The position numbers and the translations under genes are program-made. 64,000 nucleotides of DNA. Origin: Gigantopelta aegis (taxonomy: Eukaryota; Mollusca; Gastropoda; Neomphalida; Peltospiridae). The notes beneath the pieces are model-generated. The model searched no databases. It worked only from the letters and a program-made list of their open reading frames with translations, and was not told the origin of the DNA. The DNA is taken from contig NC_054713.1 in NCBI RefSeq assembly GCF_016097555.1, positions 558,001-622,000 of the forward strand, read 5' to 3'. Positions 1 through 64,000 of the stretch are shown here, piece after piece; the first letter of the stretch is position 1; every line of letters begins with the position of its first letter.

Positions 1-3000
1 CAAGAAAGGCTGTAACCAGTCCGTCATTATTCAGCAGCGATTCAGGTAACAGTGAGTTTGACGACACAGCCGAGCAGAGTTTCGCTTTATGCTATATATT
101 ATCTGTGCGGCTCAAGAAAGGCCGTAACCAGTCTGTCATTATTCAGCAGCGATTCAGGTAACGGTCAGAGTTTGACGACACAGCCGAGCAGAGTTTCGCT
201 TTATGCTATATATTATCTGTGCGGCTCAAGAAAGGCCGTAACCAATCCGTCATTATTCAGCAGCGATTCAGGTAACAGTCGGAGTTTGACGACACAGCCG
301 AGCAGAGTTTCGCTTTATGCTATATATTATCTGTGCGGCTCAAGAAAGGCCGTAACCACTCCGTCATTATTCAGCAGCGATTCAGGTAACAGTCGGAGTT
401 TGACGACACAGCCGAGCAGAGTTTCGCTTTATGCTATATATTATCTGTGCGGCTCAAGAAAGGCCGTAACCAATCCGTCATTATTCAGCAGCGATTCAGG
501 TAACAGTCGGAGTTTGACGACACAGCCGAGCAGAGTTTCGCTTTATGCTATATATTATCTGTGCGGCTCAAGAAAGGCCGTAACCAGTCCGTCATTATTC
601 AGCAGCGATTCAGGTAACAGTGAGTTTGACGACACAGCCGAGCAGAGTTTCGCTTTATGCTATATATTATCTGTGCGGCTCAAGAAAGGCCGTAACCAGT
701 CTGTCATTATTCAGCAGCGATTCAGGTAACGGTCAGAGTTTGACGACGCAATCGAGCAGAGTTTCGCTTTATGCTATATATTATCTGTGCGGCTCAAGAA
801 AGGCCGTAACCAATCCGTCATTATTCAGCAGCGATTCAGGTAACGGTCAGAGTTTGACGACACAGCCAAGCAGAGTTTCGCTTTATGCTATATATTATCT
901 GTGCGGCTCAAGAAAGGCTGTAACCAGTCCGTCATTATTCAGCAGCGATTCAGGTAACGGTCAGAGTTTGACGACACAGCCAAGCAGAGTTTCGCTTTAT
1001 GCTATATATTATCTGTGCAGCTCAAGAAAGGCCGTAACCAGTCCGTCATTATTCAGCAGCGATTCAGGTAACGGTCAGAGTTTGACGACGCAACCGAGCA
1101 GAGTTTCGCTTTATGCTATATATTATCTGTGCGGCTCAAGAAAGGCCGTAACCAATCCGTCATTATTCAGCAGCGATTCAGGTAACAGTCAGAGTTTGAC
1201 GACACAGCCAAGCAGAGTTTCGCTTTATGCTATATATTATCTGTGCAGCTCAAGAAAGGCCGTAACCAGTCCGTCATTATTCAGCAGCGATTCAGGTAAC
1301 GGTCAGAGTTTGACGACGCAACCGAGCAGAGTTTCGCTTTATGCTATATATTATCTGTGCGGCTCAAGAAAGGCCGTAACCAATCCGTCATTATTCAGCA
1401 GCGATTCAGGTAACGGTCAGAGTTTGACGACACAGCCAAGCAGAGTTTCGCTTTATGCTATATATTATCTGTGCGGCTCAAGAAAGGCTGTAACCAGTCC
1501 GTCATTATTCAGCAGCGATTCAGGTAACGGTCAGAGTTTGACGACACAGCCAAGCAGAGTTTCGCTTTATGCTATATATTATCTGTGCGGCTCAAGAAAG
1601 GCCGTAACCAGTCTGTCATTATTCAGCAGCGATTCAGGTAACGGTCAGAGTTTGACGACGCAATCGAGCAGAGTTTCGCTTTATGCTATATATTATCTGT
1701 GCGGCTCAAGAAAGGCCGTAACCAATCCGTCATTATTCAGCAGCGATTCAGGTAACGGTCAGAGTTTGACGACACAGCCAAGCAGAGTTTCGCTTTATGC
1801 TATATATTATCTGTGCGGCTCAAGAAAGGCTGTAACCAGTCCGTCATTATTCAGCAGCGATTCAGGTAACGGTCAGAGTTTGACGACACAGCCAAGCAGA
1901 GTTTCGCTTTATGCTATATATTATCTGTGCAGCTCAAGAAAGGCCGTAACCAGTCCGTCATTATTCAGCAGCGATTCAGGTAACGGTCAGAGTTTGACGA
2001 CGCAACCGAGCAGAGTTTCGCTTTATGCTATATATTATCTGTGCGGCTCAAGAAAGGCCGTAACCAATCCGTCATTATTCAGCAGCGATTCAGGTAACAG
2101 TCAGAGTTTGACGACACAGCCAAGCAGAGTTTCGCTTTATGCTATATATTATCTGTGCAGCTCAAGAAAGGCCGTAACCAGTCCGTCATTATTCAGCAGC
2201 GATTCAGGTAACGGTCAGAGTTTGACGACGCAACCGAGCAGAGTTTCGCTTTATGCTATATATTATCTGTGCGGCTCAAGAAAGGCCGTAACCAATCCGT
2301 CATTATTCAGCAGCGATTCAGGTAACGGTCAGAGTTTGACGACACAGCCAAGCAGAGTTTCGCTTTATGCTATATATTATCTGTGCGGCTCAAGAAAGGC
2401 TGTAACCAGTCCGTCATTATTCAGCAGCGATTCAGGTAACGGTCAGAGTTTGACGACACAGCCAAGCAGAGTTTCGCTTTATGCTATATATTATCTGTGC
2501 GGCTCAAGAAAGGCCGTAACCAATCCGTCATTATTCAGCAGCGATTCAGGTAACGGTCAGAGTTTGACGACGCAACCGAGCAGAGTTTCGCTTTATGCTA
2601 TATATTATCTGTGCGGCTCAAGAAAGGCCGTAACCAATCCGTCATTATTCAGCAGCGATTCAGGTAACAGTCAGAGTTTGATGACACAGCCAAGCAGAGT
2701 TTCGCTTTATGCTATATATTATCTGTGCAGCTCAAGAAAGGCCGTAACCAGTCCATCATTATTCAGCAGCGATTCAGGTAACGGTCAGAGTTTGACGACG
2801 CAACCGAGCAGAGTTTCGCTTTATGCTATATATTATCTGTGCGGCTCAAGAAAGGCCGTAACCAATCCGTCATTATTCAGCAGCGATTCAGGTAACGGTC
2901 AGAGTTTGACGACACAGCCAAGCAGAGTTTCGCTTTATGCTATATATTATCTGTGCGGCTCAAGAAAGGCTGTAACCAGTCCGTCATTATTCAGCAGCGA

Positions 3001-3185
3001 TTCAGGTAACGGTCAGAGTTTGACGACACAGCCAAGCAGAGTTTCGCTTTATGCTATATATTATCTGTGCGGCTCAAGAAAGGCTGTAACCAGTCCGTCA
3101 TTATTCAGCAGCGATTCTGGTAATGGTCGGATTTTGATGACGCAACCGAGCAGAGTTTTGCTTCATGCTATATATAGTCTCTGCT
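1..3185. repeat. 114-bp satellite array, about 28 units
   Basis: Tandem copies of a 114-bp unit run from the window edge and decay in a last diverged unit near 3117-3185. Two units are 2 bp shorter (near 51 and 619). Variants (cggctc/cagctc, aatccg/agtccg, acacag/acgcaa, caatcg) repeat in the same order after 8 units. The rare caatcgagc variant is at 749 and again at 1661, exactly 912 bp apart, so there is a higher-order repeat. As 114 is a multiple of 3, one + frame stays open for 866 codons (620-3220). Unit differences are a mix of silent and replacement changes, so I treat it as satellite, not a gene. Confidence 0.95.
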
Positions 3186-4013
3186 GCGATGGAAACATCA
3201 TCGTTGGTGCTGTAGTTTAAAGAGACTGTCCTGTAGAATATTTGTATATAGTAAATCCTTCTTAACCTTTAGACTACTGGATTAATTTTTGACAAAAACC
3301 ATGTTGAGTGGGTACAAGTTTATAATTTTTACTCAAATATATTCACTTAAATGTTTTATAAATACATAAAATAAAGTTCATTTGAATCGGTAAGTATTAT
3401 TTTCATTGGTTTTTCTAATTTTATGATATTTTAGATCAGTTAATATTGATTAAAATTAGGCAAAAAATCAAAAAAGTTGCGTTTACTTATGGGCATTTGT
3501 GGCCAGCTGTCCGGTATTTATGTCCATTATTCCGGTAACTGATTTTATGACCAGATTTAAAAAAAAAAAAAAAACTACGCTTCATATCCAAATATTTGGT
3601 AATTTTCGTTGTTGGTAAAATGATCAAATTTATTATCAAATTAGCTGTCACAAAATTAGCTATTGATCCCTAAAAATGACCGCGACATGCCGCCATTGTT
3701 GTCAAGCAAAAATACTTTCCATAAAACCATGTTTTGAACTCAAAATTCCACGGTATTTTCAATTAAAAAAACATAAACAAAAGACACCATCTTGTTAAGA
3801 AATCAAGTTTCCTGTATTATACATTCGTTTCCGGTGAGTGCTGTGTGCAAAACGGTGGGCAATATGAATTGGGGAATGCACTTTATACAGTGTACAGTAT
3901 ATCGACTGGCATGATGTCGGGCAAGATATCTCCCCGGCAGTAGTCAGAAGGTTAACAACTAAAGTTACATCTTGAATACGATTTAACAAGCCTCGCTGAA
4001 TTTCCCATAATTA
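3186..4013. other. AT-rich unique sequence, no gene seen
   Basis: Follows the satellite. Contains a short A-run near 3560. No splice-flanked open frame, RNA gene or repeat was recognised. Confidence 0.6.
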
Positions 4014-4413
4014 CCTTCACAGGATGCAGCCGATATCCTGTCTCATTCTTACCTTCACAGGATGCAGCCGATATCCTGTCTCATTCTTACCTTCACAGGA
4101 TGCAGCCGATATCCTGTCTCATTCTTACCTTCACAGGATGCAGCCTGTCTCATTCTTACCTTCACAGGATGCAGCTGATATCCTGTCTCATTCTTACCTT
4201 CACAGGATGCAGCCGATATCCTGTCTCATTCTTACCTTCACAGGATGCAGCCGATATCCTGTCTCATTCTTACCTTCACAGGATGCAGCCTGTCTCATTC
4301 TTACCTTCACAGGATGCAGCTGATATCCTGTCTCATTCTTACCTTCACAGGATGCAGCCGATATCCTGTCTCATTCTTACCTTCACAGGATGCAGCTGAT
4401 ATCCTGTCTCATT
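4014..4413. repeat. 38-bp minisatellite with hairpin core
   Basis: About 10 units of a 38-bp repeat. Some units lack the gatatc part and are about 10 bp shorter. Each full unit holds the inverted repeat caggat/atcctg separated by 9 bp, so single strands could fold. Confidence 0.93.
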
Positions 4414-4543
4414 AACTAGTTATTCTCTGTTTATTGGCAAATAATTGTGCATAACAACATGAATGATATGGTACATAGCACATTACTGTGTCTTACAGTA
4501 ATATTGAACATGGATATATGAAAACCAAAACACATATATGAAC

Positions 4544-5629
4544 AAATTAATGCATGTTTAGTTTTGGGATTTTACAGGGTTCGTAGCGCTCTTTAAATTA
4601 ATGCATGTTTAGTTTTAGGATTTTACAGGGTTCGTAGCGCTCTTTAAATTAATGCATGTTTAGTTTTAGGATTTTACCCACGGTTCGTAGCGGTCTTTAA
4701 ATTAATGCATGTTTAGTTTTAGGATTTTACACAGTTCGTAGCGCTCTTTAAATTAATGCATGTTTAGTTTTAGGATTTTACACGGTTCGTAGCGGTCTTT
4801 AAATTAATGCATGTTTAGTTTTAGGATTTTACAGGGTTCGTAGCGGTCTTTAAATTAATGTATGTTTAGTTTTAGGATTTTACACGGTTCGTAGCGGTCT
4901 TTAAATTAATGCATGTTTAGTTTTAGGATTTTACTCACGGTTCGTAGCGGTCTTTAAATTAATGCATGTTTAGTTTTAGGATTTTACACGGTTCGTAGCG
5001 GTCTTTAAATTAATGCATGTTTAGTTTTAGGATTTTACTCACGGTTCGTAGCGGTCTTTAAATTAATGCATGTTTAGTTTTAGGATTTTACACGGTTCGT
5101 AGCGGTCTTTAAATTAATGCATGTTTAGTTTTAGGATTTTACAGGGTTCGTAGCGGTCTTTAAATTAATGCATGTTTAGTTTTAGGATTTTACACGGTTC
5201 GTAGCGGTCTTTAAATTAATGCATGTTTAGTTTTAGGATTTTACTCACGGTTCGTAGCGGTCTTTAAATTAATGCATGTTTAGTTTTAGGATTGTACACG
5301 GTTCGTAGCGGTCTTTAAATTAATGCATGTTTAGTTTTAGGATTTTACTCACGCTCTTTAAATTAATGCATGTTTAGTTTTAGGATTTTACTCACGGTTC
5401 GTAGCACTCTTTAAATTAATGCATGTTTAGTTTTAGGATTTTACTCACGGTTCGTAGCGGTCTTTAAATTAATGCATGTTTAGTTTTAGGATTTTACTCA
5501 CGGTTCGTAGCGGTCTTTAAATTAATGCATGTTTAGTTTTAGGATTTTACTCACGGTTCGTAGCGGTCTTTAAATTAATGCATGTTTAGTTTTAGGATTT
5601 TACTCACGGTTCGTAGCGGTCTTTAAATT
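4544..5629. repeat. 51-53-bp minisatellite, about 21 units
   Basis: Units carry the core 'aattaatgcatgtttag' followed by a variable ttacacgg/ttactcacgg/ttacaggg segment and cgtagcggtct. Length differences come mainly from the cac versus ctcac variant. Confidence 0.94.
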
Positions 5630-6273
5630 CCTTGAAAGTCTTTGAATTTGAAAACAATATTTTTATTGTAATAAAAGTCTTTCAATTCTCACAAATCATA
5701 GCCAAAGCAATTATGATGATATCTTTTACAGCTGCATGCATTTGATATTTTCCACTTACAAGGATTAATCTGTCATGCATGTATAAAAAGCTTCTTTTTT
5801 TTGGCCATGGATAGCATTGTAAACAAACTGATTTGGTATTTTTATTGCATTCTATTGTCTTTGACCGCTGTGTAAAAGTCTTTGAAAATGGTAGGTAAAA
5901 GTCTTTGAAAGTCTTTGAATTTGTTTGGCCTTTAAGGCTTTTAGATCCCACTGATTTGGACACAACAGAGTTTTTGTCTGTTCTGTTTTTTATCACGATG
6001 TTATTAACGACTGGTGAATGCTTATAGATATTTAGATTCTGAAATATATCTAAAGTTATTTTAATCTAATTTGAGTACAACATTTCAGTGATTTTGAGAT
6101 GATAACCGTTGTACTTAATTTGGGCATGTTTAGTTAGGGAATACTTGGGCACACCATTCATTGCTTTAGCTTTGGTGAAGACAAAATCCCTGATTTTAGA
6201 TGCATTTAGGTTTCAAGTGCAGACAAAATAAAATGTGTAGACACATGCCTTGACACCTGCCGTGTGTGTGAAT
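5630..6273. other. AT-rich unique sequence
   Basis: No gene recognised. Short self-similar pieces around 'aaagtctttgaa' occur near 5633-5915 but do not form a regular array. Confidence 0.5.
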
Positions 6274-6535
6274 TGGGGCGGTCAGTCTGGGATTGATTAC
6301 CAATTTCTCATTCCAGCCAGTGCACCATGACTTGTGTATCAACGGTCAGGGTATGTGCTATCCTGTTCTAGATGGTGCATATAAAAGATCCCTTCCTACT
6401 AATGAAAAAATGTAGCGGGTTTCCCCTCTAAGACTATATGTCGAAATTACCAAATGTTTGACATCTAATATCCGATGATTAATAATACATCAATGTGCTC
6501 CGGTGGTGTTGTTAAACAAAACAAACAAACTTTTT
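6274..6535 (+). mobile_element. SINE copy, 5'-truncated
   Basis: Begins at the B-box-like 'gtctgggattgattac'. Continues through the conserved body, including 'gtgcatataaaagatccc', and ends in the T/A-rich 'gttaaacaaaacaaac' tail. The same order is seen in copies at 38848 and 41562. Confidence 0.8.
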
Positions 6536-6709
6536 TGTTTGTGAATTATTAAATGTACACGGTTCTTTCGGAAAGTTACGAAGAGATCTAATACCTTTTA
6601 TAAATTCAGTCATGAGCCATAATATATGGAGTTCATGGTGAATTTGGAAGTAAAACACAGAATAACTTACAGAAGAAAGAATGATCATTTTAATTGTGTT
6701 TATTTTCAG

Positions 6710-6772
6710 AAGTCATTACAAACGGAAGACAGAAAAGGAATGCCGTGCTATCGGAACCGACGCTACAGACAG
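6710..6772 (+). CDS. candidate internal coding exon (63 bp)
   Basis: A 63-bp segment between a strong acceptor (tttattttcag) and a donor (cag|gtacac). With phase 2 it reads SHYKRKTEKECRAIGTDATD and leaves two bases, AG. The candidate exon at 16563 starts with one base, G, which would complete an Arg codon and keep the frame open. The basic first half followed by the acidic/Ser-Thr-rich second exon would suit a cytoplasmic tail or a disordered C-terminus, but there is no family match. Other frames of the exon are open too, so the assignment rests on splice sites and phase match alone. RNA evidence would settle it. Confidence 0.4.
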
Positions 6773-7382
6773 GTACACGTTATTGAGTTACTTTGTTAGA
6801 TGAAACACCTGTAGTTCTTACTGTGGTCTAGATATCACACTTCGTCAGTGACTGATAGAATACTTTTACCAGTAGCAGTCGCACTGGACATTGATGAATT
6901 ACTTTGTTAGACGAAACACACATGTCATTCTTACTTAGTCTCTGATAGTGACATTGTTTTGCTTCAGGGAAATTAAAACATTCTCCAACAAGTGACCCTC
7001 ACAAGTGGTAATGGACATTCATCAGTTATTTCAAACCAGATTGTAAAACTTCGTGCCTGAGGTTACTTCATTTCTGTGATTTCACAAAGCATAAAGTTAT
7101 TGTGTCATTGTATGTTCTTTGACATACATCGTTTTAGCTCCACCACAACAGTCCTTATAATGTGACACCAAGTGTTACTCCCACTCATGGGTGTTCATGC
7201 AAAACAATTTCAATATAGATTTTTTTTTAAATGCTTGCCTTATCAGTGTTGATATTGCTAATTATTTTACTCAAAATTAGTGTGAATTTGACATTGAGTG
7301 CAGTTGCTCCAAATAATTTGTACTTTTGTACTAATTTATTTTCTAAAGTAAAATGCTACAAACATTAACACAACCAGAGATA
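6773..7382. other. intron-like unique sequence
   Basis: Lies between the candidate exon and the 83-bp array. A short stretch around 6785-6800 resembles one at 6893-6915 (ttactttgttaga), a weak duplication. No other feature seen. Confidence 0.5.
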
Positions 7383-10300
7383 TATTTGATAATCAGAAAC
7401 CGATATTCTTAACAATATACTGTATTCAAGATGTATCTTTACTTCAACTTAGCCTGGTCTCAACTAATTTGATAATCAGAAACCGATATTCTTAACAATA
7501 CACTGTGTTCAAGATGTAACTTTACTTCAACTTAGCTTGGTCTCAACTAATTTGATAATCAGAGACAGATATTCTTAACAATACACTGTGTTCAAGATGT
7601 AACTTTACTTCAACTTAGCTTGGTCTCAACTAATTTGATAATCAGAGACAGATATTCTTAACAATACACTGTGTTCAAGATGTAACTTTACTTCAACTTA
7701 GCTTGGTCTCAACTAATTTGATAATCAGAGACAGATATTCTTAACAATACACTGTGTTCAAGATGTAACTTTACTTCAACTTAGCTTGGTCTCAACTAAT
7801 TTGATAATCAGAGACAGATATTCTTAACAATACACTGTGTTCAAGATGTAACTTTACTTCAACTTAGCTTGGTCTCAACTAATTTGATAATCAGAGACAG
7901 ATATTCTTAACAATACACTGTGTTCAAGATGTAACTTTACTTCAACTTAGCTTGGTCTCAACTAATTTGATAATCAGAGACAGATATTCTTAACAATACA
8001 CTGTGTTCAAGATGTAACTTTACTTCAACTTAGCTTGGTCTCAACTAATTTGAATCAGAGACAGATATTCTTAACAATACACTGTGTTCAAGATGTAACT
8101 TTACTTCAACTTAGCTTGGTCTCAACTAATTTGATAATCAGAGACAGATATTCTTAACAATACACTGTGTTCAAGATGTAACTTTACTTCAACTTAGCTT
8201 GGTCTCAACTAATTTGATAATCAGAGACAGATATTCTTAACAATACACTGTGTTCAAGATGTAACTTTACTTCAACTTAGCTTGGTCTCAACTAATTTGA
8301 TAATCAGAGACAGATATTCTTAACAATACACTGTGTTCAAGATGTAACTTTACTTCAACTTAGCTTGGTCTCAACTAATTTGATAATCAGAGACAGATAT
8401 TCTTAACAATACACTGTGTTCAAGATGTAACTTTACTTCAACTTAGCTTGGTCTCAACTAATTTGATAATCAGAGACAGATATTCTTAACAATACTCTGT
8501 GTTCAAGATGTAACTTTACTTCAACTTAGCTTGGTCTCAACTAATTTGATAATCAGAGACAGATATTCTTAACAATACTCTGTGTTCAAGATGTAACTTT
8601 ACTTCAACTTAGCTTGGTCTCAACTAATTTGATAATCAGAGACAGATATTCTTAACAATACACTGTGTTCAAGATGTAACTTTACTTCAACTTAGCTTGG
8701 TCTCAACTAATTTGATAATCAGAGACAGATATTCTTAACAATACACTGTGTTCAAGATGTAACTTTACTTCAACTTAGCTTGGTCTCAACTAATTTGATA
8801 ATCAGAGACAGATATTCTTAACAATACACTGTGTTCAAGATGTAACTTTACTTCAACTTAGCTTGGTCTCAACTAATTTGATAATCAGAGACAGATATTC
8901 TTAACAATACACTGTGTTCAAGATGTAACTTTACTTCAACTTAGCCTGGTCTCAACTAATTTGATAATCAGAGACAGATATTCTTAACAATACTCTGTGT
9001 TCAAGATGTAACTTTACTTCAACTTAGCTTGGTCTCAACTAATTTGATAATCAGAGACAGATATTCTTAACAATACTCTGTGTTCAAGATGTAACTTTAC
9101 TTCAACTTAGCTTGGTCTCAACTAATTTGATAATCAGAGACAGATATTCTTAACAATACACTGTGTTCAAGATGTAACTTTACTTCAACTTAGCTTGGTC
9201 TCAACTAATTTGATAATCAGAGACAGATATTCTTAACAATACACTGTGTTCAAGATGTAACTTTACTTCAACTTAGCTTGGTCTCAACTAATTTGATAAT
9301 CAGAGACAGATATTCTTAACAATACACTGTGTTCAAGATGTAACTTTACTTCAACTTAGCTTGGTCTCAACTAATTTGATAATCAGAGACAGATATTCTT
9401 AACAATACACTGTGTTCAAGATGTAACTTTACTTCAACTTAGCTTGGTCTCAACTAATTTGATAATCAGAGACAGATATTCTTAACAATACTCTGTGTTC
9501 AAGATGTAACTTTACTTCAACTTAGCTTGGTCTCAACTAATTTGATAATCAGAGACAGATATTCTTAACAATACTCTGTGTTCAAGATGTAACTTTACTT
9601 CAACTTAGCTTGGTCTCAACTAATTTGATAATCAGAGACAGATATTCTTAACAATACACTGTGTTCAAGATGTAACTTTACTTCAACTTAGCTTGGTCTC
9701 AACTAATTTGATAATCAGAGACAGATATTCTTAACAATACACTGTGTTCAAGATGTAACTTTACTTCAACTTAGCCTGGTCTCAACTAATTTGATAATCA
9801 GAGACAGATATTCTTAACAATACACTGTGTTCAAGATGTAACTTTACTTCAACTTAGCTTGGTCTCAACTAATTTGATAATCAGAGACAGATATTCTTAA
9901 CAATACTCTGTGTTCAAGATGTAACTTTACTTCAACTTAGCTTGGTCTCAACTAATTTGATAATCAGAGACAGATATTCTTAACAATACACTGTGTTCAA
10001 GATGTAACTTTACTTCAACTTAGCTTGGTCTCAACTAATTTGATAATCAGAGACAGATATTCTTAACAATACACTGTGTTCAAGATGTAACTTTACTTCA
10101 ACTTAGCCTGGTCTCAACTAATTTGATAATCAGAGACAGATATTCTTAACAATACTCTGTGTTCAAGATGTAACTTTACTTCAACTTAGCTTGGTCTCAA
10201 CTAATTTGATAATCAGAGACAGATATTCTTAACAATACTCTGTGTTCAAGATGTAACTTTACTTCAACTTAGCTTGGTCTCAACTAATTTGATAATCAGA

Positions 10301-12861
10301 GACAGATATTCTTAACAATACTCTGTGTTCAAGATGTAACTTTACTTCAACTTAGCTTGGTCTCAACTAATTTGATAATCAGAGACAGATATTCTTAACA
10401 ATACTCTGTGTTCAAGATGTAACTTTACTTCAACTTAGCTTGGTCTCAACTAATTTGATAATCAGAGACAGATATTCTTAACAATACTCTGTGTTCAAGA
10501 TGTAACTTTACTTCAACTTAGCTTGGTCTCAACTAATTTGATAATCAGAGACAGATATTCTTAACAATACACTGTGTTCAAGATGTAACTTTACTTCAAC
10601 TTAGCTTGGTCTCAACTAATTTGATAATCAGAGACAGATATTCTTAACAATACTCTGTGTTCAAGATGTAACTTTACTTCAACTTAGCCTGGTCTCAACT
10701 AATTTGATAATCAGAGACAGATATTCTTAACAATACTCTGTGTTCAAGATGTAACTTTACTTCAACTTAGCTTGGTCTCAACTAATTTGATAATCAGAGA
10801 CAGATATTCTTAACAATACACTGTGTTCAAGATGTAACTTTACTTCAACTTAGCTTGGTCTCAACTAATTTGATAATCAGAGACAGATATTCTTAACAAT
10901 ACACTGTGTTCAAGATGTAACTTTACTTCAACTTAGCTTGGTCTCAACTAATTTGATAATCAGAGACAGATATTCTTAACAATACTCTGTGTTCAAGATG
11001 TAACTTTACTTCAACTTAGCCTGGTCTCAACTAATTTGATAATCAGAGACAGATATTCTTAACAATACTCTGTGTTCAAGATGTAACTTTACTTCAACTT
11101 AGCTTGGTCTCAACTAATTTGATAATCAGAGACAGATATTCTTAACAATACTCTGTGTTCAAGATGTAACTTTACTTCAACTTAGCTTGGTCTCAACTAA
11201 TTTGATAATCAGAGACAGATATTCTTAACAATACTCTGTGTTCAAGATGTAACTTTACTTCAACTTAGCCTGGTCTCAACTAATTTGATAATCAGAGACA
11301 GATATTCTTAACAATACTCTGTGTTCAAGATGTAACTTTACTTCAACTTAGCTTGGTCTCAACTAATTTGATAATCAGAGACAGATATTCTTAACAATAC
11401 TCTGTGTTCAAGATGTAACTTTACTTCAACTTAGCTTGGTCTCAACTAATTTGATAATCAGAGACAGATATTCTTAACAATACTCTGTGTTCAAGATGTA
11501 ACTTTACTTCAACTTAGCTTGGTCTCAACTAATTTGATAATCAGAGACAGATATTCTTAACAATACTCTGTGTTCAAGATGTAACTTTACTTCAACTTAG
11601 CTTGGTCTCAACTAATTTGATAATCAGAGACAGATATTCTTAACAATACTCTGTGTTCAAGATGTAACTTTACTTCAACTTAGCTTGGTCTCAACTAATT
11701 TGATAATCAGAGACAGATATTCTTAACAATACTCTGTGTTCAAGATGTAACTTTACTTCAACTTAGCTTGGTCTCAACTAATTTGATAATCAGAGACAGA
11801 TATTCTTAACAATACTCTGTGTTCAAGATGTAACTTTACTTCAACTTAGCTTGGTCTCAACTAATTTGATAATCAGAGACAGATATTCTTAACAATACTC
11901 TGTGTTCAAGATGTAACTTTACTTCAACTTAGCTTGGTCTCAACTAATTTGATAATCAGAGACAGATATTCTTAACAATACACTGTGTTCAAGATGTAAC
12001 TTTACTTCAACTTAGCTTGGTCTCAACTAATTTGATAATCAGAGACAGATATTCTTAACAATACACTGTGTTCAAGATGTAACTTTACTTCAACTTAGCC
12101 TGGTCTCAACTAATTTGATAATCAGAGACAGATATTCTTAACAATACACTGTGTTCAAGATGTAACTTTACTTCAACTTAGCCTGGTCTCAACTAATTTG
12201 ATAATCAGAGACAGATATTCTTAACAATACTCTGTGTTCAAGATGTAACTTTACTTCAACTTAGCCTGGTCTCAACTAATTTGATAATCAGAGACAGATA
12301 TTCTTAACAATACACTGTGTTCAAGATGTAACTTTACTTCAACTTAGCCTGGTCTCAACTAATTTGATAATCAGAGACAGATATTCTTAACAATACACTG
12401 TGTTCAAGATGTAACTTTACTTCAACTTAGCCTGGTCTCAACTAATTTGATAATCAGAGACAGATATTCTTAACAATACACTGTGTTCAAGATGTAACTT
12501 TACTTCAACTTAGCTTGGTCTCAACTAATTTGATAATCAGAGACAGATATTCTTAACAATACACTGTGTTCAAGATGTAACTTTACTTCAACTTAGCTTG
12601 GTCTCAACTAATTTGATAATCAGAGACAGATATTCTTAACAATACTCTGTGTTCAAGATGTAACTTTACTTCAACTTAGCCTGGTCTCAACTAATTTGAT
12701 AATCAGAGACAGATATTCTTAACAATACACTGTGTTCAAGATGTAACTTTACTTCAACTTAGCTTGGTCTCAACTAATTTGATAATCAGAGACAGATATT
12801 CTTAACAATACACTGTGTTCAAGATGTAACTTTACTTCAACTTAGCCTGGTCTCAACTAAT
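7383..12861. repeat. 83-bp satellite array, about 66 units
   Basis: A 5.48-kb, very homogeneous array of an 83-bp unit containing 'gagacagatattcttaac' and 'tcaagatgtaacttt'. Only the first units differ much (agaaaccgat, atatactgtattc). Within the array two diallelic sites dominate: aatacactg/aatactctg and cttggtc/cctggtc. The acactg form dominates the left part and the actctg form clusters in 10.1-11.9 kb. One unit near 8049 is 2 bp short. No reading frame stays open because 83 is not a multiple of 3. It would lie in the intron of the candidate + strand gene. Confidence 0.97.
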
Positions 12862-13152
12862 AGCATGTTGCCCCTATGTAAGTAGACCTAGAAAGACTCG
12901 ACAAAACCATCGTAAAAACCACAATAGCTTGAACAAGAGATGTCCGGACCGCAACAGGGAACAGAGGACTCATTGAAAGACTTTAAGCCATCCCATTGGC
13001 TGTTGGGATGTTCAGACCAGTCTACATACTTACATAGTGGAATATGCCATAAGTTGAGGTCCAGCTAAGTTAGAGTTAGGCTAGTGAACTTGTGGTCTGG
13101 GCTAGTGTAAATTATCATCTGTATTACTATAGTTATATACATATTTGTGTAA

Positions 13153-13285
13153 TGACGTCACAGTTAACATAATGACGTCATTTTCTGAGGTTTATCAATG
13201 GATAACATTCAGGGTTTTTTAGCGACATCAGCCAATCAAAATAGAGTAAATTGTATAAGAGAAAAATGTTTGAATTATATAAAAG
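13153..13285 (+). promoter_or_regulatory. candidate promoter: two CREs, CCAAT, TATA
   Basis: Two perfect TGACGTCA sites (13153-13160, 13173-13180) lie 20 bp apart. They are followed by a CCAAT box (13232-13236) and a TATA box TATATAAAAG (13276-13285). The order and spacing fit a CREB/ATF-responsive core promoter reading rightwards, with a start near 13305-13315. The first ATG (13306) opens only a 12-codon frame. No downstream first coding exon was identified. Could be an alternative or orphan promoter, or chance. Confidence 0.35.
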
Positions 13286-13547
13286 TGTATAGAGAGCGTA
13301 GTAAAATGAAACAGTTCTGTGTGTTGGTGTCACTAGTGCTATAATATAAAGTTGATTTGTCTTCGTTCATGCCACTAGAGATATTTGGAACCTGGTGCAG
13401 GTGTCCACGGTAGGTACGGGTCTCACCCCACACTTGCATGTTTCTTCTTACTCTGTGTGTTAATGTATCCATTTTAGTCCACTTTACTTTGTTATTATTT
13501 AAAGAAAATTATTCATCTTTATTTGTATTTGTGTACAAGTGTGTATA
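13286..13547. other. unique sequence after the candidate promoter
   Basis: Possible 5' leader. The segment 13400-13425 holds gtccacg|gtaggtacg, a donor-like site. No coding potential is evident. Confidence 0.35.
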
Positions 13548-14072
13548 TGTTGTCTGTGTGTGTTGTGTGTGTGTGGTGTCTGTGTGTGTGCATTTGTCTG
13601 TGTGTTGTGTGGTGTCTGTGTGTGTGCATTTTGTCTGTGTTGTCTGTGGTGTCTGTGTGTGTGCATTTTGTCTGTGTGTGTGTGTTTTTTTTTTCTGTCT
13701 GTCTGTGTATGCACATGTGTGTGTGTGTGTACACACATGTATGTGTGTGTGTTGTGTGTGTGTCTGTGTGTTGTGTTTGTCTGTGTGTGTGTTGTGTGTG
13801 TGTGTTGTGTCTGTGTGTGTTGTATGTGTGTGTGTTGTCTGTGTGTGTGTTGTGTGTGTGTGTGTTGTGTCTGTGTGTTGTGTCTGTGTGTGTTGTGTCT
13901 GTGTGTGTCTGTGTGTGTTGAGTGTTTTTGTGTGTGTTGTGTCTGTGTGTGTTGTGTCTGTTTTTGTGTGTGTTGTGTCTGTGTGTGTGTGTGTTGTGTC
14001 TGTGTGTGTGTGTTGTGTGTGTGTGTGTGTGTGTCTGTGTGTGTGTGTGTGTGTGTGTTGGTTGTGTCTGTG
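13548..14072. repeat. TG-rich simple repeat
   Basis: About 525 bp of (TG)n with interspersed TGTC and TTGTG steps. It produces long open frames on both strands (Cys/Val on +, His/Thr on -) that are low-complexity artefacts. Confidence 0.97.
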
Positions 14073-14382
14073 CAGATGTGTATATGTTGTCGGTGTAAAT
14101 AATACATGTTGTCTATGGCACAAATAATATTTCACATTCTGTTGTAATTCTTGTCTACTTTTACATGTAGGGTAGAATTTTTTAGTTTTTACATTTTATA
14201 TATTAGGTGGAATGGGTGTGTACATGTATGTGTATAATTTGGAGGGGGGTGGGGGGCGCAGGTTCTGGCATATTCTTAACACCATGCATGTTAATCCCAG
14301 GATGTGCATTTTACTGTTGAACCCAGGCGAGTCAAAACCTTATTGGAGTTGTCCACCTGGCAACCAAAATTTTGCGCATTCA

Positions 14383-14455
14383 TTAGGCCAAATAAAAAAA
14401 AAAAATGTGACCGTCCCTAGTTTTACCCCCCCCAACCCTAATTTTGTTTTCTCTT
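14383..14455 (+). repeat. dispersed repeat fragment (ggccaaat family)
   Basis: Starts taggccaaataaaaaa and continues to ccaaccctaatttt. A similar block lies inverted at 15091-15158 and direct at 21543-21770. Probably ends of an old, small DNA element. Confidence 0.4.
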
Positions 14456-14878
14456 AAACTGAAAAAAAAAGAAAAAAAAGTAAAAATAAAAGAGGACAAC
14501 ATCACCAAACAAGAGTATTTCCTTCCTTGCACATTGTTTATGTACTATTATACGATACATTTTGCACATGTAATTCCCTTCCGAAAAACATCGAGAAATT
14601 ATGGAAAAGCTTTTGTAATAGAGTTCCTTCCCCTGATTAGCTACCACTGAACAGCAAGGTCAGTCACGGAAGTAACCGAATGTACGAACATAGCCTTGGT
14701 ACAGGTTATTTCAATTAAATATAATCGTATCAATTCAGCTTAATTCTCGTCTTCACTTAAATCAACAGGTCTTATTATTAATGCATCTTAAATGTTTGCA
14801 TAAAGTATTTAAATTAAGAACAACGAAATTAATACAAATGTCCGATTAATTTAAGGAAATACACAAACAGTGCATACC

Positions 14879-14880
14879 AA

Positions 14881-14967
<87 letters not shown>

Positions 14968-15020
14968 AACGACAACGACAATAATGATAATGATGATAAA
15001 TAATAATAATAATAATTATA

Positions 15021-15053
<33 letters not shown>

Positions 15054-15054
15054 A
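14879..15054. repeat. trinucleotide microsatellites
   Basis: About 30 (ACT)n units (14879-14966), then (CAACGA), (AATAATG) and (TTA)n tracts, followed by a poly-A run at 15064-15086. Confidence 0.98.
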
Positions 15055-15090
15055 TATTCAATTTAAAAAAAAAAAAAAAAAAAAAACCCT

Positions 15091-15158
15091 ACCTACCTAC
15101 CCTAATTTTTGGGGGGATGCAATCGGAAACACACCTATTTTTTTTTTGGCCTTACATA
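15091..15158 (-). repeat. dispersed repeat fragment (ggccaaat family), inverted
   Basis: Contains ccctaatttttgggggg and ends tttttttttggcctta, the reverse complement of the 14383 block in outline. Confidence 0.35.
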
Positions 15159-16562
15159 TTATTTCAGAATGTCCAAAATGTTGAACACGTTTGATAATAA
15201 TATTAGGTGCGTATACCCATTGAAACTTTTTTTCTTTTTTTTAAAATAAAATTCGGGCAACTCAAAAATTGCATGGGAAAGTCAGAATGCTGACATGACT
15301 CGCCCGGATGGCAAGTTAAACAAATCCCAAGTGATCGCCCTGTAATCCCATACACCACGACCAGGGAAATAAATTCACAAACTAAACTTTATAATCAAAG
15401 CTTTTTTTTAAATTTCAGGTCAGTTAGGTTCAAGTGTTTGGCTGATTTATTGGGATTTTTTCGGTTGAGGGTTTTCAATTTTCATTAATGATACATGTAC
15501 AGTATTAATGATAGCAGTCTGTATATTAATATACATGTGTGTAAAGTATTAATTTTATCAATCTATAATGGTGGTCGTAATAAGACTTTCAGTTATTTTG
15601 ATGTTTTTAATTTCACTTTGAGCTCCTGATTTATCTGTCTTGTCATTCTGTTTTACTTCTAGTTTTGTATATTGTCACGTTTGTTTTGAATCCCCTTGCT
15701 AATCCCAAGCTGTGTCTGTCTCAGTATATATCTCTGTCATTAAACACTCTTTCCAGTTATTGACCTGTCATTGAGGCCAATTTCAGGTTTTATGGACCGA
15801 AGAAATTGATACTGAACGAAATTCATGACTTATACATTCCTGCTTAGAATCGAAATATGCCAATGCTTATAATTTTCCTCAAAATGTGTTCTAACTAAGA
15901 TGTAATGACGTCATGTAATCCTATGATGACATATGACAAGCAGAGGAATGCGGAAATGAACAGTTGAAACATTACCAAGACAAAAATTAAATTAGAGACA
16001 CTATGACCAGTAAGAGTGTCAAAATCATATTAATAACAAAATAAAAAACAAAATATGATAAATCTGAAGATACTTTTAAACTGAACACTTACTGATTACC
16101 TCCATATGCATTCTTTATTTGTAACATAAAATCCAGGCAGTGCTGAATGCAACTGCATTTTGATGTATCATGTACATTTCTAATCTGCAAGATATTCCAC
16201 GCACAATTTGACGATTACTGACCTTGTCTTTATGGTATTTGCGGAATTAAACTAAGTATGAATAAAGATGTTATTTTTTTGTTCAGGACAGCAACGCGTT
16301 TTGTCACAAGTTCGTAGTTGTTTACATTAGAATTAGCAGTTGACATTGCATTACGTTACCTACTCATTACATGTAATTGGATAGAATGTTTTTTCTTCTT
16401 TGTTTTCATTGGTTAAATCTCAAAGGGCAATATCACTTATGATCGGACCAGTGGGACCGACTGAGGGTAATTAATATCACTATCACTGTTTTTTGTAACA
16501 ATAAGAATACGGCTATATTTTCATTATGTAATAAAATCTAATATGACAATGTGTCATTCCAG
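15159..16562. other. unique AT-rich sequence, intron-like
   Basis: No ORF or repeat of note. One TGACGTCA site lies at 15905-15912. Precedes the candidate last exon. Confidence 0.5.
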
Positions 16563-16686
16563 GTCTCCTCCTCCCGAAACAAGCAGCACAAGCCGTGATG
16601 CTACCAGTCCCCCGGAAAGTGCTGACTCGTCGACAACCTCCGCCACTGCTGCTGACAGCACTGACCGTCACACTGCGCCACCATGA
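16563..16686 (+). CDS. candidate C-terminal coding exon
   Basis: Follows the acceptor gtcattccag and reads 40 residues to a TGA at 16684-16686. The peptide begins SPPPETSSTSRDATSPPESA and ends DRHTAPP. It is almost wholly Ser, Thr, Pro, Ala and Asp, typical of a disordered tail. The segment is clearly more GC-rich and codon-like than its surroundings. The leading single G joins in frame to the two trailing bases of the 6710-6772 exon. If real, this is the end of a + strand gene whose main body lies left of the window, with a 9.8-kb intron holding the 83-bp array. No family can be named. Confidence 0.45.
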
Positions 16687-17039
16687 TGACAATGACGACG
16701 ATGACACTGATAAAACCACATTCTGACAATGCTCAGCGACTCGTTACGTTACCACTTTCTCACTGACTACTATCTCAAGCTCGTTCCTTCCCATTGGGTG
16801 ATTGTTTATGTTGCACCAATGCGTCCCGTTTTCGTATTTCCATTGTACCTGGTTTTGTTTTTTTAAATTATTATAATAATTATTCCTTTAAATTTGTGGC
16901 ATTTTGTTTGTTTTTACATGCAATTGGCTTTGTTGCTGCACGGAGGAGAATAGGTCTGAGTGGTACAGTGTTGTTTTTAGCTGTTAAACTTGTTTATGTC
17001 CCCTACCGGTCCAGCTGGAGGGAACTGTAGACTTCCTCT
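16687..17039 (+). other. possible 3' UTR
   Basis: Follows the candidate stop codon. Starts with a GA/TGA-rich stretch (16686-16715) and becomes AT-rich. No feature beyond position supports the UTR call. Confidence 0.3.
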
Positions 17040-17560
17040 GTCCTTCTGTCTGTCTGTCTGTCTTTTGTTTTCACAATACCGTGACATGTTGAGATGACAT
17101 TTTCTGTAGCTTTATCATGTACCGTTACAGATCAGGTTTGACTTTCATGGTGATTTACCTATTTTTTAAAGAGTTATGGCCCTTGAACTTAGGTGATACG
17201 AAAATATGTTTTCTGGATAATTTTATTTTTGTAATGCTCGAGACTTTGAGCTGAAAATTTTTGTATAGCTTTATCATGTACGGTTACAGATCAGATGTGA
17301 CATTTATGACGATTTACCAGTTTTGACAGAGTTATGTCCCTTGAACTTAGGAGATACAAACATTTGTTTTCTGGCTTTTTTTCTTTTTTTTCAATTTATT
17401 TTGCAGTGCCTCTAGATTTTGAGCTGAAATTGTTTTGTGTAAGTTTATCACTGTTACAGATCAAGTTTGACTTTCATTGTGATTTACCAATTTTTGGCAG
17501 AGTTATGGCCCATGAAGTTAGCAGATATGAAAATTGTTGGGTGCGACAGGGTACAGAGTT
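17040..17560 (+). repeat. dispersed ~160-bp repeat, three tandem copies
   Basis: Three imperfect units, each with a 'tagctttatcatgta' block, 'gttacagatca', a 'gatttacc' block and 'gagttatggcccttgaa'. A (CTGT)n start lies near 17045. The same family recurs at 26620-27235. I recognise the phrase pattern as common in molluscan genomes, but no proteins or terminal structure are visible. Confidence 0.75.
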
Positions 17561-18221
17561 TCTGAACCAATTGTTTTCTAAATTGCATGCAAAAATAGTA
17601 TTTTCTGCATGGAATAGTTTTTACAAAATAAATTGGTATTGCTCTTCATGGAAGTGCTGGAAAAAGACTTGTTTGAGTGGTTAAGAGTTTTCAGTTATTA
17701 GGCACACCATCACCGTTTTTACATTATTCCTTTCTGTAGCAACTCAGTGTCATCTGGTTTAGGACAAAGATCTTTTAATAACAACGAAAAACAATGATAA
17801 AAAAGTACTGAGATGTGTCAACTCAAATATTTGCTTGATGTTATAAATAAGTTGACCTCTAGTATTTAAATAACCCATTGGTTACAAGTTACTTGTTATT
17901 TTTACTTCTAACTAATAACATGTGTCACTTGTATAACAGCAAAATAAGACCATGCTTTGGATCAAGGGTGGACGACTCTAAGTTTGTGTGGTCCATCTAT
18001 AGTAATATTTGTTTTGCATGTTGGTTACCAAGCGATTGTACTTGATAAAAATAGCAATCATATGATCCTCTCGATACAGTGGTATTTTTTACAAAATGTA
18101 TTTTGACAGAAATTACATTGATATGCAAATACAATGCAAAACTTAATGATGATGTGCTACCTTTAGTTTTAAATAGATATGTCACATCCCTGTTTGACAT
18201 ACATGACTAATTTTAAAAACT
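17561..18221. other. unique sequence
   Basis: No gene or repeat recognised. AATAAA occurs at about 17627-17632 in + orientation, a possible poly-A signal if the 16563 exon is real. Confidence 0.35.
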
Positions 18222-18530
18222 AAATCACGTCAAATGGATATGTCACATCCTTGTATGACCTACAGCATTGTAATTATAAAAACTGTAAATCGCGTCAAAT
18301 GGATATGTCGCATCCTTGTATGACATACAGCATTGTAATTATAAAAACTGTAAATCGCGTCAAATGGATATGTCACATCCTTGTATGACATACAGCATTG
18401 TAATTATAAAAACTGTAAATCGTGTCAAATGGATATGTCGCATCCTTGTATGACATACAGCATTGTAATTATAAAAACTGTAAATCGCGTCAAATGGATA
18501 TGTCACGTCCCTGTACTACATAAATATTGT
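18222..18530. repeat. 65-bp minisatellite, about 4.5 units
   Basis: Units contain gtcaaatggatatgtcac, cttgtatgacatacag and 'cattgtaattataaaaac'. Single-base differences include tcgca/tcaca and cgcg/cgtg. Confidence 0.93.
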
Positions 18531-18845
18531 AATCGTGTCAACAAAAACCAAAGTTGTGTTTATTTTGTAAATTTGATATTGAAATAGTGAATCGTGTACA
18601 TGTTGTTAGAAAACCAGGTGAACTACATACATGTATGGTAGTCAGATGGTCAGTACTTAATAGAGCTCATGCTGAATAACCTTTGTTTTAGTCAGTTGTC
18701 AGATACGTCTAGTATTTCCTTCCTTGAAAGTTATTACTCCCGCTCCCCTCCAGACTCACTTAGGTGGGTGGTAAATTGCTCCCCTCCAGACTCACTTAGT
18801 TAGGTGAGTGGTAAATTGCTCGCCTCGCAATAAAATGTTTATAGG

Positions 18846-18930
18846 GATTGTCCATTATTTCTTGTACGTTCATTGGAGTATGGAAAAAAAAAAATCATCC
18901 TAAAATTGTGAATCTGCGAATCCCAGAAAT
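18846..18930 (+). repeat. partial MITE (gttcatc palindrome family)
   Basis: Resembles the left half of the elements at 24951 and 25324: attgtccattatttctt, acgttcattggagtatg, then A-rich and tcatcc. The right arm is lost. Just left, 18735-18820 holds a two-copy duplication around 'ccctccagactcactta'. Confidence 0.5.
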
Positions 18931-19236
18931 GTCTGACGTTATCGTATTTACACAGCCACTGACCGCGTCGCACGGAGTGTTGTTACTTCATTATCTGTGA
19001 TATTTCCTATGTACTTTCTACAATGTTACAATGTAGCTTTATCCACTTTTATCAAATTGTCAATAACCGAGCAAACCGATGTTTAAATACTCTGCAATCA
19101 AAGTCATGTGATTGTGAGCTTTATAAGCCTCTGAAAATTACAATTTTTTTGGTTCCTACGTCTCTGACCCAAATTATTATTATTATTTTTTTTAATTGTT
19201 TTCGTTCATGCACTAAATTATATGAACATAATGGGT

Positions 19237-19686
19237 TTAAGGTGCTATGTCAAAGTTACAATAATTGCAGTTCCTGTCAAAATTTTGCACAATTAATTTG
19301 TGCTTTTAATTGTAAAAGTTTATACCTTCAGCTATATATGCCTATAAAAATGTACAACCAAATAATTTCATTGACTATTTTAGTTTGGAATATTGAAAGT
19401 GTGTCACATACACATTAAACACACCAAATTTACCCAGAATTCTTTGCGGTCAACTGACAAAGAAACAAAGATGGTGATCGTGCTATATTTATCCACAAAT
19501 TATTGGGGAAATCTTCTTTGTCGTCCAGTGCCAGATTGAAAAAAATTATTATTATTCTAGAATTGATTATGGAAAGTTGATTATGGAAAGATTATGCGTA
19601 TGATTGATTAATTTGTAGTCATTTATTACAAATAAATGTGATAATAACAAAATATTATAGTTTCAACTTTGACATAGGACCTTTAA
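19237..19686 (+). mobile_element. TTAA-flanked MITE, copy A (442 bp)
   Basis: TTAA at 19237-19240 and 19683-19686 flank an element with imperfect terminal inverted repeats: ggtgctatgtcaaagtt on the left, aactttgacataggacc on the right. The interior is AT-rich without coding. Copy B lies inverted at 33800-34277 with matching interior blocks such as ttcctgtcaaaa versus ttttggcaggaa. TTAA duplications are the hallmark of piggyBac-type transposition, so a non-autonomous piggyBac-like element is the best reading. Confidence 0.7.
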
Positions 19687-20401
19687 GCAAAAAGAAAAGG
19701 GTTACCTGAATTTGTTTTTGTGTAACTAATAAATGAGTTGTGCTCATTTTCAATTCTTGGAGGCCCTTTTGACGAAATGTAAATAGCATCGTTTGTTGAG
19801 ACTAACTGTACCGTTCGGAGAGATTTGTTAAATTTTACATTTTAGATTTTCAGGTGGTTTTGTTTTTGTCATGAATGTCACTTTACTGTTTAAGGACGGA
19901 TCCTTGTGTTTTCAAGGGGTGTGCACACTGTTCCCCCCCCCCCCCCCCACACTTTACTTGTATCATGTATGAGTGTAACTATGTAGCACAAACGTAATAC
20001 ATTCATTGTGTGGATACAGCAGTTTTAAACGTAATTCTGAGGGGGTTTCCACAACCATATACCCCTCTCAGAATCTGCCTGGTTTTTATCTTTTCTTTCT
20101 TCTTTTAGCATTAGTGAGTTTTCTGAAATACTGAATTCAACTAACATATCCTTGCATTTTTTTAATATGTGTTATTATAATTATTATTCCATCAATATTT
20201 TGTAAATTGTTTTTTAAATGGATACTTCGTATATAGTGTGTATTATTTATTTATTTATTTATATTGTTAAATCCAAGTGGTATTTGTGTTATCTATAAAT
20301 TTATCCCATTCACAATGAATTTCTTCTTCTTTTTCCCCAGATAGTAACACCGGGTTGTTTTTCATGTGCATGGTGTTTGGCTTGGTGCGGGCCTTGTCAT
20401 G
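19687..20401. other. AT-rich unique sequence
   Basis: Holds a C-run at 19934-19949 and (ATTT)n near 20248. No gene seen. Confidence 0.5.
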
Positions 20402-20587
20402 TTAAGGGCTGTCATCATCATGCGATTGGTCGCGCAGACTTGTCATATATGATCAAATAGTGTGAGAACACCTAAATGGAAACATTAGTCTTGTGTGACA
20501 AGTCGATTAGAACATGTCCTATTTCTCACGATCATTTGCATGTGTCAAGTTGGTGTGACAAATCGCATAATGAGCACGCCACTTTAA
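20402..20587 (+). mobile_element. MITE with TTAA ends, copy A
   Basis: About 186 bp. Left end ttaagggctgtcatc then tgcgattggtc. Right end gacaaatcgcata then the complement of the left pattern, closing at TTAA. Copy B at 35162-35356 shares 'gtgagaacacct' and 'gattagaacatgtcct'. Distinct in sequence from the 19237 family. Confidence 0.65.
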
Positions 20588-20676
20588 ATGAACACTTTAA
20601 AAAGATTGATTCTGTAATTATCAGTCGCAGTGGTTCGATGTGACACGTGGAGCGGGAGTTCGGTAACCATGCTTGC

Positions 20677-20778
20677 ACCACGCCCACACTGTCACCGCGC
20701 CCACACTGTCACCGCACCCACACTGTCACCGCGCCCACACTCACCGCGCCCACACGGTCACCGCGCCCACACTGTCAA
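20677..20778. repeat. 17-bp GC-rich minisatellite, about 6 units
   Basis: Unit ccgcgcccacactgtca with small changes. GC-rich against an AT-rich background. Confidence 0.9.
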
Positions 20779-21865
20779 ACACCACAGACATAGAAAACAA
20801 CCCTAACACTTGAAAACTGTTTAATCCAACACACAGCAATCCCATGCATGTTTTAAAAGAATTAATTGTAGGATGCATAGTAGAGAAGTATTGGGATGTT
20901 TTGTAAGATGAAAGGTATGTAATGGCTGCCCATGTAGTATTCTCTATTTAAATGTTTTAGTCTTCTACTTGATCACATATACGTACAGGTAGTTTGAAAA
21001 AGATCCATTTTTTGTCAGGTGTTTGTCAATCCTCCCGTTTTATCCATTTCCACCCATATCCATCCCCACCCTCTGGCCACAGCTATCTCTATCAACCCCT
21101 CCCTCCCTAATATTAGTATTTTTAATGTTATAGAACTTGCAGCTAGATACATAATGTGGTTGTTATTTCACATGCAAAACAGGGTTGTTAGTTTATTGTT
21201 ACCATCTCCAGTTCGGTTTTGTTTATATTTATTTAAACCTGTGTTTCATGATTATTTTTTTATTTATTTTTAGCAGAAGCAGTCATAAGCATTGTGAAGA
21301 CACTGTTGTCCACTCTGTTTATGAGTTTATGACAAAACACCCCTGTGATACTGTTATCAATTCAAATAATGTTTCTCCATTTTTATTGGTTGTCATCACT
21401 GCTCCTCTGTTGATTGGTTGATATCACGGAGCTGTTGATTGGTTAACAGCACTGCCTCTCTTTTAATTGGTTAGCAACACTGTTCTTTCTGTTGATTGGT
21501 TAACAGCAATGGACTATTGATAGAATAATCATGCTGTATAGTTAAGGCCAAATAAAATAAAATAAATTATTCTGGTGTGAAAACAAATTAGGGTAGGTAG
21601 ATGGGCTATAACTAAAAAATCTGGTCATGACAAAGAGCAGTATTAAAAGTAACATTTCACACAAATGCTGCATCCTCCCAATATTTTGAAAATGTGTAGG
21701 TGGGGAGAAACGTTTAGGGTCGGTGAAAATAGTGAACAAAATTAGTGTCGGTCAGGTAACTGGAACCACACAATGTCATATTTGTTTATATTTAGCCTAA
21801 TTTTACACATTATCCATCAAGTTCTAGGAATGATTACATGGAAGTAAGCAGAGTTTGACAAATCT
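20779..21865. other. unique sequence with one dispersed repeat fragment
   Basis: 21376-21510 holds several 'attggtt' motifs (attggttgtcatcactg, gattggttaacagcactg), a weak irregular repeat. 21543-21770 belongs to the ggccaaat repeat family seen at 14383. No gene. Confidence 0.45.
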
Positions 21866-22648
21866 GCTAGCCCAACACCCACGGCCAGTGCGTTTTTCAA
21901 GTCGGGCTAGTCACAAATGCTAACCTACTAGCCAGATAGCCCAACACCCAAGGCCAGTGTGTTTTCAGGTCGGGCTAGTCACAAATGCTAACCTACTAGC
22001 CAGATGGCCCAACACCCAAGGCCAGTGTGTTTTCAGGTCGGGCTAGTCACAAATGCTAACCTACTAGCCAGATGGCCCAACACCCAAGGCCAGTGTGTTT
22101 TCAAGTCGGGCTAGTCACAAATGCTAACCTACTAGCCAGATGGCCCAACACCCAAGGCCAGTGTGTTTTCAAGTCGGGCTAGTCACAAATGCTAACCTAC
22201 TAGCCAGATGGCCCAACACCCAAGGCCAGTGTGTTTTCAAGTCGGGCTAGTCACAAATGCTAACCTACTAGCCAGATGTGTTTTCAAGTCCAACACCCAC
22301 TAGCCAGATGGCCAGGCCAGTGTTTTTCAAGTCGGGCTAGTCACAAATGCTAACCTACTAGCCAGATGGGCCAACACCCAAGGCCAGTGTGTTTTCAAGT
22401 CGGGCTAGTCACAAATGCTAACCTACTAGCCAGATGGCCCAACACCCAAGGCCAGTGTGTTTTCAAGTCGGGCTAGTCACAAATGCTAACCTACTAACCA
22501 GATGGGCCAACACCCAAGGCCAGTGTGTTTTCAAGTCGGGCTAGTCACAAATGCTAACCTACTAGCCAGATGGCCCAACACCCAAGGCCAGTGTGTTTTC
22601 AAGTCGGGCTAGTCACAAATGCTAACCTACTAACCAGATGGGCTAGTT
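21866..22648. repeat. 68-bp minisatellite, about 11 units
   Basis: Units hold cccaaggccagtgtgttt, cgggctagtcacaaatg and ctaacctactagccagatg. One unit near 22280 is scrambled. Each unit contains the inverted repeat ggctagt/actagcc, giving a possible small hairpin. Confidence 0.94.
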
Positions 22649-23329
22649 CTGACACATTCTGTAAAACAAAGGTCACCTTATTTTAAAAAAATTTACCCAT
22701 ATTATTGGAAGAATTGTTTCTTATATGTAAGTTCAAACAATTGCAATATGTTGTTCGTTTTATTTATTACAATAATTATTTGTAACTGCTAAACAAATTT
22801 ACAAAGTGTTAATGGGTAAATGCAAAATCCAATTGGTTTCCTGAAGAAGAAAAAAACCCACATCATTAAAAAACATTGTTACTCGTTGAATGAGTTAAAA
22901 CATGTTCATTTCTCAGAGGGTTGTAATAAATGTTGAAAAAAAACAATCCACTTCCCAAAATGTCTTTCTTCCTCCCCTCCCACCACCAGTACAGCTACCC
23001 TGTAACAATTTGTGGAACAGCCCTAGGTGAATGGGAGTATCGGTGGTAGATCACATCAACTTGTTTGTTTGCACAGCCGTCGTTATTAGTATAACCACAG
23101 TTATTACATACGCGCACAATCGTGTTTCTCTTCCTAGATCTGACTGGAACAAATACAGTACGTAGATTCTTTTTCTCTTTTCTTGTTCTTCTAGAAATGT
23201 ATTGGTATACTTTTATTAGTATATTTTTATTGTTATATCCATGGTCACTATTTATCGTCACGTGCACTGCATAATGTTTCTCTCCCTCTCTCCGTTTTTG
23301 GCAGACTTACAAAATGAGTTAATGTTATA
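22649..23329. other. AT-rich unique sequence
   Basis: No splice-flanked frame or repeat recognised. Confidence 0.5.
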
Positions 23330-24170
23330 CCTTTTGATCATTGTTAAATCTAATGGAAGTTTTTTTTAATGATGTATGTTGTTAAAAAAAACCTTTATAA
23401 ATGATGAATAAAGCTTTTAAAAACATATGTTGTTAAAATTGTCAAAACATACTCTTTGAACAATATATTTGACTTAAAGCGTATGTTGTCAAAACATACT
23501 CTATAAACAACGAAAATCCTTTAATGGTGTATGTTGTCTAAACGTACTCTATAAACAGTGTATAAGACTTTATGTCATGTATTATTAAAACATTGCCTAT
23601 AATGTATAAGGCTTTTAATGATGTATGTTGTCAAAACATACTTTGTAAACAGTGTATAACACTTCATGGCATATATTGTCAAAATATACTGTGTAAAAAG
23701 TGTATAAGACTTTGTGACATATGTTGTGAAAATGTAGTCTGTAAATACTGTATAAGACTTTATGACAAAAACAAGTCTGAAAACAGTGTTATGAGGCTTT
23801 TAGTGATGTACCGTATGTTGTCAAAACATACTTTATGAACAATATATGACTTTATGACATATATTGTCAAAACGTAGTCTGTAAACAATGTATAAGGCTT
23901 TATGACATATATTGTCAAAACGTAGTCTGTAAACAATGTATAAGGCTTTATGACATATATTGTCAAAACATAGTCTGTAAACAATGTATAAGGCTTTATG
24001 ACATATATTGTCAAAACGTAGTCTGTAAACAATGTATAAGGCTTTATGACATATATTGTCAAAACATAGTCTGTAAATAATGTATAACACCGTATGTCAT
24101 ATTGTCAAAACATACATGTAGTCTGTAAACAGTGTAAGGCTTTTAATGATGTGTGTTGTCAAAACATATT
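23330..24170. repeat. 48-bp minisatellite with decayed flanks
   Basis: Five near-identical 48-bp units lie at about 23830-24075, containing gtataaggctttatgaca and 'tattgtcaaaac'. Progressively diverged units with variable spacing run on both sides from about 23330 to 24170. A fresh core in an old array. Confidence 0.9.
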
Positions 24171-24950
24171 TTATGAACAAAGTATAAGACTTAACAACAC
24201 GTGGTACCCAGTGCTGTTATTTCTAAAACATAACAGGCATGTTTGGTTTTTTCGGGGAGTGGGGGGTAAAATATTCTTTTTCTGATAATTAATCTGTTTG
24301 TTAAAAGTCGTAGACCCGAGTTTTAACCCGTAAAAATTAACACATAAGTTTGGTTAATCTACAAACGTGTAACACACTTGGATAAAGTTACAACAGAGTG
24401 AAACCAGAGTGTGTGACATTGAAACCGTGAAATATCCTGAAAATAGACCAGAACTAGACTCCATAAGCGTTGCTTCTCAGACTGACCTGCTTTTTAAAAA
24501 TATGAACCATTTTGTGATATTAAAAACACCTTGATGACCAGAAACACTTTGGATGTAAAGAAAGTAATAATCTAAACAATACAATCTAAGTAATGTCAGA
24601 TTTGAATGATTAAAAATGGTTCTAATAGTGAAAAATAGGCCTTAAATATAGGTCTCAAAACTAAAGTCCGTACCAAATTGTTAACAACTGATAAATTACT
24701 CTTTAAAACTTTAGAGAGTGTCACTTTATCAATGTCAGTTTGTAATCTTTTACATTATGAAAACCACTGGAGAGCCACATCACTGTTTACAATGCCCAAA
24801 CTTTAACTTGGCTTACATGCAGAGAAATCATCCGGGAAGTAGCATGTGACGATGGCTCTCATCCAAGTTGTAAATGATTTTATGTGTGGACTGTTTCTCT
24901 CTTTGGTTCATTAGCAGAAACAAGATGGCATGTACTTTGTCATGTAGGAT
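24171..24950. other. AT-rich unique sequence
   Basis: No gene, RNA or repeat recognised. Confidence 0.5.
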
Positions 24951-25092
24951 TGTCTGTTATTTCTTTTACGTTCATCGGAGTGTGAACAAAAAACAAATCA
25001 CCCACAAAATGTGGGAATCGGCAAAGCCGTTCTCACATAGGTTTGCAGATGATTTTTTTTTCATACCCAGATGAACATAAAAGAAGTAACGG
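24951..25092. mobile_element. palindromic MITE, copy 1
   Basis: Long terminal inverted repeats: tgttatttcttttacgttc at the left and gaacataaaagaagtaac at the right. They meet through A-rich/T-rich arms (aaatcacc, gatgattt) and a short centre. Would fold into a near-complete hairpin of about 140 nt. Confidence 0.7.
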
Positions 25093-25323
25093 GTAATACT
25101 TATAAATAATCAAATTTCATTGGTCCAGCCGCAACAAGAGGAGTTTGTTCATTTCTCGATGAAGGTAAAATTACAACGTCGGAGAATGTTATACCTGATG
25201 ACATCATTTTATATTGGGCATTTGTCTTACTCAGCATTATTGTTTAGCCAAAAAAATAGTTCCAAATAATGTATGAACTTTTGGTGTTATTATTAGCAAG
25301 TATGATTCAAATTTAATTATAAG

Positions 25324-25452
25324 TATTGTCTGTTATTTCTTTTACGTTCATCTGGGTATGAACAAAATAATCATCTGCAAACTTATGTGAGAATGGCTAC
25401 GCTGATTTACACAGTTTGCGGATGATTTATTTTGTTCATACCCTGATGTGGT
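25324..25452. mobile_element. palindromic MITE, copy 2
   Basis: Same family as 24951: tgttatttcttttacgttc, then atctgggtatgaacaaaa on the left, with ttttgttcataccctgat on the right as its complement. The outer part of the right arm is shortened. Confidence 0.65.
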
Positions 25453-25842
25453 GTAACTTCACAACTGTTTCATAATAGCTAACGGTGTATGTTTGTTTGA
25501 CTCACACTGGAGAAAGAAGTCAAGTCTAAATTGAAGAAGTGGGGTGGGGCACAAAGTTGATATATTATAAATACATGTATAAAAATGTTGGGGGATGAAA
25601 ATCTTTACTGAAAGACTCATAAAGTTGGCAATATATTTTTAAAATTTAAATATTATTAGAAATATCCTAAAGGAAAAAAACCCAAACAATTTAAATAGAA
25701 GTGTTATTTTACTCCTGAAGCCGATTGTCTACTATGAATGGTTGAATATTTAAAATATCCTCAAAGAAAAAAGTAAAACCCAATTGAAATAGAAAAATGG
25801 TGGCGCATACATGTGCAGTTGCTGATTTGCTTTAAATGTTCT

Positions 25843-26022
25843 GAAGATTGGAGTTTTCACAGGTACAATGCATAAATTAAGGATGGAAGATTGGAGTTTT
25901 CACATAGGTACACTGCGTAAATTAAGGATGGGACATTGGAGTTTTCACATAGGTACACTGCGTAAATTGAGGATGGAAGATTGGAGTTTTCACATATGTA
26001 CGATGCGTAAGTTAAGGATGAA
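25843..26022. repeat. 46-bp minisatellite, about 4 units
   Basis: Units with attggagttttcacat, aggtacactgcgtaaat and 'aaggatgg'. Confidence 0.88.
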
Positions 26023-26619
26023 AATAACTGGATGTTTTATTTAAAAGTATATAAGCCAACATTACATTCACCACCATTTATATTGAGTTCAGTATATGTG
26101 TATGAAATTGTGTACAAGTTGCAAGCCTTTAAAGTTAAATCTGTCATAGTAGACATTAATCACCATGACAACTGATCATGTTAGCCAATCAGTTTAGTTC
26201 TCTGCCAGTTGTCACAATCACTCCAAGGCAGTCCATCACAAATATAAAAAGATACGGTTTTTTAAAAAATGTCTGTTGTTTTTTTCATGTCTATTTTAAG
26301 GTAACGGTGTATTGTTACCTCAGTGGTATTTTTGTACCTCCCTCCACTATGAGTTGGTCACCATGACAACGTGAATGTTAATTATCTGCTGTTGTTTATT
26401 TTAATGTTATTTCTCACTATCTACTTTTTGTAATAAATTGTTTGCAGTTGCTACTTTGTGACATTATTATTGTTTGTAGATGTACGTACGTGTATATATT
26501 TATATGTTCAGTTGACTACACACATGTAGGATTTTGTATTTTAAAATGTTCAGCTTGACTGGTTCAGCTCCCTTGGTGTAGACATGTACTGTCTGTCTGT
26601 CCATCCGTCCACTTGTCCC
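26023..26619. other. unique sequence
   Basis: No gene recognised. Confidence 0.5.
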
Positions 26620-27235
26620 ATATATAATGTTACGGATGTTGTTTTTTTCACAATGCCTCGAGATATTGAGCTGAAAGTTTGAATATAGCTTAGTTATGTA
26701 CAGTTACAAATCAAGTTTAACTTTTGTGACAATTTACCCATTTTTAACAGAGTTAAGGCCGTTGAATTAAGAGATTTGGTATGTAGCTTTATCATGTTCT
26801 GTTACAGATCATTTAACCATATGGCAATTTTTCAATTTGTAATGGTTAAGGCCGTTGAATTAAGAGATTTGGTATATAGCTCTTTCATGTTCTGTTACAG
26901 ATCGTTTAACCATGTGGAAATTTGTCAATTTGTAACAGTTATAACCCTTGAATTAAGAGATTTTGTATATAGCTCTTTCATGTTCTGTTGCAGATCGTTC
27001 AACCATGTGAAAATTTGTCAATTTGTAACAGTTATGACCCTTGAATTAAGAGATACAGAAATTTGTTTTTCACTTCTTTTTTGGCAATGCCCCAAGATAT
27101 TGAACTGACATTTTGTGTATAGCTTTACCAGTATTATGTTCTGTTACAAATCATGTTGGACTTTAACAGCAATTTACCCATTCTTGATAGTTATGCCCCT
27201 TGAACTTGGGAAATACAAAATTTGTTGGTCCCGAT
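26620..27235 (+). repeat. dispersed ~160-bp repeat with internal 92-bp triplication
   Basis: Same family as 17040-17560 (gagatattgagctgaaa, gttacaaatca, gatacagaaatttgttttt). Inside, a shorter unit of about 92 bp around 'catgttctgttacagatc' and 'cttgaattaagagat' is tandemly repeated about three times (26780-27055). Confidence 0.75.
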
Positions 27236-28461
27236 AAGGTATGTCTTTTGCTTTAGCAGTACTCTCAGAATGCTTATTCAGTGTTGCATCTTTGGATGTT
27301 CATCTCCATATTGCATATTAATAAAAAAGAAAAAAGCAATTAAAACCTAAATTTGATTTTAAAGCATTGTGATGACAACTACAGGTACAACAACAAACCA
27401 AGTTACACTGATGTAGGAATGTAAGAAATAAATTTGTAGTCCGTCCCATACCGTAAAATTGTTTTTTGTAAATAATTTTGGTTTGATTTGACTAAGAAAA
27501 GTGTTTTGGTATTAACAAAAAAACTTATTTTTGTGTGCTATTTAAAAAATATTCGGTTCAGAAATAATATGGCCGCCTTTATGGTTTTATGGACTGGTGT
27601 AGTCTTGATACAAGATAACTTTTACTTTTATTCTTACGTCAAACCAAATCAAAATTATTTACAAAAAAACAAAAAGAAAACGCCATTAGCACCACTGACT
27701 AACTTTATTGTTTGCAATAAAAAAAATGATGCACAGAAAATGTTTTTGTACAAACCTAAGCCTTTCAAGTTTTTGTTCAGTAAAAATATGCTCACAACAG
27801 TAAGTTGAAAATAAAATCTACCAGGATTATGCTTACAAAATAACAATTATAATAATTCTAATACATGTACAGTTCTCTCATATTTCATATTGGGCTAATT
27901 CACTACTTTTTAACAGTGTCCATTTCAAAAACCTACATCAACAAACGTGTCCTAAAATATAGGCTACAGATTTTCAAAGCAATCTTAGGGCTACAATGTT
28001 GTTAAACCACCGTAAGCTATGATGTCACAATGACGCATGCTATAGTCTACTGCATTTTTTAACAATATCATAGCATTAAGACAAGCTTTCGAATTTCATG
28101 GTAACTACCGTTTCCAGTAGTGTGTCAGTAGTAGTGTGTCAGTAGTGTGTCTGTTGTGTGTGTGTAAAATCACCGAACCAAAATTTCATTTCCCATGATT
28201 ATTATGTTGAGTAGGACTTCAACGAAAATAACAATCAGTTTCTCAGGTTCCCATGATCACAAGGCACAGAACCGAAAAAGTGTTTCCATGAAATTTGAAA
28301 GCCTATGGCCTGTAAGATGGCTTCGAAACCTGGCCCTAATTAAAGTTTTGTTTTAAAGACAGGACAAGTACATTCAGGTACCAGTCATGGGGAAAGGAGA
28401 GGAATATTAGTTCACCAACACATCAGCGTGTATACACGTGTATAGTAATTCCCCAACTGGA
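27236..28461. other. AT-rich unique sequence
   Basis: Contains a short gtgtgtcagtag repeat near 28118-28160. No gene. The last part (28380-28460) is close to SINE-derived repeat sequence. Confidence 0.45.
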
Positions 28462-28811
28462 TCAAGAGGTTTGTATAAAGATCCCTTGCTGCTAATGAAA
28501 TGGTTTAATGGCTTTCCCGTATCAGCATTACCAAGTGTTTTACATCTATCAAGAGGTTTGTATAAAGATCCCTTGCTGCTAATGAAATGGTTTAATGGCT
28601 TTCCCGTATCAGCATTACCAAGTGTTTTACATCTATCAAGAGGTCTGTATAAAGATCCCTTGCTGCTAATGAAATGGTTTAATGGCTTTCCCGTATCAGC
28701 ATTACCAAGTGTTTTACATCTATCAAGAGGTCTGTATAAAGATCCCTTGCTGCTAATGAAACGGTTTAATGGCTTTCCCGTATCAGCATTACCAAGTGTT
28801 TTACATCTACA
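28462..28811. repeat. 87-bp minisatellite derived from the SINE core
   Basis: Four units, each with 'tataaagatcccttgctg', 'ctaatgaaatggtttaatgg' and 'attaccaagtgttttacat'. These match in order the SINE blocks tataaaagatcccttgctg, ctaatgg and attaccaaatgtttgacat. A SINE fragment has therefore been tandemly amplified. As 87 is a multiple of 3, both strands show spurious open frames. Confidence 0.88.
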
Positions 28812-28879
28812 AGCAAATCCACTTGCATGTACTCTAGTGCTATCACTAAACAAATGACATTGATAAAGAGAGGATAAAC

Positions 28880-28990
28880 CTGCCACAACCTACATCTATA
28901 AACCAGCAAGGGATCTTTTACATGCACTTTCTCATAGACAGGACAGTACACACCAGACTGATTAACAGTTGTGGGGATGTGGTTGGAACA
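28880..28990 (-). mobile_element. SINE fragment
   Basis: Reads on the - strand: 'aaccagcaagggatctttt', 'catgcactttctcatagac' and 'aggacagtacacacca' are complements of the SINE body. Confidence 0.6.
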
Positions 28991-29696
28991 GGAAAAACCC
29001 CCGACTCCACAGATGCTTTAATATATATGAAAATCTGCATCACGAGAACCTAGCTGACAAACTATCGAGAAACGACACCAGGCAGGAAACTAGACTGTCC
29101 TGTGTTTTGTTTCACCATTTCAAAAAACATACAATTCACGTCCAGAAACCACATGTAATTCACAATAAAACTAGCAATTTTGAATTATCGGTTGTTGGTT
29201 TCATGCAAAAAGCTTTTTAAAATGTGTACAGTTTTAAATGCAGTATTTCAGTAACCTAATTGTATTCAATTGTATTATTGACACTGTGAAGAAAAAAGGT
29301 TTAAATAATTCTCCCTCACGAAGACAACTTCGTCAATGTGGAGACAGAACAGAAAATGGTTTTGCACTGCTGAAAGACATGAAATGAACACTCGCTTGGC
29401 ATAAAATAAAAAAACTTCTGTCAGTAAAATAATACACTTGTCACGAAACGAAACCAACATAATGTTCAGCTGCAACATAAAGTTCACCTGTAACATTAAA
29501 TTCTCGTTTGGTTTTTGTTGTTGTTTTAAAAGAAGAATTCACATGCATTGAAATTCAGGACCATTATACTTTGATACACCGTTTACGAGTGTGCAGAAAT
29601 GAGCATTTGTTATCAAGTAAACATATTTTAACCCTGGTCTGCATTTCTTTTCGGAGTTCAGTATATAGTTTTATGTTCATTCATAACAAAACTTTG
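28991..29696. other. unique sequence
   Basis: No gene or repeat recognised. Confidence 0.5.
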
Positions 29697-29945
29697 TTTA
29701 ACACCACCACTAGAGCACACTGATTTATTAATCATCGGCTATTGGATGTCAAACATTTGGGGAAACCTATTACATTTTTTTTCCATTAGTAGCAAGATAT
29801 CTTTTACATGCACCATCCCACAGACAGGATAGATAGCACATACCATGGCATTTGATGTACCAGTCGTGGTGCACTGGCTCGACTGAGAAATAGCCCAATG
29901 GGCCCACCGACGTGGACCAAGACACCATACAGTATCTCCGGTTTG
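29697..29945 (-). mobile_element. SINE copy, reverse orientation
   Basis: Runs tail first: taacaccaccactagagc, 'atcatcggctattggatgtc', 'ttttacatgcaccatccc', 'ataccatggcatttgatg', 'cagtcgtggtgcactggc' and 'aatgggcccaccgacg'. Lacks the tRNA-like head. Confidence 0.82.
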
Positions 29946-30796
29946 GTACAGACCATTACCCTCCGTCCCAAAAAGAGCAGTTTTCAAACCCAAGATGTGA
30001 TGCCTGGCAGGCAATGTTGTTGGGGGGGGGAGAGGAGAGTAGTCTAGAGCAAAGTTTTTACGGTGAGCTGGATGATGCTCGCCTAAAAGCACTAAAAACA
30101 AAAAGTGCTTGGAGAGTTAGTGCTTACACCGAAGCAGCACAGCTTACACCTTAATAAGCTACACTAATGGAAACTGTTTACTTATATAAATACATGGACT
30201 ATGTGGCTATAACCAGCGGTTCATGCATACTTTCCTGGCAAGCAACTTGGGATGCGTCAACAGCTTTTTTCGAGGACAGATATTGATGGTGAGTTAGGTT
30301 ATGATTCATTACCACAGACGTCTTGGCATTATCAGGGCCCCATGTTATGAAGCAATCTTAGAGTACGGTACGGTAGTTATGCACCCAAGACAACATTGGC
30401 CCTGTTTTGCAACACTATCTTAGTGCTGAAGTCTGTTGGAACTGGGAGTGGTAGTTTGTATTTCCCAAATTTTTCCCACTTTCTGGGTAATGTTATAATA
30501 TGACAAAAGCTATACACTATACACTGTCCTTTTCAATACCAAAACTGGTTTTCAAACAGCAGGTATATTATTAATTTTATAGACACTTTGGAGAAAGCAA
30601 CTATTCTTAAATAACAATTTGTAGACAACACCCCTTAAAAAAAAAGATTTAAAAATGTTTTTTATTTTCAACTCATCAATTCACCCATTCAAGGAGAAAA
30701 AGACCTGTACAGACAGTAACATAACCTACTATATCTCAAATTTTGAAATACGGCCATATGAAAACAACCTCCAAGTAGAGGAGTAAAGAAAACATC
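29946..30796. other. unique sequence with a CAGGGCCCC-ended repeat fragment
   Basis: At 30349-30440, cagggccccatgttatgaag followed by caatctta resembles the reverse complement of the right end of 57018-57140. Probably an old DNA-transposon remnant. No gene. Confidence 0.4.
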
Positions 30797-31045
30797 CAAA
30801 CTAAAATGTTTTTAAGAATACACGGATGGGTGGGTAAATGAATGCTTATCGACAACCCCAAACTAAAATGTTTTTAAGAATACACGGATGGGTGGGTAAA
30901 TGAATGCTTATTGACAACCCCAAACTAAAATGTTTTTAAGAATACACGGATGGGTGGGTAAATGAATGCTTATCGACAACCCCAAACCAAAATGTTTTTA
31001 AGAATACACAAATGGTGGGTGAATGAATGCTTATCAAGAACCCCT
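30797..31045. repeat. 62-bp minisatellite, 4 units
   Basis: Units contain aaactaaaatgtttttaag, aatacacggatgggtgggt and 'aaatgaatgcttatcgac'. The last unit is diverged. Confidence 0.93.
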
Positions 31046-31734
31046 GTTTTTGTAACATACATAGGGATGGACGGATGATGGATTTACTTCCCTTAGTTTC
31101 AAAAACAAAAAGAGAAAAAAAGCTAGGGAATGAAGTGTACAGCACTGTAATACAATGTTTAATATACAGGATTGGTAACATGATAGTTGCTTTAAAAGCC
31201 ATAGTGTCCAGTTAGTGATGAATCTTAGTGATGTATGTAATATGACAAATAATGCTACAAAACAAAAACAAAAATCCTCTGACAATTAATGGATGTGGCT
31301 TGCACAGGATCAATTGCCTTCGATATACTTAGGTTTTCTCCCATTCCACCCAGTGCTCTACAACTGGTATGATATTCTGTAAATCGGGAAATGTTAGCGA
31401 GCATAAAATGACAGCGAATTAAGTGAGGCCATACATAACACTAATATTTCATGACATTTTAATACAAACATTTGATCTAAAACCCAGACACCCCAAAGTT
31501 ATTTTTCTTGTTATTTAACTTTATGTGCACCTTAATAGAGACAATTGATCTAAAACCCACCACCCCAGTTATTTCTTGTTCTTTACATGCACCTTAATTC
31601 AGACATTTGATCTAAAGCCCACCACTACCCCAAAGTTAGTTCTATTGTTTTTCTCTTCATGTGCACCATAATACAGATATTTGATCCTAAACCCAGTCAC
31701 TCCAAAGTTAGTTCTATTGTTAACTCTTTACATG
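31046..31734. other. unique sequence with weak repeats
   Basis: Four diverged pieces around 'atttgatctaaaaccca' and 'ccccaaagttatt' (31465-31710) form an irregular array of roughly 75 bp. No gene. Confidence 0.5.
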
Positions 31735-31900
31735 AACCTTCCCACAGACAGGACAGTACACACCACAGGCTCTTACATACCAGTAATGGAGCACAGGTTG
31801 TAATGGGGGTAAACTGCAATGAATCTTATCAACGAGGAGGGGGTGAGAGAGAGGAATCAATCCTACTAGCCACACCACAGCTGGTACTTTACCAATGAGC
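31735..31900 (-). mobile_element. diverged SINE fragment
   Basis: catgaaccttcccacagac, aggacagtacacaccaca and 'cataccagtaatggagcac' follow the reverse SINE body. Confidence 0.5.
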
Positions 31901-31933
31901 TACATCCCCCACATCCAGACAGGTCTTGGGGAG

Positions 31934-32022
31934 ACTGCACATAACAATGCATGTTGTAGGAAGTGCACATAACAATGCATGTTGTAGGAAGTGCACATAA
32001 CAATGCATGTTGTAGGAAGTGG
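31934..32022. repeat. 28-bp minisatellite, about 3 units
   Basis: Unit gcacataacaatgcatgttg plus taggaagt. Confidence 0.93.
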
Positions 32023-32663
32023 ACAGATTGTCGATGAACATACACTGATGTCAAAGAGAAACTTTACATACAAAAGTTAGAAAATGTTAACAATTTAGAA
32101 ACCACCTTACAAACACTTTGCATGTATAATGAAGTGCATTGTGACGTTTAGATGCCGTGTAAAATTTCTTCTGAATGTCAGTATAGATGTAGAGTTTCAA
32201 AAGAGAAGAAAGAAGAAACAAACCCTGACAAAAAGACCCCCTACTGCAGCCAATTCTGAATTACAGCTGGAGACAGACAGACAGTTGACCACTACCTGTA
32301 GTAAGACTACCAGGATTTACACACAGATTGTAAAATATCAAACACATTTTGTGACATGAGAAATGGATTTTTAAAAATACAATTATGATAACACCACGAC
32401 TCATGACTGGATATAAAAACACACAATACATACAGTGTACATTATATGTAGGACATAAAAATAGCACTTTGGGAAAGCTGCAAGATAATGACAACCTATT
32501 TGTACAGACACAGGTACAGACACGGGTACACACGGACATGAACGACAGCCCATGTATACATCAGTAACAGTCACTGCATTCACAAACGCAGAGCCTTTTC
32601 ACTACAAGCCTACGTACAGGTAGACACATTTTCGGCAAATATAAAACCAAAAGAAAATTGCTA

Positions 32664-32666
<3 letters not shown>
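32023..32666. other. unique sequence
   Basis: No gene recognised. A short 'cagacacaggtacagacac' duplication lies near 32508. Confidence 0.45.

Positions 32667-32741
<75 letters not shown>
32667..32741. repeat. (TA)n microsatellite
   Basis: About 37 TA dinucleotides without interruption. Confidence 0.99.
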
Positions 32742-32743
<2 letters not shown>

Positions 32744-33164
32744 ATAACAGCAGGACTGAATATAAAAAAATAATTGATATTTGAGTCAATTTTGATTCTT
32801 TTACAATTTTTTTTAATTGTAAATATTTGTTAAAAACATTCCCATTTTTCATAAAATGTATCTATTTAAAAAATTGCATTAAAAGCCAAATGTCCCCCTC
32901 CACATCAACACTATCCCCCCAGTCTCTCCACATACTTTTTTATGTTTAAGAATGAACATCAAGAAGACAATGCTTGAAACGTTACATAAAGTTATGTATA
33001 ACAAGATCAACAGAACCTTGCCGGTTGTCATTCAACTTGGAGGGTGCAATGAACCAAGATCCCACAGCAAGGTTTACTATTGCTAGGATTAGACTATCAA
33101 CCCTCATGAGAGTTTGCTAACTTGACAGTTGCATTGTAATTCCCCCACTCCCAACTTATGATGG

Positions 33165-33535
33165 GTGCATCTGACGAGAATCGAGTTGTAAGAGCAACTC
33201 ACACTAGCAACTCAACAGTCGTACAAGTCGTATACGACGAGAATCGAGTTGTAAGAGCAACTCACACTAGCAACTCAACAGTCGTATACGACGAGAATCG
33301 AGTTGTAAGAGCACTCACACTAGCAACTCAACAGTCGTACAAGTCGTATACGACGAGAATCGAGTTGTAAGAGCAACTCACACTAGCAACTCAACAGTCG
33401 TACAAGTCGTATACGACGAGAATCGAGTTGTAAGAGCACTCACACTAGCAACTCAACAGTCGTACAAGTCGTATACGACGAGAATCGAGTTGTAAGAGCA
33501 CTCAGACTAGCAACTCAACAGTCGTAGAAGTTGAA
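33165..33535. repeat. 63-bp palindrome-bearing minisatellite, 6 units
   Basis: Units hold the self-complementary cgtatacg, the inverted pair gagttg/caactc around gtaagag, and acactagcaactcaacagtc. Units vary by loss of gtacaagtc. The flanks keep caactt/gttggt pieces. Confidence 0.92.
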
Positions 33536-33799
33536 TTGGCCAACTTTGTCATGACAGTTGGTAGACTGACACTAGCCTGGGACATGACTAATAAAAGATG
33601 AATTTTAAACAAATGCATTTAAGTTCTATTACTGGGTAAATATGATACTACATACTTTTCTATCAACAGCATTTAAAAAAACTGAGATGTCCAACATGTA
33701 CAGTATATACTAGCATACTATCAACAGCATTTTTAATGATTTAAAGGATCACAGATAGATCTGAAATTCATGCATTTTAAACAAGACGAAAAATTGCCC

Positions 33800-34277
33800 T
33801 TAAAGGTGCCATGTCAAAGTTAAAACTATAATATTTTTTTAATTTTCACATTTATTTGTAACACATGACTACAAATGAACTGATCTCCCGCTTAATCATT
33901 CCATACTGAACTCCAGAATAATAATTTTTAAGTCTTGTATTGGACAAGATTGGTTTTCCAAATAATCTGTGACTAAATATAGCATGGTCACCATCTTCGT
34001 TTCTTTGTCAGTTGTATGCAAACAAGTATGGAAAAAACTTAATGTGTCGAATGTATACACACAAAATAGTGACGTCACTAGTTAATGTGTGTGACACACA
34101 CTCAAGATTCCCAACTAAAATTAAAAAAATTGTACTAAACCTAGCAAGTGGTATTAATTGGTTGTAATTTTTTACAGACATGTAGCTGAAGATTTAAACT
34201 TTATGTTTGAAAGCAAAAATTTAAAAATATTTTTGGCAGGAACCGCCATTATTGCAACTTTGGCACAGGACCTTTAA
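33800..34277 (-). mobile_element. TTAA-flanked MITE, copy B (470 bp)
   Basis: TTAA at 33800-33803 and 34274-34277 enclose terminal repeats aggtgccatgtcaaagtt and aactttggcacaggacct. Inverted relative to copy A at 19237. The two copies have diverged clearly, so the insertions are not recent. No coding sequence. Confidence 0.72.
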
Positions 34278-35161
34278 ACTCTGGATTTAGGCAGACTCCG
34301 AGACCTAGTCCACACTATGGCCAGGGACGCTAGGCTCAGGCTAGACTTAAAATGTACAGGAACTACGGTAAATTTTAATTCAAATTTGAAGTTCAGACAC
34401 CAAGGCCCATATGTACGAAGACTGTTCTTTTTGAACACAGGTGTTTAAGCATCGTTATAATATACAATTACATTGTTCATACATACAGGTAAGACAACAA
34501 CTGGCTTTGAAATTCAGCTCAATATGTTTTACAAGCTTGGGGCTTGGACTTCGATATACATTTACACATAATTACACCAACACACACACAAATAAAAACA
34601 AAACAAGAAAAACACCAGTGAAAATAATCCACTGAAATTTTGACGACCATTTTTAAAGCCTCTTACAATCATGCCCACTTTGTAGGTCAACCAACACGTT
34701 ATCATCCCTTTAGCAGTGAAGAAACTCGCAGCAATATTTGCATTACTACTGAAAATACACAGTATACAGGTACAAATGAGTTCACTCGTCTAAGCAAGAA
34801 GTTTGGTATTTCACGATTTCGTTTTGTTACAGGATATGAGAATTATCAGAATATTCATCGACAGAAGCAACAAACGTTCCAAGCCGAATCTACTCAGAGG
34901 TCGTCACCTAGACGACTACTTTACGTGGTAGCACACTACTGTGTAACAATATTTTAACAACAAACCTCGAGGAAGTCGTGCAAGATAATACGCCAGGTAA
35001 AACTCGATTCCTTCAATGCGTGTTCATTTGGTTCATTAACATTCGCTGGTCAACACGGTGTGTACACATATATGATGAATGTCTCGGTCGACATCAACAT
35101 CTTGGTTTCCTCAGTTACAAACCGACATTGATTACAAGGCTTACAGACATGTCCATCTTAG
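34278..35161. other. unique sequence
   Basis: Could be distal 3' UTR of the - strand zinc-finger gene or intergenic. No supported gene. Confidence 0.35.
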
Positions 35162-35356
35162 TTAAGCAGTGTTCTCATTATGCAATTAGTCCCACCGACT
35201 TGTCGCATACGATCGAATCACACAGTGAGAACACCTGAATCGGAACGACATTAGTCTTATAGGACAAGTTGATTAGAACATGTCCTTTTTTTTTTCAACG
35301 ATAAATCACATTCAACAGGTCGATGTGACAAATTGTTTAATGAGAATGCGGCTTTA
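35162..35356 (+). mobile_element. MITE with TTAA start, copy B
   Basis: Begins ttaagcagtgttctcatta and closes aatgagaatgcggcttta, an imperfect inverted repeat. Shares gtgagaacacct and 'gattagaacatgtcct' with copy A at 20402. Confidence 0.62.
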
Positions 35357-35689
35357 CCAATACATGTAGTTGTAAAAGTCAGTTTTACATGTTGATACCA
35401 TGGGTTGTAACAGACAATAACACTAGGCTAATACAAGAGATGTAAAAGTCAGTGTTAATTATGAAGGACTGAACCTGACGTGGTTCAAGTAAACAAAGGC
35501 CGTAAATATTACAGACTCGATTGCCAATGGTTGTAAACGTCAGCCTCAATTACCAAGTGGTTAAACAGTCACACTCATAGTCTTAGTTACAGAGGGTTGT
35601 AACTGTGACACTCTCAGGATGTGAGGATTGTAAATGTCACAATTTCAGTAATTAATGATTGTATCGATCAGTCTGAATTAGCTACGTTT

Positions 35690-36206
35690 TGTATGTCACT
35701 ATTTAGTACGTCAGTTACTAATGGTCGTAACTGTCTCAGTCACTAATGGTTGTAACTGTCAGTCAAGTTATTAATGTTTGTAACTGTTTTAGTTACTAAT
35801 GGTTGTAACTGTCAGTCAAGTTACTAATGGTTGTAACTGTCAGTCAAGTTACTAATGGTTGTAACCGTCTTAGTTACTAATGGTTGTAACTGCAGGTCAA
35901 GTTATCAATGGTTGTAATTGTTACCAATGAACATAAAGGTTCATAAATGTTCAGTTACAAATAGTTATAACCGTTACAGTTTCAGTTACAAATAGTTATA
36001 ACCATTACAGTTTCAGTTACAAATAGTTATAACCGTTACAGTTTCAGTTACAAATAGTTATAACCGTTAAAATTTCAGTTACAAATAGTTATAACGTTTA
36101 CAGTTTCAGTTATAAATAGATATAACCATTATAGTTTCAGTTACCAAGGGTTGTTGTAACCATTATAGTTTCAGTTACAGAGAAAGTTGTTGTAACTGCA
36201 ACAGTC
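35690..36206. repeat. 27-36-bp minisatellite in the 3' UTR, reaching the stop codon
   Basis: Two sub-arrays: tactaatggttgtaactgtc (35690-35920) and 'cagttacaaatagttataac' (35945-36140). Longer units follow up to the end of the zinc-finger gene. The last unit, tctcagttaccgagtgttgt at 36205-36224, carries the gene's stop codon and last residues. Diverged 'ggttgtaa' pieces extend left to about 35400. Confidence 0.88.
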
Positions 36207-37232
36207 TCAGTTACCGAGTGTTGTAAATGTTCTCGACTCCCCCATCCTTGATGGTGATGTCGACAGATGCATATGAGTCGCCAGCGGCAAACGTGGCAGG
36301 TGTGCTCCATAGAAATCGTGTCCGTCTAGGGGCCGGTGTGCGGGCGAGGCCCCCTGCAAGTGTTCCATGCCGACGGCTGCGCGACTCAGCGGAATGGGGA
36401 ACGCGTTCCTCCGCAGCGTCGCGTCCATCGACATGAGATACGACTCGGGGATACCCCGCTGGTCGAGGTACGCAAAGCGACTGTTCTGCGATGTGGCAAT
36501 ACTGTCTGCCCCGGGAACGATGGACGACGATGAAGATGCTGCTGATGATGTGATGATACCCCCCACTATCGACTGCGGGTGTGACCTCTGACTCAGGCTG
36601 TTTTTATCAGACGAGGGCGACAGCTGCATGTTCTGCTGGTGATGGTGATGGAGCTGTGACAAGTGGTTCTCGTGTGAAGGTGGCGAAACCGGCGATGACA
36701 ACAAACCGGGCCGCGTGCTGTTATTGTTGTTATTGTTACTACCGCCTCCGCCGCCGACACTACTACCGTGGGAACTGTCCGCGCTCAGCATCAACTGTTT
36801 GTCGACCAGGCTCCGAGCGCCGCCACCACCGCTATCGTTCATCACTGCTGTCTGAGATTCGCACGTCACTTTGTGATGATTTCCGTTGTGAATGATCTCC
36901 GTCTGTGGCAGTTTGCGGTGGTCGACGGTCACATTTATAACATCCCCATTCTCGTCCAGCTCGATGCACTCCTCCCGGATTATCTTCTGACAGACGGTGA
37001 TACTGGGGACGCGCACGACTCCCCGGTCGAGGTTCTGCGACACCCTGCTGGATTGGAAGTCGGCCAGGCCGCTGGCCTTCTGCAGACCCAGCACCTGGGG
37101 AAGTAGCAGGCCATCGGCCCCCAGCTCCGACTGCAGTGTGGATGTCCCGAAGAACTTCTGTTTGTCGCTGCTCGGTCTCACGCCAGAGTTCATCTCCGCC
37201 AGCACGTCGATAGGCTTTATGTGGATATGCAT
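36207..37232 (-). CDS. C2H2 zinc-finger gene, last coding exon (C-terminal tail)
   Basis: Starts after the acceptor ttatttcag at 37233-37241 and reads 341 residues from MHIHIKPIDVLAEMNSGVRP to FTTLGN and a TGA at 36207-36209. The first His, after the ATG-coded Met, supplies the last zinc ligand of the finger begun in the previous exon. The rest has no finger. It has a conserved-looking acidic stretch (IIREECIELDENGDVINVTV), Gly and Asn runs, a HHHH run, many Ser/Pro, and a short ordered-looking end (PLDGHDFYGAHLPR). This looks like a disordered transcription-factor tail. It is GC-rich, unlike the surrounding DNA. The final seven codons lie inside a minisatellite unit that continues into the 3' UTR. 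Whether the exon's Met is ever used as a start is unknown. Confidence 0.9.
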   Translation of the reverse strand: MHIHIKPIDVLAEMNSGVRPSSDKQKFFGTSTLQSELGADGLLLPQVLGLQKASGLADFQSSRVSQNLDRGVVRVPSITVCQKIIREECIELDENGDVINVTVDHRKLPQTEIIHNGNHHKVTCESQTAVMNDSGGGGARSLVDKQLMLSADSSHGSSVGGGGGSNNNNNNSTRPGLLSSPVSPPSHENHLSQLHHHHQQNMQLSPSSDKNSLSQRSHPQSIVGGIITSSAASSSSSIVPGADSIATSQNSRFAYLDQRGIPESYLMSMDATLRRNAFPIPLSRAAVGMEHLQGASPAHRPLDGHDFYGAHLPRLPLATHMHLSTSPSRMGESRTFTTLGN

Positions 37233-37289
37233 CTGAAATAACAAATACCAATAACTAGCATTCTGAGAGTACTGCTATAACATCTGTCA

Positions 37290-37796
37290 TCTGTGTATAC
37301 CTTTTGAGAGTGTGTCTTCAGACTACTGTCATTTGTGAATACCTTTAGAGTGAGCATCTTCAGACTACTGTCATTTGTGAACACCTTTAGAGTGTGCGTC
37401 TTCAGTCTACTGTCGTTTGTGAACACCTTTAGAGTGTGCCTCTTCAGACTACTGTCGTTTGTGAATACCTTTAGAGTGTGCCTCTTCAGACTACTGTCGT
37501 TTGTGAATACCTTTAGAGTGTGAGTCTTCAGACTACTGTCGTTTGTGAATACCTTTAGAGTGTGCGTCTTCAGACTACTGTCGTTTGTGAATACCTTTAG
37601 AGTGTGCGTCTTCAGACTACTGTCGTTTGTGAATACCTTTAGAGTGTGCGTCTTCAGACTACTGTCGTTTGTGAATACCTTTAGAGAGTGCGTCTTCAGA
37701 CTACTGTAGTTTGTGAATACCTTTAGAGTGTGCGTCTTCAGACTACTGTCGTTTGTGAATACCTTTAGAGTGTGCGTCTTCAGACTACTGTCGTTT
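37290..37796 (-). repeat. 42-bp minisatellite copying an exon end and its splice donor
   Basis: Twelve units of 42 bp. The unit nearest 37796 is the coding end of the 37763-37947 exon, and the other eleven fill about 87% of the following 530-bp intron. Each unit is the last 36 bp of the exon plus six intron bases (gtattc), so every unit carries its own aag|gtattc donor (the last has aag|gtatac). No unit contains an in-frame stop. The peptide equivalent is VFTNDSSLKTHTLK. Confidence 0.95.
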
Positions 37797-37947
37797 GTGT
37801 AGCTGCGATGACAGATGACACACTTGTAGAGTCGAGTCTCTGCCTTCTTCACCTGGTCGTCATGGTTACGTAGGTGATGATGCAGATTTGACAGCTGAGC
37901 AAACGCCCGATCACATCCATCTATAGCGCACTTGTAGGGCTTTTCTC
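37763..37947 (-). CDS. C2H2 zinc-finger gene, third visible exon (two fingers)
   Basis: Bounded by the acceptor caattcag (37948) and the donor aag|gtattc (37762-37761). Phase 1 in and phase 0 out. It reads EKPYKCAIDGCDRAFAQLSN onward, a C-x4-C-x12-H-x3-H finger. A longer linker (DDQVKKAETRLYK) leads to a second finger, C-VI-C-HRSYTNDSSLKT-H, whose last His comes from the next exon. The pair (GC-type finger with QLSNL, long linker, next finger with xYT/SxxSL) resembles fingers in ZNF384, ZNF362, rotund and LIN-29, which bind A-rich DNA. The orthologue is inferred, not proven. The donor is the first of twelve tandem copies, and using a later one would lengthen the protein by 14 residues per unit without frame loss. 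Confidence 0.9.
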
Positions 37948-38180
37948 CTGAATTGGTAACAAATTAAACAATAATCAAACATATATGTGTATATCATAAA
38001 ATTTATCTAACAGCTTTTCTCCTCAATTAGTATCACCACATTTAAAAATCATCACATATAAATACAACAGTATATATCATTAAACTGGTTTACATACTAT
38101 AGGCAATTGTACATAAATATAGTTTTAATTTGAATACAGTACACAAGAAAACAATGTGGGTAACATATTCTGAAGTTTGA

Positions 38181-38590
38181 TCCCTGATTTTACATGAATA
38201 TTCATACACTGCAGCTTTGTAGAAGATTCTAAATACGATCCCTGATTTTACATGAATATTCATACACTGCAGCTGTTGTAGATTTTAAATATGATCCCTG
38301 ATTTTACATCAGTATTCATACACTGCAGCTGTTGTAGAAGATTCTAAATACGATCCCTGATTTTACATCAATATTCATACACTGCAGCTGTTGTAGAAGA
38401 TTCTAAATACAATCCTTGATTTTACATGAATATTCATACATTGCAGCTGTTGTAGAAGATTCTAAATATGATCCCTGATTTTACATGAATATTCATACAC
38501 TGCAAGTGTTGTAGGAGATTCTAAATACGATCCCTGATTTCACATGAATATTCACACACTGCAGCTGTTGTAGAAGATTCTAAATACGGC
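38181..38590. repeat. 59-bp minisatellite in intron, 7 units
   Basis: Units with gatccctgattttacatg, aatattcatacactgcag and 'ctgttgtagaagattcta'. About 230 bp upstream of the third exon's acceptor. Confidence 0.94.
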
Positions 38591-38756
38591 AGTTACACAA
38601 AAAAATAATGTTACAAACTATGTAAACAGAGGCAATGCATACTAAAGGAGAGGAATATATACTGACACCCCAGCACATTGTTTAATGACACACAGCACAT
38701 CAATGGTGAACATAGATCTAACAATTGTGAGAAAACTCACAAATTAGCAGCAAGGC

Positions 38757-40162
38757 ATCTTTTTTATGCACCTTCTCAGAGAGCTAAAATCTAAACATTG
38801 ACATAAGAAACCCATCAATTAGCAGCAAGGCATCTTTTATATGCACCGGCCTCGGTGTCGTCGTGGCAGGCCATCGGTCTACAGGCTGGTAGGTACTGGG
38901 TTCGGATCCCAGTCGAGGCATGGGATTTTTAATCCAGATACCGACTCCAAACCCTGAGTGAGTGCTCCGCAAGGCTCAATGGGTAGGTGTAAACCACTTG
39001 CACCGACCAGTGATCCATAACTGGTTCAACAAAGGCCATGGTTTGTGCTATCCTGCCTGTGGGAAGCACAAATAAAAGATCCCTTGCTGCCTGTCGTAAA
39101 AAAGAGTAGCCTATGTGGCGACAGCGGGTTTCCTCTAAAAATAGTGTCAAAATGACCATATGTTTGACGTTCAATAGCCGATGATAAGATTAAAAATCAA
39201 TGTGCTCTAGTGGCGTCGTTAAATAAAACAAACTTTTACTTTACTTTTATATGCACCTTCTTAGAGAGCTAAAACCTAAACATTAACATAAGAAACCCAT
39301 CAATTAGCAACAAGGCATCTTTTATATGCACCTTCTTAGATGCTAAAATCTAAACATTAACATAAGAAACCCATCAATTGGCAGCAAGGCATCTTTTATA
39401 TGCACCTTCTTAGAGAGCTAAAATCTAAACATTAACATAAACCCATCAATTGGCAGCAAGGCATCTTTTATATGCACCTTCTTAGAGAGCTAAAACCTAA
39501 ACATTACATAAGAAACCCATCAATTGGCAGCAAGGCATCTTTTATATGCACCTTCTTAGAGAGCTAAAACCTAAACATTACATAAGAAACCCATCAATTA
39601 GCAGCAAGGCATCTTTTATATGCACCTTTTTAGAGAGCTAAAACCTAAACATTAACATAAGAAACCCATCAATTAGCAGCAAGGCATCTTTTATATGCAC
39701 CTTCTTAGAGAGCTAAAACCTAAACATTACACAAGAAACCCATCAATTAGCAGCAAGGCATCTTTTATATGCACCTTCTTAGAGAGCTAAAACCTAAACA
39801 TTAACATAAGAAACCCATCAATTAGCAGCAAGGCATCTTTTATATGCACCTTCTTAGAGAGCTAAAACCTAAACATTACATAAGAAACCCATCAATTAGC
39901 AGCAAGGCATCTTTTATATGCACCTTCTTAGAGAGCTAAAACCTAAACATTACACAAGAAACCCATCAATTAGCAGCAAGGCATCTTTTATATGCACCTT
40001 CTTAGAGAGCTAAAACCTAAACATTACATAAGAAACCCATCAATTAGCAGCAAGGCATCTTTTATATGCACCTTCTTAGAGAGCTAAAACCTAAACATTA
40101 ACATAAGAAACCCATCAATTAGCAGCAAGGCATCTTTTATATGCACCTTCTTAGAGAGCTAG
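38757..40162 (-). repeat. 75-bp minisatellite derived from the SINE core, split by a SINE
   Basis: About 13 units (excluding the insert). Each carries ttagcagcaaggcatctttt joined to tatatgcacc, the reverse complement of the SINE core, plus a non-SINE half with 'gagagctaaaacctaaac'. A full SINE sits inside it at 38848-39243. Confidence 0.9.
38848..39243 (+). mobile_element. full-length tRNA-derived SINE with target-site duplication
   Basis: 396 bp flanked by the 14-bp direct repeat cttttatatgcacc (38834-38847 and 39244-39257). Head: ggcctcggtgtcgtcgtgg with an A-box-like segment, and B box ggttcggatccc at 38899-38910. The body includes 'aataaaagatcccttgctg' and the tail is gttaaataaaacaaactttt. 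Intact ends and duplication show insertion into an already existing minisatellite. Confidence 0.9.
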
Positions 40163-40350
40163 GGTAAAAAGTGTTTTGTTTGACACCACTATGACACATT
40201 GAGTTATTAATCATCGGTTACTGGATGTCAAACATTTGGTAATTCTGACATATAGTCTTAGAGTGGAAACCTGCTACAGTTTTCCGTTAGTAGCAAGGGA
40301 TCTTTTATATGCACCATGGAGTTTGATATACCAGTCGTGGGCTACGTCCC
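40163..40350 (-). mobile_element. SINE fragment, reverse
   Basis: Tail-first: 'gacaccactatgacacatt', 'atcatcggttactggatgtc', 'gtagcaagggatctttta', 'gatataccagtcgtggg'. Directly abuts the SINE-derived array. Confidence 0.75.
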
Positions 40351-41561
40351 ATCTCAGAGATAGGATAGAAGAGCCTGTACTGTGTAAAAGAAACATGTAC
40401 GACTCTCTCTCTAATCAGAAAACTGTAATCATGAACATGTTCAAGACCTTCCCATATTCATCTTTCCACACAGTGACGTCTTTAAGATGAGAAATATCAG
40501 ATGAACAGGAAATTATAGGCAGCGATTACCGTCCGTTATAAATGGCTAAACAAGCCGATAGCAAAAGGCTAAGAATGATGCAGTCTTATTGGTTTGTTTG
40601 TAAATATTAACACCATACATGTATGTGTTCTAAGGGTTAATTCTGCCAGAGGGAACGGAGAGTAAAATTACATACTCTGAAATCTGACAAATTAATCAAT
40701 GCATTTTTATAAAGATTATAGGAAGAGAATTGCTGTTTGATATTTCTCACAGTGCATGAAAGGCAGTGTCCAATTTCAAAAGATTTCCAATCCGTTTAAC
40801 CCCGTAATAGGGTCACGTATCGTCGGTTTATTTTTTATCAAGCACCCTCAAATTATTTATTACTCACACTCTAACTACAGGCTATATAATATTAACCAAT
40901 CGGGGACAACCTTTCCAATATGTATCACAAAGTCATCAGCACGTACAATTACTAACATCCAGTCTAGAAGTGAATTAATTTTTTGAAATTCTATTCCTAA
41001 TGAAGATTTATTAAAAAGTTGGCGAAAAATTGTTTGAAATTCTATACCTAACAAGGGGGCCTACATGTATATTAATAACTTCCCTGTACACTCCAACAAA
41101 ATTACATGCTTAACACAATTTCATCATTATTATATTTCATAATAATAATTTCGTACCGTCCCTTCTGTTAACTGAACAGGAGTATAATGAGAAATAATTG
41201 TATGAAATCTGTCAGGTGGACTTCTCCTTCACAGACATTGCGGCTGATGAACAAACCATGTGCCAACTATAGGAAGCTGAAACACCTCGACAAACATGCT
41301 AACATGACACTAGAGGCGAGTGCTTCTTCAAGTGACAATGATAATTAATTTACTACCCAAATGAGATAAAAAAAAAAAAATTAAAACTGAAAGTTTGATA
41401 GTTTATCTATTGAAAACTTAGCCACAAATAATGTGTGGCCGACTTGTAAAATTAATCTGCCTACCTATATAATTTTACAGAGGTCCAGTTTAAACAGTAG
41501 AAGAAAAGACTTAAACCATACATTCCTTTCTTTTCTCTTTGCCATATATACATATCTACAA
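40351..41561. other. intronic unique sequence
   Basis: Within the 4.7-kb intron of the zinc-finger gene. No further exon, RNA gene or regular repeat recognised. Confidence 0.5.
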
Positions 41562-41870
41562 ATGTGGTAAAGTGCTCGCTTGATGCGTGGTCGGTCTGGG
41601 ATCAATCCCCATAGGTGGGCCCATTGAGCTATTTCTCGTTCTAGCCAGTGCACCATGACTGGCATATCAAAGGTCGTGGTATGTACTACCCTGTGTGGTA
41701 TGGTGCATATAAAAGATCCCTTGCTGCTAATCGGAAAGAGTAGCCCATGAAGTAGCAACAGCGGGTTTCCTCTCTGAATATCTGTGTGGTCCTTAACCAT
41801 ATGTCTGACGCCATATAAACATAAATAAAATATGATGAGTGCATCGTTAAATAAACGTTTCTTTCAATCC
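41562..41870 (+). mobile_element. near full-length SINE
   Basis: A-box-like gtggtaaagtgctcgctt, B-box-like ggtctgggatcaatcccc, body blocks through 'gtgcatataaaagatccc', and tail 'gcatcgttaaataaacg'. The 3' part (ctgtgtggtccttaaccat) is a different subfamily from the 38848 copy. Confidence 0.85.
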
Positions 41871-41947
41871 TATTACTTGAGATGCAGCCCAAACCAAACC
41901 TCAAATATAGTTTAAGTTCTGCGACTTCCAATGAACTTCCTGGTCAT

Positions 41948-42085
41948 GTCGAGGCGGGGACGAAGCCCAATGGTAAAGTGCTTGCCTCATGTGCAGTTGA
42001 TCTGGGATCGATCCCCGGCAGTGGGCCCATTGGGCTATTTGTTGTTACAGCCACTGCACCACGACTGGTACATGTATATCAAACG
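41948..42085 (+). mobile_element. SINE head and body, 3'-truncated
   Basis: acgaagcccaatggtaaag, 'gatctgggatcgatcccc', 'agtgggcccattgggcta', 'ccactgcaccacgactgg'. Runs straight into a reverse copy. Confidence 0.8.
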
Positions 42086-42295
42086 CTGTGTTTTGTTGAA
42101 CAACACAGCTAGAGCACATTAATTTATCAATCATTTGGTCATTTTGACATATAGTCTCAGAGAGGAAACCTGCTACAATTTTCCATTAGTAGCCAGGGAT
42201 CTTTTATATGTACCACCCCACAGACAGGATAGTACATACCACAGCCTTTGATAAACCAGTCATGGTACACTGGCTGGAAAGAGAAATACCTTCCA
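42086..42295 (-). mobile_element. SINE body and tail, reverse
   Basis: 'caacacagctagagcacatt', 'gtagccagggatctttta', 'accccacagacaggatag', 'aaaccagtcatggtacac'. With the 41948 piece it forms a head-to-head inverted pair. Confidence 0.8.
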
Positions 42296-42658
42296 TAGAT
42301 GCAAAAACTACAAGGACCAATTGTGGGTACCGAACTACAAGGTTTAGTGCCCTGGCAAACAGACTACAACTTGTACACGGTATGCACTGTGCTGTATGTG
42401 GGGAAACTGGACACACACACACACACACATATATATGATGCCTTGCTGCTCTGGTATTCCATTAGTATCCCATACTTATACAAATCAGTGTAGGTGCCAA
42501 TGTAGCCATTTCTTATATACATGCATACAATAGTCCCCAAATAGCTGTTGTTTAACATGTGCTGAGGTGTCATTAAACAAATGCCCCTTTCCTTTCGTTC
42601 CAGTCCAACTATCCACCTGTCCATCTATCCATCCGTCTGTCATTCAGTTGGTCAGTAC

Positions 42659-42835
42659 CTGTGTGTATCCGGATGTGTTGCTGAAGGTGAGACAGTTGTT
42701 TGAAACATTTGTCGCAGTACGGACAGTCGTGTTTCCGTACCCCAGAATGCACCAGGTTGTGTTGGTTCAGCTGTGGTTTGCTTCGAAATCCCTTCAGGCA
42801 CGTGGGGCACATGTGGGACTTTTCAGGGGTCTCTC
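42659..42835 (-). CDS. C2H2 zinc-finger gene, second visible exon (duplicated two-finger block)
   Basis: A 177-bp exon between the acceptor tgttaccag (42836) and the donor acacag|gtactg, phase 1 at both ends, so skipping it keeps the frame. It encodes ETPEKSHMCPTCLKGFRSKP then QLNQHNLVHSGVRKH and DCPYCDKCFKQLSHLQQHIR IHTG: two C-x2-C-x12-H-x3-H fingers. It is 47/58 identical to the end of the 54084-54412 exon. Inclusion would give six fingers, skipping four. It cannot simply replace the 54-kb exon, because that one accepts phase 2. No exon-edge minisatellite follows this exon, unlike the other three. Confidence 0.9.
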
Positions 42836-43047
42836 CTGGTAACAAGGGATTGTCATCAGTTTACGGTTTACCACTTAGTCACTGTGAATTGAAGCCATTG
42901 ACCCTTCGTACATGGATCTACTCAACGCACTGTGCATTTTTTTGTTTCAGATAAAATTAATTTTGAGCTGTTACAAAAACAGGGACGACCAGAAACAAGT
43001 GGAATTGATCAAAACTGGAAATCAGAGTAAAATGTTCCAATGTAATG

Positions 43048-44965
43048 TGTCAGTGACATGTAGTGGTGAATGTGTCAGTGACATGTAGTGGTAAATGTGT
43101 CAGTGACATGTAGTGGTGAATGTGACAGTGACATGTAGTGGTAAATGTGTCAGTGACATGTAGTGGTAAATATTTCAGTGACATGTCGTGGTAAATGTGT
43201 CAGTGACATGTAGTGGTGAATGTGTCAGTGACATGTAGTGGTGAATGTGACAGTGACATGTAGTGGTAAATGTGTCAGTGACATGTAGTGGTGAATGTGT
43301 CAGTGACATGTAGTGGTGAATGTGACAGTGACATGTAGTGGTAAATGTGTCAGTGACATGTAGTGGTGAATGTGACAGTGACATGTAGTGGTGAATGTGA
43401 CAGTGACATGTAGTGGTAAATGTGTCAGTGACATGTAGTGGTAAATGTGACAGTGACATGTAGTGGTAAATGTGACAGTGACATGTAGTGGTAAATGTGA
43501 CAGTGACATGTAGTGGTAAATGTGAAGTGTGTAGTGGTAAATGTGTCAGTGACATGTAGTGGTAAATGTGACAGTGACATGTAGTGGTAAATGTGACAGT
43601 GACATGTAGTGGTAAATGTGACAGTGACATGTAGTGGTAAATGTGTCAGTGACATGTAGTGGTGAATAGTGGTAAATAAATGTGTCAGTGACATGTAGTG
43701 GTAAATGTGTCAGTGACATGTAGTGGTGAATGTGTCAGTGACATGTAGTGGTAAATGTGTCAGTGACATGTAGTGGTAAATGTGTCAGTGACATGTAGTG
43801 GTGAATGTGTCAGTGTGTCAGTGACATGTAGTGGTAAATGTGTCAGTGACATGTAGTGGTAAATGTGTCAGTGACATGTAGTGGTGAATGTGTCAGTGAC
43901 ATGTAGTGGTAAATGTGTCAGTGACATGTAGTGGTAAATGTGTCAGTGACATGTAGTGGTAAATGTGTCAGTGACATGTAGTGGTGAATGTGTCAGTGAC
44001 ATGTAGTGGTAAATGTGTCAGTGACATGTAGTGGTAAATGTGTCAGTGACATGTAGTGGTAAATGTGTCAGTGACATGTAGTGGTAAATGTGTCAGTGAC
44101 ATGTAGTGGTAAATGTGTCAGTGACATGTAGTGGTAAATGTGTGACAGTGACATGTAGTGGTGTATGTGTCAGTGACATGTAGTGGTAAATGTGTCAGTG
44201 ACATGTAGTGGTAAATGTGTCAGTGACATGTAGTGGTAAATGTGTCAGTGACATGTAGTGGTAAATGTGTCAGTGACATGTAGTGGTGAATGTGTCAGTG
44301 ACATGTAGTGGTAAATGTGTCAGTGACATGTAGTGGTAAATGTGTCAGTGACATGTAGTGGTAAATGTGACAGTGACATGTAGTGGTAAATGTGACAGTG
44401 ACATGTAGTGGTAAATGTGACAGTGACATGTAGTGGTAAATGTGACAGTGACATGTAGTGGTAAATGTGTCAGTGACATGTAGTGGTAAATATTTCAGTG
44501 ACATGTAGTGGTAAATGTGACAGTGACATGTAGTGGTAAATGTGACAGTGACATGTAGTGGTAAATGTGTCAGTGACATGTAGTGGTAAATATTTCAGTG
44601 ACATGTAGTGGTAAATGTGACAGTGACATGTAGTGGTAAATGTGTCAGTGACATGTAGTGGTAAATATTTCAGTGACATGTAGTGGTAAATGTGTCAGTG
44701 ACATGTAGTGGTAAATGTGTCAGTGACATGTAGTGGTGAATGTGACAGTGACATGTAGTGGTAAATGTGACAGTGACATGTAGTGGTAAATGTGTCAGTG
44801 ACATGTAGTGGTGAATGTGTCAGTGACATGTAGTGGTAAATGTGTCAGTGACATGTAGTGGTAAATGTGTCAGTGACATGTAGTGGTGAATGTGTCAGTG
44901 ACATGTAGTGGTAAATATTTCAGTGACATGTAGTGGTGAATGTGTCAGTGACATGTAGTGGTAAC
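43048..44965. repeat. 25-bp minisatellite, about 77 units, intronic
   Basis: Unit tgtcagtgacatgtagtggt plus aaatg, with t/a (tgtcag/tgacag), aaatg/gaatg and atattt variants. Open frames on - (SLSHLPLHVTVTFTTTCHC-like) result from the 75-bp triple period. Confidence 0.97.
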
Positions 44966-44984
44966 AAAATGTAATAGCCAAAAC

Positions 44985-45670
44985 TACTGTACATTGTATT
45001 GTAACTGAACATACTGTACAGTGCTATAATAAAAAATATTGTTCACTGTGTAATAACTGAAAATATTGTACAGTGTGTAATAGCTGAAATATTGTACAGT
45101 GTGTAATAACAACATATTGTCCACTGTAAAAACCGAAAATATTGTCTTGTGTATTAATTGAAAATATTGTAAACTGTGTAATAACTGAAAATACTGTACA
45201 CTAAATATGTATGTAATAAATGAAAATGTTGCACATAACTGAAATACATGTATTATCCATTGTGTAATAACTGAAAATATTGTTCAATGTGTAATAACTG
45301 AAAATATTGTACATGGTCATAACTAAAAATATTGTAAACTGTTTAATAACTGAAATATTGCACACTATAATAACCAAAAATATTGTATTCTGTGTATTAA
45401 TTGAAAATATTGTACATTGTGTTATAACGGAAAACAGTGTACACTGTGTATTAAGTGCAAATAATGTACATTGTGTAATAACCGAAAATATTGTACACTG
45501 TGTATTGACTGAAAATATTGTACACTGTGTATTGACTGAAAATATTGTAAACTGTGTATCGACTGAAAATATTGTACACTGGGTAATAATAACTGAAAAT
45601 ATTGCTCACTGTGTAATAACCGAAAATATTGTACAATGTGTAATAACTGAAACAGTGTACACTGTGTATT
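44985..45670. repeat. 27-bp degenerate minisatellite, part 1
   Basis: Core 'gtgtaataactgaaaatatt' followed by gtacact. Units are strongly diverged and vary in length. Confidence 0.9.
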
Positions 45671-46044
45671 AAAGGGTCATTTCTGAGTTTACTACATTGT
45701 AAGATGTTTCCGACTAATAAAATACGTCTACGATTAAACTTACCTATTAAATATATTTTCTTGTTTAGAATATCAGTGTCTGTATATTCAAAGTGTTTGT
45801 GGTTGTCTTAATATTTGTAAGAAGCCCAAACTGGATTTTGTCTTCAAATAATTTCATACATATGAAAAAATTATATTTTAATAAATAAAATGAAATTTAA
45901 CAGGCTAGTACAAATATTAGAACAATCAGAAACACATTTAATATACAGCCACTAATATTTTATGCAGAAAAATATATTTGATATGTAATTACAATCGTTA
46001 AAAAGTCTCTGTTAGTCGATCTTAAAATTGCAGCAAACTCAAGA
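45671..46044. other. non-repeat spacer inside the 27-bp array
   Basis: AT-rich segment interrupting the array. No terminal repeats or duplication noticed. Confidence 0.5.
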
Positions 46045-47525
46045 ATGTACATTGTGTAATAACTGAAAATATTGTACACTGTATAAAGTGACTGAAATAT
46101 TGTCCATTGTGTAATAATGAAATATTGTCCACTGTGTAATAACTGAAATGATGTACACTGTGTAATAACTGAAATGATGTACACTGCGTAATAACTGAAA
46201 TGATGTACACTGTGTAATAACTGAAATACTGTCCACTGTGTAATAACTGAAATGAGGTACACTGTGTAATAAATGAAAATATTGTACACTGTCATAATTG
46301 AAAAATATTATAAACTGTGTAATAACTGAAATATTGTACAATATAATAACTGAAATATTGTACACTATAATAACAGAAAACATTGTCCTGTGTTTTAATT
46401 TAAAACACTGTACACTGTGTAATAATTGAAACTATTGCACATATAACTGAAATGCATGTACTGTCCAGTGTAATAACTGAAAATATTGTCCACTGTGTAA
46501 TAACCAAAATAGTGTACACTGTGTATTAAGTGCAAATATTGTACATATTGTAATAACCGAAAATATTGTAAACTGTGTATTGACTGAAAATATTGTACAC
46601 TGGGTAATATCTGAAAATATTGCTCACTGTATTATAACTGAAAATATTGTCCACTGTGTAATAACCGAAACAGTGTACACTGTGTATTAAGTGCAAATAT
46701 TGGACATATTGTAATAACCGAAAATATTGTAAACCGTGTATTGACTGAAAATATTGTACACTGGGTAATAATAACTGAAAATATTGCTCACTGTGTTATA
46801 ACTGAAAATATTGTCCACTGTGTAATAACCAAAACAGTGTACACTGTGTATTAAGTGCAAATATTGTACATATTGTAATAACCGAAAATATTGTAAACCA
46901 TGTATTGACTGAAAATATTGTACACTGGGTAATAATAACTGAAAATATTGCTCACTGTGTTATAACTGAACCAAAACAGTGTACACTGTGTATTAAGTGC
47001 AAATATTGTACATATTGTAATAACCAAAAATATTGCTCTGTGTATTGACTGAAAATATTGTACATTGGGTAATAACAGAAAATATTGCTCAGTGTTATAA
47101 CTGAAAATATTGCTCATTGTGTTATAACTGAAAATATTGCTCAATGTGTAATAAGTGAAAATATTTCTCACTGTGTTATATAACTGAAAATGTTGTGCCC
47201 TGTAATAACAGAAAATAGTGTACGCTGTGTAATAAGTGAAAATATTGTATAGTGTAATAACCAAAAATAATGTACTGTGTAAATTGACTGAAATATTGTA
47301 CACTGTGTATTAACTGAAAATAATGTACATTGTGTTGTAACCAAAACTTGTACAATTGGTAATAATAACTGAAAATATTGCTCACTTTGTAATAACTGAA
47401 AATATTGTACACTGTGTAGTAATTAAAAATATTGTACACAGTAATAACTGAAAATAGTGTACACTGTGCAGTAACTGAAAATACTGTACACTGTGTAATA
47501 ACTGAAAATATTATATGCTGTGTAA
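46045..47525. repeat. 27-bp degenerate minisatellite, part 2
   Basis: Same core as 44985-45670. Between about 46500 and 47000 a block of roughly 175 bp, marked by 'agtgtacactgtgtattaag', recurs in order about four times, a higher-order pattern. Confidence 0.9.
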
Positions 47526-48447
47526 TAACTACTTTGAAGGGCCAATGACTTTAACCAGATGTGAACTAATTTGACAAATAATAACTGACATTGAATATTA
47601 CCCAACATAGCTTACATGTATAATAAATTGCTAAATAAAAAAGCTACATCATAATTTCAGATTATAGTCAAGAGTTTGACATGCGAAGCAAAGCAATTTG
47701 ATTTTAAGCATGCTTGTTATGGGCGCAAGATCTGATAATGATCTAAGAGGGGAACCAGTCTATTTAATAATTAAACCTTCAATCATTTTGTTTCAATGAC
47801 AAGAAAAAAAACCCCAGAAATATTATCTTATAAATGTTAAAATAACAAATTGTCAAAGCTGTTTTCTTCAAGCTTTAACCCTGCTGTATAAATTAATTAT
47901 TTGCACACACAACACAAAACCCATTCAGTATATATGTCATATTGTAACCGGTTCTAGCTGACCTCACAGAGAAACAGTGGTAAGAGATATTTGAGTCTAA
48001 ATCATTGGCCAACCAGTGCAGACAGTACAGATTCGTACACACCATGTGATCAACTAGACATATGGGATTCACTACGTGTTTCATTACAAGGTGGATAATG
48101 GTGTGTTTTAAATACTTGATTGCCATATGAACCAATTACTCCGTGAACACCCCAGCACATTAAACAAACAGCTAATACTATTTGGTTTTTTAATTCAGTT
48201 CAAATGATGAAAGCCATTTCAATAAACCATTAGTTTCTAGTCACCTCACAATACATTGACATTAAACACAATACACATACCTGGGATATTATGCTCATTT
48301 TGATATATCAAAAAGTCTTCATGTATACATTACAATAATTAAATGCTAATTTTGTCCTACAAACTGTAACATGCCGACAGCGTTCCAAAGGCATGTTAGT
48401 GCTCCACGGTTTTGCAGCTCTATACATGTACAGATAATTTCACACGT
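47526..48447. other. intronic unique sequence
   Basis: No exon recognised. 47950-48080 may be a very old SINE relic (ccaaccagtgcagacagt, gtacacaccatg). Confidence 0.4.
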
Positions 48448-48760
48448 GCGGGGTGTAGCCCAGTAGTAAAGCACTCGCCTGATGCACGGTCGGTCTAGGA
48501 TAGCTCCCCGCTGGTGGGTCCATTGGGCCATTTCTCGTTCCAACCACTGCACCACGGCAGGTATAGCAAAAACTATAGTATGTGCTGTCCTGTCTGTGGG
48601 ATGGTGCATATAAAAGATACCTTGTTACTAATGGAAAAAATTTGAGGGTTTCCTCTCTAACATTACATGTAAAAAGTTACCAAATGTTTGACATCCGATT
48701 ACCGATGATTAATAAATCAGTGTGTGATAGTGTTGTCATTAAAGCACACGTTTAGATAAT
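48448..48760 (+). mobile_element. near full-length SINE
   Basis: Head ggggtgtagcccagtagtaa, 'cactcgcctgatgcacgg', body 'ggatggtgcatataaaaga', and tail 'cattaaagcacacgttta'. The tRNA-like A and B boxes are recognisable but mutated. Confidence 0.85.
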
Positions 48761-49264
48761 TTCATTTGCAATAACAGTTAATGTAACAGAAAAGTACAGA
48801 TTGAAAGCAGTGATATCTTTATGGGCATAAAGCTAGCAACACATATTGTGAGTCTTCACACCTAGTTGTTATACACAGCACCAAGACTGAAAAACTGAAC
48901 AGGGTATTTCCCAATATGACGTCATAATATGGGAATCCTTGCTCCGTTAATGGTGCGTAAATGGAGAATTTTCAAGCACTGTCCAAAACCGAATCCGACA
49001 ATATGTAAGTTTTTTTTTTAAAAACATTGGTTCAAAATCATCCATAATCAGATGCGTTTTATGAATGACAAACAGACATTTAATGTATATATGTGTCACT
49101 AGCTTTAGTCAAGTGTCTTGGTATGATAAAAACGTTAGCCGCTATTTCCCCTTACATTAACTGTTAATGAAACACAGGAGAAAGCGATCCACTTATTAAA
49201 TGTTAAATACCTATAGTCAGGTAACACAGTGTCATGTCTACGTCAACGGTACATAAAACGTATT

Positions 49265-49595
49265 AAAAGATATCTGATATGCACTTCCCCACAGACAGGA
49301 CAGCACATACCACGGCCAACTGACCAGTTGTGGTGCACTGGTTATAATGAGAACAAATCCAATCAGCTGAATGGCTCCATAGAGGTGCTTTAATCGTGCG
49401 ACGTCAGTACCTGAGGTGAGCGCTCAACCGACTGAACTAAATCCCACTCCTGGATACAGTAGCCCATAGCATGGTGGCAGCAGACTTCCTCTCTTTTTCT
49501 ACGTGTGCTTCTTAACCACTGTCTAGCATCATATAACTGGATTTAAAATGCGTTCACTGCATCATTAAATAAAACATTCCTTCCGTTCAATAAAT
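49265..49595. mobile_element. SINE fragments, mixed orientation
   Basis: 49265-49360 is reverse (cttccccacagacaggac, 'agttgtggtgcactggtt'). 49445-49595 is forward (agtagcccatagcatgg, 'gtgcttcttaaccactgtc', 'catcattaaataaaac'). 49720-49800 also holds a reverse head-like piece. Confidence 0.65.
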
Positions 49596-50201
49596 TAAAG
49601 TTTTTCTTTTTTAATAACACCACAAGAGCATTTACCAGGAAAGTGTTTTAATATTAATTAAGATAATGAGAATGATAGGCAGAGGGTGATAGATGAAAAA
49701 GATGAATGAACGATGGATCGATGGGTATCAATCCCAGACCGGCTGTGCATCAAGCAAGTGCTTTACCACTGGGTTACATCCCGCCTCGATTCCACATGGA
49801 ATCATCCATCATATAATGTTCCAGCTCAAGTGGGCTAACATATATTTTACACTGTCACAACTTTTTACCGCCCCCACATTTGATGTTTTAAGTTAGATAT
49901 GACCCTGAACAGAAACTGATTGAGGGGATCGGAGGGGGAGGGGGGGGGGGGGGGGGGGTACCACAGCTGAATCTGACAGTATATGTATCTTGCCTAGATA
50001 TAAGTAATTTACAATCACAAATGTCTACATACATACCTACATGTTATATAAGCTATATATACCTAAGCAGGGAACATTTTGTTTTCAAAATCTTGATTAG
50101 CGATATTTCTAGTCAGTTGAAAATTAATTAGCAACTACTGTTTAATGTTTTAAAAATGTGTAGTAATCTCTGAAACTTGCGTAGCCTATCGCAATGCGAT
50201 A

Positions 50202-50401
50202 NNNNNNNNNNNNNNNNNNNNNNNNNNNNNNNNNNNNNNNNNNNNNNNNNNNNNNNNNNNNNNNNNNNNNNNNNNNNNNNNNNNNNNNNNNNNNNNNNNN
50301 NNNNNNNNNNNNNNNNNNNNNNNNNNNNNNNNNNNNNNNNNNNNNNNNNNNNNNNNNNNNNNNNNNNNNNNNNNNNNNNNNNNNNNNNNNNNNNNNNNNN
50401 N
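50202..50401. other. assembly gap, 200 N
   Basis: Exactly 200 undetermined bases. The right edge opens directly into a tandem array, so the true size is unknown. Confidence 0.99.
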
Positions 50402-50846
50402 ATGTAATAGTGTATATGAGCTACGGGTATATAATGATGTAATAGTGTATATGAGCTACAGGTATATAATGATATAATAGTGTATATGAGCTACGGGTAT
50501 ATAATAATGTAATAGTGTATATAATAAGCTATGGGTATATAATAATGTAATAGTGTATATAAGCTACGGGTATATAATAATTTAATAGTGTATATAATAA
50601 GCTACGGGTATACAATAATTTAATAGTGTATATAAGCTACGGGTATATAATAATTTAATAGTGTATATAATAAGCTACAGCTATATAATAATGTAATAGT
50701 ATATATAATAAGCTACAAGTATATAATAATGTAATAGTGTATATAAGCTACGGGTATATAATAATTTAATAGTGTATATAAGCTATGGGTATATAATAAT
50801 TTAATAGTGTATATAAGCTACGGGTATATAATAATTTAATAGTGTA
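50402..50846. repeat. 34-38-bp AT-rich minisatellite, left part
   Basis: Units of gtgtatataataagctacgg and gtatataataatttaatag. Continues at 51728-52010 after an inserted element. Confidence 0.93.
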
Positions 50847-51727
50847 CAGGATTCTCATTCATCCAAAAATATTGAGAGTTCATGGACTCATGACCGTATA
50901 TTTTAAGAGTCCAATAGGAATGTAGGAGAGTCCATGAATTGATATATCCAATAAAATATCAAGTGAATTGTATAACAACTGACAACACAAAAACAATGAC
51001 ATTTAAATGGTTTTATGTAGTAATAAAAAGTACATGAATACAAAATTTATTATTAAAATGTATGATAAAATATAAAACAAATACCAGGTAACTCATATAT
51101 ATATTCAACTAATATGCAAAAAATATAAAAATATATTGCGAAAGAATTTTCGGTTTGGCAAACAAATTTGCGAAAGATTTGATTTTTAGAACCAAACATT
51201 TTCAACCAGTTTTGTTCAGTTGATCCACCTCACGGTGTGAATAAGCGCTGTTTGAATGTCCACGTGACCAGTCTATTATTCAGTAGTGTACTGCCAGCTG
51301 CTTGTCGTAAAGTTAGAAAACGCGATTAAATAAAATGAAATACTGTTTAAGACATGTTGCATTTTTTATATTAAATGTTTGATTACTAGCGACAAGTTTT
51401 ACTTTTTATTAGTCATGTTTTGTCGTACCGGTTATGTTGTAAATCTGGGTCACGTGGTTGAGTGCATTTCCACGAAGTGGGTGCATTGATGAGGGCGGCT
51501 TTCTGGAGTGACCAACTGATTGTACCAATTAACTCTAATTTCCAAGAATTTTTATGAATATTGCCGATTTACTTTACAGTAAATTGAGATATTTAAACAA
51601 AAAAAATCGTATTGAAGTTAAATAAAAATATACTGCGTCCACAGTGACGCGCGTGTATGCAATATGGTGCGTCCCATCCTCGATCACTGCATCACGGACC
51701 CGGGACCCCGGGTCCGTGAGAACCCTG
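50847..51727. mobile_element. 881-bp TIR element inserted in the array
   Basis: Ends caggattctca and tgagaaccctg form an 11-bp terminal inverted repeat with one mismatch. The 6-bp agtgta flanks both sides (50841-50846, 51728-51733), though the array itself contains agtgta. A 12-bp-stem palindrome (cacggacccggg/cccgggtccgtg, 51693-51718) lies next to the right end. No coding frame. A non-autonomous DNA transposon, probably hAT-like from its CAGGR end. Confidence 0.75.
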
Positions 51728-52010
51728 AGTGTATATAATAAGCTATGGGTATATAATAATTTAATTGTGTATATAATAAGCTATGGGTATATAATAATTT
51801 AATAGTGTATATAATAAGCTACAAGTATATAATAATTTAATAGTGTATATAATAAGCTACGGGTATATAATAATTTAATAGTGTATATAATAAGCTACGG
51901 GTATATAATAATTTAATAGTGTATATAATAAGCTACGGGTATATAATAATTCAATAGTGTATATAAGCTATGGGTATATAATAATTCAATAGTGTATATA
52001 ATAACCATAC
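51728..52010. repeat. 34-38-bp AT-rich minisatellite, right part
   Basis: Same units as 50402-50846, about 7.5 copies. Confidence 0.92.
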
Positions 52011-52189
52011 CTGTGTGTATTTGTATATACACATAAAGGTAAGTTAAATGTGTATAATAATAGCGTACACAATAATTGTATCTGCATGTATTCGTATATT
52101 GGTGACCGGTATATAATAATGGATTAGTGCATGAACATACCTGTGTGTATTTGTTATCTACATTGTAGCTAAATTAAAGGATATATACT

Positions 52190-53400
52190 AATTGTACATC
52201 TGTGTGTATTCGTATATAGGTATGTTACAGGTGTATATACTAATTGTACATCTGTGTGTATTCGTATATAGGTATGTTACAGGTGTATATACTAATCGTA
52301 CATCTGTGTGTATTCGTATATAGGTATGTTACAGGTGTATATACTAATCGTACATCTGTGTGTATTCGTATATAGGTATGCTACAGGTGTATATACTAAT
52401 TGTACATCTGTGTGTATTCGTATATAGGTATGTTACAGGTGTATATACTAATTGTACATCTGTGTGTATTCGTATATAGGTATGTTACAGGTGTATATAC
52501 TAATTGTACATCTGTGTGTATTCGTATATAGGTATGCTACAGGTGTATATACTAATTGTACATCTGTGTGTATTCGTATATAGGTATGTTACAGGTGTAT
52601 ATACTAATTGTACATCTGTGTGTATTCGTATATAGGTATGTTACAGGTGTATATACTAATTGTACATCTGTGTGTATTCGTATATAGGTATGTTACAGGT
52701 GTATATACTAATTGTACATCTGTGTGTATTCGTATACAGGTATGTTACAGGTGTATATACTAATTGTACATCTGTGTGTATTCGTATACAGGTATGTTAC
52801 AGGTGTATATACTAATTGTACATCTGTGTGTATTCGTATATAGGTATGCTACAGGTGTATATACTAATCGTACATCTGTGTGTATTCGTATATAGGTATG
52901 CTACAGGTGTATATACTAATCGTACCTGTGTGTATTCGTATGCAGGTAAGTTACAGGTGTATATAACAATCGTACCTGTGTGTATTTGTATGCAGGTAAG
53001 TTACAGGTGTATATAACAATCGTATCTGTGTGTATTCGTATACAGGTAAGTTACAGGTGTATATAACAATCGTACCTGTGTGTATTTGTATACAGGTAAG
53101 TTACAGGTGTATACAACAATCGTATCTGTGTGTATTTGTATACAGGTAAATTACAGGTGTATATAACAATTGTATTTGTATACAGGTAAGTTACAGGTGT
53201 ATATAACAATCGTATCTGTGTGTATCTGTATACAGGTAAGTTACAGGTGTATATAACAATCGTATCTGTGTGTATCTGTATACAGGTAAGTTACAGGTGT
53301 ATATAACAATCGTATCTGTGTGTATTTGTATACAGGTAAGTTACATGTGTATATATAACAATTGTATCTGTGTGTATTTGTATACAAGTGTATATACTAA
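52190..53400 (-). repeat. 49-52-bp minisatellite, old derivatives of a zinc-finger exon donor
   Basis: About 24 units. Each holds 'tctgtgtgtattcgtata' or 'cctgtgtgtattcgtata', whose complement is the last 16 bases of the 54084-54412 exon plus GT, and 'ggtatgttacaggtgtata' or 'ggtaagttacaggtgtata'. Compared with the 67-bp units to the right they lack the gctgctgcaggtgagac segment. Confidence 0.88.
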
Positions 53401-54083
53401 TTGTGCCTGTGTGTATTTGTATATGCTGCTGAAGGTGAGACAGGTGTATATATACTAATCGTACCTGTGTGTAGTCGTATACAGGTAAGTTACAGGTGTA
53501 TATTCATATATGTTGCTGAAGATGAGACAGGTGTAAACAATTGTACCTGTGTCTATTCGTATATGCTGCTGCAGGTGAGACAGGTAAGTTACAGGTGTAA
53601 ATAACAATGGTACCTGTGTGTATTCGTATATGCTGCTGCAGGTGAGACAGGTAAGTTACAGGTGTAAATAACAATGGTACCTGTGTGTATTCGTATATGC
53701 TGCTGCAGGTGAGACAGGTAAGTTACAGGTGTAAATAACAATGGTACCTGTGTGTATTCGTATATGCTGCTGCAGGTGAGACAGGTAAGTTACAGGTGTA
53801 AATAACAATGGTACCTGTGTGTATTCGTATATGCTGCTGCAGGTGAGACAGGTAAGTTACAGGTGTAAATAACAATGGTACCTGTGTGTATTCGTATATG
53901 CTGCTGCAGGTGAGACAGGTAAGTTACAGGGTGTAAATAACAATGGTACCTGTGTGTATTCGTATATGCTGCTGCAGGTGAGACAGGTAAGTTACAGGTG
54001 TAAATAACAATGGTACCTGTGTGTATTCGTATATGCTGCTGCAGGTGAGACAGGTAAGTTACAGGTGTAAATAACAATCGTAC
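53401..54083 (-). repeat. 67-bp minisatellite copying an exon end and its splice donor
   Basis: Eight near-identical 67-bp units plus two or three diverged ones abut the exon. Each unit is 37 bp of the exon end (coding SHLQQHIRIHTG) plus the first 30 bp of the intron, so each has an acacag|gtacc donor. Since 67 is not a multiple of 3, units do not keep frame. On the + strand each unit also has a perfect cag|gtaagt site. Confidence 0.95.
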
Positions 54084-54412
54084 CTGTGTGTATTCGTATA
54101 TGCTGCTGCAGGTGAGACAGCTGTTTGAAAGACTTGTCGCAGTACGCACAGTCGTGCTTGCGTATCCCAGTATGCACCAGGCTGTGTTGGTTGAGCTGCT
54201 GTTTGCTGCGGAATGCCTTCGCACACGTCGTACACAGATGATTCTTCTCCGGCGTCCCTACCGACGACGTTGCCGGCATCTGCTGCAGCGGTGGCTGTTG
54301 TTGCTGCTGCTGTAGAGCCGCGGCTGACATGGACATGGGTAGTGGCGGTGGTAGCGCCGGTAGAGCCATCTGGTCGTGGATGTGAGTGTCGGCGACCGAC
54401 ATGGACTCATCC
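54084..54412 (-). CDS. C2H2 zinc-finger gene, first visible exon
   Basis: Best left limit is the pyrimidine-rich acceptor ctcttcttcttccaacag at 54413 onward. The donor is acacag|gtacg at 54083-54082. Phase 2 in, phase 1 out, 109 full codons. It begins DESMSVADTHIHDQMALPAL, then a Pro/Met stretch, a Gln run (LQQQQQQPPLQQ), and two fingers: C-TT-C-AKAFRSKQQLNQ-H-SLV-H and C-AY-C-DKSFKQLSHLQQ-H-IRI-H. The start codon and any 5' exons are not seen and may lie beyond the window. The same frame stays open upstream to 54549 and a weaker acceptor (gttgactag) could extend the exon by about 137 bp. Confidence 0.88.
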
Positions 54413-55655
54413 CTGTTGGAAGAAGAAGAGAGTAGCCAGTAGGTGAGGAACAGCTTAAAGTTGACGAAATACGGGTCGGTGTCCTGCCATAGAGAACACA
54501 CCAGATCCTCCATGGCGGGTCGCCACAACGACACCACCACCAGGTCCTAGTCAACAACACACACAGGCAATTCCAACATCCTCTCATAACCTAGTTAGAG
54601 GCAAATAAAAATAACTGCTGAGAAAGAAAAAAAAAAAAGAAAAAAAAAGCTTTCAATCATAAAACGACTCATGATTATAAAAAAAAAAAAAAAAAAAAAA
54701 TCCTTTTGCTTTGAATATGCACATTTTTTTTTCTTTTCTTTTTTATTGACAGCTGCCTGGTTTTAAGTGAATGTTCCAGCAGAGATTCAATAATGTGCCC
54801 ATTCAGTTATAATTAAACACAAATAAACAGTGTTTATTTTATCTGGGTACATGAACCAACCGGCAAACAAATTTACATCCGCCCTGCATTTGACTTTTAC
54901 ATGCAAGTTACATCTCTGACCTCGAGAGAGAGATTCATATTTTCAGTGAGCAACTCAGCTGACATACAAACTGGGGAAGTTATAGATACTTTGTGTATGG
55001 AGAAACCAGAAATACATATTTACTTGTAGCAACAAGAATTAAAGTAGAATACAATGTGTAAAGAATACAGTTATAATGCAGTAAAGGGAGCTAGCTGAGC
55101 GTTTGTTTGTATGAGGAGCTGTTTACATCAGGTAAGAATATATTATAACAAGTTTAAATACAGCCCCAACAAGCCATATAGTCTGTTTCAATAAACTCGG
55201 CTTTGTTCAGTTGCCTGGCAACCACAGCTTCATGCTGTTATGTCACAGTAACTTTGTTGCGCTATCGATTCTCACAAAGATTTTTTTTTTTCATTAACTG
55301 GAATATTTTCTGCAATGTCATTTTTTTTCATCTTTTCTCTCGTTCAGTTTTTTTTTTAAAACAAAATTAATTCTTCTCAGTTTCTGTTTTGCCAAACTGT
55401 TCGTGTTTGAAACCTATTTGTAGAGTTTTAAACCCATGTAATAATACTCTTACGCAATAGCTTTTTTAAGATAGACATTTTTAAAGGAATTTAATTAAAT
55501 CGTAATTTGTAATACGGGAATAGTATTACCAACACTTGTGAAAATAATTTATGAGGGAAAATAATTAACAGTATTTTACACTCAACTAAACAAATAAATA
55601 AATAAATATTACATACATGTATAGTTACAAAGATTAAATATGATATCTTAATTAC
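54413..55655. other. sequence upstream of the zinc-finger exon
   Basis: 54413-54549 is GC-rich and open in the gene's frame (contains MEDLVCSLWQDTDPYFVNFK), so it may be a retained or alternative exon part. The rest is AT-rich with A-runs near 54630 and 54680 and no recognised feature. Confidence 0.4.
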
Positions 55656-56345
55656 AGGGGCAGATCTAGGGGGGTTAATTTACAGAAAGGAAAGGAATAT
55701 TTTGCTTCTGTGACACCCCAGCACATGAAGTAATCCATACACCCAGCTATCAGTTAACATGTTACAATGTATAGAGGTTAATAATAAATATATATATAAA
55801 TATAAATATATAAATATTACATAAATAAATAAATAAATATTACATAAATAAATAAATAAATAAACATTACATACATGTATAGTTACAAAGATTAAATAGG
55901 ATATCTTAGTTACAGGGGCAGATCTAGGGGAAGAACAGCATGGGGGGGGGGGGTAATTTACAGAAAGGAAAGGAATATTTTGCTTCTGTGACACCCCAGC
56001 ACATGAAGTAATCCGTACACCCAGCTATCAGTTAACGTTACAATGTATAGAGGTTAATAATAAATATATATATAAATATAAATATATAAATATTACATAA
56101 ATAAATAAATAAATATTACATAAATAAATAAACATTACATACATGTATAGTTACAAAGATTAAATATGATATCTTAGTTACAGGGGCAGATCTAGGGGAA
56201 GAACAGCATGGGGGGGGGGGGTAATTTACAGAAAGGAAAGGAATATTTTGCTTCTGTGACACCCCAGCACATGAAGTAATCCGTACACCCAGCTATCAGT
56301 TAACATGTTACAATGTATAGAGGTTAACAATAAAAATAAAAAAAA
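55656..56345. repeat. about 260-bp tandem duplication, nearly 3 copies
   Basis: Copies start at 'caggggcagatctagggg' near 55657, 55913 and 56181. They share 'gaaaggaatattttgcttc', 'caccccagcacatgaagt', and an (AAAT)n/(AT)n tract of differing length. The left copies carry 4-base microsatellite length changes. Confidence 0.92.
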
Positions 56346-56424
56346 AATATATATATATATATATACCGGTGTATATATATATATATATACACACAAAATA
56401 AATAAATATAAAAAATTAATAAAA

Positions 56425-56479
<55 letters not shown>

Positions 56480-56480
56480 T
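56346..56480. repeat. AT and poly-A simple repeat
   Basis: (AT)n blocks on both sides of a poly-A run of about 26 bases near 56431. Confidence 0.97.
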
Positions 56481-56664
56481 AATAAATTCTTTTTAAAAGT
56501 ACATGTAGCCAGTCATTAAAACTGGTCTGGGAACTGAAAATTATCATAACTCATTTATGGGTTACCCAAAAACAAATTCAGGCAACCCATTTTTTGTGTG
56601 CATAATTCGTCATGACCATGTAAATGTCTTAAGTGGTGTACTAATTGAAAAATGAAAAGTTAAA

Positions 56665-56905
56665 GTGTTTTGGTTGACGACACCACTAGAGCACATTGAT
56701 TTATTAATCATTGGTCAATGGATTGCAAATATTTGATAATTCAGATATACATAAACAATTGTACATACATATATGTAGTTTTAGAGAGAAAACCTGCTAG
56801 ATTTTTCCACTAACAGCAAGAATTTTTATATGCACTTTCCCACAGATAAGACAGCACATACCAAGGCCTTTGCTATACCAGTCGTGAAGCACTATTTGGG
56901 AGAGA
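56665..56905 (-). mobile_element. SINE copy, reverse, head missing
   Basis: 'cgacaccactagagcacatt', 'tttatatgcactttcccac', 'ataccaaggcctttgctata', 'ccagtcgtgaagcac'. Confidence 0.78.
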
Positions 56906-57017
56906 GAAAAAAAAAAACCCCAGATAAAATTAAATTTTGTGCGAGTGACACGAGAACAAAACTATATCATTTTCGTAATTTTTACAATTCTGTTAAATAC
57001 AGCCTTAGTTATAGGGT

Positions 57018-57140
57018 AGATTTGTGCCGTGTTTTACAACCGTAGCACTAAAATCACCGTAAATCACCAAGTTCAACAGTAGACATTAGTTACTTAAGTG
57101 ATGTTAACACTAAGATCGCTTCGTAAAACGGGGCCCTGGT
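57018..57140. mobile_element. MITE-like inverted-repeat remnant (CAGGGCCCC end)
   Basis: Left arm gtgttttacaaccgtagcac and right arm 'gatcgcttcgtaaaacgggg' are imperfect complements across about 120 bp. The right end reads CAGGGCCCC on the - strand, as at 30349. Confidence 0.5.
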
Positions 57141-57204
57141 ATTTTTACTGTATAGACTGCAGTGAGATTCATAAAAACAAAAATGTATCTCTAATTAAAA
57201 AGTG

Positions 57205-57505
57205 AAGTTAACTAATTTCACCCCAGCACATTGTTTAATTGGTCATTACAGGCCGTCTAACATAGGAAAAACCCCAACATATAGATTGGTAGGTGGGTAC
57301 AGCCCCTCACTATCCAATTCCTATGAGTGGGATGTACAGGCAAGTTCAGAGACAAAACCCCAGGTGTGGCCGGTCATTGGGTCGATCTTCCCTCACGGAA
57401 CTCTTATTTTTCCTGTTCCAACCAGTATTCCAAGACTCGTACATCAAAGGTTGTGGTATGTGCTACCCTGCATGTGGGAATGTATACAAAAGATCCACTG
57501 CGGTT
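57205..57505 (+). mobile_element. diverged SINE, forward
   Basis: tattggtaggtg-like head (gattggtaggtgggtacag), 'ttcctgttccaaccagta', 'catcaaaggttgtggtatg', 'gtatacaaaagatccactg'. Confidence 0.65.
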
Positions 57506-57734
57506 AACTACATGATGACAGCCGATTCTTTCTCTTATACTGAATAAGCAATGGGCTGGGGTGTTGTTAACTATAAAACAAACCAAAAACCACAAACACA
57601 CACGTCCTTTCACTGGCCAATTAAGGTTCAAGCACACTGTCCTGGGCACACACCTCAGTTATCTGGACTGCACCCAGGACAGTGGGTTAATGGTTAGCTG
57701 TTAGTGGTTAGGGTCGGATGCGCAGTCAGAGGGC

Positions 57735-57904
57735 CCATTGGGCAACTCTTTTCGATCAGCAACAAGGAATCTTTTATATGCACCATCCCAGACAGGGTAG
57801 TACATACCATGACCTTTGATATACCAGTCGTGGTGCACTGGCTGGAATGAGAAATAGCCCAATGGGCCCACCGACCGCGCATAGAGCGAACGCTGTACCA
57901 CTGG
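57735..57904 (-). mobile_element. SINE head and body, reverse
   Basis: 'aaggaatcttttatatgc', 'ataccagtcgtggtgcact', 'gaaatagcccaatgggccc', 'gcgaacgctgtaccactg'. Includes the tRNA-like head. Confidence 0.82.
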
Positions 57905-58078
57905 GGTATGTCCTGTTCCATCCTGTCTGGATGATGATGCATATAAAAGATCCCTTGCTACTAATGAAAAATTGTAGCCGTTTCCTCTCTAAGACCATAT
58001 ACATGTATATGAAAATTACCAAATGTTTGACACCCAATGGCCAATGTGCTCTAGTGGTTAAACAAAACAAACTTTAAA
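57905..58078 (+). mobile_element. SINE body and tail, forward
   Basis: 'gatgatgcatataaaagatc', 'taccaaatgtttgacaccc', 'ggttaaacaaaacaaac'. Back-to-back with the previous copy. Confidence 0.8.
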
Positions 58079-58094
58079 TTGTTACTTGTTAGTG

Positions 58095-58235
58095 AGAGAG
58101 AAGTTGGTGTAGTGGCCTCACACCTACTCATTGAGTCGGTAAAATTCGCTTCCAGCGAGATCCAGTACCAGGGTGCAAACCCAGTACTTACCAGCCTCAA
58201 GTCCGATGGCTTAACGACAACACTACTGAGTATGG
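58095..58235 (-). mobile_element. SINE head fragment, reverse
   Basis: gtgtagtggcctcacacct, 'gtgcaaacccagtacttac', 'cagcctcaagtccgatggc' match the complement of the head of the 38848 SINE. Confidence 0.65.
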
Positions 58236-58244
58236 TGCATTTCT

Positions 58245-59699
58245 TTTGTTAAAAGCCACTGAATAAACAATGTGATGTCAGAAAATAAACAAAGTAAACT
58301 TTCTTTTCTTGAAAGCCACTGAATAAACAATGTAATGAGGTGTCAGAAAATAAACAAACTAAACTTTCTTTTCTTGAAAGCCACTGAATAAACAATGTGA
58401 TGAGGTGTCAGAAAATAAACAAACTAAACTTTCTTTTCTTGAAAGCCACTGAATAAACAATGTGATGAGGTGTCAGAAAATAAACAAACTAAACTTTCTT
58501 TTCTTGAAAGCCACTGAATAAACAATGTGGTGTCAGAAAATAAACAAACTAAACTTTCTTTTGTTGAAAGCCACTGAATAAACAATGTGATGAGGTGTCA
58601 GAAAATAAACAAACTAAACTTTCTTTTCTTGAAAGCCACTGAATAAACAATGTGGTGTCAGAAAATAAACAAACTAAACTTTCTTTTGTTGAAAGCCACT
58701 GAATAAACAATGTGATGAGGTGTCAGAAAATAAACAAACTAAACTTTCTTTTCTTGAAAGCCACTGAATAAACAATGTGGTGTCAGAAAATAAACAAACT
58801 AAACTTTCTTTTGTTGAAAGCCACTGAATAAACAATGTAATGAGGTGTCAGAAAATAAACAAACTAAACTTTCTTTTGTTGAAAGCCACTGAATAAACAA
58901 TGTGATGTCAGAAAATAAACAAACTAAACTTTCTTTTCTTGAAAGCCACTGAATAAACAATGTGATGAGGTGTCAGAAAATAAACAAACTAAACTTTCTT
59001 TTGTTGAAAGCCACTGAATAAACAATGTGATGAGGTGTCAGAAAATAAACAAACTAAACTTTCTTTTCTTGAAAGCCACTGAATAAACAATGTGATGAGG
59101 TGTCAGAAAATAAACAAACTAAACTTTCTTTTCTTGAAAGCCACTGAATAAACAATGTGATGAGGTGTCAGAAAATAAACAAACTAAACTTTCTTTTCTT
59201 GAAAGCCACTGAATAAACAATGTGATGAGGTGTCAGAAAATAAACAAACTAAACTTTCTTTTGTTGAAAGCCACTGAATAAACAATGTGATGAGGTGTCA
59301 GAAAATAAACAAACTAAACTTTCTTTTGTTGAAAGCCACTGAATAAACAATGTGATGAGGTGTCAGAAAATAAACAAACTAAACTTTCTTTTGTTGAAAG
59401 CCACTGAATAAACAATGTGATGAGGTGTCAAAAAATAAAGTAAACTTTCTTTTCTTGAAAGCCACTGAATAAACAATGTGGTGTCAGAAAATAAACAAAC
59501 TAAACTTTCTTTTGTTGAAAGCCACTGAATAAACAATGTGATGAGGTGTCAGAAAATAAACAAACTAAACTTTCTTTTGTTGAAAGCCACTGAATAAACA
59601 ATGTGATGTGATGACAGAAAATAAACAAACTAAACTTTCTTTTCTTGAAAGCCACTGAATAAACAATGTGATGAGGTGTCAGAAAATAAACAAACTAAA
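58245..59699. repeat. 57-65-bp minisatellite, about 23 units
   Basis: Units contain 'gaaagccactgaataaac', 'gtcagaaaataaacaaac' and 'taaactttcttttgttg'. Variants: presence or absence of gatga, and ttgttg/ttcttg. Confidence 0.95.
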
Positions 59700-61306
59700 C
59701 TGGTTGGAGGGCCCACTGACGGGCCTTGATATACCAGTCGTGTTGCACTGGTTGGAGGGCCCACTGACGGGCCTTGATATACCAGTCGTTGTGCACTGGT
59801 TGGTGGGCCCACAGACGGGCCTTGATATACCAGTCGTGGTGCACTGGTTGGAGGGCCCACTGACAGGGATTGATATACCAGTCGTGGTGCACTGGTTGGA
59901 GGGCCCACTGACGGGCCTTGATATACCAGTCGTGGTGCACTGGTTGGAGGGCCCACTGACAGGGATTGATATACCAGTCGTGGTGCACTGGTTGGAGAGC
60001 CCACTGACGGGCTTTGATATACCAGTCGTGGTGCACTGGTTGGAGGGCCCACAGACAGGGATTGATAAACCAGTCATGGTGCACTGGTTGGAGGGCCCAC
60101 AGACAGGGATTGATATACCAGTCGTGGTGCACTGGTTGGAGGGCCCACTGACGGGCCTTGATATACCAGTCGTGTTGCACTGGTTGGAGGGCCCACTGAC
60201 GGGCCTTGATATACCAGTCGTTGTGCACTGGTTGGTGGGCCCACAGACGGGCCTTGATATACCAGTCGTGGTGCACTGGTTGGAGGGCCCACTGACAGGG
60301 ATTGATATACCAGTCGTGGTGCACTGGTTGGAGGGCCCACTGACGGGCCTTGATATACCAGTCGTGGTGCACTGGTTGGAGGGCCCACTGACAGGGATTG
60401 ATATACCAGTCGTGGTGCACTGGTTGGAGGGCCCACTGACGGGCCTTGATATACCAGTCGTGGTGCACTGGTTGGAGGGCCCACAGACAGGGATTGATAA
60501 ACCAGTCATGGTGCACTGGTTGGAGGGCCCACAGACAGGGATTGATATACCAGTCGTGGTGCACTGGTTGGAGGGCCCACTGACGGGCCTTGATATACCA
60601 GTCGTGGTGCACTGGTTGGAGGGCCCACAGACAGGGATTGATAAACCAGTCATGGTGCACTGGTTGGAGGGCCCACAGACAGGGATTGATATACCAGTCG
60701 TGGTGCACTGGTTGGAGGGCCCACTGACGGGCCTTGATATACCAGTCGTGTTGCACTGGTTGGAGGGCCCACTGACGGGCCTTGATATACCAGTCGTTGT
60801 GCACTGGTTGGTGGGCCCACAGACGGGCCTTGATATACCAGTCATGGTGCACTGGTTGGAGGGCCCACTGACAGGGATTGATATACCAGTCGTGGTGCAC
60901 TGGTTGGAGGGCCCACTGACGGGCCTTGATATACCAGTCGTGGTGCACTGGTTGGAGGGCCCACTGACAGGGATTGATATACCAGTCGTGGTGCACTGGT
61001 TGGAGGGCCCACTGACGGGCCTTGATATACCAGTCGTGGTGCACTGGTTGGTGGGCCCACAGACGGGCCTTGATATACCAGTCATGGTGCACTGGTTGGA
61101 GGGCCCACTGACAGGGATTGATATACCAGTCGTGGTGCACTGGTTGGAGGGCCCACTGACGGGCCTTGATATACCAGTCGTGGTGCACTGGTTGGAGGGC
61201 CCACTGACAGGGATTGATATACCAGTCGTGGTGCACTGGTTGGAGGGCCCACTGACGGGCCTTGATATACCAGTCGTGGTGCACTGGTTGGAGGGCCCAC
61301 AGACAG
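59700..61306 (-). repeat. 48-bp minisatellite derived from a SINE fragment, about 33 units
   Basis: The unit 'gatataccagtcgtggtgca' plus 'ctggttggagggcccact' and gacgggcctt equals the reverse SINE body with a short deletion (compare 57805-57880). Variants repeat in blocks: the rare cgtgttgcac form is at about 59734, 60166 and 60742. Being 48 bp, it leaves several frames open over 500 codons on both strands. All are artefacts. Confidence 0.93.
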
Positions 61307-61326
61307 CAGGGGTTTCCCTAGAGCGA

Positions 61327-61415
61327 TAAGCCGACACGGCCCGTGCTCCCTTAGCCAGCCAAGTAAGCGCCTTCATGTCTGGTAAGCGCCTTAACTGCAG
61401 GACCGTGTCGGCTTA
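61327..61415. repeat. subterminal inverted repeat of the hAT element
   Basis: taagccgacacggcc (61327-61341) pairs with ggaccgtgtcggctta (61400-61415) with one mismatch. Between them lie two direct copies of gtaagcgcctt (about 61362 and 61382). Confidence 0.8.
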
Positions 61416-61789
61416 ATTTGTAACATGTATACAAAACAATGGAGCTGTGATCCGTAACGTCATTCACCACACATTATCACACTTCCATTTGGTATCTCTG
61501 CAATTCTTTAGATGTTCACTTTGAGGTCCATTGATCGCACCATTTTAATTGTCGGCGGGCTTGTGCTGGTCACGTGGTACAGGTGATCGGCTACTACTAA
61601 TCGGCCAGATAACTGCTTGTTGTAATAATGTCTGTATGCTTGGGAATTACGCATCAAGACAAATCAAAGAAAATACCTATTAATTGAATAAACATCTTTG
61701 AAGGTGAAATTCTTGAGTAAAACATGTCACCATTAATCCTGGTATATATTTACCATATCGAAACCGTAACTACGTTGTTATTTGCTAAA

Positions 61790-62036
61790 ATGAACGGTCA
61801 CGGATCGACCAAAAAAATTACTAATTTTTTTCAAACGCAAACAAGTATTTCCGCAGTTAGTCAGATTTTAAATGACGAGAATTCGACAAGAGCTGAGTCA
61901 ACATCTATTGCACAGAAAAGAAAATGCGAAGAGCCATCAGCTGCTACGGCAAAACGGCGAAAGTCAGGATATGATCCCGCTTGGAAAAAAGAATTTTATT
62001 GGATGAAACCACACACTGAAAATGATGATATTACAG
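61790..62036 (+). CDS. hAT transposase-like gene, exon 1
   Basis: Start chosen at the ATG at 61790 (MNGHGSTKKITNFFQTQTSI). An upstream in-frame ATG at 61724 would add 22 hydrophobic residues unlike the family. Encodes 82 codons plus one base, ending at acag|gttaaa. A basic cluster (KRKCEE...AKRRKSG) is a likely nuclear signal. The end, YDPAWKKEFYWMKPHTENDD, is the Trp-rich lead-in usual before the family's N-terminal zinc finger. The protein would bind transposon ends and catalyse cut-and-paste transposition, or act as a domesticated regulator. Confidence 0.8.
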
Positions 62037-62387
62037 GTTAAATATAATATATCTATTACATTTTTACTACAATTATTTCATTAGTTTATTAATTACAATT
62101 TTAACGCGTTTATCTTAAAACAGTGAGTCCATACGATTTTACAACAGAAACGAAAACCGATCAAATGTCCATAACTTTGACGAATAGTCTCACCGATGTT
62201 TTAATTACTAAAATTAATGACCGATGTCAGATTATAATGCTTCAGAAATACACCAGCATTTATCAATATATTAAAATATATTTTAATGAAAAACATGGAT
62301 ACAAGTGCAGTTTTTATTTATAATGTTAAACAGAAAGAAAATTACCGTTCTTACTTTGACCCACTTATCATACTAGCGATCATAAAG

Positions 62388-62519
62388 CGCGTAGGCTAGT
62401 TCTTTTATATTTAATATATTATTTATTATTATTATTGATCTTTTAATTTTAATAGCGCGTAGGCTAGTTCTTTTATTTTTAATTTATTATTTATTATTAT
62501 TATTGATGTTTTAATTATT
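62388..62519. repeat. about 65-bp direct duplication in intron 1
   Basis: gcgcgtaggctagttctttt followed by a TTATTATT tract occurs at about 62388 and again at 62456. Confidence 0.85.
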
Positions 62520-62635
62520 ATTTTTTTAACATTTTGGGTCTCATTGTAAATAACGATACATAGGCCTACAGGTTCTGAACTTCAGATTATGTTCTACGGC
62601 CAGATCAGTAATATTGTCATTTTATTTTTTAATAG

Positions 62636-63546
62636 GTATGTTCTGTAATATATGTCAGAAACATTCTACACGGCCAGTGAAAGCAGTTGTGGGAAAAAGT
62701 GTTTGGGTTGATGTACCTTGTGTTAATTTTGTGAGACAAAGCCTAGTGAGACATGTTAAAACAGAATCGCATAAAACTGCAGTGGAGCGTGAAACGGCTT
62801 TATCGCTTTCAAAAAAAGATGGAGGGATCATGCAAAATTTCAAAAATGTAGTTGGTGCACAGAAAAAGGCTTTTCTTGGATATTTGAAGAACATGTACTT
62901 TTTAATGAAAAGGGAAATTCCACACACTACAAATTTCATTCCATTAACAGAACACACCATGGAGATGGGATGTGAATACTTGAAAGACATTCAGATAGGA
63001 GGAAATGCAAAATACACAAGTATGCGCATTATTCAAGAGATGGTAGCTATTTTAGGCAGACAAGTACAACAAGAAGTCTTCGACGAAGTCAGACAGGCTA
63101 ATTATTTCTCTCTCATGTTGGATGAAACAACCGATGTATCAGTTAAGAAACAGTTAACAGTGTATGCTCGGTACATCAAGGATAAAACTCCAGTTACAAA
63201 ATTCCTTCAAATGATTGAAATGCCGGATGGTAAAGCGGAAACAATTTACGATAGAGTTACAAAGTTCTGTAATGAAATTGAGCTCAACTACAAAGACAAA
63301 CTTGTGGCTATAGGCAGTGACGGAGCTAGTGTTATGTTAGGTAAAAAAGGTGGTGTTGTTGCACTGTTTAAACGCGATATTCCATGGTTGATTTCCAATC
63401 ATTGTGTTGCCCATCGCCTAGCTTTAGCTGTGTCACAGAGTGCCAACAGAATTACCTACCTGAAGAACTTCAAAGCAACACTGTTACAGCTGTGGAAGTT
63501 CTACTCCAACTCGTCTGTGAGAATGGCAGGGCTCGAGGAGATACAG
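62636..63546 (+). CDS. hAT transposase-like gene, exon 2 (zinc finger and catalytic core)
   Basis: After the acceptor ttttttaatag, ends cag|gtatgt. Numbered from the 61790 start. Zinc finger C86-x2-C89 ... H122-x5-H128. The RNase H-like core has Asp245 in LDETTD, Asp311 in GSDGASVMLG and the hAT motif C339-x2-H342 in CVAHRLALA. These match hAT catalytic residues (first and second acidic residues and the C/DxxH motif). The frame is uninterrupted over 303 codons. Closest known type by my reading: ZNF862/C17orf113-like proteins. The third acidic residue and the C-terminal dimerisation domain would lie beyond the window. Confidence 0.88.
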
Positions 63547-63741
63547 GTATGTTAAACTTGTTAAATTTACACAATACAGTTTTCATTAAGTTTTTACTTC
63601 AAATAGTTAAACAGTCATACAAAAAAAAAGAAGACTACTACATTATATCAAGGTTTAATTTCATGTTAATCAATTCGTGAATCAATGATGCATAAAATAC
63701 ATAAACTGATTCGTATATTTTTGTCTTGATCTTATTTCCAG

Positions 63742-63867
63742 AAAGTACTGAATGACCCCCACCTGAGGCTTGTTCGAGCGATTGACACCCGTTGGCTGTC
63801 ACATGAAGCAGCTGTGAAAGCTCTTTTGCTTTGTCTGAAGTCAGTGTACACAAGTCTAGACAGAGAG
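63742..63867 (+). CDS. hAT transposase-like gene, exon 3
   Basis: A 126-bp exon between cttatttccag and gag|gtatta, phase 0 at both ends. Reads KVLNDPHLRLVRAIDTRWLS then HEAAVKALLLCLKSVYTSLD RE. The DTRWLSHE block is the conserved 'TRWLS' segment that follows the CxxH motif in ZNF862-type hAT proteins. Joining to exon 2 keeps the frame. Confidence 0.85.
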
Positions 63868-63983
63868 GTATTATATTTTATTACTTATTATATCAAAATA
63901 AGTAATGTTATAATGTATAGGTCTGTAAAAAAAAATAATCAGGATTTTTATGTATCACTAAATATGTTTTCTTATATATGTAG

Positions 63984-64000
63984 GCATCTGAGAGACATGA
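63984..64000 (+). CDS. hAT transposase-like gene, exon 4 start (cut by window end)
   Basis: After tatatgtag the sequence reads ASERH in the phase left by exon 3, giving LDREASERH across the junction, as in relatives. Only 17 bases are visible. Confidence 0.6.

Follow-up and report, generated by a model that had tools for sequence, protein, structure and literature searches.

An exon end and its splice donor repeated in tandem behind a zinc-finger exon of the snail Gigantopelta aegis

In the zinc finger 85-like gene of Gigantopelta aegis, the end of exon 3 and the splice donor that follows it stand twelve times in tandem, in frame and across the exon-intron boundary. According to our analysis of a window of 64,000 nt (the whole stretch of genomic DNA studied here), this array, termed array B, is probably an intronic minisatellite, likely to stem from a tandem duplication across the exon end and donor; the message is predicted to use the first donor, at 37762, with eleven spare donors behind it. 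These spare donors are likely by-products of repeat growth rather than a switch of protein length. A second minisatellite of exon end plus donor, array A, lies at exon 1 of the same gene (52182-54120) and had escaped the preliminary description of this DNA.

The gene, 'zinc finger protein 85-like', occupies the minus strand of the window, the strand on which all exons, introns and units of both arrays are given below. Its owner is a peltospirid snail that lives at hydrothermal vents (PMC7895826, in the part consulted). Four exons (54411-54084, 42835-42659, 37947-37763 and 37232-36207) reproduce, when joined, residues 19-589 of the database record 'zinc finger protein 85-like isoform X2 [Gigantopelta aegis]', here P0001, letter for letter. 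The first 18 residues of this protein, searched for with three short motifs, have no match in the window. The in-frame part of exon 1, delimited by sequence and the P0001 match, carries fingers 1 and 2 and closes with unit 1 of array A (37 bases). Exon 2 is a diverged copy of these two fingers (81% identity over 58 residues by tblastn) with no array behind it; further copies of its end occur only in exon 1 and array A. Exon 3, an exact match to P0001 when joined, encodes the third finger of the four-finger core plus finger 4 as far as the first histidine; the last 36 bases of the exon are unit 1 of array B. Intron 3 (37233..37762, boundaries set by P0001) measures 530 bp, and exon 4, again placed by sequence and the P0001 match, supplies the MHIH that closes finger 4, the C-terminal part and the stop codon. 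The pattern of finger 4 is C-x2-C-x12-H-x4-H, with the second H encoded in exon 4. In the P0001 model, donor 37762 alone serves exon 3, and a single intron separates exons 3 and 4.

The duplicate of exon 1's two fingers, exon 2 (42659-42835), is included in isoform X2. Extra finger copies at the place of exon 2 are seen in P0004, P0006 and P0019 too, and to judge from these sequences exon duplication in the zinc finger 85-like gene may be recurrent among snails. An ATG at 54513-54511 (minus strand), in frame with exon 1, opens an alternative N-terminus (region 54511-54084) that reads MEDLVCSLWQDTDPYFVNFKLFLTYWLL... and is similar to the starts of P0016 and P0023; perhaps it belongs to another isoform.

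Tandem Repeats Finder places array B at 37284..37799, with a period of 42, 12.3 copies, 95% matches and a score of 906. The array thus spans the exon-intron boundary, beginning 37 bases inside exon 3. Exon 3 ends in ...ACAAACGACAGTAGTCTGAAGACGCACACTCTAAAG|GTATTC, and it is this 42-bp stretch, made of 36 exon and six donor bases, that recurs in the unit table. A donor is present in all twelve units: AAAG|GTRT is repeated at a spacing of 42 within 37299..37762, the first intron bases being 37762, 37720 and so on to 37300. Repeat detection and donor spacing therefore bear out the preliminary description, which had read the array as twelve tandem copies of exon end plus donor. Its figure of about 87% repeat copies in intron 3 likewise stands, eleven full copies of 42 bp accounting for 462 of the 530 bp. 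The statement that every copy has aag|gtat needs correction: GTAT is found in ten of the twelve, and the donors at 37426 and 37384 read aag|gtgt.

Units 1, 2, 4, 5 and 6 are identical, unit 3 and units 7-12 carry one to five differences each, and divergence grows with distance from exon 3 (rho 0.79). These individual changes argue against unit copies made or multiplied by the assembler, as does the sequencing of the host genome with PacBio from one individual (PMC7895826, in the part consulted), an assembly from which we infer the window to come. Imperfect assembly nearby is indicated by a gap within intron 1, 200 N long (50202-50401), that directly precedes a 35-bp array. We find an assembly artefact hardly credible; the exact unit number of array B could be off. 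Variation of this number between individuals, which had been called likely, is plausible.

Joining each of the twelve donors to exon 4 confirmed that the frame is kept from every one of them, with no stop before the normal end, so that 0 to 154 residues would be added in steps of 14; retention of intron 3 loses the frame and then meets a stop. The preliminary description had seen in this a splice-controlled, length-variable region. Such a working length switch, with several of the twelve donors in use, would agree with donors that are all intact, in frame and free of stops, with their near-equal pairing to U1 and with a human minisatellite (IFI6) for which used repeat donors have been reported. 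We nevertheless regard it as rather unlikely. The database isoform P0001 is modelled with the first donor, the unit occurs in none of the protein records examined, extra units part the histidines of finger 4, and the units vary as if untranslated. Moreover, sister array A is out of frame, and both intact donors and the lack of stops are expected by chance (see below). The gene model favours the view that all transcripts would use donor 37762.

Neither VFTND nor HTLKV occurs in any of the 133 proteins examined, which comprise 120 listed out of 646 matches in one search and 13 additional ones from an array-directed search with 25 hits; in either search, scoring was confined to the candidates with the most words in common, some 8,000 in number (7,993 in the array-directed one). 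The finger stretch CHR.YT..SSL..HTLK is present in 18 of these 133 proteins. Seventeen of the 18, P0001 included, go straight into MH without an inserted unit, and the remaining one, the partial land-snail record P0006, stops exactly at the exon 3/4 junction. Six further relatives were left out of this evidence against inserted units, as they had been chosen by a pattern demanding a closed finger.

Because the second histidine of finger 4 sits in exon 4, an extra unit parts the two histidines. The earlier proposal that donor choice determines which histidine closes finger 4 calls for caution: among the lengths with zero, one or two extra units, the zf-C2H2 match reaches its final position only in the one with zero. 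Without an extra unit the Pfam model is covered at 23 of 23 positions; one or two extra units lower this to 21 of 23 in the best-matching stretch, although the summed zf-C2H2 score rises with the further partial matches that they add. Weak Pfam names on the translation of array B were taken as chance.

A minimum of 13 changes, 9 nonsynonymous and 4 synonymous, accounts for the differences among the units of array B (expected share 0.77, P = 0.34, a weak test given the few changes). Without selection, the chance of no stops is 0.81, and that of no donor being hit in 13 changes is 0.53; for the latter reason the idea that the twelve donors are kept by selection is unsupported. Unit variation, absence from the protein records examined and finger disruption likewise leave a coding array, with its units in the protein, unsupported. 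On these three grounds and that of the P0001 model, array B is as a rule probably untranslated. An effect of the repeat on exon 3 itself was considered and discarded: D replaces E and T replaces S/A inside the unit in G. aegis, and unique residues number 2 of 12 there as against 3 of 50 in the rest of the exon (P = 0.25). Two looser relatives have D or T at those positions too. Within the repeated stretch at 37763-37798, aspartate stands in G. aegis where 17 relatives have glutamate, which is overall not significant.

When paired with the U1 end, ten of the array B donors score -5.7 and two -5.2 kcal/mol, the consensus reaching -14.5. With pairing so nearly equal, site strength does not explain a choice of the first donor; the decision would have to fall to the order of transcription, the size of the exon or exon enhancers, unless further donors are used too. 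Hairpins hiding donors were tried as an explanation and rejected, as none of four stretches folds more stably than its shuffled versions (z -0.04, 0.61, 0.40, 0.30). The weak pairing of donor 37762 (-5.7 vs -14.5 kcal/mol) would suit a further proposal, namely that the row of donors is a cluster of U1 binding sites which aids recognition of exon 3 without being cut. A donor behind an exon is indeed described as helping to recruit factors to the upstream acceptor (PMC8724738, in the part consulted). A needed cluster would not be expected to lose its donors, yet array A has lost them in most copies, and we hold this proposal to be very unlikely.

Array A, too, spans its exon-intron boundary, beginning 37 bases inside exon 1. 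The exon ends in ...CACACAG|GTACGATT and is followed by 67-bp units, each joining the final 37 exon bases to 30 bases of the intron. In the young part (53536..54120; Tandem Repeats Finder, unit walk and stops), each such unit has CAG|GT and is out of frame; eight units, exon 1's own included, are near-identical (54120-53584). The old part (52182..53535; Tandem Repeats Finder and unit walk) contains partial and 50-52-bp units, with the donor gone in most copies, and extends down to 52182. With the word ACACAG as the marker of an exon-end copy, array A has 34 of them. CAG|GT is kept in 13, namely copies one to ten plus three among the remaining 24, and has been lost from 21 by at least three different changes. 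Use of any of the nine nearest CAG|GT donors, out of twelve behind the exon's own, brings the joined reading to a stop at residue 135-143, be it joined to exon 2 or to exon 3. Since array A is out of frame, the copying of donors does not depend on preservation of the frame, and the in-frame state of array B may be a one-in-three accident.

The donors of array A differ at position +5. Exon 1's own donor has a G there (GTACGA), the next eight copies read GTACCA in seven cases and GTACAA in one, and the tenth again has G. GTACGA and GTACCA score alike as U1 duplexes (-7.6 kcal/mol), and the difference is only suggestive. On the plus strand, the units of array A carry CAGGTAAGT, a perfect consensus donor; its 17 copies in array A are all 17 in the window.

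As the origin of both arrays, we propose that slippage or unequal exchange in a repeat-rich region duplicated a stretch across the donor and so may have seeded each of them. Selection on the finger would then hold the exon copy fixed, and the copies behind it would drift as intron. Splicing would take the first donor and seldom a spare one, since any extra unit would damage the last finger or, at exon 1, cut the protein short. Against this explanation speaks that isoform X2 is a database model, that another isoform may exist, that the weak donor may leave room for several in use and that downstream repeat units are reported to be used in human IFI6. It is conceivable, if unlikely, that selection depends on the frame: the twelve donors of array B would survive as their use is tolerated, and 21 of the 34 in array A would have been lost as their use ends the protein early. 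This reading draws on two arrays of possibly different age and on a borderline count, made by eye from the alignment, in which donor losses in the older units are 2 of about 14 minimum events (P = 0.10), or 3 of 15 (P = 0.018) if AG|GC at 53412 is added. If it were true, splicing would really draw on the spare donors at a low level, and nature would have set up in this gene an experiment on how the spliceosome chooses among identical donors.

Tandem arrays with a period of 9 or more make up 44.3% of the window in 39 merged stretches. Given this cover, at least two of the three gene donors would lie inside an array with a probability of 0.42 under random placement, and a targeting of arrays to splice donors is unsupported by position. 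The consensus unit holds NAGGTR, on either strand, in 8 of the 39 stretches, arrays A and B included. The special feature of these two arrays is the exon inside the unit. Array bases number 37 of 319 in exon 1 (taken as 54084-54402), 0 of 177 in exon 2, 37 of 185 in exon 3 and 37 of 1026 in exon 4, where they form an unrelated weak 16-bp row. In a scan requiring 28 of 36 matches, copies of the last 36 bases of exons 1-3 turned up nowhere but in arrays A and B and the related exon; for the first 36 bases of exons 2-4 there were none. An array on the donor side would seem tolerable to the gene, the first donor being left intact. Growth polarity was dropped as a special mark, another array (39244-40161) also having one worn end. 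For the G. aegis genome, the part of PMC7736800 consulted gives 64% repeats and a tandem-repeat share like that of Biomphalaria, so the 44% of the window need not be typical.

A minisatellite that provides donors is of a known kind; what sets the present case apart is the mostly exonic unit in a zinc finger, present twice in one gene, once in frame and once out. The repeat unit of IFI6, a human interferon-induced gene, is 12 bp long. Its minisatellite gives several donors according to the title of Turri et al. (1995), and two downstream repeat units are stated in the consulted part of PMC4526556 to serve as donors, resulting in three mRNA species. As far as these excerpts go, IFI6 resembles array B in having a minisatellite at an exon end whose units offer donors. 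Array B differs in its unit of 42 bp, mostly exon (36 of 42), in its location in a zinc finger and in the second, out-of-frame array of the gene. Whereas the downstream donors of IFI6 are reported as used, arrays A and B are known here from DNA and one protein model. The literature listings seen contain no report on the array of the zinc finger 85-like gene and, apart from IFI6, reached via citations, no other minisatellite of exon end plus donor.

Three further systems, each taken from excerpts of the papers, show partial likeness. Where introns are gained through tandem duplication of AGGT-containing coding sequence (for instance in potato RdRp, PMC4974935), the duplicated stretch also holds the donor, but in the snail gene an old intron was lengthened and the donor multiplied, with no new intron. 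A new intron inside formerly coding sequence was not found between exons 3 and 4: the model has one intron there, and P0006 ends at the same junction. The 38-bp VNTR in TERT intron 6 (PMC3948165, PMC11830802) is likewise an intronic minisatellite tied to splicing, yet it lies more than 1 kb from exons and acts by RNA pairing, and the excerpts describe no donor per unit. Tandem donors a few bases apart (PMC2279118) are also in-frame neighbours; they differ by 3, 6 or 9 bases, those of array B by multiples of 42 via a minisatellite.

Rows of identical donors within the same context are as a rule constructed artificially; this single gene has by nature twelve that are in frame and a run of ten that are out of frame. 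If only the first donor is used, transcription order or exon context must decide among nearly equal sites. If others are used, molecules of a putative regulator, and perhaps individuals, would differ in one of its zinc fingers. The gene also illustrates one route by which a repeat-rich genome can gain alternative donors without harm to the existing one.

Elsewhere in the window, very long tandem arrays occupy 1-3175, 7384-12861 and 58240-61304 (114 bp x 28, 83 bp x 66 and 65/48 bp, respectively), the 114-bp array being open for 878 codons on the plus strand. No tRNA gene was found in the window. An ORF at 62554-63555 matches zf-C17orf113 (33.3 bits, cut-off 29.5), with a sub-threshold match to DUF4371, and presumably represents the remains of a hAT-type transposon.
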